From the NCBI GenBank assembly GCA_016929435.1, contig JAFGIV010000007.1, positions 1-52,061 of the forward strand: 52,061 nucleotides of DNA, given 5' to 3'. A program made the position numbers and the translations under genes. The DNA is from Candidatus Uhrbacteria bacterium. GTDB taxonomy: Bacteria > Patescibacteriota > Patescibacteriia > SG8-24. The notes under the pieces were generated by a model, which did no database searches, was not told the DNA's origin, and saw only the letters and a list, made by a program, of their open reading frames with translations. Shown here piece after piece: positions 1-52,061 of this stretch (position 1 is the stretch's first letter; each line of letters opens with the position of its first letter).

Positions 1-5
1 AAAGG

Positions 6-74
<69 letters not shown>

Positions 75-113
75 TTAAGTTAAGCGTCCGTAATCCGTAA
101 GCCGTTTTGTCGC

Positions 114-458
114 CTACCGCCGATGTGGCTTCTTCTTCCCTTCGAGCCTCTCAATCTCGGCCTTCAAACTTTTGACCTCTCTATCCCACACGAAGGGATT
201 GACCCGGGGCAACCCGGCCATTTCGGCCTTCAGGGCCGCAATTTTTTTTGCCTTTTCCGCCTCGGCGGCGGCTGCAGCTTCCTGGCGCTTGGCCGCAGCT
301 TCCCGCCGGGCCTTTCGCTGCTCGTAGTCCGCCTTCGAGGCAACCCTTTCCTCTTTGGCCCTCTTCTGCCTGCAAGCGGAGCACTCTTCGACACAGGCCG
401 CAATCACGCAGCCGCAGCCGCACATCTTCGTTCCAATACTCTTACTATTATTACCCAT
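114..458 (-). CDS. Small Cys-rich coiled-coil protein, unknown function
   Basis: A 114-residue protein that I do not recognise. The N-terminal third carries a dense cysteine cluster (MCGCGC, then C-x5-C-x3-C-x2-C), which could bind a metal or be lipid-modified. The rest is Ala/Lys/Glu-rich and heptad-like (EAAAKRQEAAAAAEAEKAKK), predicting a coiled coil. I chose the ATG at 458 because AGGAG lies about 9 bases upstream; the frame stays open a further 27 codons but without a ribosome site. It has its own near-consensus promoter (530-558) and its own terminator, so it is a single-gene unit. The promoter closely resembles that of the protease gene near 49.4 kb. No signal peptide is evident. Confidence 0.7.
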   Translation of the reverse strand: MGNNSKSIGTKMCGCGCVIAACVEECSACRQKRAKEERVASKADYEQRKARREAAAKRQEAAAAAEAEKAKKIAALKAEMAGLPRVNPFVWDREVKSLKAEIERLEGKKKPHRR

Positions 459-529
459 CTTTCTTTTCTCCTGTTTTTTTGGCCCCGTTGCCGTTTCGGC
501 AATGGGAACGTTTTTAAACCACTGTGAAA

Positions 530-558
530 ATAATATCACAAAAAAACGGTTTTGTCAA
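530..558 (-). promoter_or_regulatory. Near-consensus sigma70-type promoter
   Basis: Minus strand: TTGACA (558-553), 17-base spacer, TATTAT (535-530). It drives the Cys-rich gene starting at 458. Over its 29 bases it matches the promoter at 49420-49448 at 24 positions, including the spacer core AAACC...TTTTTGTG. Confidence 0.8.
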
Positions 559-803
559 GGGTGTTGGGGGAGGGCGAAAAAATATTTAAGCCGGGAACTT
601 TAAGCCGGGGACTGTCCCCTGCCTTATTCCCCGCGGACTTTCGCTAAAATTGAGCCTATTTGGCGTCGCAAAACGCCTCAAGAAGGGCCTTTTGGTGGGA
701 AAACGAGGGACAGGTTTGAGCTTAAAATATAAAAAAGAGGGGACCTTGGCCCCCTCCTGACTCTCCGTTCCGTTAGCTTACTTTTAGCCCCTGAAAAATC
801 CCC
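559..803. other. Gene-free stretch with palindrome
   Basis: No plausible gene between the small Cys-rich gene's promoter and the next promoter. A near-perfect palindrome lies at 607-619 (GGGGAC, one base, GTCCCC), directly after two similar AAGCCGGG-A blocks. An orphan minus-strand terminator follows at 731-756 and is listed separately. Confidence 0.5.
731..756 (-). terminator. Orphan intrinsic terminator
   Basis: Minus strand: a GAGGGG/CCCCTC stem (56-51 and 42-37 of the 700s) followed by T6. No minus-strand gene upstream would use it, so it either ends an unannotated antisense transcript or is a relic. Confidence 0.5.
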
Positions 804-831
804 TTGACATTTTTTTTTATTAAATGATATT
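804..831 (+). promoter_or_regulatory. Promoter of peptide/radical SAM unit
   Basis: TTGACA at 804-809 with a weaker -10 (GATATT, 826-831, 16-base spacer) in a very AT-rich tract. The 18-base block ending in this -35 (792-809) recurs exactly at 2903-2920, upstream of the candidate small RNA. Confidence 0.55.
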
Positions 832-883
832 TAATACTATGGGTATAGTAGTTCCTTCAACAACTCAAGGAAAGGATAAAATC

Positions 884-1060
884 GTGAAGGAAAGAATGGA
901 AAAGAGGTTCAATTATTGGCGCAAGAAGGAAGAAAAAATCGGTTGTGCCGCACCGCATTCTGTTCGGCAGGCAAAGGAGCATAGGCCCGGTGAGGCTTTT
1001 GCCTCCAGCGATTGTCAGGCCGACCCGTGCTCCTGTACGGGTTGCTCCGCATGGGATTAG
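884..1060 (+). CDS. Putative RiPP precursor peptide, Cys-rich C-terminus
   Basis: A 58-residue open frame from GTG 884, preceded by AAAGGA seven bases upstream; ATG 896 would give 54 residues. The N-terminal half is charged (RRF-like, many Lys/Glu) and looks like a leader. The C-terminal core is Gly/Ala/Ser/Cys-rich: GEAFASSDCQADPCSCTG, then CSAWD. Five cysteines fall at about 21, 44, 49, 51 and 54. The gene lies directly upstream of a radical SAM/SPASM enzyme, separated by an intrinsic terminator. This arrangement is typical of peptide precursor and maturase pairs, where partial termination keeps peptide in excess of enzyme. Precursor identity is inference from composition, size and position. 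The alternative is an untranslated leader. Confidence 0.6.
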   Translation: MKERMEKRFNYWRKKEEKIGCAAPHSVRQAKEHRPGEAFASSDCQADPCSCTGCSAWD

Positions 1061-1081
1061 GTGGTTGAGACGGATTTGCTT

Positions 1082-1114
1082 GCGACGAGACGGAACGGCC
1101 TCGTCGCCTTTTTT
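1082..1114 (+). terminator. Terminator between peptide and radical SAM gene
   Basis: GCGACGAG (1082-1089) pairs with CTCGTCGC (1100-1107), followed by C and T6 (1109-1114). The next bases are the AAGGAG ribosome site of the radical SAM gene. Its placement predicts partial read-through, or attenuation, from the promoter near 804. Confidence 0.8.
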
Positions 1115-1129
1115 AAGGAGATTGTTGAG

Positions 1130-2158
1130 ATGAGTAAGGCGATATTGTCCCTTCAGTGGCATCTGACCACAAAATGCGAGCAGCGCTGCAGGCACTGCTA
1201 CCTGTATACATCACCTGACGCCAAAAACGAGATTGAGGGGGAGAGAATGATGAATTACGCTTCCCTTATGTCCATTGTCGACAACCTAGTGTCCACCTGT
1301 CGCCGTATCGGCGCCGCCCCGCGTGTTTCGCTGACCGGTGGAAATCCGATACTGCACGGTCATTTCTGGAACCTTCTGTCCTATCTTCTCCAACAGGGAG
1401 TAATGGTGAGTATTCTCGGCAATCCGTTTGGTTTGACCGATGAAGTGGCGGCCAAGCTCTACTCTCTGGGAATACGGAAGTTTCAACTCTCTCTTGACGG
1501 AATGGAGGAGACCCATGATCGATTCAGGAAACCCGGTTCGTTTTCCGCAACAGTCGAGGCATGCGATGTTCTTCGCCGCAACAATATCGACGTAGCGATC
1601 ATGTCGACCGTATCAAGGGCCAATGCCTCCGACATACCCGCCTTGATCGATAAGGTTGTGGATCTCGGGGTTCGGGCATATGCCTTTGCCCGGCATTGCC
1701 CAGGCGACGGGAATGCAAGCAATAGCTTCACCCCATCGGAATACAGGGAATTTCTTGCGACGGTTTGGGAGTCGTTCGGGCGCCGGGCCAATTCCGGGAC
1801 CGAATTTATCCTAAAGGACCATCTTTGGAACCTGTTCCTGATGGAGCGTAAACTGTTCATTCCGCAGGATACGGACGGTGTTGTTGTTGACGGGTGCGGA
1901 TTGGGCATCTCCCATATGACTGTCCTGGCTGATGGGAACGTTTACGCCTGTCGTCGGTTCAAGAGTCCGATCGGAAAGGTTCCGGAACAGAGCCTGTATG
2001 ATATCTTCTTCGGGGAGGCTCTCGATCGTTACCGTGATTTTGACCGTTTGGAGAAATGTCGCGAATGTCCGTTGTTAAATTACTGCCGCGGGTGCATGGC
2101 CGTCACCCATTCCACGACCGGAAGGTGGGAGGCGGCCGATCCACAATGCTGGAGGTGA
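1130..2158 (+). CDS. Radical SAM/SPASM peptide-modifying enzyme (putative)
   Basis: A 342-residue radical SAM protein. The SAM-binding iron-sulfur motif CEQRCRHC (residues 16-23, CxxxCxxC) is near the N-terminus, followed by a SLTGGNP glycine-rich strand. The C-terminal third is a SPASM-type domain: C-GLGISHMTVLADGNVYA-C, then CRECPLLNYCRGC and a final PQC, enough cysteines for auxiliary clusters. SPASM enzymes characteristically modify ribosomal peptides, and the Cys-rich peptide immediately upstream is the obvious candidate substrate. The chemistry (thioether, C-C bond, other) cannot be read from sequence. I chose ATG 1130 because AAGGAG sits nine bases upstream; the frame is open 23 codons further but runs through the terminator hairpin. 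No transporter or protease gene is adjacent. Confidence 0.85.
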   Translation: MSKAILSLQWHLTTKCEQRCRHCYLYTSPDAKNEIEGERMMNYASLMSIVDNLVSTCRRIGAAPRVSLTGGNPILHGHFWNLLSYLLQQGVMVSILGNPFGLTDEVAAKLYSLGIRKFQLSLDGMEETHDRFRKPGSFSATVEACDVLRRNNIDVAIMSTVSRANASDIPALIDKVVDLGVRAYAFARHCPGDGNASNSFTPSEYREFLATVWESFGRRANSGTEFILKDHLWNLFLMERKLFIPQDTDGVVVDGCGLGISHMTVLADGNVYACRRFKSPIGKVPEQSLYDIFFGEALDRYRDFDRLEKCRECPLLNYCRGCMAVTHSTTGRWEAADPQCWR

Positions 2159-2180
2159 TGGTCTAGTCCATCAATTAAAT

Positions 2181-2211
2181 AGGCGACCCAACAACAGGAT
2201 CGCCTTCTTTT
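2181..2211 (+). terminator. Terminator after radical SAM gene
   Basis: AGGCGA (2181-2186) pairs with TCGCCT (2200-2205), followed by TCTTTT. The same bases also belong to a perfect 10-bp inverted repeat, 2182-2191 with 2217-2226. Its right arm overlaps the last codons of the convergent methyltransferase, so two alternative folds are possible. Confidence 0.6.
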
Positions 2212-2213
2212 GT

Positions 2214-2831
2214 CTATTGGGTCGCCAGGAACGTGACCGTGTCGCCCCGCTCTCCGAAGTAGTCGTGGTGGAACTCCTCGACCCGTCCGAACGTTTCCTC
2301 CAGCAGGGAACGGAATTCGGCGTAGGAGACGGCGATGCTGGGCTTGTCCTCCGGCCGGTACTCAACCCCGTCGTAAAGAACCGGCGTGATGACGCAGAGT
2401 ACCGATCCCGCGTTCATCATCTCCTTGACGGTCTTCAGAAACCTGGACCTGTCCCGGACGAAAGCGACGGTCAGCTTGCAGAGGATCAGGTCGTACCGAC
2501 CCTCGGCCAGTTCGGACCGGTCCAGACCGTCCAGGTCTCCCCGCGACAGCCGGTCCGAATCGATGGCCTTGTCGGCCATCTCCAAGGCGACGGAGGAGCA
2601 GTCCATCCCCCTGACGTCGGTGATCCCCGCAGCCGCCAGCTTGGCCAGGGAATCGCCGGTGCCGCACCCCAGGTCCAAGACCGTGGCCGGACGCCGTCCG
2701 GTCAAGGCCTCGATTCGTTCCAGCAGGCGGTTTAGGAACACCAAATTCAGCGGCTTGTAGGCCGCACCGCCTGTGTATAGCCCGTCCCACTTCTGGGATG
2801 GGGTTAGGTCGTTCGTCGGTAAGGTAGTCAT
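2214..2831 (-). CDS. Class I SAM-dependent methyltransferase
   Basis: A 205-residue Rossmann methyltransferase. Motif I is VLDLGCGTGDS (about 51-61), the acidic end of strand 2 is RGMDCSS, and the post-I/motif IV region is GRYDLILCKL. The size and the N-terminal WDGLYTGG resemble small-molecule methyltransferases such as the TehB/thiopurine-like group; substrate unknown. It is convergent with the radical SAM gene, so it is not in that operon, although a link to the peptide unit cannot be excluded. No Shine-Dalgarno is visible before ATG 2831. The strong plus-strand promoter of the candidate small RNA starts about 80 bases upstream in the divergent direction. Confidence 0.85.
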   Translation of the reverse strand: MTTLPTNDLTPSQKWDGLYTGGAAYKPLNLVFLNRLLERIEALTGRRPATVLDLGCGTGDSLAKLAAAGITDVRGMDCSSVALEMADKAIDSDRLSRGDLDGLDRSELAEGRYDLILCKLTVAFVRDRSRFLKTVKEMMNAGSVLCVITPVLYDGVEYRPEDKPSIAVSYAEFRSLLEETFGRVEEFHHDYFGERGDTVTFLATQ

Positions 2832-2914
2832 AAATCAATGGCGTATACAGTAATTTGCCTTATTGAGTGCAGACTATCATAAACGCCCCGTGAAGTCATC
2901 TTTGAAAAATCCCC

Positions 2915-2943
2915 TTGACAGCCAAAACAATACCTGCTATAGT
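2915..2943 (+). promoter_or_regulatory. Strong consensus promoter of candidate small RNA
   Basis: TTGACA (2915-2920), 17-base spacer, TATAGT (2938-2943) preceded by TGC, so an extended -10. This is one of the best promoters in the window. It shares 18 exact bases, ending in the -35, with the promoter region of the peptide/radical SAM unit (792-809). Confidence 0.85.
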
Positions 2944-2983
2944 GGTATCTTGTGCCAGACGGACAAAGAGATCGAGGTTGACG

Positions 2984-3022
2984 ACAGGATCCAGTAACGC
3001 GGTTATTTAGCCTGATAACGGA
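2984..3022 (+). repeat. 39-nt direct repeat, copy 1
   Basis: Identical over 39 bases to 3093-3131. It begins ACAGGATCCAGTAACG and ends CCTGATAACGGA. It lies within the candidate small RNA. Confidence 0.9.
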
Positions 3023-3092
3023 CCTTGAAACCCTCATTGCGATGCCTGGAGAGATGCTCCCGAACGGAAGAGATGCGCAAGACGAAGCGGAA

Positions 3093-3131
3093 ACAGGATC
3101 CAGTAACGCGGTTATTTAGCCTGATAACGGA
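3093..3131 (+). repeat. 39-nt direct repeat, copy 2
   Basis: Exact second copy of 2984-3022. It ends 23 bases before the terminator stem of the candidate small RNA. Confidence 0.9.
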
Positions 3132-3134
3132 ACT

Positions 3135-3347
3135 TCATTCTCTCGAATAAAAAGACAGCCCTGGCCTTCGGACCGGGGCTGTTTTGTCTGTCCGTCTAGA
3201 GAAGACCGTCCAGGTATCTGTCCGGTAGACGCCCCAGTGGGCGATAATGGCATGTCCGCAGATACCCTGAAGTTTATCGTGCATCGACAGCTTGGCGATC
3301 AATTTCCTTGCTTTCCCTATTTCTTCGTCCAACTCCTGACCTTTCAT
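3135..3347 (-). CDS. Small protein, unknown; C-terminus probably frameshifted
   Basis: A 70-residue frame with AGGAG nine bases before ATG 3347. The first 38 residues read as a normal charged helical protein (ELDEEIGKARKLIAKLSMHD). The last 30 look unnatural, and their end is encoded by the terminator hairpin. At the GGGG run (plus-strand C at 3233-3236) one extra G would switch to a frame reading HWGRLPDRYLDGLL followed by TAG at 3198-3196. That would give a 50-residue protein ending cleanly before the terminator. I therefore suspect a one-base deletion, real or an assembly error, or less likely a programmed shift. A terminator lies directly upstream at 3369-3399, so expression may need read-through from the nucleotidyltransferase gene. 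Function unknown. Confidence 0.5.
   Translation of the reverse strand: MKGQELDEEIGKARKLIAKLSMHDKLQGICGHAIIAHWGVYRTDTWTVFSRRTDKTAPVRRPGLSFYSRE
3155..3185. terminator. Bidirectional UUCG-loop terminator
   Basis: A 12-pair stem (one mismatch, one G-U) is closed by a C(UUCG)G tetraloop. TTTT follows on plus, and TTTTTATT on minus. It ends the candidate small RNA and, on the other strand, the small gene starting at 3347. Confidence 0.85.
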
Positions 3348-3368
3348 CCTTTTTCTCCTTGTTTAAAA

Positions 3369-3399
3369 AACGCCTTCAGTTCGGACATGAAGGCGTTTT
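3369..3399. terminator. Terminator after nucleotidyltransferase gene
   Basis: AACGCCTTC (3369-3377) pairs with GAAGGCGTT (3389-3397), with T runs on both strands. On minus it ends the operon of the two genes at 3435-4580. It stands only 20 bases before the start of the next small gene, a possible attenuator position. Confidence 0.8.
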
Positions 3400-3434
3400 A
3401 ACCCACCGGGACAGGAAATCAATCGCCGCCCCGA

Positions 3435-3908
3435 TCACGAACCATTCCGCAACACCTCGGAATATCCCTTCAGCAGCTCGGAACTGGAACGGACCTTCCC
3501 GCCGGTCCCGACATTGAAGACCATCCGGCAGCCGATTTCGTTGCATACCGCCACCTCGGGAATGTTGTCCTGAAACCGGTCGCCGCCGTTGGCAAAAACG
3601 TCCGGCCTGACCTTTCTCAAGGCGCTGCAGATGCTCATGTCCTCCGTACCCGGTTCATGGTCGCTGATGACCACCTCATCAACCCACCTGATCGATTCGA
3701 TGATTTCCTTCCTGTCCTCCTGCGGCATGAAGGGGTCCGTCCCCTTCTTGAGACGGATCCAATTGTCGTTGTTGACGATAACGACCAACCGGTCTCCGAG
3801 GGCCTTGGCCTCCCGGAACATCCGGACATGGCCGATGTGTATCGGGTCAAACCCGCCGCTGACCGCCACCGTAACCCCGTTCCCGTTCCCGTTTTTTTGA
3901 GTTTGCAT
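3435..3908 (-). CDS. Cytidylyltransferase-like nucleotidyltransferase
   Basis: A 157-residue HxGH-family nucleotidyltransferase. The signature GFDPIHIGH is at about 19-27 and the second conserved loop is GKVRSSSELL near 138-147. Family members transfer a nucleotidyl group from CTP or ATP to a phosphorylated sugar or alcohol (glycerol-3-phosphate cytidylyltransferase, HldE C-terminal domain). The motif NNDNWIRLKKG and the size are close to the HldE/RfaE adenylyltransferase type, but no partner kinase is present, so the substrate is open. An Asn/Gly run follows the start. The gene lies 12 bases after the HD-domain gene, probably one operon. No clear Shine-Dalgarno before ATG 3908. Confidence 0.8.
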   Translation of the reverse strand: MQTQKNGNGNGVTVAVSGGFDPIHIGHVRMFREAKALGDRLVVIVNNDNWIRLKKGTDPFMPQEDRKEIIESIRWVDEVVISDHEPGTEDMSICSALRKVRPDVFANGGDRFQDNIPEVAVCNEIGCRMVFNVGTGGKVRSSSELLKGYSEVLRNGS

Positions 3909-3920
3909 AAGACCGTAACG

Positions 3921-4580
3921 TTAAGACTTTGATTTTCTGCGCGTTACCCCCCTTTTTTTCGTCTCCTTTCCTGACCACTTCCGGTCCCTCTCGTTCCGGT
4001 CAACGAACCAGGCGTCACCCACCATAGACCACCAGGAATCCGGGCTGGTCTTCAGCATGAACCCCACCAACCTCTTTGCCGGAACGGTCTTGAGCCGTTT
4101 CACGGCAATCCCGATCCATTCCCTGGCCTTGGTGTTTCCCTTCTCCTCCTCACCCCGCAGGGTGGCGATCCATTCCAGGGTGTCGGCGTCCTTCACCAAC
4201 CGGGCCTCCGGGGTTTTCCGTTCGTGTTCCTCCTCGTAAAGATCGAGGATTTCCGGACCGAACGGGACGCTCCTGGAGATGTCGGTCACAGCCTCGGTTT
4301 CGTTCAGCCGCCCATAGCGTTGGTGCACATAGTTGTGGTCGGATGTCCGCCCCTCGCCGATGTCGTGAAAAAGCGCCATCAGGACCACCTTCATCCTGTC
4401 GACCCGCGGTTCCAGATGCGCCAGGGCATAGGCGATCATGGCCGTATGGAAAAGGTGTTCGGCCACCGACTGACGGCCGCTTCCCAAAAACCAAAGGCCG
4501 GACCGGGGGGTTTGGCTGTGGATGCCGGTCTCGTATATGAAATCGACGATTTGCCGGTAGGTATCGTTGTTTTTGGTCAT
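3921..4580 (-). CDS. HD-domain hydrolase, YfbR/5'-nucleotidase-like
   Basis: A 219-residue HD-superfamily metal phosphohydrolase. The ligands are visible: SVAEHLFHT (His 42/45), ALFHDIGEG (His72-Asp73) and VKDADTLEW near 130 for the distal Asp. The arrangement S-V-A-E-H-x-x-H and the size fit the YfbR/HDDC2 5'-deoxynucleotidase group, suggesting nucleotide or nucleotide-sugar dephosphorylation. The C-terminal tail is strongly basic (KKRGVTRRKSKS), which could contact nucleic acid or be unstructured. It is the first gene of a two-gene unit with the nucleotidyltransferase. A TATAGT hexamer about 60 bases upstream could serve as the -10, without a clear -35. The substrate is inferred only at family level. 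Confidence 0.8.
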   Translation of the reverse strand: MTKNNDTYRQIVDFIYETGIHSQTPRSGLWFLGSGRQSVAEHLFHTAMIAYALAHLEPRVDRMKVVLMALFHDIGEGRTSDHNYVHQRYGRLNETEAVTDISRSVPFGPEILDLYEEEHERKTPEARLVKDADTLEWIATLRGEEEKGNTKAREWIGIAVKRLKTVPAKRLVGFMLKTSPDSWWSMVGDAWFVDRNERDRKWSGKETKKRGVTRRKSKS

Positions 4581-4667
4581 ATTGCCCTAAAGATTATCCC
4601 TCACGCCATTCGTTAGGTACGTTAACCATACTATAACGGGCCTGTTTTCCAAAACGGGAGGCAGGCG

Positions 4668-5177
4668 CTAAACCCCCTCTTCCAGGATCTGCGGGTAGCT
4701 TTTTACTGTTGATCTCCCGAAATCAAGCCCCAGAATTCCGGCCAATTCATCGATCTTCGGCTCATCCCCCTCAATTTCAACGAACGCCATCCCGTTCAGG
4801 GTATCCATTTCGATTGCCATGCCGTCCAGCTCCCAATGCTCCCGATTCTTGACGTATCGGAAAGACTCTCCGAACCCCAGGTTCTCCAGGATCGCCGTAA
4901 CCGTCGGGATGTCGTCGACCGCCGTCTCGTATTCGTCCCGCAACTTATACCTGGCGTCCTCGGACGGTTTGGCCTTTACCGTCAGGCGGTTTCCCGAGCT
5001 TCCCTGCCGTTTCAGGCGCAGGGTACGGCCACTGGCCTTCAGCCTCCGGTCTGACGTGTCGAAAAACCAGTTCTCCTCCTCCCCTTTCCATGCCAGAACC
5101 GCCCCCAACCCGATCAGTTTGGACCGCACCGGTTCCAGATCGTCAACCGCAAATTTAAGCTCAAGTTCCCGGGACAT
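4668..5177 (-). CDS. CYTH-domain protein (class IV cyclase/triphosphatase fold)
   Basis: A 169-residue CYTH protein. It begins with the diagnostic ExExK strand (ELELKF, residues 4-9), followed by alternating charged strands lining the tunnel (WFFDTSDRRLKASGRTLRLK, RLTVKAK, DEYETAV, FVEIEGDE). CYTH enzymes bind triphosphates with Mg2+: class IV adenylyl cyclase, thiamine triphosphatase, inorganic triphosphatase. The signature does not tell them apart here. It is a single gene with a divergent promoter region shared with the zinc-ribbon gene. Upstream on minus, TTGCGT - 17 bases - TAAGAT (5239-5211) is a plausible promoter, and AAGGA lies 13 bases before ATG 5177. Confidence 0.85.
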   Translation of the reverse strand: MSRELELKFAVDDLEPVRSKLIGLGAVLAWKGEEENWFFDTSDRRLKASGRTLRLKRQGSSGNRLTVKAKPSEDARYKLRDEYETAVDDIPTVTAILENLGFGESFRYVKNREHWELDGMAIEMDTLNGMAFVEIEGDEPKIDELAGILGLDFGRSTVKSYPQILEEGV

Positions 5178-5210
5178 GTTGTGTCGGTTATCCTTTACCC
5201 AATAACCGTA

Positions 5211-5239
5211 ATCTTAAACCAATGCCGGACATGACGCAA
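5211..5239 (-). promoter_or_regulatory. Promoter of CYTH gene
   Basis: Minus strand TTGCGT (5239-5234), 17-base spacer, TAAGAT (5216-5211). It is back to back with the plus-strand promoter at 5248-5277. Confidence 0.5.
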
Positions 5240-5247
5240 AACGGCCC

Positions 5248-5277
5248 TTGACTTAAAACCTGTTCGTGAAATAAGAT
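5248..5277 (+). promoter_or_regulatory. Promoter of zinc-ribbon gene
   Basis: TTGACT (5248-5253), 18-base spacer, TAAGAT (5272-5277). A strong GGAGG ribosome site follows before ATG 5321. Confidence 0.6.
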
Positions 5278-5320
5278 GTCCCTAAATACGGAAACCGAAA
5301 AAAACGGAGGAGACCAAAAA

Positions 5321-5560
5321 ATGAATGGCATAATAAAGGTAAAAATGGTTCTTTGTCATGATGACCCGCCCTGTTCCGCCCCGTTGGCCAAAAAAGATAG
5401 CGGACGGTACTGCAAAAAATGCGGCCTGTATCCGGATACCCAAAGCGTCTGTCTCCGGGCATACTGCCCGGACTGTGACTGTCCGCTTCAAACCGACCAT
5501 CGGCAAAGACTTCACTGTCCCCGATGCGGAAAAATTGCGGTAAAAGAATCCGACAAGTAA
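5321..5560 (+). CDS. Small zinc-ribbon protein
   Basis: A 79-residue protein dominated by cysteine pairs: C-x5-C near the start, then YCKKCG, CPDCD and HCPRCG. These spacings fit two zinc ribbons. I chose ATG 5321 because GGAGG lies about ten bases upstream; an earlier in-frame ATG at 5279 overlaps the promoter. Such tiny multi-ribbon proteins are common, are often nucleic-acid- or ribosome-associated, and have no assigned function. The gene is monocistronic, with its own promoter (5248-5277) and a strong terminator (5585-5613). The base usage is ordinary for the window. Confidence 0.75.
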   Translation: MNGIIKVKMVLCHDDPPCSAPLAKKDSGRYCKKCGLYPDTQSVCLRAYCPDCDCPLQTDHRQRLHCPRCGKIAVKESDK

Positions 5561-5584
5561 AAACGCCGAATATCTGGCTTATAA

Positions 5585-5613
5585 AAACCGCCCCGTTCCG
5601 GGAGCGGTTTTTT
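5585..5613 (+). terminator. Terminator after zinc-ribbon gene
   Basis: AAACCGC + CCCG pair with CGGG + GCGGTTT (one bulged A at 5603), with a TTC loop and a T6 tail. Confidence 0.85.
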
Positions 5614-5637
5614 GCGGATTGGAACCCCCGACACCGG

Positions 5638-6147
5638 TCATTCAGCCGGCCTGTCCAGGAAACGGGCGGCCCTCTCCTGAAGGTCGGCTATGGTTTCGGC
5701 ATCGACGGAGGTAATCGTTATTTGGACCCCATCCGTGATGTTGTCCACCCGGACATCCACGTTTTCGTTCCGTGGCCCGATCATGCCGCCCAACGGCCCC
5801 ATGCCTTTCCCCTCACCGAAACGATCCGTGCCGCCAGAACGTCCCTGACCCCCCAATCGACCGGCCTTCATTTCCCCCATCTTGGCCTGTCTCTCCTCAA
5901 CGGTCATGTCTTTCCAGGCCTCCATTTCCGCCTGCCGTGCGGCCCGGCATTCCTCTGTCTTGGCGTTCCACTCGTCCGTCCCCCTCTCCAGACCGTCCAG
6001 ATCGCACCCTGCCTTAGACCCGCCGTGCGGACCGCGGAACCCTTCGGTCCCGAAGGCCCCGGCCGGCAAGGCGTTCAGGGCATATCCGCCAAGGCCGAAC
6101 GAGACGACGGCAGCGGAAATAAGGCCAATTTTAGCTTTGGTGAACAT
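5638..6147 (-). CDS. Secreted Gly-rich protein, unknown function
   Basis: A 169-residue exported protein. The N-terminus is a classic Sec signal: MFTKAK, then hydrophobic IGLISAAVVSFGLGGYAL, ending ALPAGA with cleavage likely near residue 31. The mature part has a Gly-rich segment, a helical Glu/Met/Arg stretch (AEMEAWKDMTVEERQAKMGE), a Gly/Arg-rich linker and a C-terminal alpha-beta piece (VQITITSVDAETIADLQERA). The central helix resembles the short charged helices of Spy/CpxP-like periplasmic proteins, but this is weak. The two cysteines (48 and 68, in GCDLD and EECRA) may form a disulfide. No ribosome site or promoter is clear before ATG 6147. Function unknown. Confidence 0.7.
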   Translation of the reverse strand: MFTKAKIGLISAAVVSFGLGGYALNALPAGAFGTEGFRGPHGGSKAGCDLDGLERGTDEWNAKTEECRAARQAEMEAWKDMTVEERQAKMGEMKAGRLGGQGRSGGTDRFGEGKGMGPLGGMIGPRNENVDVRVDNITDGVQITITSVDAETIADLQERAARFLDRPAE

Positions 6148-6282
6148 AGATGTCTGTTAGTTATTTATGAACCATGGTTCCGGTGCCGCCCGTGTCCGGC
6201 AACACCTGTAATCAATACGAAAAAAGGGTGACCGCAGGTGCATCCGACGATCCTCCCAACGGAAATCGGATTGCCCATAGGG
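6148..6282. other. Short intergenic gap
   Basis: Gap between the start of the secreted-protein gene and the stop of the deaminase gene. I see no clear promoter, terminator or repeat in it. Confidence 0.4.
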
Positions 6283-6786
6283 CTATCCCTCCCACGGCTC
6301 GTAAGACAGACGGTTGTATTCGCCAGTCTCGAACTCTGCGATCCCCTCCTCCTGCCAAAGCAGAAAATGGCTGAGTCCCAGATCCAGTGCCAGACGACTG
6401 CAGACCGTGCAGAAAGGACGGCCGGACTTCAGGATATCCCCATGGTCGTCGACCCTGGTGAAATACAGCTTAGCCCCGACGATCCGGTCCGAATGGTGCC
6501 ATAGGGCATCGAGTGCGGCCCGCCACTCGGCGTGCATGCAGCAGGTCCGGTCGTATTTCGGCTTGCCCTCCCCGACCTGGGAATCGCACATCCGGTGCTT
6601 TTCCGAATCCAAAGGCGGGGCGTTATATCCTGCCCCGATGATTTCCTCGTCCTTCACGACCACGGCGCCGCACTTGGCCGAACGGCAGAGGGCCCTGCAC
6701 GCCATGTCTGCCGCCGCATGCATCCAATGCTTAGCCTCATCTTCCCGCTCTCCAGTTAGGTATTCCATAGTGTGGTCAATCGTCAT
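6283..6786 (-). CDS. Cytidine/deoxycytidylate deaminase-family protein
   Basis: A 167-residue zinc deaminase. The HAE motif (CMHAEWRAA, about 84-92) supplies the His ligand and catalytic Glu, and PFCTVCSR near 125-132 supplies the two Cys ligands. The fold is that of dCMP/cytosine deaminases and related base-editing enzymes. An extra Cys-rich segment (CRALCRSAKC) precedes the core. Its ATG overlaps the stop of the radical SAM gene (ATGA), so translation is coupled and the two probably act together. With the Nudix-like fragment at the head of the unit the theme is nucleotide chemistry; the actual substrate is unknown. Confidence 0.8.
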   Translation of the reverse strand: MTIDHTMEYLTGEREDEAKHWMHAAADMACRALCRSAKCGAVVVKDEEIIGAGYNAPPLDSEKHRMCDSQVGEGKPKYDRTCCMHAEWRAALDALWHHSDRIVGAKLYFTRVDDHGDILKSGRPFCTVCSRLALDLGLSHFLLWQEEGIAEFETGEYNRLSYEPWEG

Positions 6787-7463
6787 CGGATTCGTCCAAT
6801 CAGCTTCGGACAGACATCCTCAATCCGCTGTCCGTTACGGAAGGCCTCGCCGAAATCCGATGTCCAGGATCCGACAATCGGGTAGACTCCGTCGCAATTG
6901 CAAAACATGATTTCGCCGCTCGGTCTCATGGTCAGGCGCATCGGACCGAGATAACCCAGACAGCGCTGTCCGCAGTCCCAGTCGGCCCGACCGGCGCGAC
7001 CCATCGGGATAATGACGTCATCACCTTTTAGAGAATAGCCGTGCTCTTCAGCGATCCGGTTCATGCGCTCCTGATTTTGATACGGTCGATGAAAGACGGT
7101 CTGGCTGATGAAGACATTCAGGCAATTCCGTTCGGCAAAGTCGACGAAAGCTTCGGTCTCCGCCTGCGTCCGTGACCAGGATCCGTTGGTTATGGTGAAA
7201 CGAGGTATAGATGGCGTCGTCAAGTCGATGATCTTCTGATACCGATCATAATCGGCGGATATCTCCCCGCCGTAGAAGCCGAAGGAATTGATCCGGTTCA
7301 GGTCGATAGTGGCGACGAATTCCTTGGCCCGATTGAAATCCAGGACCGACTCATTTTCCGGAGCGGCCTCGTACATGCAGTGGGCGCAGGACAAGTTGCA
7401 CTTCAGGCTAGGCATGAAGCTGAAATCCACGGCCTTTTCCGATTCTGTCTTGATTACGACCAT
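6783..7463 (-). CDS. Short radical SAM protein
   Basis: A 226-residue radical SAM protein. CNLSCAHC (residues 22-29) is the CxxxCxxC cluster motif, followed by FGFYGGEIS where GGE-type residues contact SAM. The C-terminal part has CGQRCLGYLGPMRLTMRPSGEIMFCNCDG, a reduced SPASM/twitch-like Cys set. It is shorter than typical SPASM enzymes. It lies between a truncated Nudix-like peptide and a deaminase and shares ATGA with the latter. The substrate might be a nucleotide, or the small peptide if that is a RiPP precursor; the peptide lacks cysteine and looks like a Nudix strand, so I favour nucleotide chemistry. GGAGGTGAT lies 17 bases upstream, unusually far; AAGAG is closer. Confidence 0.8.
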   Translation of the reverse strand: MVVIKTESEKAVDFSFMPSLKCNLSCAHCMYEAAPENESVLDFNRAKEFVATIDLNRINSFGFYGGEISADYDRYQKIIDLTTPSIPRFTITNGSWSRTQAETEAFVDFAERNCLNVFISQTVFHRPYQNQERMNRIAEEHGYSLKGDDVIIPMGRAGRADWDCGQRCLGYLGPMRLTMRPSGEIMFCNCDGVYPIVGSWTSDFGEAFRNGQRIEDVCPKLIGRIR

Positions 7464-7473
7464 ATGCTCTTGG

Positions 7474-7602
7474 CTATTCCATCACCTCCGCATGTTTACG
7501 GTGATTGACCAGCAAGGTCTTCTTCCCTTCCGGCGTCTCCGCAATCAGAAAAACGGTGGCCGCCAGATGTTTGTCTCCTTCCCTGACTTCAGGATTGCCC
7601 AT
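7474..7602 (-). pseudogene. Truncated Nudix-like N-terminus (42 residues)
   Basis: ATG 7602 opens a 42-residue frame reading HLAATVFLIAETPEGKKTLLVNHRK, the usual first beta-hairpin of Nudix hydrolases. It then stops (TAG 7476-7474) before any Nudix box (GX5EX7REUXEEXGU) could occur, and no frame downstream supplies one. It is either a decayed Nudix gene cut by deletion at the junction with the radical SAM gene, or a genuine short protein kept in the operon. A good promoter (7643-7671) lies 40 bases upstream. The perfect GGAGGTGAT lies inside its last codons and could serve the following gene. Confidence 0.6.
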
Positions 7603-7642
7603 AGTCTAAAGCAAGAAATGTCTTTGGTAATGTTTAAAATAT

Positions 7643-7671
7643 ATTCTACCGAATTGACGATGATTTGGCAA
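7643..7671 (-). promoter_or_regulatory. Promoter of Nudix fragment/radical SAM/deaminase unit
   Basis: Minus strand TTGCCA (7671-7666), 17-base spacer, TAGAAT (7648-7643). The predicted start lies about 30 bases before ATG 7602. Confidence 0.7.
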
Positions 7672-7859
7672 ACTCACGACATGACGATCGTTTTTATGTC
7701 CCTGACCGTCAGCCAAGCGGCAGCGTTGCCAAATCCCCTCTTGTCTATCCAAAACGGCTTTGCGACGGCTTTCGGCGAACGGAGTCGGAGAAGAACGCAA
7801 TACTTCGGTTGCCTGCTCCATGTTTTCGGATCCCTATTCACAGGGCAAATCTCCTTGCC

Positions 7860-7887
7860 GTCCCCCTTCGCTGCCGCTGCGGGGGAC
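7860..7887. repeat. Inverted repeat downstream of secA
   Basis: GTCCCCC (7860-7866) pairs with GGGGGAC (7881-7887). It lies about 30 bases past the secA stop. No T tract follows, so it may be a weak terminator or a 3' stabilising hairpin. The rest of 7672-7916 shows no convincing gene. Confidence 0.5.
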
Positions 7888-7916
7888 TCTCCGCTCTCGC
7901 CCTGCCTGATTGCGGT

Positions 7917-10694
7917 TTATTTGCCATGACAATGCTTGTACTTAACCGGTGTCCCGTCCTGTTTCTTCGCTCCGCACGGGCAGGGGTCGTTGCGGCCGAC
8001 CTTGGGATCGGCTGGCCGGACGGAAACCTTGGCCTCACCGCCCTTGGACGGGGCGGAGTAGGTGACGTTCTGCCGCTCGATCATCGACGGCGCCGCCTGC
8101 GGCCGCTTCTGTACCCCAAGCTTGAGTACCGCATAGGCCACCCGCTGGCCGATGGCCTGGATCAGCTCGTGAAACATCCTGAAGGCCTCCTTCTTGTATT
8201 CGATGAGCGGATCGCGCTGGCCGTAGGAACGGAGCCCAATGCCGGTCCGCAGGTGCTCCATGGCGTCCAGGTGATCGATCCACAGGCTGTCGATCGAGCG
8301 GAGCATCAGCACCCGCACCCCTTCGGCATACGCCCCGGGACGGTTAAGGGCCTGGTCGACATCGGCCGCCAGCTCATCGTAGGCCCGGCCGGCATACTCC
8401 ATGAGATAGGTCAGTATGTCGCCGCGGGACTGGGCATCGGCCCGGGCATCACCGGCCTCATGCCGGATTGCCTTCAGCTTTTCCAAGGAATCGGCCGGCA
8501 GCGGAACGATCGTCTTGGCCACCTCCCATATCTCCCGCATGTTCCAGGCTGCCTCGTCCTCCGAAGCGGTATGGAAACGGACCACCCGCTCCAGCTCGGC
8601 CTCGATCGTCTCCAGGACCTTCTCCCGAACCGATTCCGGACGGTCCGGAGGGATATCGACGATCTCGTTCCGCCTGCGGTAAACGACCTGCCGGTGCTTG
8701 TTGAGGACATCGTCATACTCCAGGACGTGCTTGCGCATGTCGAAATGGTCACCCTCCACCTTCCTTTGGGCGGAAGCGATCGACTTGCTGACCATCTTGC
8801 TCTCGATCGGCATGTCTTCCGGGATCTTGAACGTCTCCATCATCCCCTTCATCCGATCCGAACCGAATATCCGCATCAGGTCATCCTCCACGGACAGGAA
8901 GAAACGGGTCAGGCCGGGATCCCCCTGCCGTCCGCAGCGTCCGCGCAGCTGGTTGTCTATGCGGCGGGACTCGTGCCTCTCCGTTCCGATCACCATCAGC
9001 CCGCCCAGATTCCTGACCCTCTCGGCATCTCCCGGAACCGGGGGGTTACCGCCCAGCTTGATGTCCACGCCGCGACCGGCCATGTTGGTGGCGACCGTCA
9101 CCGCACCCAACCTTCCGGCCTGGGCTATGGTCTCCCCCTCACCCTCATGGTTCTTGGCGTTCAGTAGCTTGAAGGGCACCCCCTCCCGCCTAAGCAACTC
9201 GCCCAGTATCTCGTTCTGCTCGATGGAGATGGTGCCGACCAGGACCGGCTGTCCGGTCTCGTGCCGATCCCTGATCTCCCGAACCACGGCCTGATACTTG
9301 CCGTTGACGGTCCTATAGACCAGGTCCGGCAGGTCGGTCCGTTTCGGATCCCGGTTGGTCGGGATGACCGTGACATCCATGTCGTATATCTTGGAGAACT
9401 CCTCGGCCTCGGTGGCGGCCGTTCCGGTCATGCCGGCCAGTTTCGCGTACATCCGGAAATAGTTCTGGAAGGTAATGGTGGCGAGCGTCCGGCTTTCCCG
9501 CTGTATCTTCACGCCCTCCTTCGCCTCGATGGCCTGGTGAAGCCCCTCGGAATAGCGGCGGCCGTGCATCAGCCGACCGGTAAACTCGTCCACAATGATC
9601 ACCTCACCGTCGCGCACGACATAGTTGCGGTCCCGCCGGTAAAGCTCCCTGGCCTTCAGGGCGGACTCGATGTGGTGGACGGTCGTGACTCCGGCCTCCT
9701 CATAGATGTTGCCGACGTTCAGCATCCCCTCCAGTTTGGAGATCCCCGCCTCGGTCAGGGAAACGGCGTGCATCTTCTCGTCGATGTTGTAGTCCTCGTC
9801 CACCACCAATTTCCCCACCATCTCCGCGAAACGATAGTAGGAATCCGCGGCCTCCTCGGCCGGAGCGGAAATTATGAGTGGGGTCCGGGCCTCATCGATC
9901 AGGATGGAATCCACCTCATCGATAATGGCGTAGTTCAGCGGCCGCTGGGACCGCTGGTCCGGATGCATCACCATGTTGTCGCGCAGGTAGTCGAACCCGA
10001 ACTCGTTGTTCGTGCCGTAGGTGATGTCCGCGGCATAGGCATCCCGCCTTTCCACCGGACGCAAAAAGTCGTTCTGAACCTTGAAGGAACCGGTCTCGTC
10101 CCGCTCCCGATCGGTCTCCCCGCCCTCTTCCTTGGCGCTGGCCGCCGCCAGATCGCCGACGGTCAGCTCTGCCGTATTCTCCGGCACCTGCCAGGTCGGG
10201 TCATAGACGAAAGCCGTCATGTGGTTGATGCAGGCCGTGGTGAGTCCCAAGGCGTGATAGACCTGTCCCATCCAGGCGGCGTCGCGGCGGGAGAGGTAAT
10301 CGTTGACCGTCACCACATGGACCCCCTTTCCCTCCAGGCCGTTCAGGTAAACCGCCAGGGTGGAGGTCAGGGTCTTGCCCTCACCGGTCCGCATTTCGGC
10401 GATCTGACCGCGGTGCAGGGCAATGCCGCCCATCAGCTGGACGTCAAAATGCCGCTGTCCCAAAGTCCGCTTGGCCGCCTCCCGGCACAGAGCGAACGCC
10501 TCGGGCAGGACCTGATCCAGTGTGGCCTCCCCGGCCCGAACCCGATCGCGCAGCCCAAGGCTGACTTCCCGAATTTCCGGATCGGACAGCTTTTCGTATT
10601 TCTTTTCCAGGACGTTAATGTCCTCCACGATCGGCTGCATGCCTTTCAGGACGCGCTCGTTCGGATCGCCGAAAATTTTGGTGAGTACGGACAT
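7917..10694 (-). CDS. secA: Preprotein translocase ATPase SecA
   Basis: SecA, 925 residues from ATG 10694, the motor of the SecYEG channel at the membrane. Walker A is MRTGEGKT (101-108), the DEAD-type IDEVDSILIDEARTPLIIS follows, and helicase motifs include MAGRGVDIKLG and RGRCGRQGDPG. The C-terminus keeps the zinc SEC-C motif (GRNDPCPCGAKKQD...HCHGK). An insert of roughly 60 residues rich in Glu/Asp/Arg (around 140-205, within the first nucleotide-binding domain between the FVYDPTW and RRDAYAADITYGTNNEFGFDYLRD segments) makes it longer than E. coli SecA in that region. I chose ATG 10694 since SecA normally begins just before KIFGDPNER; 14 further codons are open upstream. A TATAAT-type promoter sits about 50 bases upstream. 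Confidence 0.97.
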   Translation of the reverse strand: MSVLTKIFGDPNERVLKGMQPIVEDINVLEKKYEKLSDPEIREVSLGLRDRVRAGEATLDQVLPEAFALCREAAKRTLGQRHFDVQLMGGIALHRGQIAEMRTGEGKTLTSTLAVYLNGLEGKGVHVVTVNDYLSRRDAAWMGQVYHALGLTTACINHMTAFVYDPTWQVPENTAELTVGDLAAASAKEEGGETDRERDETGSFKVQNDFLRPVERRDAYAADITYGTNNEFGFDYLRDNMVMHPDQRSQRPLNYAIIDEVDSILIDEARTPLIISAPAEEAADSYYRFAEMVGKLVVDEDYNIDEKMHAVSLTEAGISKLEGMLNVGNIYEEAGVTTVHHIESALKARELYRRDRNYVVRDGEVIIVDEFTGRLMHGRRYSEGLHQAIEAKEGVKIQRESRTLATITFQNYFRMYAKLAGMTGTAATEAEEFSKIYDMDVTVIPTNRDPKRTDLPDLVYRTVNGKYQAVVREIRDRHETGQPVLVGTISIEQNEILGELLRREGVPFKLLNAKNHEGEGETIAQAGRLGAVTVATNMAGRGVDIKLGGNPPVPGDAERVRNLGGLMVIGTERHESRRIDNQLRGRCGRQGDPGLTRFFLSVEDDLMRIFGSDRMKGMMETFKIPEDMPIESKMVSKSIASAQRKVEGDHFDMRKHVLEYDDVLNKHRQVVYRRRNEIVDIPPDRPESVREKVLETIEAELERVVRFHTASEDEAAWNMREIWEVAKTIVPLPADSLEKLKAIRHEAGDARADAQSRGDILTYLMEYAGRAYDELAADVDQALNRPGAYAEGVRVLMLRSIDSLWIDHLDAMEHLRTGIGLRSYGQRDPLIEYKKEAFRMFHELIQAIGQRVAYAVLKLGVQKRPQAAPSMIERQNVTYSAPSKGGEAKVSVRPADPKVGRNDPCPCGAKKQDGTPVKYKHCHGK

Positions 10695-10741
10695 AGGAAT
10701 TCTGTCATCCCCGCATAAACGAGGCCTTAAAATCAAAGATT

Positions 10742-10771
10742 ATTATAGTGGTTTTGCCGGGCAAAGGCCAA
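10742..10771 (-). promoter_or_regulatory. Promoter of secA
   Basis: Minus strand TTGGCC (10771-10766), 18-base spacer, perfect TATAAT (10747-10742). The leader before ATG 10694 would be about 40 bases. Confidence 0.65.
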
Positions 10772-10874
10772 CAGGGGTTTTCCACCGTTGGGCCCCTAAA
10801 TCCCGACGGCCGTTTGATTCCTAAATCACTCCTCCGCCATCATCCTCGCTTCGCCCAGACTCCGAAGTACACCG

Positions 10875-11005
10875 CCCCCTATGGGGGACTTAAGAGGAAA
10901 AACATTAATTTTAAAACTATCCTATACATAATCATCTAAATTAATAAGATTATTCTAGGATAGATTTACGATTGACCAGAATCAAAATAAGTCCCCCACA
11001 GGGGG
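10875..11005. repeat. AT-rich palindromic element with GC-rich inverted ends
   Basis: Ends 10875-10892 and 10988-11005 are inverted copies over 18 bases with one mismatch (TAAGTCCCCCAYAGGGGG). Each end is itself a C5/G5 hairpin. Inside, CTATCCTA (10917-10924) pairs with TAGGATAG (10956-10963), and the flanking ATAATC/GATTAT extends the stem. The interior is very AT-rich in a GC-rich genome. No gene is present. It is shaped like a miniature inverted-repeat element; the same end motif recurs at 18486-18625. Confidence 0.75.
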
Positions 11006-11029
11006 TTTAGGGGCTTTACCCAACAAAAA

Positions 11030-11050
11030 CCGCCGAATAATCTCCGGCGG
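11030..11050 (-). terminator. Terminator of 131-residue gene
   Basis: CCGCCG (11030-11035) pairs with CGGCGG (11045-11050), and minus-strand TTTTTG follows. Confidence 0.75.
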
Positions 11051-11079
11051 CCGAAAAGGTGCGCAACAATATTTTAAAA

Positions 11080-11475
11080 TCAGTCATTAAGACGGAAAGA
11101 GTACGGCTTCACCAGACCTAGTTTGATCATGCTATCCAGACACCAATCGACATCACAGATATCCAATCCTGTATCGTTTTGCAGTTCCTGAATTGTTCTG
11201 GTCGGATTCGCCTTAAAGGCAGCGTAGACAAGGCTCTCTTTATCGTTCAGACCGTCGTCTTTCCCAATGCGTAAAATAATCTTACCGTCTTTTTCATAGA
11301 CGATACGAGACTTCAAGGCGTAATTAAGCGCTCTTTCAGTCTCCCATCGCTCGGCTTCAAACCGAATGCACATCGTATTCAACAGTTCCTCACGATCCGC
11401 CGAAAAGGTCCCGTCACTATCAAGAGATCCCAATTGGGAGGCGACGCCCGCCAGACCAATACCTCTCTTTGCCAT
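11080..11475 (-). CDS. Conserved-looking hypothetical, possible winged-helix protein
   Basis: A 131-residue soluble protein that I do not recognise. The C-terminal half has the pattern of a winged helix: helix (KESLVYAAFKAN), turn (PTRTIQELQNDTG), recognition-like helix (DICDVDWCLDSMIKLGLV) and a final hydrophobic strand (KPYSFRL). An N-terminal helical part (REELLNTMCIRFEAERWETERALNYAL) could dimerise. This suggests a small DNA-binding regulator, by fold impression only. It has its own unit: the promoter TTGACG - 17 - TATGCT, an excellent AAGGAGG ribosome site eight bases before ATG 11475, and a terminator at 11050-11030. Strong signals imply high expression. Confidence 0.75.
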   Translation of the reverse strand: MAKRGIGLAGVASQLGSLDSDGTFSADREELLNTMCIRFEAERWETERALNYALKSRIVYEKDGKIILRIGKDDGLNDKESLVYAAFKANPTRTIQELQNDTGLDICDVDWCLDSMIKLGLVKPYSFRLND

Positions 11476-11507
11476 GCTTTCCTCCTTGGTAAAGTTCTAT
11501 AATTAAA

Positions 11508-11536
11508 AGCATACCTTAACTAAAAACGTCCGTCAA
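11508..11536 (-). promoter_or_regulatory. Promoter of 131-residue gene
   Basis: Minus strand TTGACG (11536-11531), 17-base spacer, TATGCT (11513-11508). It is about 33 bases before the start codon. Confidence 0.65.
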
Positions 11537-11567
11537 ATCATGCCGATTCGACTAAACGTCAAACCAA

Positions 11568-11592
11568 AACCCGCCGGGTTTTCCGGCGGGTT
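11568..11592 (-). terminator. Terminator of hpf
   Basis: A perfect 10-bp stem, AACCCGCCGG with CCGGCGGGTT, with a 5-base loop. TTTT follows on minus and TTT on plus, so it may act both ways. Confidence 0.85.
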
Positions 11593-11626
11593 TGGCCCAT
11601 AACGACGGTTTTGGCCAACCCATGGC

Positions 11627-11953
11627 CTAATCACGGCGGCGACCGTCGAAACTCTCCTTATATTCCACTATCTCCCGATCCGCCTTGTCCCGGGCATTGA
11701 CGATCGCCTGATACAGGTCATCCTGGACATCATCGACCTGAATCGTCTTTCCGGGCAAGATCACATGAATCTCGCAACGGAAGACATCACCCTTATTGTG
11801 GTGATTCGTGGTCTTGCCGACCTCCACCTCCAGGCTGGCGGCCTCACCGAAACGCTCCAGCTTCGGTTCCAGCTTGGACAGCTTGGATTCGACATAATTG
11901 CGGATGGCCTCGGTCATCTCCATGTTGGTTCCCTGAATCTTGGTGATTTTCAT
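11627..11953 (-). CDS. hpf: Ribosome hibernation promoting factor, short form
   Basis: HPF/RaiA family, 108 residues from ATG 11953. It shows the family pattern: KITKIQGTNMEMTEAIRNYVESKLSKLEP (first strand and helix), SLEVEVGKTTNHHNKGDVFRCEIHVILPGK (strands) and the DVQDDLYQAIVNARDKADREI helix. This is the one-domain form lacking the C-terminal dimerisation domain of long HPF. It binds the decoding region of the 30S subunit and silences idle ribosomes. I chose the ATG; a TTG eight codons upstream is open but has no support. There is no Shine-Dalgarno, and it is followed by a strong terminator. Upstream lies the 48-bp tandem repeat. Confidence 0.92.
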   Translation of the reverse strand: MKITKIQGTNMEMTEAIRNYVESKLSKLEPKLERFGEAASLEVEVGKTTNHHNKGDVFRCEIHVILPGKTIQVDDVQDDLYQAIVNARDKADREIVEYKESFDGRRRD

Positions 11954-12019
11954 ATTTTTATTCGGGCGGGCCGACAATTCGGTCCATGTGCCGTTTAATT
12001 ATTTGATTGATGCTTGTGC

Positions 12020-12137
12020 GCCGCATCGCGGGCGGGCACGGGGCGCACCGGACCGTCGCGGGCCGTCGCCGCATCGCGGGCGGGCACGGGGCGCACCGGA
12101 CCGTCGCGGGCCGTCGCCGCATTGCGGGCGGGCACGG
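12020..12137. repeat. 48-bp minisatellite, about 2.5 units
   Basis: A 48-base unit starting GCCGCATCGCGGGCGGGCAC occurs at 12020-12067 and 12068-12115 (identical). A partial third copy runs from 12116 with one early change (CATCGC to CATTGC) and diverges near 12137. The unit is strikingly GC-rich. It fills the murB-hpf gap. 48 is a multiple of 3, so it stays open in several frames, but no start site or homology supports a protein. Confidence 0.95.
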
Positions 12138-12175
12138 GGGCCCACCCCTATCATGTTAAGTATATGTCAAAATTA

Positions 12176-13168
12176 TCAAAACCCGACGTATTCGATCTCG
12201 TCCTCCAATAATATTATACCATGGGTCATGTCCCGGACCCTCATCCTGACGGCCGCGGTCAGGGCAATGACATCCGAGGCGGTGCCGGTCCCATCGTTGA
12301 CGATGAAATTCCCGTGTTTCTCCGAAACGAATCCCCCGCCGATTCTCATTCCCTTGAGCTGCGCCCGATCGATGATCCATCCGGTCGGCACGGCCCCGGT
12401 CGGCGTTCTGGGAACGGCCTCTTCAGGAGCAAGACCCAACCCCTCCCTGACAATTACTATTTCCCCCTCGTTTTTTGGAAGCCAATTCTTGAAGGCGCAT
12501 CCGGCGGTCAGCCCGGAAACCGGCTGGGCCGTAGTCTTTTTCTCCAGAAACCCCCGCATTTTCTTCCGACAGGCTTCGGCCTCCCCGATCGTCAGCCGAA
12601 ATTTGGCTGACAATATGACCGTTCCCGGCAATCGCTTAAAGGCACTGTCCCGGTATCCGAACAGGCAATCGCGGTTTTCCATGATCCTCGCTTCCCCCCC
12701 TGGGGTCAACACCGAAACCGACTCCAGGCTGTCCTTCACCTCACTGCCGAACATCCCGGCATTGCCGCGAATGGCGCCGCCGACGGTCCCCGGCAAGCCG
12801 ATCATCCACTCCAGGCCGGAAAGGCCGGCCTCCGCCGTCTCCCTGGCCAGGCGACCGCTTGGCGTTCCGGCTCCCGCCGTCACCACCGGACCGTCAACCG
12901 ACACCGACGAGTTCACCATCCGAATCGTCAGCCCCCTGATGCCGTCGTCGCTGACGAGCAGGTTGGAACCGCCGCCAAGGACATGGTACGGCAACCCCAA
13001 GTCCCGACAGGCGGCGATCGCCCTAACCGCCTCCTCGTCCGTCTTGGCCTCAAAATAATATTCGGCCGGACCGCCAATCCGAAAGGTGGTGAAAGGCGCC
13101 AACGGCACCCCTTCCCGCATCTCCGGCGCTATCGCCTTTCGCAGTTCGTCTATCAATGGCATAGGCAT
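12176..13168 (-). CDS. murB: UDP-N-acetylenolpyruvoylglucosamine reductase MurB
   Basis: MurB, 330 residues, the FAD/NADPH enzyme that reduces UDP-GlcNAc-enolpyruvate to UDP-MurNAc. The FAD-binding region shows TTFRIGGPAEYY and LGGGSNLLVSDDG, then GLEWMIGLPGTVGGAIRGNAGMFG. The catalytic loop reads TAGCAFKNW, with Cys where many MurB have Ser as the proton donor; Cys variants are known. HGNFIVNDGTGTASDV near the C-terminus holds the distal conserved segment. It follows murC by 12 bases, so the two form an operon for muramic acid precursor synthesis in the cytoplasm. Two in-frame ATGs (13168, 13162) are equally possible. Confidence 0.96.
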   Translation of the reverse strand: MPMPLIDELRKAIAPEMREGVPLAPFTTFRIGGPAEYYFEAKTDEEAVRAIAACRDLGLPYHVLGGGSNLLVSDDGIRGLTIRMVNSSVSVDGPVVTAGAGTPSGRLARETAEAGLSGLEWMIGLPGTVGGAIRGNAGMFGSEVKDSLESVSVLTPGGEARIMENRDCLFGYRDSAFKRLPGTVILSAKFRLTIGEAEACRKKMRGFLEKKTTAQPVSGLTAGCAFKNWLPKNEGEIVIVREGLGLAPEEAVPRTPTGAVPTGWIIDRAQLKGMRIGGGFVSEKHGNFIVNDGTGTASDVIALTAAVRMRVRDMTHGIILLEDEIEYVGF

Positions 13169-13180
13169 TCGTCTGACCGA

Positions 13181-14578
13181 TTAGGGTCTTACCAGATTTT
13201 CGGCAATCTTGTATATATCCCCGGCCCCCATGACAATGACGACATCCCCCGGCCGTATCCGCTCCCGAAGCGCCGATTCGGCCGCCGGAAGGTCGGGAAC
13301 GAAAATGAACATGCCTGCGGCTTCGGAAGGCACGGCGCAGGGGCGACTTAACAGCGCCCCCAACAAATCGGCGGAGCTGATCCTGACTCCAGGCTCCTCC
13401 CGCCCGGCGACATCGAAAATCTCCACCAGGACCAACTCGTCCGGTTGGGTCAGGGACATGACGAAATCATTGAACAGCGACCTTGTACGGTTGCGGTGAT
13501 GGGGCTGGAAACAGAGCAACACCCTCTGGCCGGGAAAGAACTCCCGGGCTGCCCGGACCGTTTCCCTGACGGCCGTAGGGGTATGGCCGTAGTCGGAGAC
13601 GATTTCCGACCCGTTGAACTTCCCCAGACGCTGGAAACGGCGCCAAACCCCCGTAAAACCGGCTAAAGTACGGCGCAGGTCATCGGGAGAGGCACCCGAT
13701 TCCAAAGCCGCCGCCAACGCAGCCAGGGCATTCATGGCATTATAGCGGCCGGGAATCCTAACCACGAACGTTCCCAAGCTCTCCCCCCGTCTGTTCAGGG
13801 AAAAACTCTGGGAACCGGCCTTAGTAGTCAAATCAACCGCCCGGTAATCGGCCGGCTTCTCGATTCCGTAGGTGACGGTGTTGGCCGGCAGCCGCAAACC
13901 GGCGACGTTCGGGTCATCGGCATTGACGATGGCCTGCCCGTCTTGGGGCAACCGATCCAGGTATTTCTGGAAAGTTTCCCTGATGTGATCCAAGTCGCGG
14001 TAGAAATCCAGGTGATCCTCCTCGATATTGGTGAGGACGATCGTCTGGGGCGCCATCTTCAGCATGTTGGCCCGATATTCGCAGGCCTCGGCCACCAGCA
14101 GGTCACCTTTCCCCAAGCGGAGATTCCCGTCCTCAAAGGAAGACAGGCGCGAGCCGACCACGACCGTCGGATCCATTCCCGCCTCGGCCAGCATCAGGCC
14201 CAGAAGGGCAGTGGTGGTGCTTTTTCCGTTGGTGCCGGAAACGGCTATTGTCCGGTATTCACGGCTCAACTGCCCCAAAAAATCGAAATAGCTAAGCTCG
14301 ACCAATCCCCTTTTCCGGGCCTCGACCCGTTCAGGATTGTCCTTTGGCACGGCCGAGGAAAAAATCACCGCCTCGGCTTCAGGAGGCAGATTCCCTGCCC
14401 CCTGGCCGATGGCGACCTTCACGCCCAAAGCCCCCAGTTCGGCCGTCGCCTCGTTCGCCGCCAGATCCGATCCGGTCACGGTCTTTCCCCGGTGGACAAG
14501 GAGCTTGGCCGCGGCCGAAAGCCCGATCCCCCCGGCCCCGACGACGTGGATGTTTTTCAGATTCTTGAGCGGTTGCAT
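13181..14578 (-). CDS. murC: UDP-N-acetylmuramate-L-alanine ligase MurC
   Basis: MurC, 465 residues, adds L-Ala to UDP-MurNAc using ATP. The N-terminal Rossmann motif is HVVGAGGIGLSAAA (11-24), the ATP loop is GTNGKST (115-121), and DYGHTP (329-334) stands for the usual DYAHHP. The C-terminal ligase domain ends with GDVVIVMGAGDIYKIA. Upstream, ATGACA - 17 - TAAAAT ends only nine bases before ATG 14578, so the mRNA should be leaderless or nearly so. An 8-bp inverted repeat AACGGTTT...AAACCGTT overlaps this promoter and touches the start codon; it could be an operator or simply promoter DNA. Confidence 0.96.
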   Translation of the reverse strand: MQPLKNLKNIHVVGAGGIGLSAAAKLLVHRGKTVTGSDLAANEATAELGALGVKVAIGQGAGNLPPEAEAVIFSSAVPKDNPERVEARKRGLVELSYFDFLGQLSREYRTIAVSGTNGKSTTTALLGLMLAEAGMDPTVVVGSRLSSFEDGNLRLGKGDLLVAEACEYRANMLKMAPQTIVLTNIEEDHLDFYRDLDHIRETFQKYLDRLPQDGQAIVNADDPNVAGLRLPANTVTYGIEKPADYRAVDLTTKAGSQSFSLNRRGESLGTFVVRIPGRYNAMNALAALAAALESGASPDDLRRTLAGFTGVWRRFQRLGKFNGSEIVSDYGHTPTAVRETVRAAREFFPGQRVLLCFQPHHRNRTRSLFNDFVMSLTQPDELVLVEIFDVAGREEPGVRISSADLLGALLSRPCAVPSEAAGMFIFVPDLPAAESALRERIRPGDVVIVMGAGDIYKIAENLVRP

Positions 14579-14587
14579 AACGGTTTG

Positions 14588-14616
14588 ATTTTAGCATTAA
14601 AAACCGTTTCTGTCAT
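14588..14616 (-). promoter_or_regulatory. Promoter of murC-murB, near-leaderless
   Basis: Minus strand ATGACA (14616-14611), 17-base spacer, TAAAAT (14593-14588). The start codon follows after nine bases. The inverted repeat AACGGTTT/AAACCGTT lies at about 14579-14608. Confidence 0.7.
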
Positions 14617-14677
14617 CCAAAAAAGGTACGAAAAATAGGCCGAAAACACAAAAACGACCAAAAATACCCCTATTCCA

Positions 14678-15271
14678 TCACCACATTCTCACCATCAGGA
14701 ATGCCGCCAAGACGGAAAAAAGGACGGCTCCAACCGACCCGGAATCCTTCCTGACGACCTTGGCCACAAACGGTTGGGCCGTCAGGACCAGCGCCAGTGA
14801 CAGGCCCAACAGGCCGGTATCCGGGGACACCATCGGTATCTCGCAAATGACGGCAACGGCAAGCGCATCCAACAAAAGGATCGTCAGGGCAATGCACGTT
14901 CCGCCGATAACGGCAGCCAGCAACCGACCGGGGCCATGATCCAACCAACGGCCACGAGCCCTGACGAAAGCGTGTGCGGCAAAAACAATCGCCAACGGCA
15001 AAATGACGGCGAAAACCCTTGGGCTGAACAGGAACGACGGCACCAAAACGATCGCCAACAGGGCCATGACATGTGCGCCCTTGATCTCAGGGAACCTTGC
15101 CTTACGACACCGCAGACCGAAAACAACGACGGAAGAGAATAAAACGGCCAACCACAATCCCGGGGAGGGCCGATGCCTAAGGAGAATCGGGCCAACAAAA
15201 AAAGCGGCGGCCACGATCAGCGGGATATCGACACCTCCTTGACCGGGGTCAATTTTATTGTTGTCGGGCAT
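14678..15271 (-). CDS. Polytopic membrane protein, unknown
   Basis: A 197-residue hydrophobic protein with about six membrane segments: VDIPLIVAAAFFVGPILL, GLWLAVLFSSVVVFGL, VMALLAIVLVPSFLF, VFAVILPLAIVFAAHAFV, LLAAVIGGTCIALTILLLDAL and GLLGLSLALVLTAQPFV, with a last hydrophobic end VGAVLFSVLAAFLMV. Basic loops (RHRPSP, RCRKARFPEIK) give the inside orientation. No recognisable domain or transport motif. A TATAGT hexamer (15293-15288) lies 16 bases before ATG 15271, giving a leader of about ten bases; the -35 is poor. It stands alone between murC and the next membrane-anchored gene. Confidence 0.65.
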   Translation of the reverse strand: MPDNNKIDPGQGGVDIPLIVAAAFFVGPILLRHRPSPGLWLAVLFSSVVVFGLRCRKARFPEIKGAHVMALLAIVLVPSFLFSPRVFAVILPLAIVFAAHAFVRARGRWLDHGPGRLLAAVIGGTCIALTILLLDALAVAVICEIPMVSPDTGLLGLSLALVLTAQPFVAKVVRKDSGSVGAVLFSVLAAFLMVRMW

Positions 15272-15388
15272 ATGTAATTACCAAGACACTATAATGCAAC
15301 TCCATTTGATAAAAAAGCTCTCCCGATGAAGATACCCGGAGACCAAAATAGCTCGAGATGGCTACGGATTGACCCATCCCCCACCGGC
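15272..15388. other. Short gap with -10 element
   Basis: It contains the TATAGT (15293-15288, minus) used by the membrane-protein gene and a weak CTCC/GGAG hairpin with T6 near 15318-15340 that may end the upstream gene. Nothing else is seen. Confidence 0.4.
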
Positions 15389-15949
15389 TCATTTCGTCAT
15401 CAAGACCGTCGATTTAACTATCTTATCAATCAGCCGACGATCATCACCCTCATAGACATCCGAAGAGTAGATGTAGGACTTTCCGGACGCACTAATGACA
15501 AACCAAACGGAATTGAGGTCACCCATGGTGGTTCCCTCGCATCTTACTGCCTCAAGATGTCCGGCTATCCTTATTCTTCCCGTCTCCTTGCGCTCGCCAC
15601 ACGATTCGCCGTCGGCGATACCGTCACTGACCACCAACCTTAACCACACGGGAACGCCTCCGGAACCGGAAATGCCGTCGGTAGATGCGAGAGATTGGAG
15701 ATATTCCTGTTTCCCGATATCATAGACGAAAAAATCGCCCTGAAAGTCAGAATGCCCCGCATGAGATTCCACAGCAAAGCCATTAGGGTATCTAAAACCA
15801 ACGTTACGATCATTATCTTGATACACGCTGTCCAAAACGAAAAAGTCTCTCGCCAAAATCAAAATTCCATACGAAACGACGCAGGCGAAAACGACGACAA
15901 ACAACGAAACTGTCCGACGAGATGATTTTTTGGAAATATTTTTTTTCAT
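15389..15949 (-). CDS. Membrane-anchored extracytoplasmic protein, unknown
   Basis: A 186-residue protein with a basic start (MKKNISKKSSRRT), one N-terminal membrane segment (VSLFVVVFACVVSYGILIL) and an extracytoplasmic domain. The phrase DRNVGFRYPNGFAVES and the end VYEGDDRRLIDKIVKSTVL resemble the small PsbP-like lipoprotein-type domains common in this group (typically GF-x-F-x-YP...F-x-x-IL-x-S-F). I call it by resemblance only. Two cysteines in the domain may form a disulfide. I chose ATG 15949. A TATAAT at 16009-16004 could start an RNA whose 5' end folds as GGGGTC...GACCCC before the gene. Confidence 0.65.
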   Translation of the reverse strand: MKKNISKKSSRRTVSLFVVVFACVVSYGILILARDFFVLDSVYQDNDRNVGFRYPNGFAVESHAGHSDFQGDFFVYDIGKQEYLQSLASTDGISGSGGVPVWLRLVVSDGIADGESCGERKETGRIRIAGHLEAVRCEGTTMGDLNSVWFVISASGKSYIYSSDVYEGDDRRLIDKIVKSTVLMTK

Positions 15950-16003
15950 ATAGTTACAAAACGGTATTAAATTGGGGTCACCCATAGACAGGCGACCCCA
16001 TAA

Positions 16004-16009
16004 ATTATA
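16004..16009 (-). promoter_or_regulatory. -10 element before the anchored-protein gene
   Basis: A perfect TATAAT on minus with no good -35. A GGGGTC/GACCCC hairpin (about 15973-15998) follows and would sit at the RNA 5' end; it could equally terminate the upstream M23 gene. Confidence 0.4.
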
Positions 16010-16032
16010 CATCTTCCGAATTTCGAGTCATG

Positions 16033-17601
16033 TCACAAAGAGCAAGACGATACTGTGGAACTGGTGTCATGGTAGCCGCAGCTCCCCGCACCTAACCCAA
16101 CAGGTAAGTCCGAAAAGCTGCCTGACACGGAAGCGGCTCCCCTTACGCCGGAATTCTGCCATTGGAAATGCAGGTGATCGCCGCAACCATTCTTGCTCCC
16201 GGAGCTGTTCCCGGTTGCCCCCTCATCGGCCAACCAACACCCTTGCGCAACAGGATTGCATCCGGTCACCCTATAATTGGTATTTTCGAGATGAGCATAG
16301 AAAGTGTAACGTCCGTCGCTATGATAAATCATCACGTAATTTCCCCAGCCGCCGTTACATGAGCACGGGTTGGCATAAATTGAACATCCAACGGTATCAA
16401 TCGCATTGCACGACACAGAAGACGATCCGCTAGATATGGTACCGCTGGCCGAAGCCACGATTTCATCGTATCCGGAGCGATACACCTGAAAATCAACGGC
16501 ATACTGCATTGAACCGCCAAGGGAATGAGAAGATACCTGACAACCGCCTCCATAAGCCGCACCCACCTGGGTTATTGAGGTGTCTTCATAGGCATGCATC
16601 GGCATCTTGTAGGATACGGCGCTCCTAGAGCTGACCTCAACAGGGGTAGTTATCCCATTGCTGACGAACAATCTCATTTTATCAGAATCGAAATTGACGA
16701 ACCCCACGCCGTTGCGACTCATGTGACGAATCTGATCGGCCCTGAAGTGGCTGATACCCGAGTGTTCTGCTGACTTACCGTACATACCCACAACACCGCC
16801 AAGCAGTCCCTTAGGAAATCGAATGAATGTGCCGTTTTTTAGCCTAACGGAGAATTCCTTTTTTCCTTCGGTCAGGAAAAAATTACTGGACAGGAAGAAT
16901 GTGGCCGGGAGAGACAACCCCGATGGGGAAATCGGTACATGCCTAAAGCTGCATGTACCATCCCCCATGTCTGCGGCATCCAACACACAAGCCTCCACCC
17001 CAAGTCCGTCATCGCTCCATATGAAGTTATCCGGTACAAGACCATCGACAGAAAAAATGATCTCCGACGCTTTTTCCCTAACATTGTATAAAGTCAGTCC
17101 AGATCCCCCTAAACCAGTAAAGCCAAAAACGATGACTTCGGGATCAACAGGGCTCCATACAGCATTGATGATCACGCAACCTGGCTGATATACGGTCACC
17201 AATTCGCCTCTCACATTTTCAATCACCAACAAACCAGACGGCGATAACTCGTCAATGTTTTTCCCTAAGGAGTCCTCCAGCGTGATGCTGGCGTTTCCGC
17301 CGCCATAATTTAAGGCAAGAGGCGTATAGGCAATCAATGTCCTATCGGAGTTTGTTCCCGAAAAAGACAGCACCGGCATTTTCGTCTCAATTTCGTTGAC
17401 AATGGCACTGCCTCTATCGTCAAACGATATTTGGTATGCCAAACGGTCAAAACCAATTGGGATAGAATTCTCAACAATTGCGAAAGTACCCCGATCCGTC
17501 TCATGATTCGAGAGGTCTTCTTCGCACCCAATGTAGAAAGTCGAACACAGTACCAAAACAACCACGGCCGATACGGCCCCTCTTTCCGCTGTCTTTCCCA
17601 T
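16033..17601 (-). CDS. Secreted M23-family metallopeptidase-like lipoprotein
   Basis: A 522-residue exported protein. A basic start and hydrophobic VSAVVVLVLCSTFYIGC suggest lipidation at Cys26, though the lipobox YIGC is imperfect. The middle (about 30-340) is beta-rich without a recognised family and has WSPVDPEVIVFGF and WSDDGLG phrases like propeller blades. The C-terminus is an M23/LytM domain: HSLGGSMQYAVDF gives the first His and Asp ligands, NGGWGNYVMIYHSDGRYTFYAHLEN the core strand, and CGDHLHFQW the HxH. Cys residues inside the domain are numerous, so disulfides are likely. M23 enzymes cut peptidoglycan cross-bridges; the order of ligands is intact, so activity is plausible. AAGGGG lies six bases before ATG 17601. 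It is divergent from nothing and follows the Trm9-like gene. Confidence 0.85.
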   Translation of the reverse strand: MGKTAERGAVSAVVVLVLCSTFYIGCEEDLSNHETDRGTFAIVENSIPIGFDRLAYQISFDDRGSAIVNEIETKMPVLSFSGTNSDRTLIAYTPLALNYGGGNASITLEDSLGKNIDELSPSGLLVIENVRGELVTVYQPGCVIINAVWSPVDPEVIVFGFTGLGGSGLTLYNVREKASEIIFSVDGLVPDNFIWSDDGLGVEACVLDAADMGDGTCSFRHVPISPSGLSLPATFFLSSNFFLTEGKKEFSVRLKNGTFIRFPKGLLGGVVGMYGKSAEHSGISHFRADQIRHMSRNGVGFVNFDSDKMRLFVSNGITTPVEVSSRSAVSYKMPMHAYEDTSITQVGAAYGGGCQVSSHSLGGSMQYAVDFQVYRSGYDEIVASASGTISSGSSSVSCNAIDTVGCSIYANPCSCNGGWGNYVMIYHSDGRYTFYAHLENTNYRVTGCNPVAQGCWLADEGATGNSSGSKNGCGDHLHFQWQNSGVRGAASVSGSFSDLPVGLGAGSCGYHDTSSTVSSCSL

Positions 17602-17728
17602 GACAGTCCCCTTCCGGTTCCCTGGCTATTGTCGGATAATTCCGCACTTGTTTTCAAGGAACCACCGGAACCGTACCATGGGGGGGGTAAAATGCGTCAA
17701 GTTTTTGTCAAAATATGTTATTTTCCCC
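17602..17728. other. Gap upstream of M23 gene
   Basis: Minus-strand TTGAAA - 18 - GACAAT is a modest promoter candidate, about 40 bases before ATG 17601. TTGACA and TTGACG also occur in tandem nearer 17700, without good -10 partners. Confidence 0.35.
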
Positions 17729-18454
17729 TCAAATCACCGGCTTCCTCCCTACCGTCACCAGGTTTCCGTCCCCCTGCCGGCGGCGTTCGCCGGAACGGCG
17801 GTTCTCCACGACGTCGAAACCGGTTTGGCGGCAGAGGCGGGACAGTTCGCCGAGGGTAAAGGCATGATAGAATCGGTTGGCCCTAACCTGGCCGCTGCGG
17901 GTCCAGGGCATCATGACGTCGGTCCAATCCAAATCGGACCGCCCAATGGCCTTCAGGATGATGTTGCGGGCAACGAAACGGAGGCGGCGGTCAATGCGCC
18001 ACAGGTCCCAGTTGGTCATGAGCAGCCAACCGCCCGGTTTCAGGACCCGACGGATCTCCCCCATCGCCTGAAGGCGATAGCGGACCGAGGGGATGTGATG
18101 GAGGGAGGCAATCGCCAAAACCGCATCGAAAGAACCGTCTTCATACGGCAAAGTCAACATGGAACCGACCCTAAAATTGACCAGTGGGTCGGGGTATTCC
18201 TTCCTGGCTCGGGCAATCAAACCCTCGGAAACGTCCAGACCCTCATAATCAACGGCCAGATCGACAAAAAGCCTCAGGGCCCGACCGCTGCCGCACCCCA
18301 AATCCAGCACCCGATCCCCGTTCCTGATACGCCGAATGAAGGGCTCGATTTCCGGCCACCAGATACGGTCACGGGTAGCGCCAAACTCGGCGGCAATGGT
18401 ATTGTATCCGTCGTGGACCGATTCCAGTATTTTATCGGCTATGGACTCTTTCAT
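17729..18454 (-). CDS. Trm9/ALKBH8-like tRNA methyltransferase (putative)
   Basis: A 241-residue class I methyltransferase. Motif I is RVLDLGCGSGRA (about 48-59). The N-terminal signature VHDGYNTIAAEF + GATRDRIWWP + EIEPF closely follows the Trm9/ALKBH8 pattern (YDxIAxxFxxTRxxxWPxVxxF), and LAIASLHHIPS and EIRRVLKPGGWLLM are also typical. In eukaryotes Trm9 methylates the carboxymethyl group put on wobble uridine by Elongator. Here an Elp3 homologue starts 96 bases away on the other strand, which makes a shared wobble-uridine pathway attractive; that part is inference. The C-terminus carries a basic patch (NRRSGERRRQ). No Trm112 partner gene is in view. Confidence 0.75.
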   Translation of the reverse strand: MKESIADKILESVHDGYNTIAAEFGATRDRIWWPEIEPFIRRIRNGDRVLDLGCGSGRALRLFVDLAVDYEGLDVSEGLIARARKEYPDPLVNFRVGSMLTLPYEDGSFDAVLAIASLHHIPSVRYRLQAMGEIRRVLKPGGWLLMTNWDLWRIDRRLRFVARNIILKAIGRSDLDWTDVMMPWTRSGQVRANRFYHAFTLGELSRLCRQTGFDVVENRRSGERRRQGDGNLVTVGRKPVI

Positions 18455-18485
18455 GATTTTGACTTGCCGGTTTCCGCCGTCCCGA

Positions 18486-18625
18486 CCCCCAAACCCCCTC
18501 CCTCCGGGATACTTACGCCTGAAGGGGGCTTATGCGGAAGGAATAATTTATGAAATATCGTCACGGCTTGCCTGCCATAAACAAACCCCTTCCTCATAAG
18601 TCCCCCTGCCAGGGGGATTTGGGGG
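18486..18625. repeat. Inverted GC-rich palindromic repeat spanning elp3 start
   Basis: Left arm 18486-18534 and right arm 18595-18625 are inverted relatives. GGGGGCTTATG faces CATAAGTCCCCC, and CCCCCAAACCCCCT faces AGGGGGATTTGGGGG; the left arm has about 20 extra bases. The end motif TAAGTCCCCC..AGGGGG matches the element at 10875-11005. The right arm is translated in frame near the N-terminus of elp3. Confidence 0.7.
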
Positions 18626-20280
18626 GGCGGCCAGGCATTGCCACCCGCATAATTGAAGCATTTATTGACGAAGGCGTCCAAACCCGGGACGGACTTTTTG
18701 CCGTAGCCCGACGGCTGTCCAGGGGACAGTCCCGTTTGCCCAACATCGCCGATTTACGCGCCGCTTACCTGAAAAGAGTTGACGAGAAACCGGACACGGC
18801 AAACCCTATCCTGGACCGGATGCTCCGCCGCCGCGATGTCCGCTCCCTTTCCGGCGTGGCCATCGTGACGGTCCTGACCAAGCCCTGGCCCTGTCCGGGA
18901 CAGTGCGCCTACTGCCCGAACGAGGTCAAGATGCCGAAAAGCTACCTGTCCAACGAGCCGGCGGCCATGCGCGCCCTGTCCCTGAAATTCGACCCGTGGC
19001 TTCAGGTCACCCGCCGGCTGGAGGCCCTGACCATGAACGGCCATCCGAACGACAAGATCGAGCTGATCGTGAAGGGCGGCACCTGGTCCTCCTACCGAAC
19101 CGGATACCAGGACTGGTTCATCAGGCGCTGTTTCGATGCGGCCAACGATTTTGGCCGAAAACGCCGACAGGCCGCCCGAACCCTGAAACAGTCGCAGGGG
19201 GCAAACGAGACCGCCGGACACCGGATAATCGGCCTGACGCTGGAGACCAGGCCGGATTGCGTCACCCCAAAGGAAATCCGACGGCTGCGACACCTGGGAT
19301 GCACCCGGGTGGAAATGGGGGTACAGTCGCTGGATGACGACATCCTGAAATCCTGCCGCCGCGGACACGGCCAATCCGAAACCGCCCGGGCCACCAAACT
19401 GCTGAAAGAATCCGGGTTCAAGGTCGATTACCACCTGATGCCCCAACTCCCCGGCGCTTCCCCGGCCTCTGACCTCGATTCGATGCATCAGGTCTTCTCT
19501 GATCCGAGGTTCAGGCCGGACATGGTCAAGATCTATCCCTGTGTCGTAATCAAAAACACCGCCCTCTACGACTGGTGGGAATCGGGGGAATACCGGCCCT
19601 ATCCGACCGGTCGGCTGGTCGATGTCCTGATCCGGTTCAAGTCCGAAATCCCCCGCTATTGCCGCATCTCCCGCCTGGCACGGGACATCCCCTCCACCTC
19701 AATCATTGCCGGAAACGCCGTCACCAACCTCCGCCAGGTCATAGGGGAGGAAATGAAGCGGCGGAAAATGACCTGCCGCTGTCTCCGTTGCCGGGAAATC
19801 GGCCATGTCTCAAAAGACAATCCCCGCCTGGCCGACCTGAAACCGAAACTGTTCGTCGACCGCTACGAGTCCTCCGGCGGACAGGAGCTGTTCTTGAGCT
19901 TCGAGGACTCCAAGCGCCGGGCCGTCTTCGCCTTCTGCCGCCTGCGCCTGCCGAACAATAATCCTGATCAGGATGTGGGGGAAATCAGGAAACTTCTGCC
20001 GGAAATAAAAAACGCCGCATTTGTCCGTGAACTCCACACTTACGGCAATTTGGTGTCCATCGGAACGAAAAACAGGCAGGCCAGCCAACATAAGGGTTTA
20101 GGGGCGAAACTGATGGCCGAGGCCGAACGGCAGGCCAAGAGGGCCGGATTCCGGAAACTGGCCGTCATCTCCGGCATTGGCGTCCGGGACTACTACCGCA
20201 AGCTCGGATACCGGCTGAATGGGACCTACATGACGAAATCCCTGCAACATCCGGTTCCCGCAAAAAACGAAACGCAGTAA
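18550..20280 (+). CDS. elp3: Elp3-like radical SAM/acetyltransferase
   Basis: An Elp3 homologue, 576 residues. The radical SAM cluster is CPGQCAYC (115-122), followed by the conserved YLSNEPAAMRA, then GGTWSSY and LTLETRPDCV, and YHLMPQLPGA in the barrel. The zinc-binding stretch CRCLRCREIG lies mid-chain. The C-terminal GNAT domain has VRELHTYGNLVSIG and QHKGLGAKLMAEAE for acetyl-CoA. Elp3 acetylates or carboxymethylates C5 of wobble U34 in tRNA. ATG 18550 has AAGGA seven bases upstream. Residues about 13-28 (PLPHKSPCQGDLGGRP) derive from a palindromic repeat arm, so the extreme N-terminus is repeat-made; Elp3 homology starts near IIEAFIDEG. It is divergent from a Trm9-like gene. Confidence 0.93.
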   Translation: MKYRHGLPAINKPLPHKSPCQGDLGGRPGIATRIIEAFIDEGVQTRDGLFAVARRLSRGQSRLPNIADLRAAYLKRVDEKPDTANPILDRMLRRRDVRSLSGVAIVTVLTKPWPCPGQCAYCPNEVKMPKSYLSNEPAAMRALSLKFDPWLQVTRRLEALTMNGHPNDKIELIVKGGTWSSYRTGYQDWFIRRCFDAANDFGRKRRQAARTLKQSQGANETAGHRIIGLTLETRPDCVTPKEIRRLRHLGCTRVEMGVQSLDDDILKSCRRGHGQSETARATKLLKESGFKVDYHLMPQLPGASPASDLDSMHQVFSDPRFRPDMVKIYPCVVIKNTALYDWWESGEYRPYPTGRLVDVLIRFKSEIPRYCRISRLARDIPSTSIIAGNAVTNLRQVIGEEMKRRKMTCRCLRCREIGHVSKDNPRLADLKPKLFVDRYESSGGQELFLSFEDSKRRAVFAFCRLRLPNNNPDQDVGEIRKLLPEIKNAAFVRELHTYGNLVSIGTKNRQASQHKGLGAKLMAEAERQAKRAGFRKLAVISGIGVRDYYRKLGYRLNGTYMTKSLQHPVPAKNETQ

Positions 20281-20352
20281 CGGGACAGGCGCTCGGGTAT
20301 GGTGTAGAATTACGGCAGAACCTTTAGCCGCCAACCGGGGCAGGAGGAAAAC

Positions 20353-20982
20353 GTGCCGGAAAACCCCAACGGAAAAACCGGACCGAGACGGTCGGTCCTG
20401 ATCGCCAACGGCTTCTTCCCGATTCCCCCGTTCGGATTGCCGAGCGGGAAATGCCTTGAGGCCTACCGCCGGTCGGGATTCAACACGCATAAGATGGCCT
20501 GGAGTTTCTCCGGCATGACGGATGTTACGGCCTATGCCCAGAGGATATCCGACCGGGCAAAAGAGATATGCCGCCGGACGAACCGACCGGAAGAGAGGAT
20601 CGTTCTTGTCGGATGGAGCCTGGGCGGCATCGCCGCCTTCTATGCCCTCAAACGACTGGGGCTGAACCGTTTCGCAAACCGTTTCGTTTCCTTCGGTGCG
20701 CCGTTCGGGGGCAGCGACCTGGCCTATACCGGCCTGCCGACGGTCATCTACTCGCTGGTGGGAAGTCAGATTCGCCCGAACGGTCCATTCCTGACCGACC
20801 TTATTTCCGGCGGCCTGCCGAACGGGGTGCGTTGCCTTTCGATCGGCGGCCGAAACGACGCGATCTGTCCGGCGGACTCGGCCCAGCTGCCGGGGGCGGA
20901 AAACATCACGGCGGATTTCAGCCACTCCAGCTTCCTTTTCAACCGTCGGCTCCATGCCCTGATCGCCGAAAACCTGCCGTAG
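20353..20982 (+). CDS. Alpha/beta-hydrolase-like protein
   Basis: A 209-residue alpha/beta hydrolase. The nucleophile elbow is GWSLGG (Ser about 89), the acid may be in GGRNDAICP, and the His in FSHSSFLF near the C-terminus. The core resembles lipase or triacylglycerol-lipase-like folds and small PGAP1-like esterases (VLIANGFFP...G, AYAQRISDRAKEI, FVSFGAPFGGSDLA). GTG 20353 is the start: AGGAGG lies six bases upstream, the best ribosome site nearby. It has no signal peptide, so it is probably cytoplasmic. It follows elp3 by 72 bases, with TAGAAT as a possible -10 near 20305, and ends at a strong terminator. Substrate unknown. Confidence 0.75.
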   Translation: MPENPNGKTGPRRSVLIANGFFPIPPFGLPSGKCLEAYRRSGFNTHKMAWSFSGMTDVTAYAQRISDRAKEICRRTNRPEERIVLVGWSLGGIAAFYALKRLGLNRFANRFVSFGAPFGGSDLAYTGLPTVIYSLVGSQIRPNGPFLTDLISGGLPNGVRCLSIGGRNDAICPADSAQLPGAENITADFSHSSFLFNRRLHALIAENLP

Positions 20983-20997
20983 CGAGGGCCCCTTCTT

Positions 20998-21025
20998 GGC
21001 CGCACCATCATCCGTGCGGCCTTTT
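20998..21025 (+). terminator. Terminator after hydrolase gene
   Basis: GGCCGCAC (20998-21005) pairs with GTGCGGCC (21014-21021), followed by TTTTCTT. Confidence 0.85.
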
Positions 21026-21033
21026 CTTGACCC

Positions 21034-21065
21034 AAAAAACCGGTCGCCGAGAAAGGCGACCGGTT
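21034..21065 (-). terminator. Terminator of nadE
   Basis: An 11-bp perfect stem, 21038-21048 with 21055-21065. On minus the T6 tract follows. It is back to back with the plus-strand terminator at 20998-21025. Confidence 0.85.
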
Positions 21066-21081
21066 CTATAAAAATCCCTAC

Positions 21082-21942
21082 TTAGGTCAACTTGACCAAT
21101 AAACGACCGTAATTGATCCTGGATGGGGCGTGACGCTTACCCATCACCCTACCCGCCCGACGCAAAACGTCGTCGTAATCTTTCGGGTCAACGCCGTATC
21201 GGCCGACAATATCCGATTTGTTCAGTCCTAACTCGAAACAACACAGGATCATGTCGATGACGGCATAAGAAACCCCGATCTCCCCCTCATCGGTCTGACC
21301 TGACCAAAGTTCAGCGGAAGGGGCCCGATCCAAAACGCTGTCCGGCAACCCCAGATGTGCGGCAATCTGGAAGACCTCCGTTTTCCAAAGGCTCTGAATC
21401 GGTTCGACGTTGGATATGTTATCCCCGCCGATGGTGAAGTAGGCCATGACCTGTTCGGTCCGGTTTTCCGTACCGACCGCCAGGGCCCCAAGGCTCGTTC
21501 CGGCATCCATCAGGACGGACATCCTGATCCGGGCCGCCAGGTTACCGATCCGCAGGCCCTTCTCCCTGTCGTCCCTTACCGGAAAAGCCGGCTCCATTCC
21601 CGTCCAGGCCTTCTCCACCGCCCGGGTGACATCTACGGTCTTCAGGTTGGAATCCGGCAAGCCGACGGAATCAGCGACTTCAGACGCAACCCCCATACTC
21701 TCGGCATTGAGGTCACGGAAAGGCATCCGAATGGCAACGACTTTTTCCGGTCCAAGGGCCCTGACCGCCAAGGCCAGGGAAACGGCCGAATCCAAGCCGC
21801 CGGATAGGGCCACAACCGCAGTTCCGTAACCGGACTGGCGGAAGAACTCCTCCAGACTCCCGGCTAGGGTGTCGGCCATCTGACCCAATTCGTCCGGGTC
21901 GTGCCGCAAAAACTCCGGTAATTTTCCAATTTCAATGTACAT
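21082..21942 (-). CDS. nadE: NH3-dependent NAD+ synthetase
   Basis: NadE, 286 residues, amidates nicotinate adenine dinucleotide to NAD+ with ATP. The PP-loop SGGLDSAV (47-54) binds ATP. GTENRTEQVMAYFTIGGDNISNVEPIQSLWKTEVF (about 159-194) matches the second family signature (usual GTGNKTE...GYFTKYGD...). The final APSAELWSGQTDEGEIGVSYAVID is the conserved C-terminal loop. No glutaminase domain, so free ammonia is the donor. A GAAGGTGAGAC ribosome site precedes ATG 21942, and the promoter candidate TTGACG - 17 - TTAATT lies 28-56 bases upstream. It is divergent from dnaB and ended by a strong terminator. Confidence 0.95.
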   Translation of the reverse strand: MYIEIGKLPEFLRHDPDELGQMADTLAGSLEEFFRQSGYGTAVVALSGGLDSAVSLALAVRALGPEKVVAIRMPFRDLNAESMGVASEVADSVGLPDSNLKTVDVTRAVEKAWTGMEPAFPVRDDREKGLRIGNLAARIRMSVLMDAGTSLGALAVGTENRTEQVMAYFTIGGDNISNVEPIQSLWKTEVFQIAAHLGLPDSVLDRAPSAELWSGQTDEGEIGVSYAVIDMILCCFELGLNKSDIVGRYGVDPKDYDDVLRRAGRVMGKRHAPSRINYGRLLVKLT

Positions 21943-21969
21943 GTCTCACCTTCCCTTTCTTTTGCTGGA

Positions 21970-21998
21970 AATTAACCATGTTTTGCCCCTTCCGTCAA
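21970..21998 (-). promoter_or_regulatory. Promoter candidate of nadE
   Basis: Minus strand TTGACG (21998-21993), 17-base spacer, TTAATT (21975-21970); the -10 is weak. Confidence 0.4.
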
Positions 21999-22062
21999 TT
22001 TCCGACGGATCCAAACCTAAATTTTGCGGATAAGCTGGGTATCTTCTGAAGACAGGACCGGA

Positions 22063-22091
22063 TTGCCGTAAAGGCGGGTTTCGGCTAACAT
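22063..22091 (+). promoter_or_regulatory. Promoter of dnaB-ybaB-recR
   Basis: TTGCCG (22063-22068), 17-base spacer, TAACAT (22086-22091), 34 bases before ATG 22126. Confidence 0.55.
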
Positions 22092-22125
22092 TAACTGGCC
22101 GACGAATCCCGTCGCGAATTTCCCT

Positions 22126-23547
22126 ATGGATCAGCCGAAAATACCGCCAAACAGCGTTGAGACCGAACAGTGCCTGCTCGGATCCATTCTCATAGAGAAG
22201 GATTCGATCCTTAGGGTAGCCGACCTGATCCATGCCGACGACTTCTACCGCCAGGCCAACGGGGACATCTTCCAGGCCATGCTCGACCTTTTTGCCAAGC
22301 GCGAACCGATTGACATCACCACGCTCTCCAACCGCCTGCTGGAAAAAGAACAACTGGAGGCGGTCGGCGGACGGTCCTACCTGATCTCCCTGACAAGCCT
22401 CGTGCCGACTGCGGCGCACATCGTAAGCTACGCCACCACGGTCCAAAAAAAGGCCACCCTCCGCCGGCTGCTTTCCGCTGCCTCGGAAATCACTGCCCTG
22501 GGGTATGAGGAGGCCGATGAGGTCACGGAAATCCTGGATCGGGCCGAACAGAAACTTTTCGGAGTTTCCCAGAAATACCTGACCAAGAACTTCACCCCCA
22601 TCAAGGATGCCCTTGACGATGCCTTTGACCGTATCGACCGCCTGCATCAGGAGAGGGGCAAGCTGCGGGGAATCCCCACCGGCTATCCGGACCTGGACGA
22701 CCGGCTTGGGGGACTGCAGCGCTCGGACCTGGTCATCCTGGCCGCCCGTCCGTCGGTCGGAAAGACCTCCCTGGCCCTGGATATCGCCCGACAGAGTGCG
22801 GTCAAGCACAAGATCACGGTCGGGATATTTTCCCTGGAAATGAGCAAGGATCAGCTGGTGGACCGCATGATATGTGCCGAGGCAGGCGTTGACCTGTGGC
22901 GGATGCGGACCGGTCGGCTTTCGGACAAGGGCGATAACGGGGACTTTGCCCGAATCGGCCATGCCTTGGGCCAGCTCTCGGAGGCCCCCATCTTCATAGA
23001 CGACACGGCCAACATGAACATAACCGAGATCCGCACCAAGGCCAGGCGCCTGCAGATGGACCATGGCCTGGGTCTCCTGATCATCGACTATCTCCAGCTG
23101 ATGGAATCCCGTCAGGGAAACCGCCGCTCGGATAACCGCGTCCAGGAAGTGGCGGAAATCACCAGGGCCCTGAAGGGCCTGGCCCGCGAGCTGAACATAC
23201 CGGTCATGGCCCTGTCCCAGCTTTCCCGAACTACGGAAAACGAGAAACCGGCCATCCCGAAACTATCCCACCTGAGGGAATCCGGTTCGATCGAGCAGGA
23301 TGCCGATGTGGTAATGTTCATCTACCGGAAGGCCGCTGACCGAAACTACCGGTTGGACGACATTTCCATGGAGGAAAGGCACCGGGCGGAGATCCACATC
23401 GCCAAGCACCGCAACGGCCCGACCGGACAGGTCAACATGTTCTTCGACGAGCAGCGGGCCTGTTTCCGAAGCCTGGACAAGGGCAGCGGCCGGTCCGCAG
23501 CCGCCCAAGAACCGGCCATGGCCATGACGGCCCAAAAAACGCCATAA
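22126..23547 (+). CDS. dnaB: Replicative DNA helicase DnaB
   Basis: DnaB, 473 residues, the hexameric 5'-3' helicase of the replication fork. The N-terminal domain starts with PPNSVETEQCLLGSIL. The RecA-like motor has Walker A ARPSVGKTS (207-215), FSLEMSKDQLVDR, Walker B LLIIDYLQLM and the arginine-finger region HLRESGSIEQDADVVMFIYR. It is intein-free and of normal length. The C-terminal tail is a low-complexity Ala/Pro extension. No ribosome site before ATG 22126. It heads an apparent operon with ybaB and recR, linking fork helicase and recombination repair. Confidence 0.97.
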   Translation: MDQPKIPPNSVETEQCLLGSILIEKDSILRVADLIHADDFYRQANGDIFQAMLDLFAKREPIDITTLSNRLLEKEQLEAVGGRSYLISLTSLVPTAAHIVSYATTVQKKATLRRLLSAASEITALGYEEADEVTEILDRAEQKLFGVSQKYLTKNFTPIKDALDDAFDRIDRLHQERGKLRGIPTGYPDLDDRLGGLQRSDLVILAARPSVGKTSLALDIARQSAVKHKITVGIFSLEMSKDQLVDRMICAEAGVDLWRMRTGRLSDKGDNGDFARIGHALGQLSEAPIFIDDTANMNITEIRTKARRLQMDHGLGLLIIDYLQLMESRQGNRRSDNRVQEVAEITRALKGLARELNIPVMALSQLSRTTENEKPAIPKLSHLRESGSIEQDADVVMFIYRKAADRNYRLDDISMEERHRAEIHIAKHRNGPTGQVNMFFDEQRACFRSLDKGSGRSAAAQEPAMAMTAQKTP

Positions 23548-23569
23548 ACCACGATTAAGGACAAGAAAT

Positions 23570-23872
23570 ATGTTCAATAAGCTCAAACAGTATAAAGACC
23601 TCCGGGACAAGGCAAAAAGCCTGCAGTCGGTCCTGGCCGCCGAGACATTCGAGGGAACCGGCGCCTGGGGAAAGGTAAAAATCACCGTTGACGGAAACCA
23701 AAAAGTCCAGAAGGTGGAAATCGACCCCGGTCTCCTCTCCCCTTCGGAAAAAACCAGGTTGGAGGACGGGGTAAAGGATGCCCTGGCTGATGCCACCAAA
23801 AAGGCCCAGAAGACGATCGTCGAAAAGATGCGGGAGAGCGGCGACTTCAAGATTCCCGGCCTGACGGACTGA
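23570..23872 (+). CDS. ybaB: Nucleoid-associated protein YbaB/EbfC family
   Basis: A 100-residue YbaB/EbfC protein. It begins with the usual coiled N-terminal helix (FNKLKQYKDLRDKAKSLQ), then KVKITVDGNQKVQKVEIDP and a last helix with KDALADATKKAQKTI. Family members are small DNA-binding dimers, normally encoded just before recR, as here. It lies 22 bases after dnaB, with AAGGA nine bases before ATG 23570. The usual upstream dnaX is replaced by dnaB. The N-terminal part lacks the typical methionine/glycine-rich stretch and is more charged. Confidence 0.88.
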   Translation: MFNKLKQYKDLRDKAKSLQSVLAAETFEGTGAWGKVKITVDGNQKVQKVEIDPGLLSPSEKTRLEDGVKDALADATKKAQKTIVEKMRESGDFKIPGLTD

Positions 23873-23927
23873 TGAATCGGAAGGCTGGGGGAGGCCGCCG
23901 TTCGGCTGGCCTTTCGCCGACTTACAT

Positions 23928-24551
23928 ATGCCGAAATTTCCCGAACCAATAGAGCGGCTGATGGCCGAATTGGGGCGATTGCCCGGCGTGGGCCCGAAAA
24001 CGGCCGAACGCTACGCCTTTACGCTTCTCAAGCGGACGCCGAACGAACGGGACCGCCTGGCCAAGGCGATCGTCGAGGCCGGCAACACCCTGCTTACCTG
24101 CTCCACCTGCCGCAACTGGACCGTTTCCGATCCCTGCCCCATCTGTTCCGATCCGCACCGAAACCGCCAGACCGTCTGCGTGGTGGCATCCGAGCCCGAC
24201 CTGTTGGCGATCGAGCACACCGGAGAATATCACGGCCTTTACCACATTCTAGGCGGAACCCTTTCCGCAGCCGACGGCGTTTCCCCGAACGACCTGACCG
24301 TCAATGACCTTCTGGCCAGGATCAGGAAGGACCCGCCACGGGAAATCATCCTGGCCATTGACCACACGGTGGAGGGGGAAACCACCATCCTCTACCTGGC
24401 TAGGCTGCTCTTGCCGACCGGTATCCGCATCACCCGCCTGGCCCGCGGGCTGCCGATCGGCAGCGAGATCGGATATGCCGACGAGATCACCCTGACCGAT
24501 GCCCTACGGGGACGAAGGGAGACGCCCACGCCGAACACCGCGGAAAAATAG
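23928..24551 (+). CDS. recR: Recombination mediator RecR
   Basis: RecR, 207 residues. The N-terminal helix-hairpin-helix is LGRLPGVGPKTAERYAF, the zinc finger is CSTCRNWTVSDPCPIC (Cys4), and the Toprim domain holds VVASEPDLLAIEHTGEYHGLYHILGG and IILAIDHTVEGETT. The Walker-B-like end is GIRITRLARGLPIGSEIGYADEITL. RecR loads RecA with RecO/RecF at gaps and breaks. It is the last gene of dnaB-ybaB-recR, followed directly by a terminator. The C-terminal tail is slightly extended (RRETPTPNTAEK). Confidence 0.97.
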   Translation: MPKFPEPIERLMAELGRLPGVGPKTAERYAFTLLKRTPNERDRLAKAIVEAGNTLLTCSTCRNWTVSDPCPICSDPHRNRQTVCVVASEPDLLAIEHTGEYHGLYHILGGTLSAADGVSPNDLTVNDLLARIRKDPPREIILAIDHTVEGETTILYLARLLLPTGIRITRLARGLPIGSEIGYADEITLTDALRGRRETPTPNTAEK

Positions 24552-24558
24552 GGACAGG

Positions 24559-24580
24559 ACGGGCCGATAGGCCCGTTTCT
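24559..24580 (+). terminator. Terminator after recR
   Basis: ACGGGCC (24559-24565) pairs with GGCCCGT (24570-24576), followed by TTCTGTT. It also fences off the convergent permease operon. Confidence 0.7.
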
Positions 24581-24596
24581 GTTGCCGCCCGATCAA

Positions 24597-25751
24597 TCAA
24601 GACAGCAGCCCGCCGAGATAGTCCCAGGTCTCCACAACGGCCCCGATCCCCAACACCAAAATCGTTATATACGCAAAGACTGCCGGAACCCGCAGCGGTT
24701 TCCCGGACACCAGGCCCTGTCGCCTTATTTTCAGGTACATTAGACCCACCAGAACGGACAGGATACCGCCGAAAACCGCCCCGGAGAGGCCTATCATGAC
24801 CAGAAAGTCACGGCCCCCGAACAGGAAAATCGCCATCGGCGGGGAAACCGCCAAAAGCCAGGCCACAGTCGGGGAAAGGCGGAAGTCAAAATGAAACGAA
24901 TCCCTGACATTGACGGCCGTGGCGAGATACGAGGTGGCAACCGCCAAAAAGCCGGCGACCGCAACCGGAACGGCAATTCCGGCCCCCAAGACATCGTTCA
25001 GTCCGCTAACCGCATCCTTGGCCACCCGGTGGCCGACAACTCCCCAAACCACGAAACCGAACGCCATGGTGACGGCGGCGGCAATGGCAGTGCCGACCAC
25101 TACGGCCCAACGGTAATCACCGACACGGCCTTTCACCATACCCTTCATCTCCGGGATGACCGAAAGGCCGATAAGGGAAAACAGGATGACCCCGTAAGGC
25201 ACCACCGGATCAATGAGGTTCCAGGCCGGCATGTTGGCGACCCGGACATGGGGGACGGCTACGGCCAAGATCCCAACCAGCGTCAAAATCAGGGCCACGG
25301 TCCCGACCGTCTCCAGCCGGGTAAAAACCCTCATGCCAAAACGAACGATCAGGGCTCCGACGATTCCCCAAACCAAGGAATAGAACGGGTCGCCGCCTCC
25401 AAAAACGGGCCGAAGAATAATCGCCAAAAAGGTTCCGCCGACCGCAACATAGGCCGTAAGCGAGGCCCAATACCCCAAAATCAGGGCCACCCCGCCGATA
25501 CGCCCGGCCGCCGATCCAAGGTGTACCCTGGCCAATCCCGGCAAACCGTGGATATCCGGACAGGCTATGGCCGCTTCGGCAAAAAACAGGTGCAGTAGGG
25601 TCTGGACACCGCCCAACACCAGGAAATACACGAGGGCCGGAATGGCCCCAACCTGACCGATGACATACGGGATTCCGAATATCCCTACCCCAATGATGGT
25701 TCCGGCCAGGGAAATCGTTGCCGCCGAGAGCTGACGGTGCCGTTCATTCAT
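24597..25751 (-). CDS. Aromatic amino acid permease-like transporter
   Basis: A 384-residue membrane protein with about eleven segments. The start SAATISLAGTIIGVGIFGIPYV is the unwound first helix of the APC superfamily, and the glycine-rich GTIIGVGIFGIPY is close to the tryptophan/tyrosine permease (HAAAP) group. LVLGGVQTLLHLFFAEAAI and LVGLMYLK also fit that group. It probably imports an amino acid by ion symport; the specificity is not readable. It is the last gene of the long minus-strand cluster, overlapping the DoxX-like gene by four bases (ATGA), and is convergent with recR. Confidence 0.75.
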   Translation of the reverse strand: MNERHRQLSAATISLAGTIIGVGIFGIPYVIGQVGAIPALVYFLVLGGVQTLLHLFFAEAAIACPDIHGLPGLARVHLGSAAGRIGGVALILGYWASLTAYVAVGGTFLAIILRPVFGGGDPFYSLVWGIVGALIVRFGMRVFTRLETVGTVALILTLVGILAVAVPHVRVANMPAWNLIDPVVPYGVILFSLIGLSVIPEMKGMVKGRVGDYRWAVVVGTAIAAAVTMAFGFVVWGVVGHRVAKDAVSGLNDVLGAGIAVPVAVAGFLAVATSYLATAVNVRDSFHFDFRLSPTVAWLLAVSPPMAIFLFGGRDFLVMIGLSGAVFGGILSVLVGLMYLKIRRQGLVSGKPLRVPAVFAYITILVLGIGAVVETWDYLGGLLS

Positions 25752-26227
25752 ATTCCGACCGGCTGGCGCAAAAACATGATTCCGATAGCCAGCAGGAAAA
25801 TCACGTAGGCATACCCCAGATTCCTGGTCACGACCTTTGGCCAGGGATTCTTTGCCTTGCGGTCGGCCATCACCAGGAGAACCAGGCAGGCGCCCAAAAT
25901 ACCGGATTCCCTTACGGTCGTACCGTCAACTCCCCGAAGGAAAGTTCCGGCAATGATCCAGACGGAGGCCAGTCCCGGAAGAAGCCTCCCGTACCTCCCG
26001 TCAAGAAGACCGGCCCCCAACAGAAACTCAAATACGCCGGACACCATGACCAGAACGGCCGGCGGAACGAGAAACAGCAGCCATGGCCAATCCGGAACCA
26101 GACCCGACCAATCGGCCACGTGGATCAGCCTATCCAAGCCAAACCACAGAAAGACCGATCCGACCCCAAACCGAAGCGTAACCAGAACCAGGTCAGTCTC
26201 GGGCTTTGGACGGCGAAACGGGAACAT
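25748..26227 (-). CDS. DoxX-like four-helix membrane protein
   Basis: A 159-residue membrane protein with four likely helices: VLVTLRFGVGSVFLWFGLDRLI, WLLFLVPPAVLVMVSGVFEFLLG, LLPGLASVWIIAGTFL and the pair GILGACLVLLVMAD / YAYVIFLLAIGIMF. The first helix followed by a short amphipathic loop and a Glu/Gly helix (SGVFEFLLGAGLL) matches the DoxX/SURF4-like pattern. DoxX proteins are linked to redox metabolism or thiosulfate systems, but no partners are present. The gene sits between lgt (five-base gap) and the permease (four-base overlap). Function unknown. Confidence 0.65.
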   Translation of the reverse strand: MFPFRRPKPETDLVLVTLRFGVGSVFLWFGLDRLIHVADWSGLVPDWPWLLFLVPPAVLVMVSGVFEFLLGAGLLDGRYGRLLPGLASVWIIAGTFLRGVDGTTVRESGILGACLVLLVMADRKAKNPWPKVVTRNLGYAYVIFLLAIGIMFLRQPVGI

Positions 26228-26232
26228 GGCGA

Positions 26233-26994
26233 TCAGGCCCTTTTACGATTGCCTTTCCTGAGCAGCAACCACAGGCACGACAATGCGATGGGAACGGAAA
26301 AAACCTGTGTCGGGGTCAGGAAAAACCAGCGTGTTTCGGCCAGGGGCGTCTCCCAATCCCGAAGAAAATCGAGCCCGAACCTCCCCAACCCGTAGATCAG
26401 GAAAAAAATGAGGAAATAGGGCAAGTCAACGTTTCTGTTCCTTGCCCTGACGGCAACGAAGAGCAGCCCCACGGAAAGTCCGAAAATCGCGTGAATCAGG
26501 CCAAGGTCAAGCCGCGGTCCACCCGGAAAATTGACGGCCAAGAAAGATCCGGACGCCAGTCCCACATGGTCATGTATGAGGAAACAGCCGATCCGTCCGA
26601 CCGCATAACCCCACGGCAATCCGAAAGCCGCCGCATTAAGGTACCCCACGGCTGCCTGTCGCTGTTTGCGGAAAAACAGCGTGAAGGCCAATCCCGCACC
26701 CAAAAAACCGCCTAAGGCGGACATTCCGCCGTCCCAAATCCTGATTATCGACAGCGGTGACGCAAGGATATCGGGCCGATAGGCCAGGACGAAAAACAGC
26801 CTGGACAGGACAATGGCCAAAAACACGGACCAGGCCGACACGTCCAGAAAGGCATTTCCGTCCAATCCGTTCCGAACGGCCTGCCGATACCCGACCCAAA
26901 GCCCCAGGGAAATCCCCAAGGCCACGAACAGTCCCCAAACCTGGATATCGACCGGTCCGACCGATATTGTCTGCCACCCGAAATAGGGAATCAT
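26233..26994 (-). CDS. lgt: Prolipoprotein diacylglyceryl transferase
   Basis: Lgt, 253 residues and about seven membrane helices, transfers diacylglycerol to the lipobox Cys of prolipoproteins. Seen: SVGPVDIQVWGLFVALGISLGLW at the start, RIWDGGMSALGGFLGAGLAF with the conserved GGxSxxGGxxG, and WGYAVGRIGCFLIHDHVGLAS with the key Arg (usual GRxGNFxxxE-G, here Cys and His). LIYGLGRFGLDFLRD is the late conserved helix. I chose ATG 26994, which overlaps the stop of the HEPN-like gene (ATGA); GGGGG lies five bases upstream. Its substrates here may include the lipoproteins near 17.6 and 49.4 kb. Confidence 0.9.
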   Translation of the reverse strand: MIPYFGWQTISVGPVDIQVWGLFVALGISLGLWVGYRQAVRNGLDGNAFLDVSAWSVFLAIVLSRLFFVLAYRPDILASPLSIIRIWDGGMSALGGFLGAGLAFTLFFRKQRQAAVGYLNAAAFGLPWGYAVGRIGCFLIHDHVGLASGSFLAVNFPGGPRLDLGLIHAIFGLSVGLLFVAVRARNRNVDLPYFLIFFLIYGLGRFGLDFLRDWETPLAETRWFFLTPTQVFSVPIALSCLWLLLRKGNRKRA

Positions 26995-27449
26995 AGCACC
27001 CCCATTAGCCTCAGGGCGGACCGATAGGACCGCAGGGCCCTTGCGGCCACGGACCGATCCAGATGGAAGGACGATTCGTGGGCCAATTGGTTCCGGATCT
27101 TGTGGGCCCACCATACCTGGCACATTTCCGGCCAGCGGTAGCATGCCACCTTCAGCCGTTCCCCCAGGGTGTTTCCGGCGAACATCATGGTCTTAAGGGC
27201 CGAATCCAACAGCTTATCGGCCTCCATGATCGCCATCTTCCGCCCCATCTCCCCGGGCTGGCGGCTAAGCGACTCTATCTCTTCCCAACGGCGGCGCATT
27301 GAAGCCAGGTCTTTGGCGTCGAACTTTCGCGAGGCGATCCACCGCCTCACCCTCCCCCACCCCATGACCAGGATGGCGATCATCAGGCCGGCGAAAACCA
27401 AAATCACCAGGCCGAACCCGAGATTGGCGATGTCAACGGTAACCGTCAT
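26991..27449 (-). CDS. Membrane-anchored HEPN-like protein, unknown
   Basis: A 152-residue protein with one N-terminal helix (LGFGLVILVFAGLMIAILVMGW) and a basic juxtamembrane stretch, then a soluble helical domain. RNQLAH, in HKIRNQLAHESSFHLD, fits the RxxxxH pattern of HEPN RNases, and the preceding helix KTMMFAGNTLGERL plus the final RSYRSALRLMG are typical HEPN-like helices. Similar anchored proteins recur in this bacterial group. Whether it cleaves RNA is untested. It overlaps lgt by four bases, so translation is coupled. Confidence 0.65.
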   Translation of the reverse strand: MTVTVDIANLGFGLVILVFAGLMIAILVMGWGRVRRWIASRKFDAKDLASMRRRWEEIESLSRQPGEMGRKMAIMEADKLLDSALKTMMFAGNTLGERLKVACYRWPEMCQVWWAHKIRNQLAHESSFHLDRSVAARALRSYRSALRLMGVL

Positions 27450-27458
27450 GACAAAAGG

Positions 27459-27863
27459 CTACCTGACCCGCCAATTGACCCGAACCGGGGCATCGGCATC
27501 GGTGTAGGTAACGGTCAGCCGGCCGCCCTTCCGGGACCGATGCAGGCGGCGGCCCAAACTGACCGCCAGGTTGGCGTCATTTGACTGAACCGTCACCTTC
27601 CCTCCCGAACCGACCTGAACCGAGGTTTCCGAGTTTGGCTTGCGCCGAACCAGGCCGTTAATGACGCTCTCCAAAAGGGCCAGGAACGTTTCCCGTTCCC
27701 CCTTACCCACCCCCTCAATCACCAACTCGCCCCTATACGACTCCCTTTCGGAACTGTCGGGACGGACCATCTCCTCCCGCCGCGCCTTCTGGTGATGGCT
27801 TCCCTGAACGGTCGTGCGGGTATTTACGTTCCTCCTATCCGGGGATTTTTTGATCGTGGACAT
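27459..27863 (-). CDS. Hypothetical protein between gatA and HEPN-like gene
   Basis: A 134-residue soluble protein of unknown function. The N-terminal 45 residues are basic and likely disordered (SPDRRNVNTRTTVQGSHHQKARREE). The rest is beta-alpha: ELVIEGVGKGERETFLALLESVINGLV, KVTVQSNDANLAVSLGRRLHRS and RLTVTYTDADAPVRVNWRVR. The compact end with alternating strand residues suggests a small alpha/beta domain. ATG 27863 is chosen; no ribosome site is evident. It lies nine bases before the HEPN-like gene and 41 after gatA. Confidence 0.6.
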   Translation of the reverse strand: MSTIKKSPDRRNVNTRTTVQGSHHQKARREEMVRPDSSERESYRGELVIEGVGKGERETFLALLESVINGLVRRKPNSETSVQVGSGGKVTVQSNDANLAVSLGRRLHRSRKGGRLTVTYTDADAPVRVNWRVR

Positions 27864-27904
27864 AACAGTCAAAAAAAATGATTAAAAAACCACAAACGAA
27901 CAAA

Positions 27905-29365
27905 TTATCCTTCCAACGGCGGCGGGAACCCGAACGGTCCGCGAGCCTGCTCGTAGGCATGGGCTGCCGCAAGGACATTGCCGTCCGAGAAGTGCGGGCC
28001 CAGGATCTGCAGACCGACCGGCAGGCCGTTGGACAGTCCGCACGGCAGGCTTATTCCCGGCAGGCCGGCAACATTGGCCGAAACCGTGAAGATATCCGCC
28101 AAATACATGGACATGGAATCGGCCTTCCCCCCAAGCTTCCAGGCTACGGAGGGGGCAGTCGGGGAAAGGATCAGGTCGCACTTTCCGAAAGCCAGCCGGA
28201 AATCCCCCACGATCAGCCGCCTTACCTGCTGGGCCTTCCTGTAGTAGTCCCCGTAATATCCGGAAGACAGTACGTAGTTCCCGACCATGATCCGCCGGCG
28301 CACCTCGACCCCGAAACCCTGTCCCCTAGTCCGGCGGTAAGTGCCGACCAAATCGTCCGCCTCGGCCCGATTTCCGTAGCGAACACCGTCGAAACGGGCC
28401 AAATTGGCGCTGACTTCCGCTGGCATCAGGACATAATAGACCGATAGGGCGTATTTGGCGTGGGGAAGGTCAATTTCCGTCAGTTCCGCACCCATCCCCT
28501 CCATCTTGGCGGCGGCCGCCATGACCAAGCCCCTGATGTCCGGATCCAATTCAGATGAAAAATACTCTTTAGGCAAACCGATCCGAACGCCCTTCAGGCC
28601 ATCCGTCCACCTTTCCGGAACGGCCCATTCCGGTTTCAGGCGGACGGAATTGGAATCCGCCCCGTCCCAACCCTCAATGGCCTTCAGGATAATGGCCGCA
28701 TCCCCGACCGTCCGGGTCAGGGGACCGATCTGGTCCAGGCTTGAGGCCATTGCGATCAGCCCGTAACGGGAAACCCGTCCGTAGGTCGGTTTCAGGCCGA
28801 CCGCGCCGCACATGGCCGCCGGCTGGCGAATGCTGCCGCCGGTATCGGAACCCAAGGCCGCCGGCACCGAACCCTCGGCCACGGCCGCCGCCGAACCCCC
28901 GGATGACCCTCCGGGTACCCGTTCCGTATCCCAAGGGTTGCGGGTCGGTCCGTGGATTGAAGTCTCGGTCGATGATCCCATGGCGAACTCGTCCATGTTG
29001 GTCCGTCCCAAAAACACGGCTCCCGCCTCCCGTAACCGCCTGACGGCCGTGGCGTCGTAGGCCGAAACATACCCCCTAAGAATCGCCGAAGCGGCTTCAG
29101 CCCTCTTTCCGGCCAGCAGGAGGTTGTCCTTCAGGGCCACCGGAACGCCGTCCAGATCCGAAAGCGCCTTCCCCTGCCTTCTCCTTTCGTCGCTGGCCCG
29201 AGCCTCCTCCAGGGCCGACTGTCCGTATATCTCCACGAACGATCCGGTCTTGGCGCTGCGGATCTCCGCCAGGCGCAAAAATTCCCTGACCGTTTCCTCG
29301 GACCCAAACTCCCCGGCCTTCAAACCCCGGCTTATCCTTTCAACTGTCAGTTCCGAGAGACCCAT
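27905..29365 (-). CDS. gatA: Glu-tRNA(Gln)/Asp-tRNA(Asn) amidotransferase subunit A
   Basis: GatA, 486 residues, the amidase of the GatCAB complex that turns Glu-tRNA(Gln) into Gln-tRNA(Gln). The Ser-cisSer-Lys triad is visible: Lys in GVPVALKDNLL, then GSSGGSAAAVAEG and GSDTGGSIRQPA. The ammonia-tunnel region ends with AGLPGISLPCGLSNGLPVGLQILGPHF. It starts six bases after gatC; gatB is not in this window. No ribosome site before ATG 29365, so it probably depends on coupling with gatC. The operon neighbour ligA gives no functional link. Confidence 0.97.
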   Translation of the reverse strand: MGLSELTVERISRGLKAGEFGSEETVREFLRLAEIRSAKTGSFVEIYGQSALEEARASDERRRQGKALSDLDGVPVALKDNLLLAGKRAEAASAILRGYVSAYDATAVRRLREAGAVFLGRTNMDEFAMGSSTETSIHGPTRNPWDTERVPGGSSGGSAAAVAEGSVPAALGSDTGGSIRQPAAMCGAVGLKPTYGRVSRYGLIAMASSLDQIGPLTRTVGDAAIILKAIEGWDGADSNSVRLKPEWAVPERWTDGLKGVRIGLPKEYFSSELDPDIRGLVMAAAAKMEGMGAELTEIDLPHAKYALSVYYVLMPAEVSANLARFDGVRYGNRAEADDLVGTYRRTRGQGFGVEVRRRIMVGNYVLSSGYYGDYYRKAQQVRRLIVGDFRLAFGKCDLILSPTAPSVAWKLGGKADSMSMYLADIFTVSANVAGLPGISLPCGLSNGLPVGLQILGPHFSDGNVLAAAHAYEQARGPFGFPPPLEG

Positions 29366-29371
29366 AACAGC

Positions 29372-29665
29372 CTACGAGAAAACGGCCCTGACCTTAAGCA
29401 AGTCCCCTTCCCTTTCAGGAAACGATTCGACCAGCCGACGGACGATTTCCTCACCAACCGGAACCGACTCGTCCGACCGCCAGGCATTTTCCGAGGCAAT
29501 GGCCTGGGCCATGGGTTCCACCCCATCTGTCTGGCACTCCGAAAGTTGGCCGACATACTCAATGACGGCCGATACCCTTTCCCGAAACTGATCCTCCTCT
29601 TCCGGAACCAACTCCAGGCGAGAAAGGGCGGCAATGTGCCGAATCTGCTCCAAGGACAACTTCAT
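29372..29665 (-). CDS. gatC: Amidotransferase subunit C
   Basis: GatC, 97 residues, the small belt that joins GatA and GatB. The pattern is textbook: LSLEQIRHIAALSRLELVPEEEDQFRERVSAVIEYVGQLSECQTDGVEPM, then REGDLLKVRAVFS (usual EGDYFKVPKVL). It lies two bases after ligA and six before gatA. CAAGG, two bases inside, overlaps the coding start; no upstream ribosome site. Confidence 0.95.
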   Translation of the reverse strand: MKLSLEQIRHIAALSRLELVPEEEDQFRERVSAVIEYVGQLSECQTDGVEPMAQAIASENAWRSDESVPVGEEIVRRLVESFPEREGDLLKVRAVFS

Positions 29666-29667
29666 AG

Positions 29668-32678
<3,011 letters not shown>

Positions 32679-32679
32679 A

Positions 32680-33300
32680 TCAGCGGCGGAAATTACGGGT
32701 ACCGACCGTGGTCTGCAGGTAGACCAGGGACCGTTCGCGCGGATCAGCCGAAATGTTCTCGGTCCCCAGGACTATGGTTACCGCCGGCTGGCTGGAGGCG
32801 CCGTAAAGACCGGTGACGGCATCAAAACCGTACGGGTCGGCAACCGGACGGATGAAGAACGAGGCCCGAAACACGTTGATGCCGGTCGGGGTCAGGACCT
32901 GCGTGGCACCGCCGTTAATGGACACCAGGAGGCAGGATCGCACCGCCTCTGACCCTGACCCGCATTCCGAATCCTCCCTGTTCCGAAAGAAACGTATCCT
33001 GTCACCCTGTCCGTCGATGAGGGCCAGGGTATCGACGGCGTTCGCACCGTCCAGCGGCAGGTTCTCCCCATACCACGCGTAATCGACGGCCCCGGAACGG
33101 ATCTCCCGCACCATGGCCTCCATGGTATAGCGGGCATCCGACTGGACCCGCTCCATGCTGACGGTCTTGCGTTGGGCCCGATTGGACATCAGGAAAATGT
33201 CGGCCGCGGTCGTCAGCACGACCGAAAACAGGCCGAGGACAATCAGCGTCTCCATTAGCGTAAACCCGCCCTTTCCTTTCCTGTCCCTATCGCCAGTCAT
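32680..33300 (-). CDS. Minor pilin, PilW-like
   Basis: A 206-residue prepilin. The cleavage site KGKGG|FTLMETLIVLGLFSVVLTTA follows a short basic lead and has Glu5 of the mature chain (FTLME). The PilW-like continuation SMERVQSDARYTMEAMVREIRSG is in place, followed by a beta-domain with two Cys. Minor pilins prime fibre assembly. It overlaps the PilV-like gene by 14 bases and is one base from pilX. Confidence 0.85.
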   Translation of the reverse strand: MTGDRDRKGKGGFTLMETLIVLGLFSVVLTTAADIFLMSNRAQRKTVSMERVQSDARYTMEAMVREIRSGAVDYAWYGENLPLDGANAVDTLALIDGQGDRIRFFRNREDSECGSGSEAVRSCLLVSINGGATQVLTPTGINVFRASFFIRPVADPYGFDAVTGLYGASSQPAVTIVLGTENISADPRERSLVYLQTTVGTRNFRR

Positions 33301-33898
33301 AGATCGTTTCCGTCACGGCCACGTCACGGGGACGCTTGCCGCCGCCCCAGGCGACCAGGGATTCTATGCGGATGCCGACCTGCGGATCGGCCATGTCACA
33401 GGCCGAACCGGATTCCCTAACCTCCTGGCTTCGGCAAACCGGATTGAGGACCAGAAGCCGCCTGAAGGGAGTCCGAAAGCTGTCCGCCGGCCGGACGGTG
33501 TCTTGGGTATGGATTCCCAGGTGTTCGGAAGTCAGGCGCCAGACTTCCGTCCCCTCCCCGGACAGGGAGTCGGGAGCGAAGTCCAGGGACCAATCCCCGG
33601 AAACCGGGTCGAAAACGGCAATGGCCGTATAGTCCAGGCTTTCCCCCACAAGACCGTCGTCCCATCTCCGTTCCGCCAGCCAGTTGGAATCCCTGATGTT
33701 CCTGGCCACCTCCACCCCTTCCCGGGCCAGGTTGACGGCCACCATCATGTCCTCATTGGACTTTTGGGCGTTAAGTGACGATCCGGTCAGGGTCAGGGCC
33801 GCCACCACGGCCGTTGAAATGACCGCCAGGGCGACGATCACTTCAACGATCGACTGGCCGGACCGATTAACCCTTTCATTGCCGAAAAAAACAGGCAT
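33287..33898 (-). CDS. Minor pilin, PilV-like
   Basis: A 203-residue prepilin-like protein. The leader ends RSG|QSIVEVIVALAVISTAVVAALTL. Mature position 1 is Gln rather than Phe, but Glu5 is present. The region QKSNEDMMVAVNLAREGVEVARNIRDSNWL is typical of PilV-like minor pilins. Two cysteines (CRSQ..ACD) near the C-terminus may form a disulfide. It lies four bases after the FimT-like gene and overlaps the PilW-like gene. Confidence 0.8.
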   Translation of the reverse strand: MPVFFGNERVNRSGQSIVEVIVALAVISTAVVAALTLTGSSLNAQKSNEDMMVAVNLAREGVEVARNIRDSNWLAERRWDDGLVGESLDYTAIAVFDPVSGDWSLDFAPDSLSGEGTEVWRLTSEHLGIHTQDTVRPADSFRTPFRRLLVLNPVCRSQEVRESGSACDMADPQVGIRIESLVAWGGGKRPRDVAVTETIYDWR

Positions 33899-33902
33899 AG
33901 GA

Positions 33903-34538
33903 CTACTCGACGCTGACCTGTCCGGAAATCCCGTTGATTCGGACGGTCCTGACCTGACCGGTCTTGGCGTGGGTCAGGGTAACGGTGGCGATCGGGCTGT
34001 CGTTCCGTCCGTTGAACCAGGCCGTCGGACGGGGGGCCGAAAAGCTGATGTCCAGGAAACCTCCGCCGTCCGGATCGACTGCCGAAACGGAAACGTTGCG
34101 GCCGGCGGCGGCGAACTCCAGGCGCCTCAGCAGCTCGTATTCCTGGTAGGAGTGGTCCGAGTCGCCGCTCCTGTCCTCATCCCCGGTATCGGCAAAGAAA
34201 AGGGCCGTCCGCCCCCCGGTTCCGTAATCGATCCTCACCCCGTATCCGCCGCGGGGGGTATCCAGGATGCAGCGCCCGGATTCGCCGCACCCGCCGCCCT
34301 CACCGGCCGTGCAGAGGCTGCCGTTCATGTCCCCGGCTTCCCGACACTGGTATATGGACTGGGAAACCAGGGCAAAGGTCTGGGCCCGCCGGATCTCCGC
34401 AGCCAGGTTGGAGGCCGCATAGCGCAGCTCGTCGCCGTATTCGGAAACCCGAAAGTTGGCGACGGCCATGGTGGTCATGATCGCCATGATGCTCATCGTC
34501 ACGAGCAGTTCAACCAGCGTGAATCCCCGCCTGTCCAT
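33903..34538 (-). CDS. Minor pilin, FimT/GspH-like
   Basis: A 211-residue prepilin, MDRRG|FTLVELLVTMSIMAIMTTMAV with Glu5, then the GspH/FimT-like segment YAASNLAAEIRRAQTFALVSQ. The C-terminal domain is beta-rich with several Cys (CREAG, CTAGE, CGES, CILD). ATG 34538 keeps the leader at five residues, normal for type IVa pilins; another in-frame ATG lies 14 codons upstream and overlaps pilD. It sits four bases after pilD. Confidence 0.88.
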   Translation of the reverse strand: MDRRGFTLVELLVTMSIMAIMTTMAVANFRVSEYGDELRYAASNLAAEIRRAQTFALVSQSIYQCREAGDMNGSLCTAGEGGGCGESGRCILDTPRGGYGVRIDYGTGGRTALFFADTGDEDRSGDSDHSYQEYELLRRLEFAAAGRNVSVSAVDPDGGGFLDISFSAPRPTAWFNGRNDSPIATVTLTHAKTGQVRTVRINGISGQVSVE

Positions 34539-34542
34539 ACCG

Positions 34543-35325
34543 TCAGAACACCAGCCCCCAATACCAGTCCAAAAGGGCATCCCCGAAAAGCAGGACCGTC
34601 ACCGCAGCCGCGGACAGGAACGTCCCGAAGGCCAACTGCTGGCCGAGCCTCTCCCGTCCGGTGATCAACATGACCGTGGCAACTGTCGCCCCTCCCACAT
34701 AGGCCAAGAACAGGGCCAGGAGGGTCTTCTGCCAGCCGAGCGCCGCCCCCATGAACATCCCGAGCCAGGCATCCCCGCCGCCGATCCAACGCCCCCGGGA
34801 AACCAGGAACTGGATGCGGAAAAAACCCCCGGCGATCACGGCCCCCAGGACCGGGGAAAACCACCCGTCACCCAGGGCCAAATGGGCCAACAGCACGGCA
34901 ACCGTCGCCGGACCGATCACCTCCGGCAGGATCATCAGGTATTTCAGGTCAAAAACGAAGGCAAAAACGAAAACCGATACCAGGAACCAGTGGAACAGCA
35001 GGCGCGGCAGGTCCGTCATGGCCGCCGTTTCCCCGGCCGGAACCGTGGCCATCAGGGCCAGGACGAACAGCAGGCCGGTTACGGTCTCCACGATCGGGTA
35101 ATGCGGGCTGATGGGTTTTCGGCAGTAGCGGCATTTTCCCCCAAGGAAAAGGTAGCTGAATACCGGCACCAGGTCCCTGGCCGCCAACCCGTGCCGGCAA
35201 TGGATGCATTTCGATCTCCCCCGGACAAAACTCTGTCCGACATGCAGCCGCCAGATGACGGCGTTCAGGAAACTGCCGATGATTGCCCCAAAGGCAAAAA
35301 CGAAGGTTTGGATGACGACATTCAT
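34543..35325 (-). CDS. pilD: Prepilin peptidase PilD
   Basis: PilD, 260 residues, cuts prepilin leaders and N-methylates the new N-terminus at the inner membrane. The N-terminal methyltransferase part has GAIIGSFLNAVIWRL and the zinc-type Cys pairs C40-x2-C43 and C65-x2-C68. The aspartyl protease pair is in FDLKYLMILPE and GGGDAWLG (GxGD). About eight helices. It follows pilA across a terminator (35376-35401) and heads pilD-fimT-pilV-pilW-pilX. Confidence 0.95.
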   Translation of the reverse strand: MNVVIQTFVFAFGAIIGSFLNAVIWRLHVGQSFVRGRSKCIHCRHGLAARDLVPVFSYLFLGGKCRYCRKPISPHYPIVETVTGLLFVLALMATVPAGETAAMTDLPRLLFHWFLVSVFVFAFVFDLKYLMILPEVIGPATVAVLLAHLALGDGWFSPVLGAVIAGGFFRIQFLVSRGRWIGGGDAWLGMFMGAALGWQKTLLALFLAYVGGATVATVMLITGRERLGQQLAFGTFLSAAAVTVLLFGDALLDWYWGLVF

Positions 35326-35375
35326 GGGGTAATTGTAGCATAACCGGACGAAAAATCCCTCCCGTCCCGCAGCAG

Positions 35376-35401
35376 AAACCCCTGCCTTTCGGCAGGGGTT
35401 T
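35376..35401. terminator. Terminator after pilA
   Basis: AAACCCCTGCC (35376-35386) pairs with GGCAGGGGTTT (35391-35401). The stem is 11 bp perfect, and T-rich sequence follows on both sides. It should set pilA mRNA apart from the pilD genes, giving pilin excess. Confidence 0.8.
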
Positions 35402-35407
35402 CTGGTT

Positions 35408-35442
35408 TACCGAATTCGGTAACCAAACGTGCGACGTTTGGC
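35408..35442. repeat. Double palindrome downstream of pilA
   Basis: TTACCGAATTCGGTAA (35408-35423) is a perfect 16-base palindrome. Directly after it CCAAACG/CGTTTGG (about 35422-35441) forms a hairpin. Both sit between the pilA stop and its terminator and could stabilise the mRNA 3' end. Confidence 0.65.
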
Positions 35443-35457
35443 ACGCAATGAACTAAA

Positions 35458-35943
35458 CTACTCGGCCGGGGGGGTATAGTTGTATATACCGGTCGGATCA
35501 GCCTTCACGTCACCGCCGGACAGGTCACCGACGCTACCGCCTATGCAGAACGTAATCTCATAGGTGGAACCGTCAGCGCTGACATAGCTGTAAGGGTTGT
35601 TCGTAGCGTCACAGTCACCGTCTTCCGGTGTTGGGGCAGACGGAACCAGGCCCATGTAGGTGGAACCGGTAGCCGTACCGGCGAAACCGTCGCTGGAAAG
35701 CGAACTGGCTGTAGCCGATCCCAAAACAATGGCGGTGGCCTCCGTCGGATAGCTGTTCTCATCGGAGAAGTAGAGCTCCAGGGCGGTCTGGACCTGCTTG
35801 ACGTCAGCGACGCGCTTGGAGTCACGGGACTTCTGGCGGGCGCTGTTCAGGGCGACCACGGCCAAGGTGGACAGAAGTCCGATAATGGCAATGACGACCA
35901 GCAGTTCAATGAGGGTAAAACCCTTCTTGTTGGATTTGATCAT
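35458..35943 (-). CDS. pilA: Type IV major pilin PilA
   Basis: PilA, 161 residues. The class III leader is MIKSNKKG|FTLIELLVVIAIIGLLSTLAV with Glu5. The helix continues into ALNSARQKSRDSKRVADVKQVQTALELYFSDENSYPTE, then a Ser/Gly/Thr-rich head with a C-terminal Cys pair (GDCDATN, TFCIGG). This is the classic candidate for the fibre subunit. ATG 35943 has GGAGGTG six bases upstream, the best ribosome site in the pilus locus, fitting high expression. An N-terminal extension of 35 codons is open but unnecessary. TATCAT at 36068-36063 is a possible -10 without a clear -35; pilC ends upstream. Confidence 0.95.
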   Translation of the reverse strand: MIKSNKKGFTLIELLVVIAIIGLLSTLAVVALNSARQKSRDSKRVADVKQVQTALELYFSDENSYPTEATAIVLGSATASSLSSDGFAGTATGSTYMGLVPSAPTPEDGDCDATNNPYSYVSADGSTYEITFCIGGSVGDLSGGDVKADPTGIYNYTPPAE

Positions 35944-36100
35944 ATTGACACCTCCCTTCACCAAATGGATTATTTCCGAATCTTTCATCGGCCCGGAAAC
36001 GCCGTTACGGAAAGGCCCGGACCCGAAACGGGATGGGCTTATCCACAACAGAACGTATGTTCATGATACCACATTGCGTCCGAAAACGACACGGCAGGCG

Positions 36101-37312
36101 CTACATGCTGGTGGCCATGTTGTACATCGGCAGCATGATGGCGGCCACCATGATCCCGACCGCCCCACCCATCACCAGCATGATGATAGGTTCAATGGCC
36201 GAAACCAGGTTGTCCACCAGGTTGGACAGCTCCCGGGAATAGAATACCGTCAGCTTGTCCATGACGTCGGCCAGACGGCCGGTCTCCTCCCCCACGGCCA
36301 TCATCTGCGGGACCATCTTCGGCATGGATCCGTCCTTCCCGAACACGCCGGATATGGAATGCCCGTCCATCACCTCTTTCCTGGTCTGGACGATCAGCTC
36401 CCGGTACTTCTCGTTCCCCACCACATCGGCGCAGACCTCCAGGCTGGCCGGGATGTCCACCCCGCCCTCCACCAGGGTCCCGAAACTCCGGGTAAAACGG
36501 ACCAGGTATATCCGCTGCAGCAGCATCCCGAACACCGGCAGGCGCAGGATGGCCCCGTCAATGAACCGCTTCCCGTTCGGGGTCCGGTTCCAGAGGCCCA
36601 AACCAACGGCAGCGGCCACGATCCCGACGACGATCTGGATGACGTAATCCCTCATGAACTCGGACGTGACGATCAGCAGCCTGGTGGTCCACGGAAGGGC
36701 AGTCCCGGATTCGGTCAGGACCGCCGTCATCTTCGGCACCACGAAGGTCATCATGACGAACCCCACGATAACCAGGGCGATGATGACGACGATCGGATAG
36801 GTCATGGCCCCCTTGATCTTGGTCATCAGGTCATAGTCCCTTTCCATCTGGTCCGCCAGGTAGTCCATGACATCCTCCAGGCGGCCGGTCGTCTCACCGG
36901 AACGGATCATGTTCACGTAGAACTGGGAAAAGGCGTTCGGGTGCTTGGCCATGGCCACGGACAGGGCCAGGCCGGATTCTGACTCGTCGGCGATATCCAG
37001 GACAATGGCCTTCAGGCGCCGGTTTTCCGTCTGGGAAGCGACGGTCCTCAGGGCCCGGATTACCGGCACCTTCGCCCCCATCAGGACGGCGAATTGGCGG
37101 GAAAAGATGACCAGGTCCCGAATCTTCACCCGATCGAAAAACGGCAGGTTGATCTCTATCTCACCGCCCCCTTTCCGGTGTTCGGACAGGGAAATTACGG
37201 TAAGGTTCCGATCCTTCAGGGTATCGGCCGCCAATTCCAGGTTGTCCGACTCCACCAGACCGGCGACGGTCGCTCCGCTACGGTCGGTCGCCCGGTATTC
37301 GTATTTCGGCAT
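36101..37312 (-). CDS. pilC: Type IV pilus inner-membrane protein PilC
   Basis: PilC, 403 residues, the platform that couples pilus ATPases to subunit assembly. Two GspF repeats are visible. The first has VIFSRQFAVLMGAKVPVIRAL, then GAMTYPIVVIIALVIVGFVMMTFVVPKM. The second has VRFTRSFGTLVEGGVDIPASLEV, then the end SAIEPIIMLVMGGAVGIMVAAIMLPMYNM. Three membrane helices. It follows the receiver gene by 13 bases. Confidence 0.95.
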   Translation of the reverse strand: MPKYEYRATDRSGATVAGLVESDNLELAADTLKDRNLTVISLSEHRKGGGEIEINLPFFDRVKIRDLVIFSRQFAVLMGAKVPVIRALRTVASQTENRRLKAIVLDIADESESGLALSVAMAKHPNAFSQFYVNMIRSGETTGRLEDVMDYLADQMERDYDLMTKIKGAMTYPIVVIIALVIVGFVMMTFVVPKMTAVLTESGTALPWTTRLLIVTSEFMRDYVIQIVVGIVAAAVGLGLWNRTPNGKRFIDGAILRLPVFGMLLQRIYLVRFTRSFGTLVEGGVDIPASLEVCADVVGNEKYRELIVQTRKEVMDGHSISGVFGKDGSMPKMVPQMMAVGEETGRLADVMDKLTVFYSRELSNLVDNLVSAIEPIIMLVMGGAVGIMVAAIMLPMYNMATSM

Positions 37313-37325
37313 TGTTTTTTTACGG

Positions 37326-37724
37326 CTATTTCTTCATCCCCAAGACCTCCTTGATCTTAGCCACGGCCTCGGCCGGCACGAAATGGGCCTTGATGAGGTA
37401 ATCGGCGGCCCCCTCACCCATCCCCTTTTCTATATCCTCCTTCTGGCCCAGGTTCGTCAGCATGATAACCGGGATATCCTTGGTTGCCGGATCCCCCTTC
37501 AGCCGCTTAAGGACCTCAAAACCGTCCAGTTTCGGCATCAGCACGTCCAGAAGGATCAGGTCCGGCAGCTCCTTGGCGGCTGCCTTCAGCCCCTCATCCC
37601 CGTCACGGGCGGACAGGACGGAAAAACCGTCCATCTCCAGCTTGGTGGCATAGATGCCGGAAAGGAAGGAGTCGTCGTCCACGATCAGGATTCTGGTCCG
37701 GCCGTTCTTGTTGTCTTCGGTCAT
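37326..37724 (-). CDS. Stand-alone CheY-like response regulator
   Basis: A 132-residue receiver domain only. The acidic pocket is IVDDDSF (16-18), the phosphoacceptor Asp60 is in LILLDVLMPK, the Thr is in VIMLTN, and the Lys is in DYLIKAHF. There is no output domain, so it acts like CheY by protein contact. It sits between pilB and pilC, suggesting it gates the pilus machine. No histidine kinase is in the window. ATG 37724; 49 bases after pilB. Confidence 0.92.
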   Translation of the reverse strand: MTEDNKNGRTRILIVDDDSFLSGIYATKLEMDGFSVLSARDGDEGLKAAAKELPDLILLDVLMPKLDGFEVLKRLKGDPATKDIPVIMLTNLGQKEDIEKGMGEGAADYLIKAHFVPAEAVAKIKEVLGMKK

Positions 37725-37773
37725 ATCGTCTTGGTTATGGCATCGTTATGGCTAATTCGTTCTTCCCCATTCC

Positions 37774-39513
37774 CTATTCCTTGGTGATCCGCATGATCTC
37801 CTCCATGGTCGTCAGGCCCTCCAGCACCTTTATCAGCCCGTCCTCCTTCATGCTTATCATCCCGTTCTTCCTGTTGGCTTCCTGGACCTTCGGTATGGGG
37901 AATCCGCTGTTTATCAGTTCCCTCATTCCGGCGTCAAAGGGCATCAGTTCGGCCACGGCCACCCGGCCGCTGTATCCGGTATCGTTGCACCGCAGGCATC
38001 CCCTTCCCCGATAGACCTTCAGTTTCGGCCCGCTCATGTCTATGTGGGAAAGGTAGCTTTTCGGAACCGCCTCCAGGCCCTTCCTGATCTGGGCCTCCAC
38101 TTCGGGCGGCAGCTCCTGCTCGGCCTTGCACCGTTCGCATATCTTCCGGGCCAGCCGCTGGGCAATGGCCAGGTTCATGGTGGCGGAAAGCAGGAACGGC
38201 TCGACATGCATGTCGATGAGGCGCGGCACCACGCCCAAGGCATCGTTGGTATGCAGGGTGGAGAAGATCAGGTGACCGGTGAGCGCCGCATGGACTGCCA
38301 GCTCCCCGGTCTCGGTGTCGCGAATCTCCCCGACCATGATGATGTTTGGGTCCTGGCGAAGAAGGGACCGCAGGCCGGCGGCAAAGGTAAACCCGACTTC
38401 AGGCCGCACCTGGGACTGGTTAACCCCCCGGATCTGGTATTCCACGGGATCCTCCAGGGTTGAGATGTTGACCCTCTCCTCGTTCCTCATGTTCAGGATG
38501 GTGAACAGGGTGGTGGATTTTCCGGAACCGGTAGGGCCGGTAATGAGGAACATCCCGTGCGGCTTCTGGATCTCCTGCTGGATGATCTCCACGTACTGCC
38601 GCCGGAAACCGAGCTGCTCAAGCAGGGGAACGCCCTTGGTGGTGTCCAGGATACGCATCACGACCTTCTCCTCCTCGGTCATCGGCAGGGTGGAGACGCG
38701 AAAATCTATCTGCTTGTCCCCGAAGGTCTCCCGGATCCTTCCGTCCTGCGGCACCCGCGTCTCGTCCAGCTTCAGGTTGGCCAGGACCTTGATGCGGGCC
38801 ACTAGGGAATTGTGGACGTATTTCGGGACCTTCAGGGACGTCCGGAGCACGCCATCGACGCGGTAGCGGACCCGGGTCTCTTCCCCGAAAGGCTCGATGT
38901 GGATGTCCGAGGCCCCACCCTCCACGGCATGGCGCATGACAACGGAAACGATCCTGGAAACCGGCGCACCCTTTATGACATCGCTCAGGTCAATTTCGCC
39001 CTCCTTTTCCGCCTTGGGCTTTTCGACCAGCTTGTCCTTGGCCACCTCTAGGGCCTTGGCGACCTCCTTTCCGATTTCCTCGTACTTCTTCAGGGCATGA
39101 CGGAAGGAAGCCTGGGAGATTATGTGGTATTTCGGGCGGAAGCCGCTGGCTTGAGACAAAAAATCAATCGCCTGGACAGCGGTCATGTCCCGCGGGTCGA
39201 TCATGCCTACGCTGACGGAATCCCCTTCCCTGGCAAAGGCGATGGACCGGGTGTTCTCGGCCACAGGCTTGGATATCAGCTTGATGACCTCCGGATCAAT
39301 CTCGTGACCGACCAGATCGGTGTAGGGAACGTTAAGCAGGGTGGCCTGCCCCTTCACCAGCAGCTCGTCGTCAACGATCCGGCTCTTGCGGAGCGTCTCG
39401 TCCGCCGTTTCCCCGGCCTGAGCGGCCTTTTCCCCAATTTGTCTGAACTGCTCGTCGGTGACGTGCCCGGATTCGAGCATTATCTCCAGCAGTTCGTTTC
39501 CGGTTCTGTTCAT
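37774..39513 (-). CDS. pilB: Type IV pilus extension ATPase PilB
   Basis: PilB/GspE, 579 residues. The N-terminal GspE-N domain (1-150) is followed by the ATPase core. DGRIRETFGDKQIDFRVSTLP precedes Walker A GPTGSGKST (326-334). The Asp box is ISTLEDPVEYQIRGVNQ, Walker B is IIMVGEIRDTETGELA and the His box is LTGHLIFSTLHTNDA. The zinc site is CERCKAE with CLRCNDTG, as in PilB rather than PilT. No PilT retraction ATPase is in the window. It lies 13 bases after a small membrane-protein gene. Confidence 0.96.
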   Translation of the reverse strand: MNRTGNELLEIMLESGHVTDEQFRQIGEKAAQAGETADETLRKSRIVDDELLVKGQATLLNVPYTDLVGHEIDPEVIKLISKPVAENTRSIAFAREGDSVSVGMIDPRDMTAVQAIDFLSQASGFRPKYHIISQASFRHALKKYEEIGKEVAKALEVAKDKLVEKPKAEKEGEIDLSDVIKGAPVSRIVSVVMRHAVEGGASDIHIEPFGEETRVRYRVDGVLRTSLKVPKYVHNSLVARIKVLANLKLDETRVPQDGRIRETFGDKQIDFRVSTLPMTEEEKVVMRILDTTKGVPLLEQLGFRRQYVEIIQQEIQKPHGMFLITGPTGSGKSTTLFTILNMRNEERVNISTLEDPVEYQIRGVNQSQVRPEVGFTFAAGLRSLLRQDPNIIMVGEIRDTETGELAVHAALTGHLIFSTLHTNDALGVVPRLIDMHVEPFLLSATMNLAIAQRLARKICERCKAEQELPPEVEAQIRKGLEAVPKSYLSHIDMSGPKLKVYRGRGCLRCNDTGYSGRVAVAELMPFDAGMRELINSGFPIPKVQEANRKNGMISMKEDGLIKVLEGLTTMEEIMRITKE

Positions 39514-39526
39514 GTCTTTGTGTCCC

Positions 39527-39826
39527 TTATTCCTCCACTTCCATCTTCGGGGACGGACGTCGGTAGTCCTCCCCCGCCGTATCCGGTACGGTCACCCCGT
39601 AATCCGGTCCGTAATGCCGAAGCGACTTGAAATCCGTGCGCTGAAAGATCCGGCCGTCGATCGAAACAGGATCGCTGGGACGGGCACCGACAGCGGCACG
39701 GCCGACCGCCTGATCCGGTTTGGGCAACAGCCGATCCCGGTAACTGAAGGTCAAAACCGCCAGCAGGACGATGATGATCGCCCCGATGACCCCCAACTGT
39801 ATTCGATCCTTCCTTGACATGGCCAT
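39527..39826 (-). CDS. Small single-pass protein in pilus operon
   Basis: A 99-residue protein with a basic start (MAMSRKDRIQ), one helix (LGVIGAIIIVLLAVLTFSY) and a hydrophilic tail on the outside. It occupies the position of PilP between PilO and PilB, but it has no lipobox and no PilP signature. It could be a reduced alignment-complex partner. ATG 39826 or 39820. It overlaps nothing; 22 bases after pilO. Confidence 0.65.
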   Translation of the reverse strand: MAMSRKDRIQLGVIGAIIIVLLAVLTFSYRDRLLPKPDQAVGRAAVGARPSDPVSIDGRIFQRTDFKSLRHYGPDYGVTVPDTAGEDYRRPSPKMEVEE

Positions 39827-39848
39827 AGTCCGTGCTCGGTTCGTGGGG

Positions 39849-40460
39849 CTATTTGACGGTTCCCCCAACGGTCTTTCCGGAAACCATCCGGTATGCCTTC
39901 ATGGTGAACTGGTAGCGGCCGTTATCCGGCGAATGGCCGGTCTGGACGATATCCAACAGCCGCTCCAGGTTCTGAAGGTCACCCATCAGGTTCTTGAAAT
40001 CCAGGTAGTTGCCGCCGGAAAACGATACCGTAACCCGCAGGGCCTGAAGCCCGTCGGCGGCCGGTTCACCGACGGACATGTCCACGACCTCCATGGACAC
40101 GGCGTTCCTTTCGGCGATCTCCTCCAGCTGGACCACCAGTTCGGGAAAATCAAGGCCTTCAGGCACCATGTGCCTGACCCGGTCACGGTATTCCTCCGGC
40201 ACCGCCTGATAGGCCTTCAATCCGGCTTCAACCCGCTCGATATAGGCCTGGTCTTCGGCAATGCGGCCCTTCAGGGCAGTGAAGTCGTAGCTGCCTCCCG
40301 GCATCAGCGGGGCAATCTTCGGGGAAAAAACCAGGAACCAGGCTCCGGCCACATAGGCCACGACCAGGAATGCGGCAATCGCCGGAAGCCAGGCCGCCAA
40401 TACCCTCCTGATCCGTTCCCCTTTCGGCACCGCTATCTTTTTTCCTTTGTCTTCCGGCAT
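39849..40460 (-). CDS. pilO: Pilus alignment protein PilO
   Basis: PilO-like, 203 residues. One helix (LAAWLPAIAAFLVVAYVAGAWFLVF), then a short coiled region with YDFTALKGRIAEDQAYIERVEAGLKAYQAVPEEYRDRVRHMVPEGLDFPELVVQLEEIAERN, then a ferredoxin-like domain with ALRVTVSFSGGNYLDFKNLMGDLQNLERLLDIV. That last part is diagnostic of PilO. It lies one base after pilN. Confidence 0.88.
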   Translation of the reverse strand: MPEDKGKKIAVPKGERIRRVLAAWLPAIAAFLVVAYVAGAWFLVFSPKIAPLMPGGSYDFTALKGRIAEDQAYIERVEAGLKAYQAVPEEYRDRVRHMVPEGLDFPELVVQLEEIAERNAVSMEVVDMSVGEPAADGLQALRVTVSFSGGNYLDFKNLMGDLQNLERLLDIVQTGHSPDNGRYQFTMKAYRMVSGKTVGGTVK

Positions 40461-40461
40461 A

Positions 40462-41145
40462 TCATTCCCCTTTCGTTTCCCGAACGGACGGGTGTCCTGT
40501 CCAGACCTTCGGATCCACGGTCAGTATGACGGTCGCATAAACTCCGGACATCAGGCCGTCCTTGTTCACGTCACCGGCCACTGAGGTGTTCCTCATCTGA
40601 AGGACCTCGTTCAGGCCGCTGAAATGGATCAGCTGCTGGGCCATGGCCCGATACTTCGGGGCCCTGACGTCCAGGGAAACCAACCCGCTGTCCGTGTCAA
40701 CCGTCATCCGGTCATACCTTATTCCGCCAAGGGTATTGGACTCCAGGAACTCGATCAGCTCGGTCGGGTAGCGGTGGCGGTCCAAGACCTTGGCGGCCAG
40801 TCCCAACTGACGGCTGAAGCGCATGGCCTCCCCCATCTCCAGCTCCTTGGCCTCGGCCTCTGATGCCACGGCTTCCTGCTGCCGCTCCAACTGGACCTTT
40901 TCCCCTGACTTGGCCTCCAGGCGGCGATTCAGCACGTAATATCCGACCAGGATGCCGACTGTCACGACGACTAGGGCCATGACCGTCCCCAACAGCCTGA
41001 GCCTGAAATCCGGCCCTTCCTGACCAAGAAGGTCCTTTGGAACCAGGGAAACCCGCAAGCCGGAAAAGGCCTCGGAAATCCCCGATTTCCTGACCGTCGA
41101 TTCCTGGCTTCCGCCCTTTATTTCGGTGGTTAAGTCTTCCGTCAT
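40462..41145 (-). CDS. pilN: Pilus alignment protein PilN
   Basis: PilN-like, 227 residues. A cytoplasmic stretch contains VSLVPKDLLG (the PilM-binding NLLP-type motif), then one helix (LLGTVMALVVVTVGILVGYYVL). A coiled segment (RRLEAKSGEKVQLERQQEAVASEAEAKELE) and a ferredoxin-like domain (GIRYDRMTVDTDSGLVSLDVRAPKYRAMAQQLI) follow. It lies six bases after pilM and one before pilO, the standard order. Confidence 0.88.
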   Translation of the reverse strand: MTEDLTTEIKGGSQESTVRKSGISEAFSGLRVSLVPKDLLGQEGPDFRLRLLGTVMALVVVTVGILVGYYVLNRRLEAKSGEKVQLERQQEAVASEAEAKELEMGEAMRFSRQLGLAAKVLDRHRYPTELIEFLESNTLGGIRYDRMTVDTDSGLVSLDVRAPKYRAMAQQLIHFSGLNEVLQMRNTSVAGDVNKDGLMSGVYATVILTVDPKVWTGHPSVRETKGE

Positions 41146-41151
41146 AGGACG

Positions 41152-42255
41152 TCAGTCGATGTCACGCATCGCCAAGCCGACACTGACGGCATAGCGGTAT
41201 CCGATCTCGTCGAGTACGGGCCGAAGGCCCTCCGGATAGACTATCCTGGCCCACGGGTCGCCGACATAGACCTTGGTCGAAAGCTTCCCCTCCAGGTGGG
41301 AGATGAGCGACGGGAGGGCCGAGGCGCCGCCGGTGACGATTACCCGTTCCACCGTTTTCACGGACTGGCCCTCTCCCTGTTCGGCATACAGGCCCATGGA
41401 ATACTGGAGTTCCGTCAGCATCGGCATGACCGTATCGGCAAAAATCTTCGGCAGCTCTTCCCCGGGGTACAGGCTGGAAACGCCCTTGATGTCGCACTTC
41501 ATCCTTTCCGCCTCCTGCAGCTCGATGCTTAGGCTCTGGCTCATGGCCCGGGTAAAGGAGTTGCCGCCCATGTCCAGGCTCCGGGCCACGTACGGAATGC
41601 CGTTCTCGACAATGACTATGTTCGTCCGGACCGAACCGATGTCAACGATCATGGTAATGGAACGGTCCTTCCCGATCAGGGACCTTATCAGGGGGAAGGT
41701 TTCGGTCTCCAGACTGACCATCTCCAGGCCGGCCGCCCGAAAAATGCCGACATACCTCTGGACCAGGCTGCGGGAGGCGCCGGTAATAAGGACCTGGTTG
41801 GATATTTTCGGCTTCTGCCCCGTCTCCTCCTCTTTCTTGGCGGCCACCGGCCTAACGGCGGCAACCTGGGGGATTACCTTGAAGTCCAACACCATGTCCT
41901 CCAGCGGCAGGGGGATCAGTTTCCTGGCCTGGGCCGTAACGGTTTCCCGGAAATCCTTGTCCTCCGGCGACTTCTGAACCGTCACCACGGAACTGAATAC
42001 GGAAGATATGGGCAGGCTGGCCACGGCCTTGGTGGTGGTGGTCCGTGCCTGACGGCATATCTCCTTCAGCAGCTTGGCGGATTCCTTCTCATCGGTCATG
42101 GGCGGAAACGGGTCGTTTCCCGGGTGGTTTTCGCTGAAACCGTAGGTCACCAACCGGGCCCTTCCCTTCTCATTGCACAATTCGACGATCTTGGTGCCGC
42201 CCATCCCGATATCCACGCCAATGAAATTGTTCTTTCCCTTTCCGAACAGACCCAT
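41152..42255 (-). CDS. pilM: Pilus ATP-binding protein PilM
   Basis: PilM, 367 residues, an actin-like cytoplasmic protein that binds PilN. The actin-fold motifs are present: FIGVDIGMGGTKIVEL (phosphate 1), TMIVDIGSVRTNIVIVENG (phosphate 2) and VIVTGGASALPSLISHL (adenosine). An insertion with ARKLIPLPLEDMVLDFKVI is typical of PilM. It is the first gene of the pilus operon; TATAAT (42293-42288) sits 32 bases before ATG 42255. Confidence 0.93.
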   Translation of the reverse strand: MGLFGKGKNNFIGVDIGMGGTKIVELCNEKGRARLVTYGFSENHPGNDPFPPMTDEKESAKLLKEICRQARTTTTKAVASLPISSVFSSVVTVQKSPEDKDFRETVTAQARKLIPLPLEDMVLDFKVIPQVAAVRPVAAKKEEETGQKPKISNQVLITGASRSLVQRYVGIFRAAGLEMVSLETETFPLIRSLIGKDRSITMIVDIGSVRTNIVIVENGIPYVARSLDMGGNSFTRAMSQSLSIELQEAERMKCDIKGVSSLYPGEELPKIFADTVMPMLTELQYSMGLYAEQGEGQSVKTVERVIVTGGASALPSLISHLEGKLSTKVYVGDPWARIVYPEGLRPVLDEIGYRYAVSVGLAMRDID

Positions 42256-42287
42256 AGTTTTTTCTGGTGCTCTAGTGACTTTTCTTT

Positions 42288-42293
42288 ATTATA
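42288..42293 (-). promoter_or_regulatory. -10 of the pilus operon
   Basis: A perfect TATAAT on minus, preceded by CCTG. The -35 is poor. It is the only promoter-like site before pilM. Confidence 0.5.
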
Positions 42294-42331
42294 CAGGCTA
42301 AACCGCCGGAGGCATAGGGACAGCCTGCGGA

Positions 42332-45300
42332 TTACGGTAACGGGGGGGCCGCCCCGTATACCGGCAGGGATTTCGAAAGGTCACCGAATCCCGGCGGCGG
42401 GTTAAGTATGGCCCGTCCGTCATATTCGAACCGCTCCGAACCCCGCTCCTCGCTCCGGTAGGACCGGCTCAAGTGGAACTGCCTGGCCAAAAGGAGGCCC
42501 TTGACCGTCAGCGGTTCGGGGCTGTCGGTAGCCGGCGGCGCCACGGTATAGAAACCGCCCTGACCGGCCGAAAAGAAGGCCCCGGCCAGATCGGTAACGT
42601 CCTCATCCACGTAGATGTTGCCGCCGGACCGGTCTTCCCGGTCAATCGCCATCCAGCCGACCGAAGCGACCTGCCGGACTGACTGCAAACCCACGAAATG
42701 GACGGGCTGGTATTCCACGTTCCCGCGGAAGGTGATCGATCCGCCCCTGACGACGACCGTACCGCTGGCGTCCACGGTGTCGGAAACCGAATCCGGAACC
42801 GTAACGTCGGAAAGGACCTCAAGATCCTCCCCCTCGATGAGATATACCTTCCCTCCCAGCGGCTGCCCGCTGAACGCCGGAAAAACGCCGCCGAAATCCG
42901 CGGCCCGAACCCGCACCACTTCCCCATACCTTCCGTCCAGCAGCCCCGCCATGTCTATCCGGCCCAAAGCCGTGCTGAAGTGGTTGATGCTACCGGGCCG
43001 TTCCAGGACCGTCAAGCGGTCCAGTTCGGTGTCAATATCCGTTTTCGGGCAGAGTTCGGTCCGGAAGGTCGGCTGGCCGTTGGTTGTCTCGATCAGCCCC
43101 TTGGCCGTGATGCAGAAGGTGGCGTTAAACCGGTTTTCCGGCGGAACCTCCCGGAAACGGATATGGCTGCCGGAACGGACATTCCCGCGGGGTGCCTCCA
43201 CCCAGGGGAATATGAGGCTGATGCACCTTTCGGCCCCCGCACAGATGTCCCCGAAACCCTCCACGCAATCCGCGTCAACATGGCAGGCATCGATCAGCAT
43301 GTCCCCGTCCCGGTCCTGCGGCTGGCCGGCGGAATCGAAACACTGACCCTCAATCGGGCAGTCCGGATCGCCGAAACAGACGAACCCGGTAACCTCACAC
43401 AGACCCCAATCCGTCCGACAGGACTGTTGGGACCAGGAATCGCCTGACTCGTCGGTTGCCCATGTCGGGGCCGGACAGCAGGTCGGGTCGTTCTCGTCCA
43501 GGCAACAGCCGCTTTCGGCGGAAAGGGCACAGCTGTCGGGCGTCACCGGATCGTCCGGGACATACCCGTAGGAGTACCAGCTGCAGGCATAGTCCCGGTC
43601 CTTATCGCAACGGCCCAACTGGGTGCAGCTGTCACCGATGCCGTCAAGGTTCCAGTCCTCCTGCCCGGGATTCTCCAGGCCGACACAGTTGTCGCACGGG
43701 CGGTAGGCGGGTCCGTATTCGGTCGAACCCGCGTAAAGGTCGGTGTAATACCCCTCCGTAGCCCTGTCGCCGTCAAAATCCGCCCAATGGCAGGGGTTAT
43801 ACCCCTCACCCTCGTCCGGTGTCGGCAGGGTCCGACAGATGTAGAACTCCCGCCGTTCTGACGCCACCGAATTCCCGTCCGCATCGCTGATGCCGACCTG
43901 CACGAAATAGTGGGTATCCGGGTTGTGGTTCTGGTCCGACAGGGACACTGACGAAAGGTCAATGCTGTCCTGGCATATCGCCAGGTTTCCGGCTCCGGTA
44001 TCCGGGAAAGAGGCGGATCCGATCAGGGATCCGGCGCTGTCGGTGATTTCCACCCGACAGGGATTGCCTATGAAACCGACGTTGTTTGCGGCCGTAAAGC
44101 TGACGCTTAGGCCCATCTCCCGGTAGGCGGAACGGCCGGGATCGAAAAACGGCGACTGGTCGGAACCCAAACTTTCCGGCCGGGAAACCTTTAGCGGACC
44201 GTTAGCGATCGGCGTTACCGTAACCGGCACGGACAGGGGGGACGAATCGGCCCCGATGTTGTCCGCACCGTCCTCGGCCCCGGCGGTCAGGACCATCGTT
44301 CCCCTATTCCGGAACCGCATGGTCACGCCGTCGACTATGGGATCGATCACGCATTTTCCGCTGTCGGAAACGAAATTCCTGGTTCCGCCGTAATCCATGC
44401 CAAGACGGCAGCGGCAGATGCCGGAAGAGTCCAGCGGGTCGGGCTGGAAGGGGTCGGACGGCACTATCCGAATCTGCCGCTGCGCACCGTAGGGGACGGT
44501 CAGGCTGACCCCGTCCCAACCCTCCACCTCAATCCCATTCACGACCGGCGGGTTTTCCTCATAAACCCGGTTCCGGAAAATCCTCTCCCCGTATTCCGGC
44601 AGGCCGCTTCCCTTCGTGGCCGACAGGGAAACCGTAAACTCACGGGACGAGGTCGGTGACGCGGGAAGGTCGCAGGTGATGTCCAGGGACGGGTCGGTAA
44701 CCGGGGCAACGGCGTAGACCATCAGGGCCTTGCCCGGAACAACGGTCATGTTGAAAACGGACGGATTGCTGACCGTACAGGAAACATCGGCATAGGGATA
44801 GGCAAACTCGGTTCCGGAAGCCGTGCCGACAAAAACCGCAAAATCCGGGTAAGATCCTGTCCCCCGAATGGCGATCGTATGTTTTTGTCCGACCCTGGAG
44901 GCAGTCATGACATTGGCGCTGACCGAGGGGTCGGTTTCCGCGATCCAGACCGGGCCGCTGTAGTCCGGCACGGATTGGCAGGCGGAAACCTGCCAATCCA
45001 TCGGAGCGCAGGAAGCCTGCCCCCAACACCCCTCATCCAGGCAGTCGATTCCTCCCGCCGGCAGAAGGTCATCGCCGTCGTTGTCTGCCTGGTCAAAACA
45101 GGCTCCGCCGGTCTCCCCTCCTGACTGGCAGACATACCCGCCAGCGGTCGTGACTCCCTCACAATCCGGATCGCGGCAGTCGATCAGTCCGTCAGCGTCG
45201 TTATCCAAACCGTCCGAACACTGGCGGGACGGATCCCCGGAAGATTCGGTTGCCCGGCAATAGGCAGCACCGGACAGCTGGCCGGGCCTGTTCAGGCAAT

Positions 45301-46846
45301 CCGGATCGCGACAGTCCGCCCCCTCCCCGGTATCGTTGTCCAAACCGTCCGCACAGGCGTCGAAGCGGTAATCCTCGTGGTCCGGGCACCATTGGCAATG
45401 CCCGAATTTCCGCCGACAGTCGCTGTCGTCGCAATCCATGGGACCGTCCGCGTCGTTATCCGTAACGTCAGCGCAGAGGTTGATGCCCTGACCGAGGTCA
45501 AACTCCCGATCCGAACAGAAAACGTTGGGGTTGGAGGGGTTCTCCACCCCAATGCAGTCCGGATCGGCACAGTCGATCAGGTGATCCAGGTCATTGTCAA
45601 TCCCGTCGAAACACTGCCCAGGGGCATCCGATCCGTCGGCGGCCCGGTGCTCTACCGATGGGCAGGCCGGATCCCCGGCGCAGTCGTAGTCAAGGCAGTC
45701 CCGCCCGGTCGAATCGATCGCGTCATACTCGTCGTCCCCGAAGCTGGTGTCAACATCGTTGTCCCGGTCATCGGCACAAAGCCCGACCTCGCCCACCGGA
45801 CAGCCGTATTCAGGGTGCCGCCAGCATATCCGGGAACCCGGACTGTCCTGGACATCGAGCAGGAAACGGAAAACCGTCTCCGTGCCGTCCAGGAACTCCC
45901 GGTTGTCCCGGCAATCGGTCCGACCGTCCCCGTCGTTGTCGAAACCGTCACCGCAGGGATCCTGGCCGTTGAGGATGCCGGGCGGACCGTACTCGTTTCC
46001 GTATTGGCAATAGCCGGTGCAGGCCGTGCCGGAAAGGTTCAGCCGTCCGCAGCGCAGGTTGCAGTCGGGATCAAGACAGTCGGCCAAACCGTCCCCGTCG
46101 TTGTCGAAACCGTCGTGGCAGGTGGTTTCCGGAATCTCGCAGAGCAGGCCGGCATCCAGCGGGTGCCCCTGTTTCCCCACGCAACGGATGTCGGCGCAGT
46201 TCGGGTAATAGTCAAGGTCATTGTCGACGGGGTTGCCGCCGGACAGGTCAGCGCAGGTCAGTCCGGTATCGCCGATCGGCAAAAGCGATTCCGTCTCATC
46301 CCCGTTTCCCGGCGCACTGCCGTCAACGTAAAAACGCAGCCCGCTCCTGCTCCCGCTCGCTCCCAACTGGAAAACGTAAAGGCTGAAATCGTATGCCCCT
46401 TCCGACAGGCCGGCATAGTCCACGGACATCGCGAAATCAACATCGCACCCCCCCGGACAACCGGCTGAGGAGCGGCGCTCGTAGCCGTTCCTTCCGGAGG
46501 TGATGTCCGACTCCGGGGGAAGGAAATGGGTGCCGTTGGGGTTGGCGTAGGCCGAGGCCGAAACGAACGGCGGGACATCGAAAAGTATGAAGGAGAGCAT
46601 TTCGGTCGTCGGGCCGTAACTGCCGCCGTCGAACCGAATCCGGAATTTCCCGTCCGGATTGACGTGTTGGGTGTATTCGTAACGTATCGGCTGGCCGCCA
46701 ACGGTCAGGGAACCGGAGCAGACGTTTCCGTCGCAGGTCAGGGGCGCGACTATTGCCCTGGAGGAAGGGACGGAAAACGTAACCGACGCCAACAGGAGCG
46801 TGGCGAACGAGGCGACGGCGACCGTAAAAAACCCGGGATTCCTCAT
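42332..46846 (-). CDS. Giant secreted Cys-rich DNDxDG-repeat protein
   Basis: A 1504-residue exported protein. The signal peptide is MRNPGFFTVAVASFATLLLASVTF with cleavage near residue 32. Residues about 205-610 hold eight or more copies of a 20-40-residue unit C-x-DG-x-DND-x-DG-x-x-DC-x-DPDC (for example CFDGIDNDLDHLIDCADPDC). This Asp/Cys pattern resembles calcium-binding thrombospondin type 3 and putative metal-binding repeats. The middle (about 620-1040) is beta-rich like Ig or cadherin folds. A second Cys-rich part (1040-1200) follows. The C-terminus (1200-1504) looks like a beta-solenoid (VDASGTVVVRGGSITFRGNVEY). Probably a surface or adhesin-like protein. It overlaps the next gene by four bases (ATGA). 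Confidence 0.85.
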   Translation of the reverse strand: MRNPGFFTVAVASFATLLLASVTFSVPSSRAIVAPLTCDGNVCSGSLTVGGQPIRYEYTQHVNPDGKFRIRFDGGSYGPTTEMLSFILFDVPPFVSASAYANPNGTHFLPPESDITSGRNGYERRSSAGCPGGCDVDFAMSVDYAGLSEGAYDFSLYVFQLGASGSRSGLRFYVDGSAPGNGDETESLLPIGDTGLTCADLSGGNPVDNDLDYYPNCADIRCVGKQGHPLDAGLLCEIPETTCHDGFDNDGDGLADCLDPDCNLRCGRLNLSGTACTGYCQYGNEYGPPGILNGQDPCGDGFDNDGDGRTDCRDNREFLDGTETVFRFLLDVQDSPGSRICWRHPEYGCPVGEVGLCADDRDNDVDTSFGDDEYDAIDSTGRDCLDYDCAGDPACPSVEHRAADGSDAPGQCFDGIDNDLDHLIDCADPDCIGVENPSNPNVFCSDREFDLGQGINLCADVTDNDADGPMDCDDSDCRRKFGHCQWCPDHEDYRFDACADGLDNDTGEGADCRDPDCLNRPGQLSGAAYCRATESSGDPSRQCSDGLDNDADGLIDCRDPDCEGVTTAGGYVCQSGGETGGACFDQADNDGDDLLPAGGIDCLDEGCWGQASCAPMDWQVSACQSVPDYSGPVWIAETDPSVSANVMTASRVGQKHTIAIRGTGSYPDFAVFVGTASGTEFAYPYADVSCTVSNPSVFNMTVVPGKALMVYAVAPVTDPSLDITCDLPASPTSSREFTVSLSATKGSGLPEYGERIFRNRVYEENPPVVNGIEVEGWDGVSLTVPYGAQRQIRIVPSDPFQPDPLDSSGICRCRLGMDYGGTRNFVSDSGKCVIDPIVDGVTMRFRNRGTMVLTAGAEDGADNIGADSSPLSVPVTVTPIANGPLKVSRPESLGSDQSPFFDPGRSAYREMGLSVSFTAANNVGFIGNPCRVEITDSAGSLIGSASFPDTGAGNLAICQDSIDLSSVSLSDQNHNPDTHYFVQVGISDADGNSVASERREFYICRTLPTPDEGEGYNPCHWADFDGDRATEGYYTDLYAGSTEYGPAYRPCDNCVGLENPGQEDWNLDGIGDSCTQLGRCDKDRDYACSWYSYGYVPDDPVTPDSCALSAESGCCLDENDPTCCPAPTWATDESGDSWSQQSCRTDWGLCEVTGFVCFGDPDCPIEGQCFDSAGQPQDRDGDMLIDACHVDADCVEGFGDICAGAERCISLIFPWVEAPRGNVRSGSHIRFREVPPENRFNATFCITAKGLIETTNGQPTFRTELCPKTDIDTELDRLTVLERPGSINHFSTALGRIDMAGLLDGRYGEVVRVRAADFGGVFPAFSGQPLGGKVYLIEGEDLEVLSDVTVPDSVSDTVDASGTVVVRGGSITFRGNVEYQPVHFVGLQSVRQVASVGWMAIDREDRSGGNIYVDEDVTDLAGAFFSAGQGGFYTVAPPATDSPEPLTVKGLLLARQFHLSRSYRSEERGSERFEYDGRAILNPPPGFGDLSKSLPVYGAAPPLP

Positions 46847-48504
46847 GGCTGGTTCACCCTAATTACCCGATTGCGCCCGGTGCAGCACAGGTCACCGGGG
46901 GTATAGGCGGGATCGTCACAGTCGTAATATCCGTCGTTATCCGACCCGTACAGGCATTCCATTCCGCCTACGACCCGATTCTGCCTGGTGCAGCAGATGT
47001 CCCCCACCTCATATCCCGGCGAATCGCAGCGGCCAATGGTCGATTCCGCCTCCTGCCAATCGCAATTCAGGGCCGGATGCTCGATGCAGTCCACCGACAG
47101 GCTGCGGCAAAACGGATCCAGGCAATCGGTCAGGCCGTTGCCGTCGTCATCGATGCCGTTGACGCATTCCCGCTCGATCGGAATTGCCTTGTTCATGGCC
47201 ATGCTGAAGGTGGCGTTTCCCGCGAAATCGCACCGGGCCGAATTTTGAAAAAACTCCCCCTCGAACTGGGCGTAGCACTTCACCGCCCGATAGAAATCCT
47301 CGCTGGGCCCGAACAGGGTCCATTCGTTGTGGTGCGCATAGAACGGCAGGCGGCCGGTATCCAGGACAATGTCCCGGCAGAAACCGGATCCGCCCGGAAT
47401 GCCGAAATCGCAGACCTGACCGGAATCGCAGGCCGAATCCCCCGTACAGGCGGCCGGGGTCGGTTCCCCCGCCAGGTAACAGCCATCCACGAACCAAAGG
47501 GTATTGCCCTGGATCGGATCGGTACCGGGCTGGGCCGGGTTCCTGATGCCGTCCGCCTCGGATACCGAACCGTAAAAGACCGCGTCCGAACCGTTGGCCG
47601 GTTCGGTCTGGAATGTCCGCCCCAAAACCACCGTGTCCCCGTTCGGTTTAAGGAGGTCACACCGCAGCATGTATCCGATCGGGGCGAACACGTCCTCCAC
47701 GGTAACGGAATAGTCCGAGGGGTGGACTCCGGGAACCGGGGAATTGGCCGGCTCGAATATCCCCTGCGGACGCCTGACCTCCCCGACGAACGGCGGGGTC
47801 CAGTCGGTCTCCGCAAGGCTCCAGTCGATCCACCCCAAACCGGTACCGTCGTCATTGCCGCTCCAGGCCCAGTGGCCGGGATAGGCCGCGGCCGGAGCCG
47901 GCGGGTCGTCACATTCGTCCGGATCGCAAAAGGATCCGGTTTCCGGATCAAGGGCAACATAGAAAAACCGGCCGGTTCCCGCTTCCGGATCGCAGGCCTT
48001 CACCGACGGGTCACCGTTGTCGCAATTAAGGGAAATCCAGCCGCCTTCAGCCTCCCCGACGACGCGGGCCCAACCGTAAAGCCTGCCGTAGGGTGAATCC
48101 GGATCGGCCTGGACCCATTCGGCGTAATTGCCGGCCATGCCCTCGGGGTTGGGGATCGGGTTGCCGGACTTGTCCGTCAGCCCGTCGCAGGCCTTGCCGA
48201 AACATATCCAGCCGAAATTGTTCGACCAGGCAAAGCCGCTGATCGGCGCCCGCATGTAGGTCTGGCCGTCAGCCGGATCGAACAGGAAGACCGGGGAACC
48301 TATTTCCACGCCGTAATCCGAAGCGGCACAGGTGCCGCCGTTCTCGCAGTTCATGGAGATCCAACCGGCCACGGATGACCAAAGGTATCCGCGGATGGCG
48401 CTTCCGGCCAGGGCCGGTTCCGATCCGAAAAAAAACAAGCAGATGGCGACTGCGGAAAAAATCGCCAGGAACCTGATTTTCACGGCAGGGATGACGGTAG
48501 GCAT
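46843..48504 (-). CDS. Secreted Cys-rich GW-repeat protein
   Basis: A 553-residue exported protein. The signal MPTVIPAVKIRFLAIFSAVAICLFFFGSEPALA ends at an ALA site. Residues 35-240 hold four repeats with GYLWSSVAGWISMNC, GFAWSNNFGWICFG, YGWARVVGEAEGGWISLNC and GHWAWSGNDDGTGLGWIDW, a motif often seen in surface proteins of this group. The later part has paired Cys and one DND-type unit (CVNGIDDDGNGLTDCLDPFC) as in the giant neighbour. A double motif ends it (CCTRQNRVVGG, CCTGRNRVIR). A TATAAT 11 bases before ATG 48504 predicts a leaderless mRNA. It heads a two-gene operon whose ATGA overlap couples the giant protein. Confidence 0.85.
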   Translation of the reverse strand: MPTVIPAVKIRFLAIFSAVAICLFFFGSEPALAGSAIRGYLWSSVAGWISMNCENGGTCAASDYGVEIGSPVFLFDPADGQTYMRAPISGFAWSNNFGWICFGKACDGLTDKSGNPIPNPEGMAGNYAEWVQADPDSPYGRLYGWARVVGEAEGGWISLNCDNGDPSVKACDPEAGTGRFFYVALDPETGSFCDPDECDDPPAPAAAYPGHWAWSGNDDGTGLGWIDWSLAETDWTPPFVGEVRRPQGIFEPANSPVPGVHPSDYSVTVEDVFAPIGYMLRCDLLKPNGDTVVLGRTFQTEPANGSDAVFYGSVSEADGIRNPAQPGTDPIQGNTLWFVDGCYLAGEPTPAACTGDSACDSGQVCDFGIPGGSGFCRDIVLDTGRLPFYAHHNEWTLFGPSEDFYRAVKCYAQFEGEFFQNSARCDFAGNATFSMAMNKAIPIERECVNGIDDDGNGLTDCLDPFCRSLSVDCIEHPALNCDWQEAESTIGRCDSPGYEVGDICCTRQNRVVGGMECLYGSDNDGYYDCDDPAYTPGDLCCTGRNRVIRVNQP

Positions 48505-48515
48505 ATCACCGTTTC

Positions 48516-48521
48516 ATTATA
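48516..48521 (-). promoter_or_regulatory. -10 of the secreted-protein operon, near-leaderless
   Basis: A perfect TATAAT ends 11 bases before ATG 48504. No good -35. Confidence 0.55.
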
Positions 48522-48572
48522 TAGCAAAACGGGGGCAACACGAAATGGGGCGTCTCCCTCCCGCAACCCAAG

Positions 48573-48606
48573 AAAAAAAACCGGTCAGGACCCTTGTCCT
48601 GACCGG
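48573..48606 (-). terminator. Terminator of matrixin-like gene
   Basis: CCGGTCAGGAC (48581-48591) pairs perfectly with GTCCTGACCGG (48596-48606), with a 4-base loop. Minus-strand T8 follows (plus A 48573-48580). Confidence 0.95.
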
Positions 48607-48631
48607 AAGGAAAAAACCTACCTCCTCTATC

Positions 48632-49363
48632 TTAGAGACATTCATGCCTTTCACAGACATGACGTCCGTCTGCTTCTGTAAAATCCAGAAGGCTCCTGTC
48701 CAGAAAGGCGTTCATGACCGCCCCATCCCCCTCCACATGCCCGAGACCAAGCATGTGCCCAATTTCGTGCATGACAACCGTCCGGAAATTACCCGGGCAA
48801 GGATCCCCCTCCTCAAGGGGGATGTCCTCTGGCCATTCGGACGGAATCGGACATGCACTCCCCCCATACCGGGGCATGCTGTCTGAGAAGATAAAAATGT
48901 CCCCACTGGAGGACGCCCTTCCTAACCTTCCCGAAAGATCCGTTTGGGAGAAAACCTCCATCAGCTCCCAATTGTACTCGTGCGCACAAATGAGAGTGTT
49001 TTTCCCGTCATTTAATCTCTTAGGGGTTAAACCCCTAAAATCCGGGTAATACTCCCCCAAGACCTCCACCCAACTTCCTTTTCCGGTTTTTTCGAGGAAA
49101 AAACCGTTGACCTTATCAACCCCCTGATACACTGCCTCTCTCTCAAGAGGCGTGCAGTTCCGATCTATCCAGAAGCTATAAACACCGTCCGTATCGGCGT
49201 CAGCATCGGCGTCCGCATCGTCCGTATCGCCATCCTCCCCCTCATCACCCACATCGTCCGTATCGCCGTTCCATTCCCCGTCACACGTCTCTTCCGTCTC
49301 TTCACAGGCGGCAGCGCCAATCAGGCCAAAAAGAACCGTCACCGTCATTATTATTTTTTCCAT
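48632..49363 (-). CDS. Matrixin-like zinc metalloprotease lipoprotein
   Basis: A 243-residue lipoprotein. The signal TVTVLFGLIGAAAC puts the lipidated Cys at 20. The next 40 residues are a strongly acidic, low-complexity linker (DDADADADADTDG). The protease core has the metzincin zinc motif HEIGHMLGLGH (199-209), preceded by RTVVM, and the Met-turn VMN (216-218). The size of the catalytic part (about 180 residues) fits matrixin/archaemetzincin-like proteases. It may process surface proteins, perhaps the two secreted proteins just downstream; that is inference from position. The promoter TTGACA - 17 - TATGAT is almost a copy of the one at 530-558. An ATCGCC/GGCGAT hairpin sits in its leader. 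GGGGAG lies seven bases before ATG 49363. Confidence 0.88.
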   Translation of the reverse strand: MEKIIMTVTVLFGLIGAAACEETEETCDGEWNGDTDDVGDEGEDGDTDDADADADADTDGVYSFWIDRNCTPLEREAVYQGVDKVNGFFLEKTGKGSWVEVLGEYYPDFRGLTPKRLNDGKNTLICAHEYNWELMEVFSQTDLSGRLGRASSSGDIFIFSDSMPRYGGSACPIPSEWPEDIPLEEGDPCPGNFRTVVMHEIGHMLGLGHVEGDGAVMNAFLDRSLLDFTEADGRHVCERHECL

Positions 49364-49419
49364 TCTTGCTCCCCTTTTCTAATCGCCCTCAAGGCGATGT
49401 TTTTCAAACGACTACTGAA

Positions 49420-49448
49420 ATCATAGCACAAAAAGGGGGTTTTGTCAA
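49420..49448 (-). promoter_or_regulatory. Promoter of matrixin-like gene
   Basis: Minus strand TTGACA (49448-49443), 17-base spacer, TATGAT (49425-49420). It matches the promoter at 530-558 at 24 of 29 positions. Confidence 0.8.
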
Positions 49449-49465
49449 TGGTAAAACCTGTCCGG

Positions 49466-49491
49466 CGACGTCCCGCGCCGCCGGGTGCGGC
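49466..49491 (-). terminator. Possible terminator of recJ-rnhA operon
   Basis: CCGGCG and CGCCGG form a stem just past the rnhA stop. The following ACAGGTTTT is a weak U tract. Confidence 0.35.
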
Positions 49492-49500
49492 AAGACCCGG

Positions 49501-49902
49501 TCAGCCCCTGTCGATCGCCATGTTCACCAGCCGGTCGGCTTCCTTGTTGTATTCCCGCCGGACGTGGGTAAACGACACTTTCTTGAAATTCGGCAAACGG
49601 TTCCAGACCTGCACGAAAAGCTGGGCCAACCCCGGATCCTTGACCCGGTATTCCCTCCTAAGCTGCCTGACCACCAGTTCGGAATCCAGGTAGAAATCCA
49701 GTTCGGTTCCACCCAACTCCCTGGCCTTGTCCAAGGCGACGACCACGGCCTGATACTCGGCCTGGTTGTTGGTTTTCCTCCCCAGATATTCGCCGTATTC
49801 CAGCAGCACGTTGCCCCTGTCGTCGGTAACGTAAACCCCGATCCCGGACGGTCCGGGATTGCCGCGGGCCCCGCCGTCGGTATGGATGATCAGTTTGGAC
49901 AT
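49501..49902 (-). CDS. rnhA: Ribonuclease H family protein
   Basis: A 133-residue RNase H fold. The catalytic acids are in LIIHTDGGARGNPGPSGIG (Asp8), TNNQAEYQAVVVAL (Glu49), DFYLDSELVV (Asp72) and YNKEADRLVNMA (late Asp). This is the short form without the basic loop of E. coli RNase HI, close to the RNase H/YpdQ/YpeP group. It removes RNA from RNA-DNA hybrids or may act in another way. It follows recJ by five bases and ends near a weak hairpin. Confidence 0.92.
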   Translation of the reverse strand: MSKLIIHTDGGARGNPGPSGIGVYVTDDRGNVLLEYGEYLGRKTNNQAEYQAVVVALDKARELGGTELDFYLDSELVVRQLRREYRVKDPGLAQLFVQVWNRLPNFKKVSFTHVRREYNKEADRLVNMAIDRG

Positions 49903-49907
49903 ATTTT

Positions 49908-51722
49908 TTATCTTACCAAGCCGCTACCGGCGGCCTTACCGGCGGCATAGGCCGATTCCCGAACGTTCCCTTGTTCGGCAGCCGGACGGATATCGATCAG
50001 TTGAACCTGTATCTCCTTCCTTCCGTTCCACTCGTTTATTCCCAACTCCACTACGGAATCGATCCGGCTGCCGGGCGGAAAGGCCACGGCCGCCTCGGCC
50101 AACCCGAACCCGATAGTCTTCATCTCCCGCGGCGAATCCCCCCGCACTCCCATCCGTACATGGCGGCTGTCCTTCCCGATGCAGGCCAACGAAACCACCT
50201 GCAGCCCGGCCATCAGGAAGCGCGGCTTGGGGTTCCCTTCCCCGAACGGCTCCATCTTCCCCAGGCATTCAACCAACCGCCAATCGACCTGGCTGGCGCT
50301 GATTTCGGCATCAATATCGATCGCCGGGCGGAGATCGATGCCTTCCAGGATTTTTCCGGCCCGCTCCTCCATCTTTCCTCTGAAACGTTCGAAATTGTCC
50401 TGTCCCACGATCGTCATGCCGCAGGCCTGGGGATGGCCGCCGTACCGGAACAGGCAGTCCCTGACGTCATCCAGGGCGGCCATGACATCGAACTCCGGAA
50501 CGCTCCGTCCTGAACCGACGAAACGGTCCCCCTCCCGTCCGAAAACGAAACTGGGACGGCCGGTCTCGTTGGTCATCCTTCCGGCGATGATGCCGACCAC
50601 GCCGGCCGACCAGCCGTCGCCGGAAATGACGTGAATCGGACGATCCCGATTCTCCGCGGCTTGGGCCAAGGCGACTCGGGACATCTGTTCGGTGAGACGC
50701 TGCCGTTCCAGGTTGATCTGGTTCAGCCGTTCGGCCAGGGTGGCCGCCGATTCCCCGCTTTCCGCCATCAGGCACTCAAACGCGACCGAGGCGTGATCCA
50801 TCCGGGAGGCGGCATTGATCCGGGGACCGATCCCGAAACCGATCGATCGGGTATCAACCGAACCCGAATCCAGGCCGGCCGCCTCCATCAGCTTGGCCAA
50901 CCCCAACCGCCGGGTCTTGTTCAGGACAATCAGGCCGAACCTCTCCAGCACCCGGTTCTCCCCCAGAAGCGGGACAACGTCCGTCACCGTGGCGATGGCC
51001 ACCAGGTCAAGCATCCACTTCTCGTATCCGGCCGGAAAATCGATCCCCCGTTCCCTGGAAAACGCCGCCAATCCGCAGGCCAGCTTGAAGGCCACGCCCA
51101 CGGCCGCCAGGTTCCGGAACGGGTAGGTCTCCCCCGGAGCCGAGGGGTGGATGGTGAGGCAATCCGGTACGGTTTCCGGAACCTGGTGGTGATCGACGAC
51201 GATCGCCTTGGCGCCGCCGGCCTGGGCCGCGGATATCTCCCTGGCCGATCCGATCCCGCAATCAACGGAAACGAGGAGTCTCATTCCCCCGGCCAAAAGC
51301 CTTTCAACGGCTTCGGTCTGGATGCCATAGCCTTCCCGTTCCCGGTGCGGGATATAGCTGGAAACCAATCCCGGATCCTGCCCCATCCTCCGGGCCAAAT
51401 CCCGAAAAACCGATACCAAAACGACGCTCCCGGTTACCCCATCGGCGTCATAGTCCCCGTAGACCACGATCGGTTCGCCCTGCTGTAGGGTATCCCAAAC
51501 CAACTGGCAGGCGGACCGCATGTCCCGGAACAGGAACGGGTCATGGGTATCCCTTTCCCAATCCGGTTCCAGGAAACGGGTAACGGCTTCCCGTTCCCTC
51601 AAGCCGCGGTTCCACAGGAGCCGCACTGCGGCTTCGGGAAATTCCTGAAGGTTCCGGATCGCCTCACGGTCCGGTTGGGGGGTCAAACGCCACCGTTTCC
51701 CCTTTTGATCGGTGCGACCCAT
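49908..51722 (-). CDS. recJ: Single-stranded-DNA exonuclease RecJ
   Basis: RecJ, 604 residues from ATG 51722. The DHH domain begins with VVYGDYDADGVTGS (about 87-100), then VDCGIGS and the namesake IVVDHHQVPE (DHH 177-179). The DHHA1 part is HVISGDGWSAGVVGIIAGRMTNETGRPSFVFG. The C-terminal OB-type part ends QVQLIDIRP. It degrades single strands 5'-3' in RecFOR repair. The frame is open 79 codons further, but a separate 40-residue gene lies there in another frame; the ATG just after that gene's stop gives the normal RecJ length. Confidence 0.95.
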   Translation of the reverse strand: MGRTDQKGKRWRLTPQPDREAIRNLQEFPEAAVRLLWNRGLREREAVTRFLEPDWERDTHDPFLFRDMRSACQLVWDTLQQGEPIVVYGDYDADGVTGSVVLVSVFRDLARRMGQDPGLVSSYIPHREREGYGIQTEAVERLLAGGMRLLVSVDCGIGSAREISAAQAGGAKAIVVDHHQVPETVPDCLTIHPSAPGETYPFRNLAAVGVAFKLACGLAAFSRERGIDFPAGYEKWMLDLVAIATVTDVVPLLGENRVLERFGLIVLNKTRRLGLAKLMEAAGLDSGSVDTRSIGFGIGPRINAASRMDHASVAFECLMAESGESAATLAERLNQINLERQRLTEQMSRVALAQAAENRDRPIHVISGDGWSAGVVGIIAGRMTNETGRPSFVFGREGDRFVGSGRSVPEFDVMAALDDVRDCLFRYGGHPQACGMTIVGQDNFERFRGKMEERAGKILEGIDLRPAIDIDAEISASQVDWRLVECLGKMEPFGEGNPKPRFLMAGLQVVSLACIGKDSRHVRMGVRGDSPREMKTIGFGLAEAAVAFPPGSRIDSVVELGINEWNGRKEIQVQLIDIRPAAEQGNVRESAYAAGKAAGSGLVR

Positions 51723-51727
51723 CGGAT

Positions 51728-51850
51728 TCACCCCGTAAACGCCGGGGCGACCATTGCCCCGACCATGGCCAGGGTCGCCACGGCCGTAATCGCTATCCAA
51801 ACCGTCTTGCGCAAATGTCGCCGACGAATTCGTTTCCCGTTTATTCTCAT
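51728..51850 (-). CDS. 40-residue membrane peptide before recJ
   Basis: ATG 51850 to TGA 51728. The N-terminus is basic (MRINGKRIRRRHLRKT) and the rest is one helix (VWIAITAVATLAMVGAMVA) with a short tail PAFTG. Its stop lies five bases before the recJ start, and GGGGTGA at its end may serve recJ. The basic-plus-helix layout and tight spacing make it look real, a translationally coupled leader peptide or small membrane protein. It is small, and no homology is known to me. Confidence 0.6.
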   Translation of the reverse strand: MRINGKRIRRRHLRKTVWIAITAVATLAMVGAMVAPAFTG

Positions 51851-51955
51851 AATTTTTTATCGTTATTTGTTGGATTAAATCGGTCCGATGGGCTCCGGGC
51901 AGCCGAACGGCAACCCGCACGCGGCCGCCCCAACGGTCCGCCCCGGCGCCCGCAA

Positions 51956-52061
51956 TCAATCCTTCTTCCTCAAGACCTGCAGGAAGGCGTCCGGCGGAAT
52001 CTCCACCTTCCCGGACCGGACCATCCGCTTCTTCCCCTTTTTCTGCTTCTCCAGCAGCTTC
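51956..52061 (-). CDS. lepA: LepA/EF-4 C-terminal end (partial)
   Basis: 34 codons plus a stop, cut by the window edge at its 5' side. The sequence [20 protein letters not shown] + [14 protein letters not shown] is the typical LepA/EF-4 C-terminus (usual LLEKQKEGKKRMKxxGxVEIPxxAFLxVL). LepA is a ribosome-associated GTPase involved in 30S maturation. The G domain would lie outside the window. It is followed after 105 bases by the 40-residue peptide. Confidence 0.88.

Follow-up and report, generated by a model that had tools for sequence, protein, structure and literature searches.

Exported repeat proteins heading a type IV pilus operon in a Patescibacterium: a candidate adhesin module

The first two genes of a complete type IV pilus (T4P) operon in a Patescibacterium (Candidate Phyla Radiation, CPR) near Ca. 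Uhrbacteria encode proteins of 553 and 1504 amino acid residues, referred to below as the GWIS protein and the repeat protein, each of which has a Sec-type signal peptide at its N terminus, as read from the sequence. The genetic linkage of this pair to the T4P is, in our assessment, very likely, and the two products are reasonably likely to be non-pilin surface subunits of the pilus, most likely an adhesin module that would be similar to PilY1 in its role and not in its sequence. The features on which this assignment is based are listed in Table 1; the window is the entire stretch of 52,061 nucleotides that was analyzed. The organism, which we take to belong to the ABY1 part of the CPR, has a genome of 1.1 Mb (completeness, 99.9%) and is a tiny, probably host-dependent bacterium. 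A sequence-only reading of part of this DNA correctly recognized the two overlapping exported proteins; the pilus link was absent from it, and the stretch it described ended at position 42332, 76 bp before pilM.

Table 1. Features of the window discussed in the text (positions are those of the window)
Feature	Position	Strand	Basis
Promoter-like site of the metzincin gene, TTGACA-17-TATGAT, 11/12, with TG (extended -10)	49420..49448	-	Consensus match alone; region total not above shuffles
Metzincin (M10 matrixin-like) lipoprotein, 243 aa	48632..49363	-	PF00413 match, active-site motif
Intrinsic-terminator-like GC-rich hairpin, 11 pairs, T8, directly after the metzincin stop codon, before the GWIS gene	48581..48606	-	Consensus match alone; region total not above shuffles
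GWIS protein, 553 aa, Sec signal, first gene of the T4P operon	46843..48504	-	Orthologues in the same place in 8 relatives; alignment
GWIS domain (aa ~35-235), four G-x-x-W-S...G-W-I units, beta-rich	47800..48402	-	Invariant W/G columns in the alignment; strands in the AF2 model
Single acidic double-disulfide repeat of the GWIS protein (aa 444-466)	47107..47175	-	Repeat match and template scan
Repeat protein, 1504 aa, Sec signal, second gene of the T4P operon	42332..46846	-	4-bp overlap with the GWIS gene
Array of acidic double-disulfide (teneurin C-rich/TSP3-like) predicted calcium repeats (aa ~236-613)	45008..46141	-	NF033662, teneurin-4 match, ligand scan; ligands from PMC9058538
C-terminal domain (CTD) of the repeat protein (aa 1190-1504), ending in YDGR...NPPPG..D...LP	42335..43279	-	Conserved across the class; AF2 model; Foldseek
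PilM	41152..42255	-	PilM_2, E 9e-32; 76 bp after the repeat protein
PilN-like	40462..41145	-	Position, length, orthologues in relatives
PilO-like	39849..40460	-	PilO match below cut-off; orthologues in relatives
PilB assembly ATPase	37774..39513	-	Profile match
PilC platform protein	36101..37312	-	Profile match
Type IV pilin	35458..36048	-	N-methylation motif
PilD prepilin peptidase	34543..35325	-	Profile match
Three minor pilins (33903-34580, 33287-33898, 32680-33300)	32680..34580	-	One just under the Pfam cut-off

Transcription of the locus, in which the metzincin, GWIS, and repeat-protein open reading frames all lie on the minus strand, proceeds from RecJ and RNase H through a metzincin lipoprotein to the GWIS protein, the repeat protein, and then the entire T4P operon, composed of PilM, PilN, PilO, a small PilP-like protein, PilB, a receiver-domain protein, PilC, a pilin, PilD, three minor pilins, and a 302-aa protein. 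The lone receiver-domain protein, encoded between PilB and PilC (positions 37326-37724 of the window), is kept in the pil operons of most relatives and is possibly a pilus switch. In the organism's own genome, one PilT scores over the cut-off; there are four more matches to PilB/PilT-family ATPases, one of which is the PilB of the window, and several T4P-like systems may coexist in these 1.1 Mb.

The C-terminal domain (CTD), which comprises the last ~310 residues of the repeat protein, was used to trace the association across genomes with a narrow CTD alignment, a broader one being too divergent. The domain was found in 122 of the 240 genomes of the class. In a genome scan with it, all named matching records came from Patescibacteria, Ca. 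Uhrbacteria, or Parcubacteria. Among the 97 CTD-bearing class genomes with PilM coordinates listed, 89 have the end of the CTD gene immediately upstream of a co-oriented pilM (median gap, 100 bp); in six of the other eight, the two genes lie on separate contigs. The same arrangement is seen in more distant CPR genomes. Three loci outside the class (L107, L110, and L111) contain weak CTD-like matches with no pil genes adjoining.

Such a gene position alone could be explained by co-regulation. The CTD and the pilus machine also disappear together: the CTD is found in 117 of the 166 class genomes with a canonical PilC versus 5 of the 74 without one, a contrast whose strength is overstated by shared ancestry. 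The pattern nevertheless recurs within families, for instance in f24, whose CTD-negative genomes lack the canonical PilC. In three members of the window's own family (G001, G007, and G009), both repeat proteins have been lost along with PilN, PilO, PilB, PilC, and the minor pilins at the locus, with RecJ, RNase H, PilM, the pilin, and PilD retained. In these collapsed operons (L113, L114, and L115), the genes for PilM, pilin, and PilD stand side by side, and the only PilC of G007 and G009 is a divergent copy elsewhere in the genome. Since the two genes are the first in the T4P operon and are lost with the pilus machine, their products are probably part of the pilus. The CTD is an accessory, as 49 class genomes carry a canonical PilC and no CTD; in 14 such genomes, no counterpart could be recognized upstream of pilM.

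The shortest CTD protein has 473 aa and the longest more than 3,000 aa (in frames without masked bases); within the family, these proteins share 30-41% identity, compared to 56-71% for PilM and PilB; both the length range and the lower conservation are as expected of an exposed adhesin. In many relatives, a single gene of ~470-800 aa carries the GWIS and CTD parts together, and in the window's family and order these are distributed over two genes, with a long array of predicted calcium repeats in the C-terminal one. A still longer reading frame with a CTD (25,343 aa; G329:C2, 316045-392007) was rejected as a giant gene because 72,000 of its bases are masked as N; its CTD end still heads a pil operon. 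In another genome (G003:C38, 56682-57477), two reading frames each hold a portion of the CTD, which may reflect a frameshift or an assembly error.

The fixed place of the CTD gene beside the alignment genes pilM, pilN, and pilO, and its loss together with PilC, could also be taken to mean that the CTD protein, instead of being an adhesin, belongs to the structure of the pilus machine, either as a conduit in the envelope or S-layer or as a factor priming assembly, by which the pilus could get across the CPR cell surface. We consider this unlikely, given that the 49 PilC-positive genomes without a CTD show that it is not essential and that so variable an N-terminal part (473 to >3,000 aa) would ill suit a conduit. 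Slightly less likely still is a free secreted or S-layer-attached protein that is located off the pilus and whose only tie to the pilus machine is shared transcription or export through it. The Sec signals of the pair would fit such a protein, as would the lack of a demonstrated pilus-binding domain and of a pilin motif (neither window protein matches the class III signal with the N-methylation motif, PF07963, which the true pilins of the same operon do match). Against this reading, the association extends across the class and into more distant CPR members, with repeated joint loss.

The sequence-only reading was right in reporting GWIS-type and DNDxDG-Cys repeats: the GW[IL] repeats are confined to the 553-aa protein (at residues 47, 98, 155, and 224; the 1504-aa protein has none), and the acidic Cys-containing ones are found mainly in the 1504-aa protein. 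The GWIS protein scores 31.3 bits with the acidic double-disulfide repeat model NF033662, under its curated cut-off of 41 bits, and has one clear copy of the repeat. Its AF2 model (pLDDT, 70.8) comprises beta-rich repeats and an Ig-like part; a Foldseek search with this model returned generic Ig-like matches alone, none at an E value of ≤0.001, and the literature on the GWIS motif yielded unrelated matches only. Neither protein of the pair contains a recognized adhesive domain scoring over the cut-off. In one relative (G024; L018, 601-1920), a GWIS protein with no detected CTD is encoded between PilD and a minor pilin, which ties the GWIS domain to the pilus a second time. Another genome, of 0.9 Mb, encodes several paralogues with GWIS or acidic-Cys parts, 875 to 1781 aa long (G017:C1, at 27 kb and 515-534 kb).

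The repeat protein is a member of NF033662 over the cut-off (E value, 7.9e-28; 95.9 bits; six stretches), a model that covers the repeat alone, with the GWIS domain, the CTD, and the pilus link outside it. Seven 23-aa segments of this protein match a teneurin-type Ca/Cys template, versus none in 200 shuffles, and the calcium ligands are kept at 9 of 9 positions in residues 240-262, at 8 positions in three copies, 7 in two, and 6 in one. The acidic repeat matches the C-rich domain of teneurin-4 (7PLP; phmmer E value, 1.2e-4), whose 1.5-Å structure contains three calcium ions (PMC9058538) and whose repeat, ETxCxDxxDNDGDGLxDCxDPDC, with its three calcium sites, is the same. Teneurin is an animal cell-adhesion protein, and only this small module, in ~7 copies in the 1504-aa protein, is common to both; judging by sequence, the acidic repeats are a teneurin-type C-rich calcium module and do not place the protein in the teneurin family. 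The teneurin-4 match and the kept ligands make calcium binding by these repeats well supported by homology. Literature searches on acidic double-disulfide repeats, as well as on pili, surface proteins, or calcium in Patescibacteria, found nothing.

The CTD has no match over the cut-off in Pfam or NCBIfam. Its AF2 model (mean pLDDT, 71.5; pTM, 0.74) has good confidence for most of the stretch from residue 111 to 303 (of 315) and produced no significant Foldseek match; the top-ranked, weak one was ComZ (probability, 0.87; E value, 0.24; query TM, 0.28), followed by ice-binding beta-solenoids. Two ice-binding-like beta-solenoid adhesive domains, DUF7305 and pAdhesive_15, did not match the CTD of the window; among 27 CTD relatives, DUF7305 matched six (best E value, 0.0023; under the 27-bit cut-off where bits were given) and pAdhesive_15 matched one, below the cut-off. 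These weak matches agree with the Foldseek result; we take all of this as a hint, and the CTD is probably a beta-solenoid.

The following scheme can be proposed for the adhesin module. Both proteins would be exported by Sec, calcium would turn the acidic double-disulfide repeats into a stiff stalk, and the GWIS and Ig-like parts would point outward; the CTD would dock the protein on the pilus or on its minor-pilin tip, and the pilus would carry it outward to bind another cell or a surface, as PilY1 does in other bacteria and as has been proposed for PilX2 in the CPR bacterium TM7x. More tentatively, with the chances somewhat short of even, these proteins could represent a modular family of T4P adhesins in Patescibacteria, from a few hundred to several thousand residues in length, in which one conserved pilus-docking CTD is combined with interchangeable outer parts (GWIS units and calcium stalks) that would decide which cell the episymbiont grips.

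The metzincin encoded next to the pair is a different matter. The sequence-only description of it as an acidic-linker lipoprotein with a complete metzincin site is borne out by the active-site motif HEIGHMLGLGH at residue 199 (HExxHxxGxxH), a VMN Met-turn, an M10 match (PF00413; 30.2 bits versus a cut-off of 24), an acidic linker, and the lipobox-like sequence ...IGAAAC; a signal peptidase II gene was found in the organism's genome. It had further been proposed that the products of the three genes make up a surface structure that depends on calcium and has a processing protease of its own, perhaps for host contact. Conservation of the trio in relatives was the check suggested, and a protease gene that does not co-occur with the repeat proteins there had been named as refuting the proposal, which is what the relatives show. 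In the eight that carry both repeat proteins (six from the window's family and two from its order), no metzincin is found at the locus, where the order is RecJ, RNase H, GWIS protein, repeat protein, and PilM; the two from the order have additional genes between RNase H and the GWIS gene. Across the genomes of 56 relatives, weak homologues of the metzincin turned up in just 2, away from this locus. The third codon positions of the metzincin gene also deviate in composition (GC3, 0.57 versus ~0.75 in the neighbors); together with a promoter-like site and a terminator-like hairpin at the two ends of one gene, each of them weak alone, this fits an independent unit, probably an acquired one. Despite the adjacency on the same strand and the complete active-site motif, processing of the surface structure by this metzincin is very improbable, considering the relatives without it, its own promoter-like site and terminator, and its deviating GC3, and the trio was rejected as a unit; what survives of that proposal is a pair of exported, putatively calcium-binding surface proteins, whose repeat matches a three-calcium module and which perhaps serve in cell contact.

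On the question of how Patescibacteria recognize and hold host cells, PilX2 of TM7x was the only pilus adhesin candidate with genetic support found in the literature searched (PMC12206443). The CTD, present in half of the sampled class genomes, nearly always heading the pil operon, and lost with it, offers a sequence by which candidate host-recognition proteins can be sought in many uncultured lineages, and it delimits a part on which pilus docking could be tested. No description of the GWIS/CTD family or of its pilus link was found in the literature searched, which left most subscription journals outside, and a prior description is possible.

PilY1, or the Neisseria PilC tip adhesin, is a large Sec-exported non-pilin with calcium sites that is encoded with T4P genes. 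The window proteins are likewise large, Sec-exported, and non-pilin, with predicted calcium sites, and are encoded with T4P genes. However, the CTD resembles a beta-solenoid, whereas PilY1 is a propeller, and the window genes are located upstream of pilM and not in the minor-pilin cluster. The C-terminal beta-propeller of PilY1 (PF05567) has no match in either window protein at an E value of ≤1; in the genome-wide search with this model, the control genomes gave no match either. The parallel with PilY1 has previously been drawn for a candidate CPR pilus adhesin, PilX2 of the Saccharibacteria T4P-2 system of TM7x, which is needed for full host binding (PMC12206443). Like the proteins described here, PilX2 is encoded by a CPR member, is large, and lacks a PilD-type signal, and it has been proposed as a pilus adhesin for host binding; unlike them, it is pilin-like with an RCC1 beta-propeller, whereas the window proteins have GWIS and acidic-Cys repeats and a different C-terminal domain. 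ComZ of Thermus thermophilus, the top (if weak, E value of 0.24) structural match of the CTD, is a beta-solenoid related to ice-binding proteins and has been proposed to reside at the T4P tip (PMC6561018), but it is a genuine pilin into which the solenoid is inserted. The parts of the module, an acidic-Cys calcium repeat and a T4P accessory adhesin, are of known kinds.
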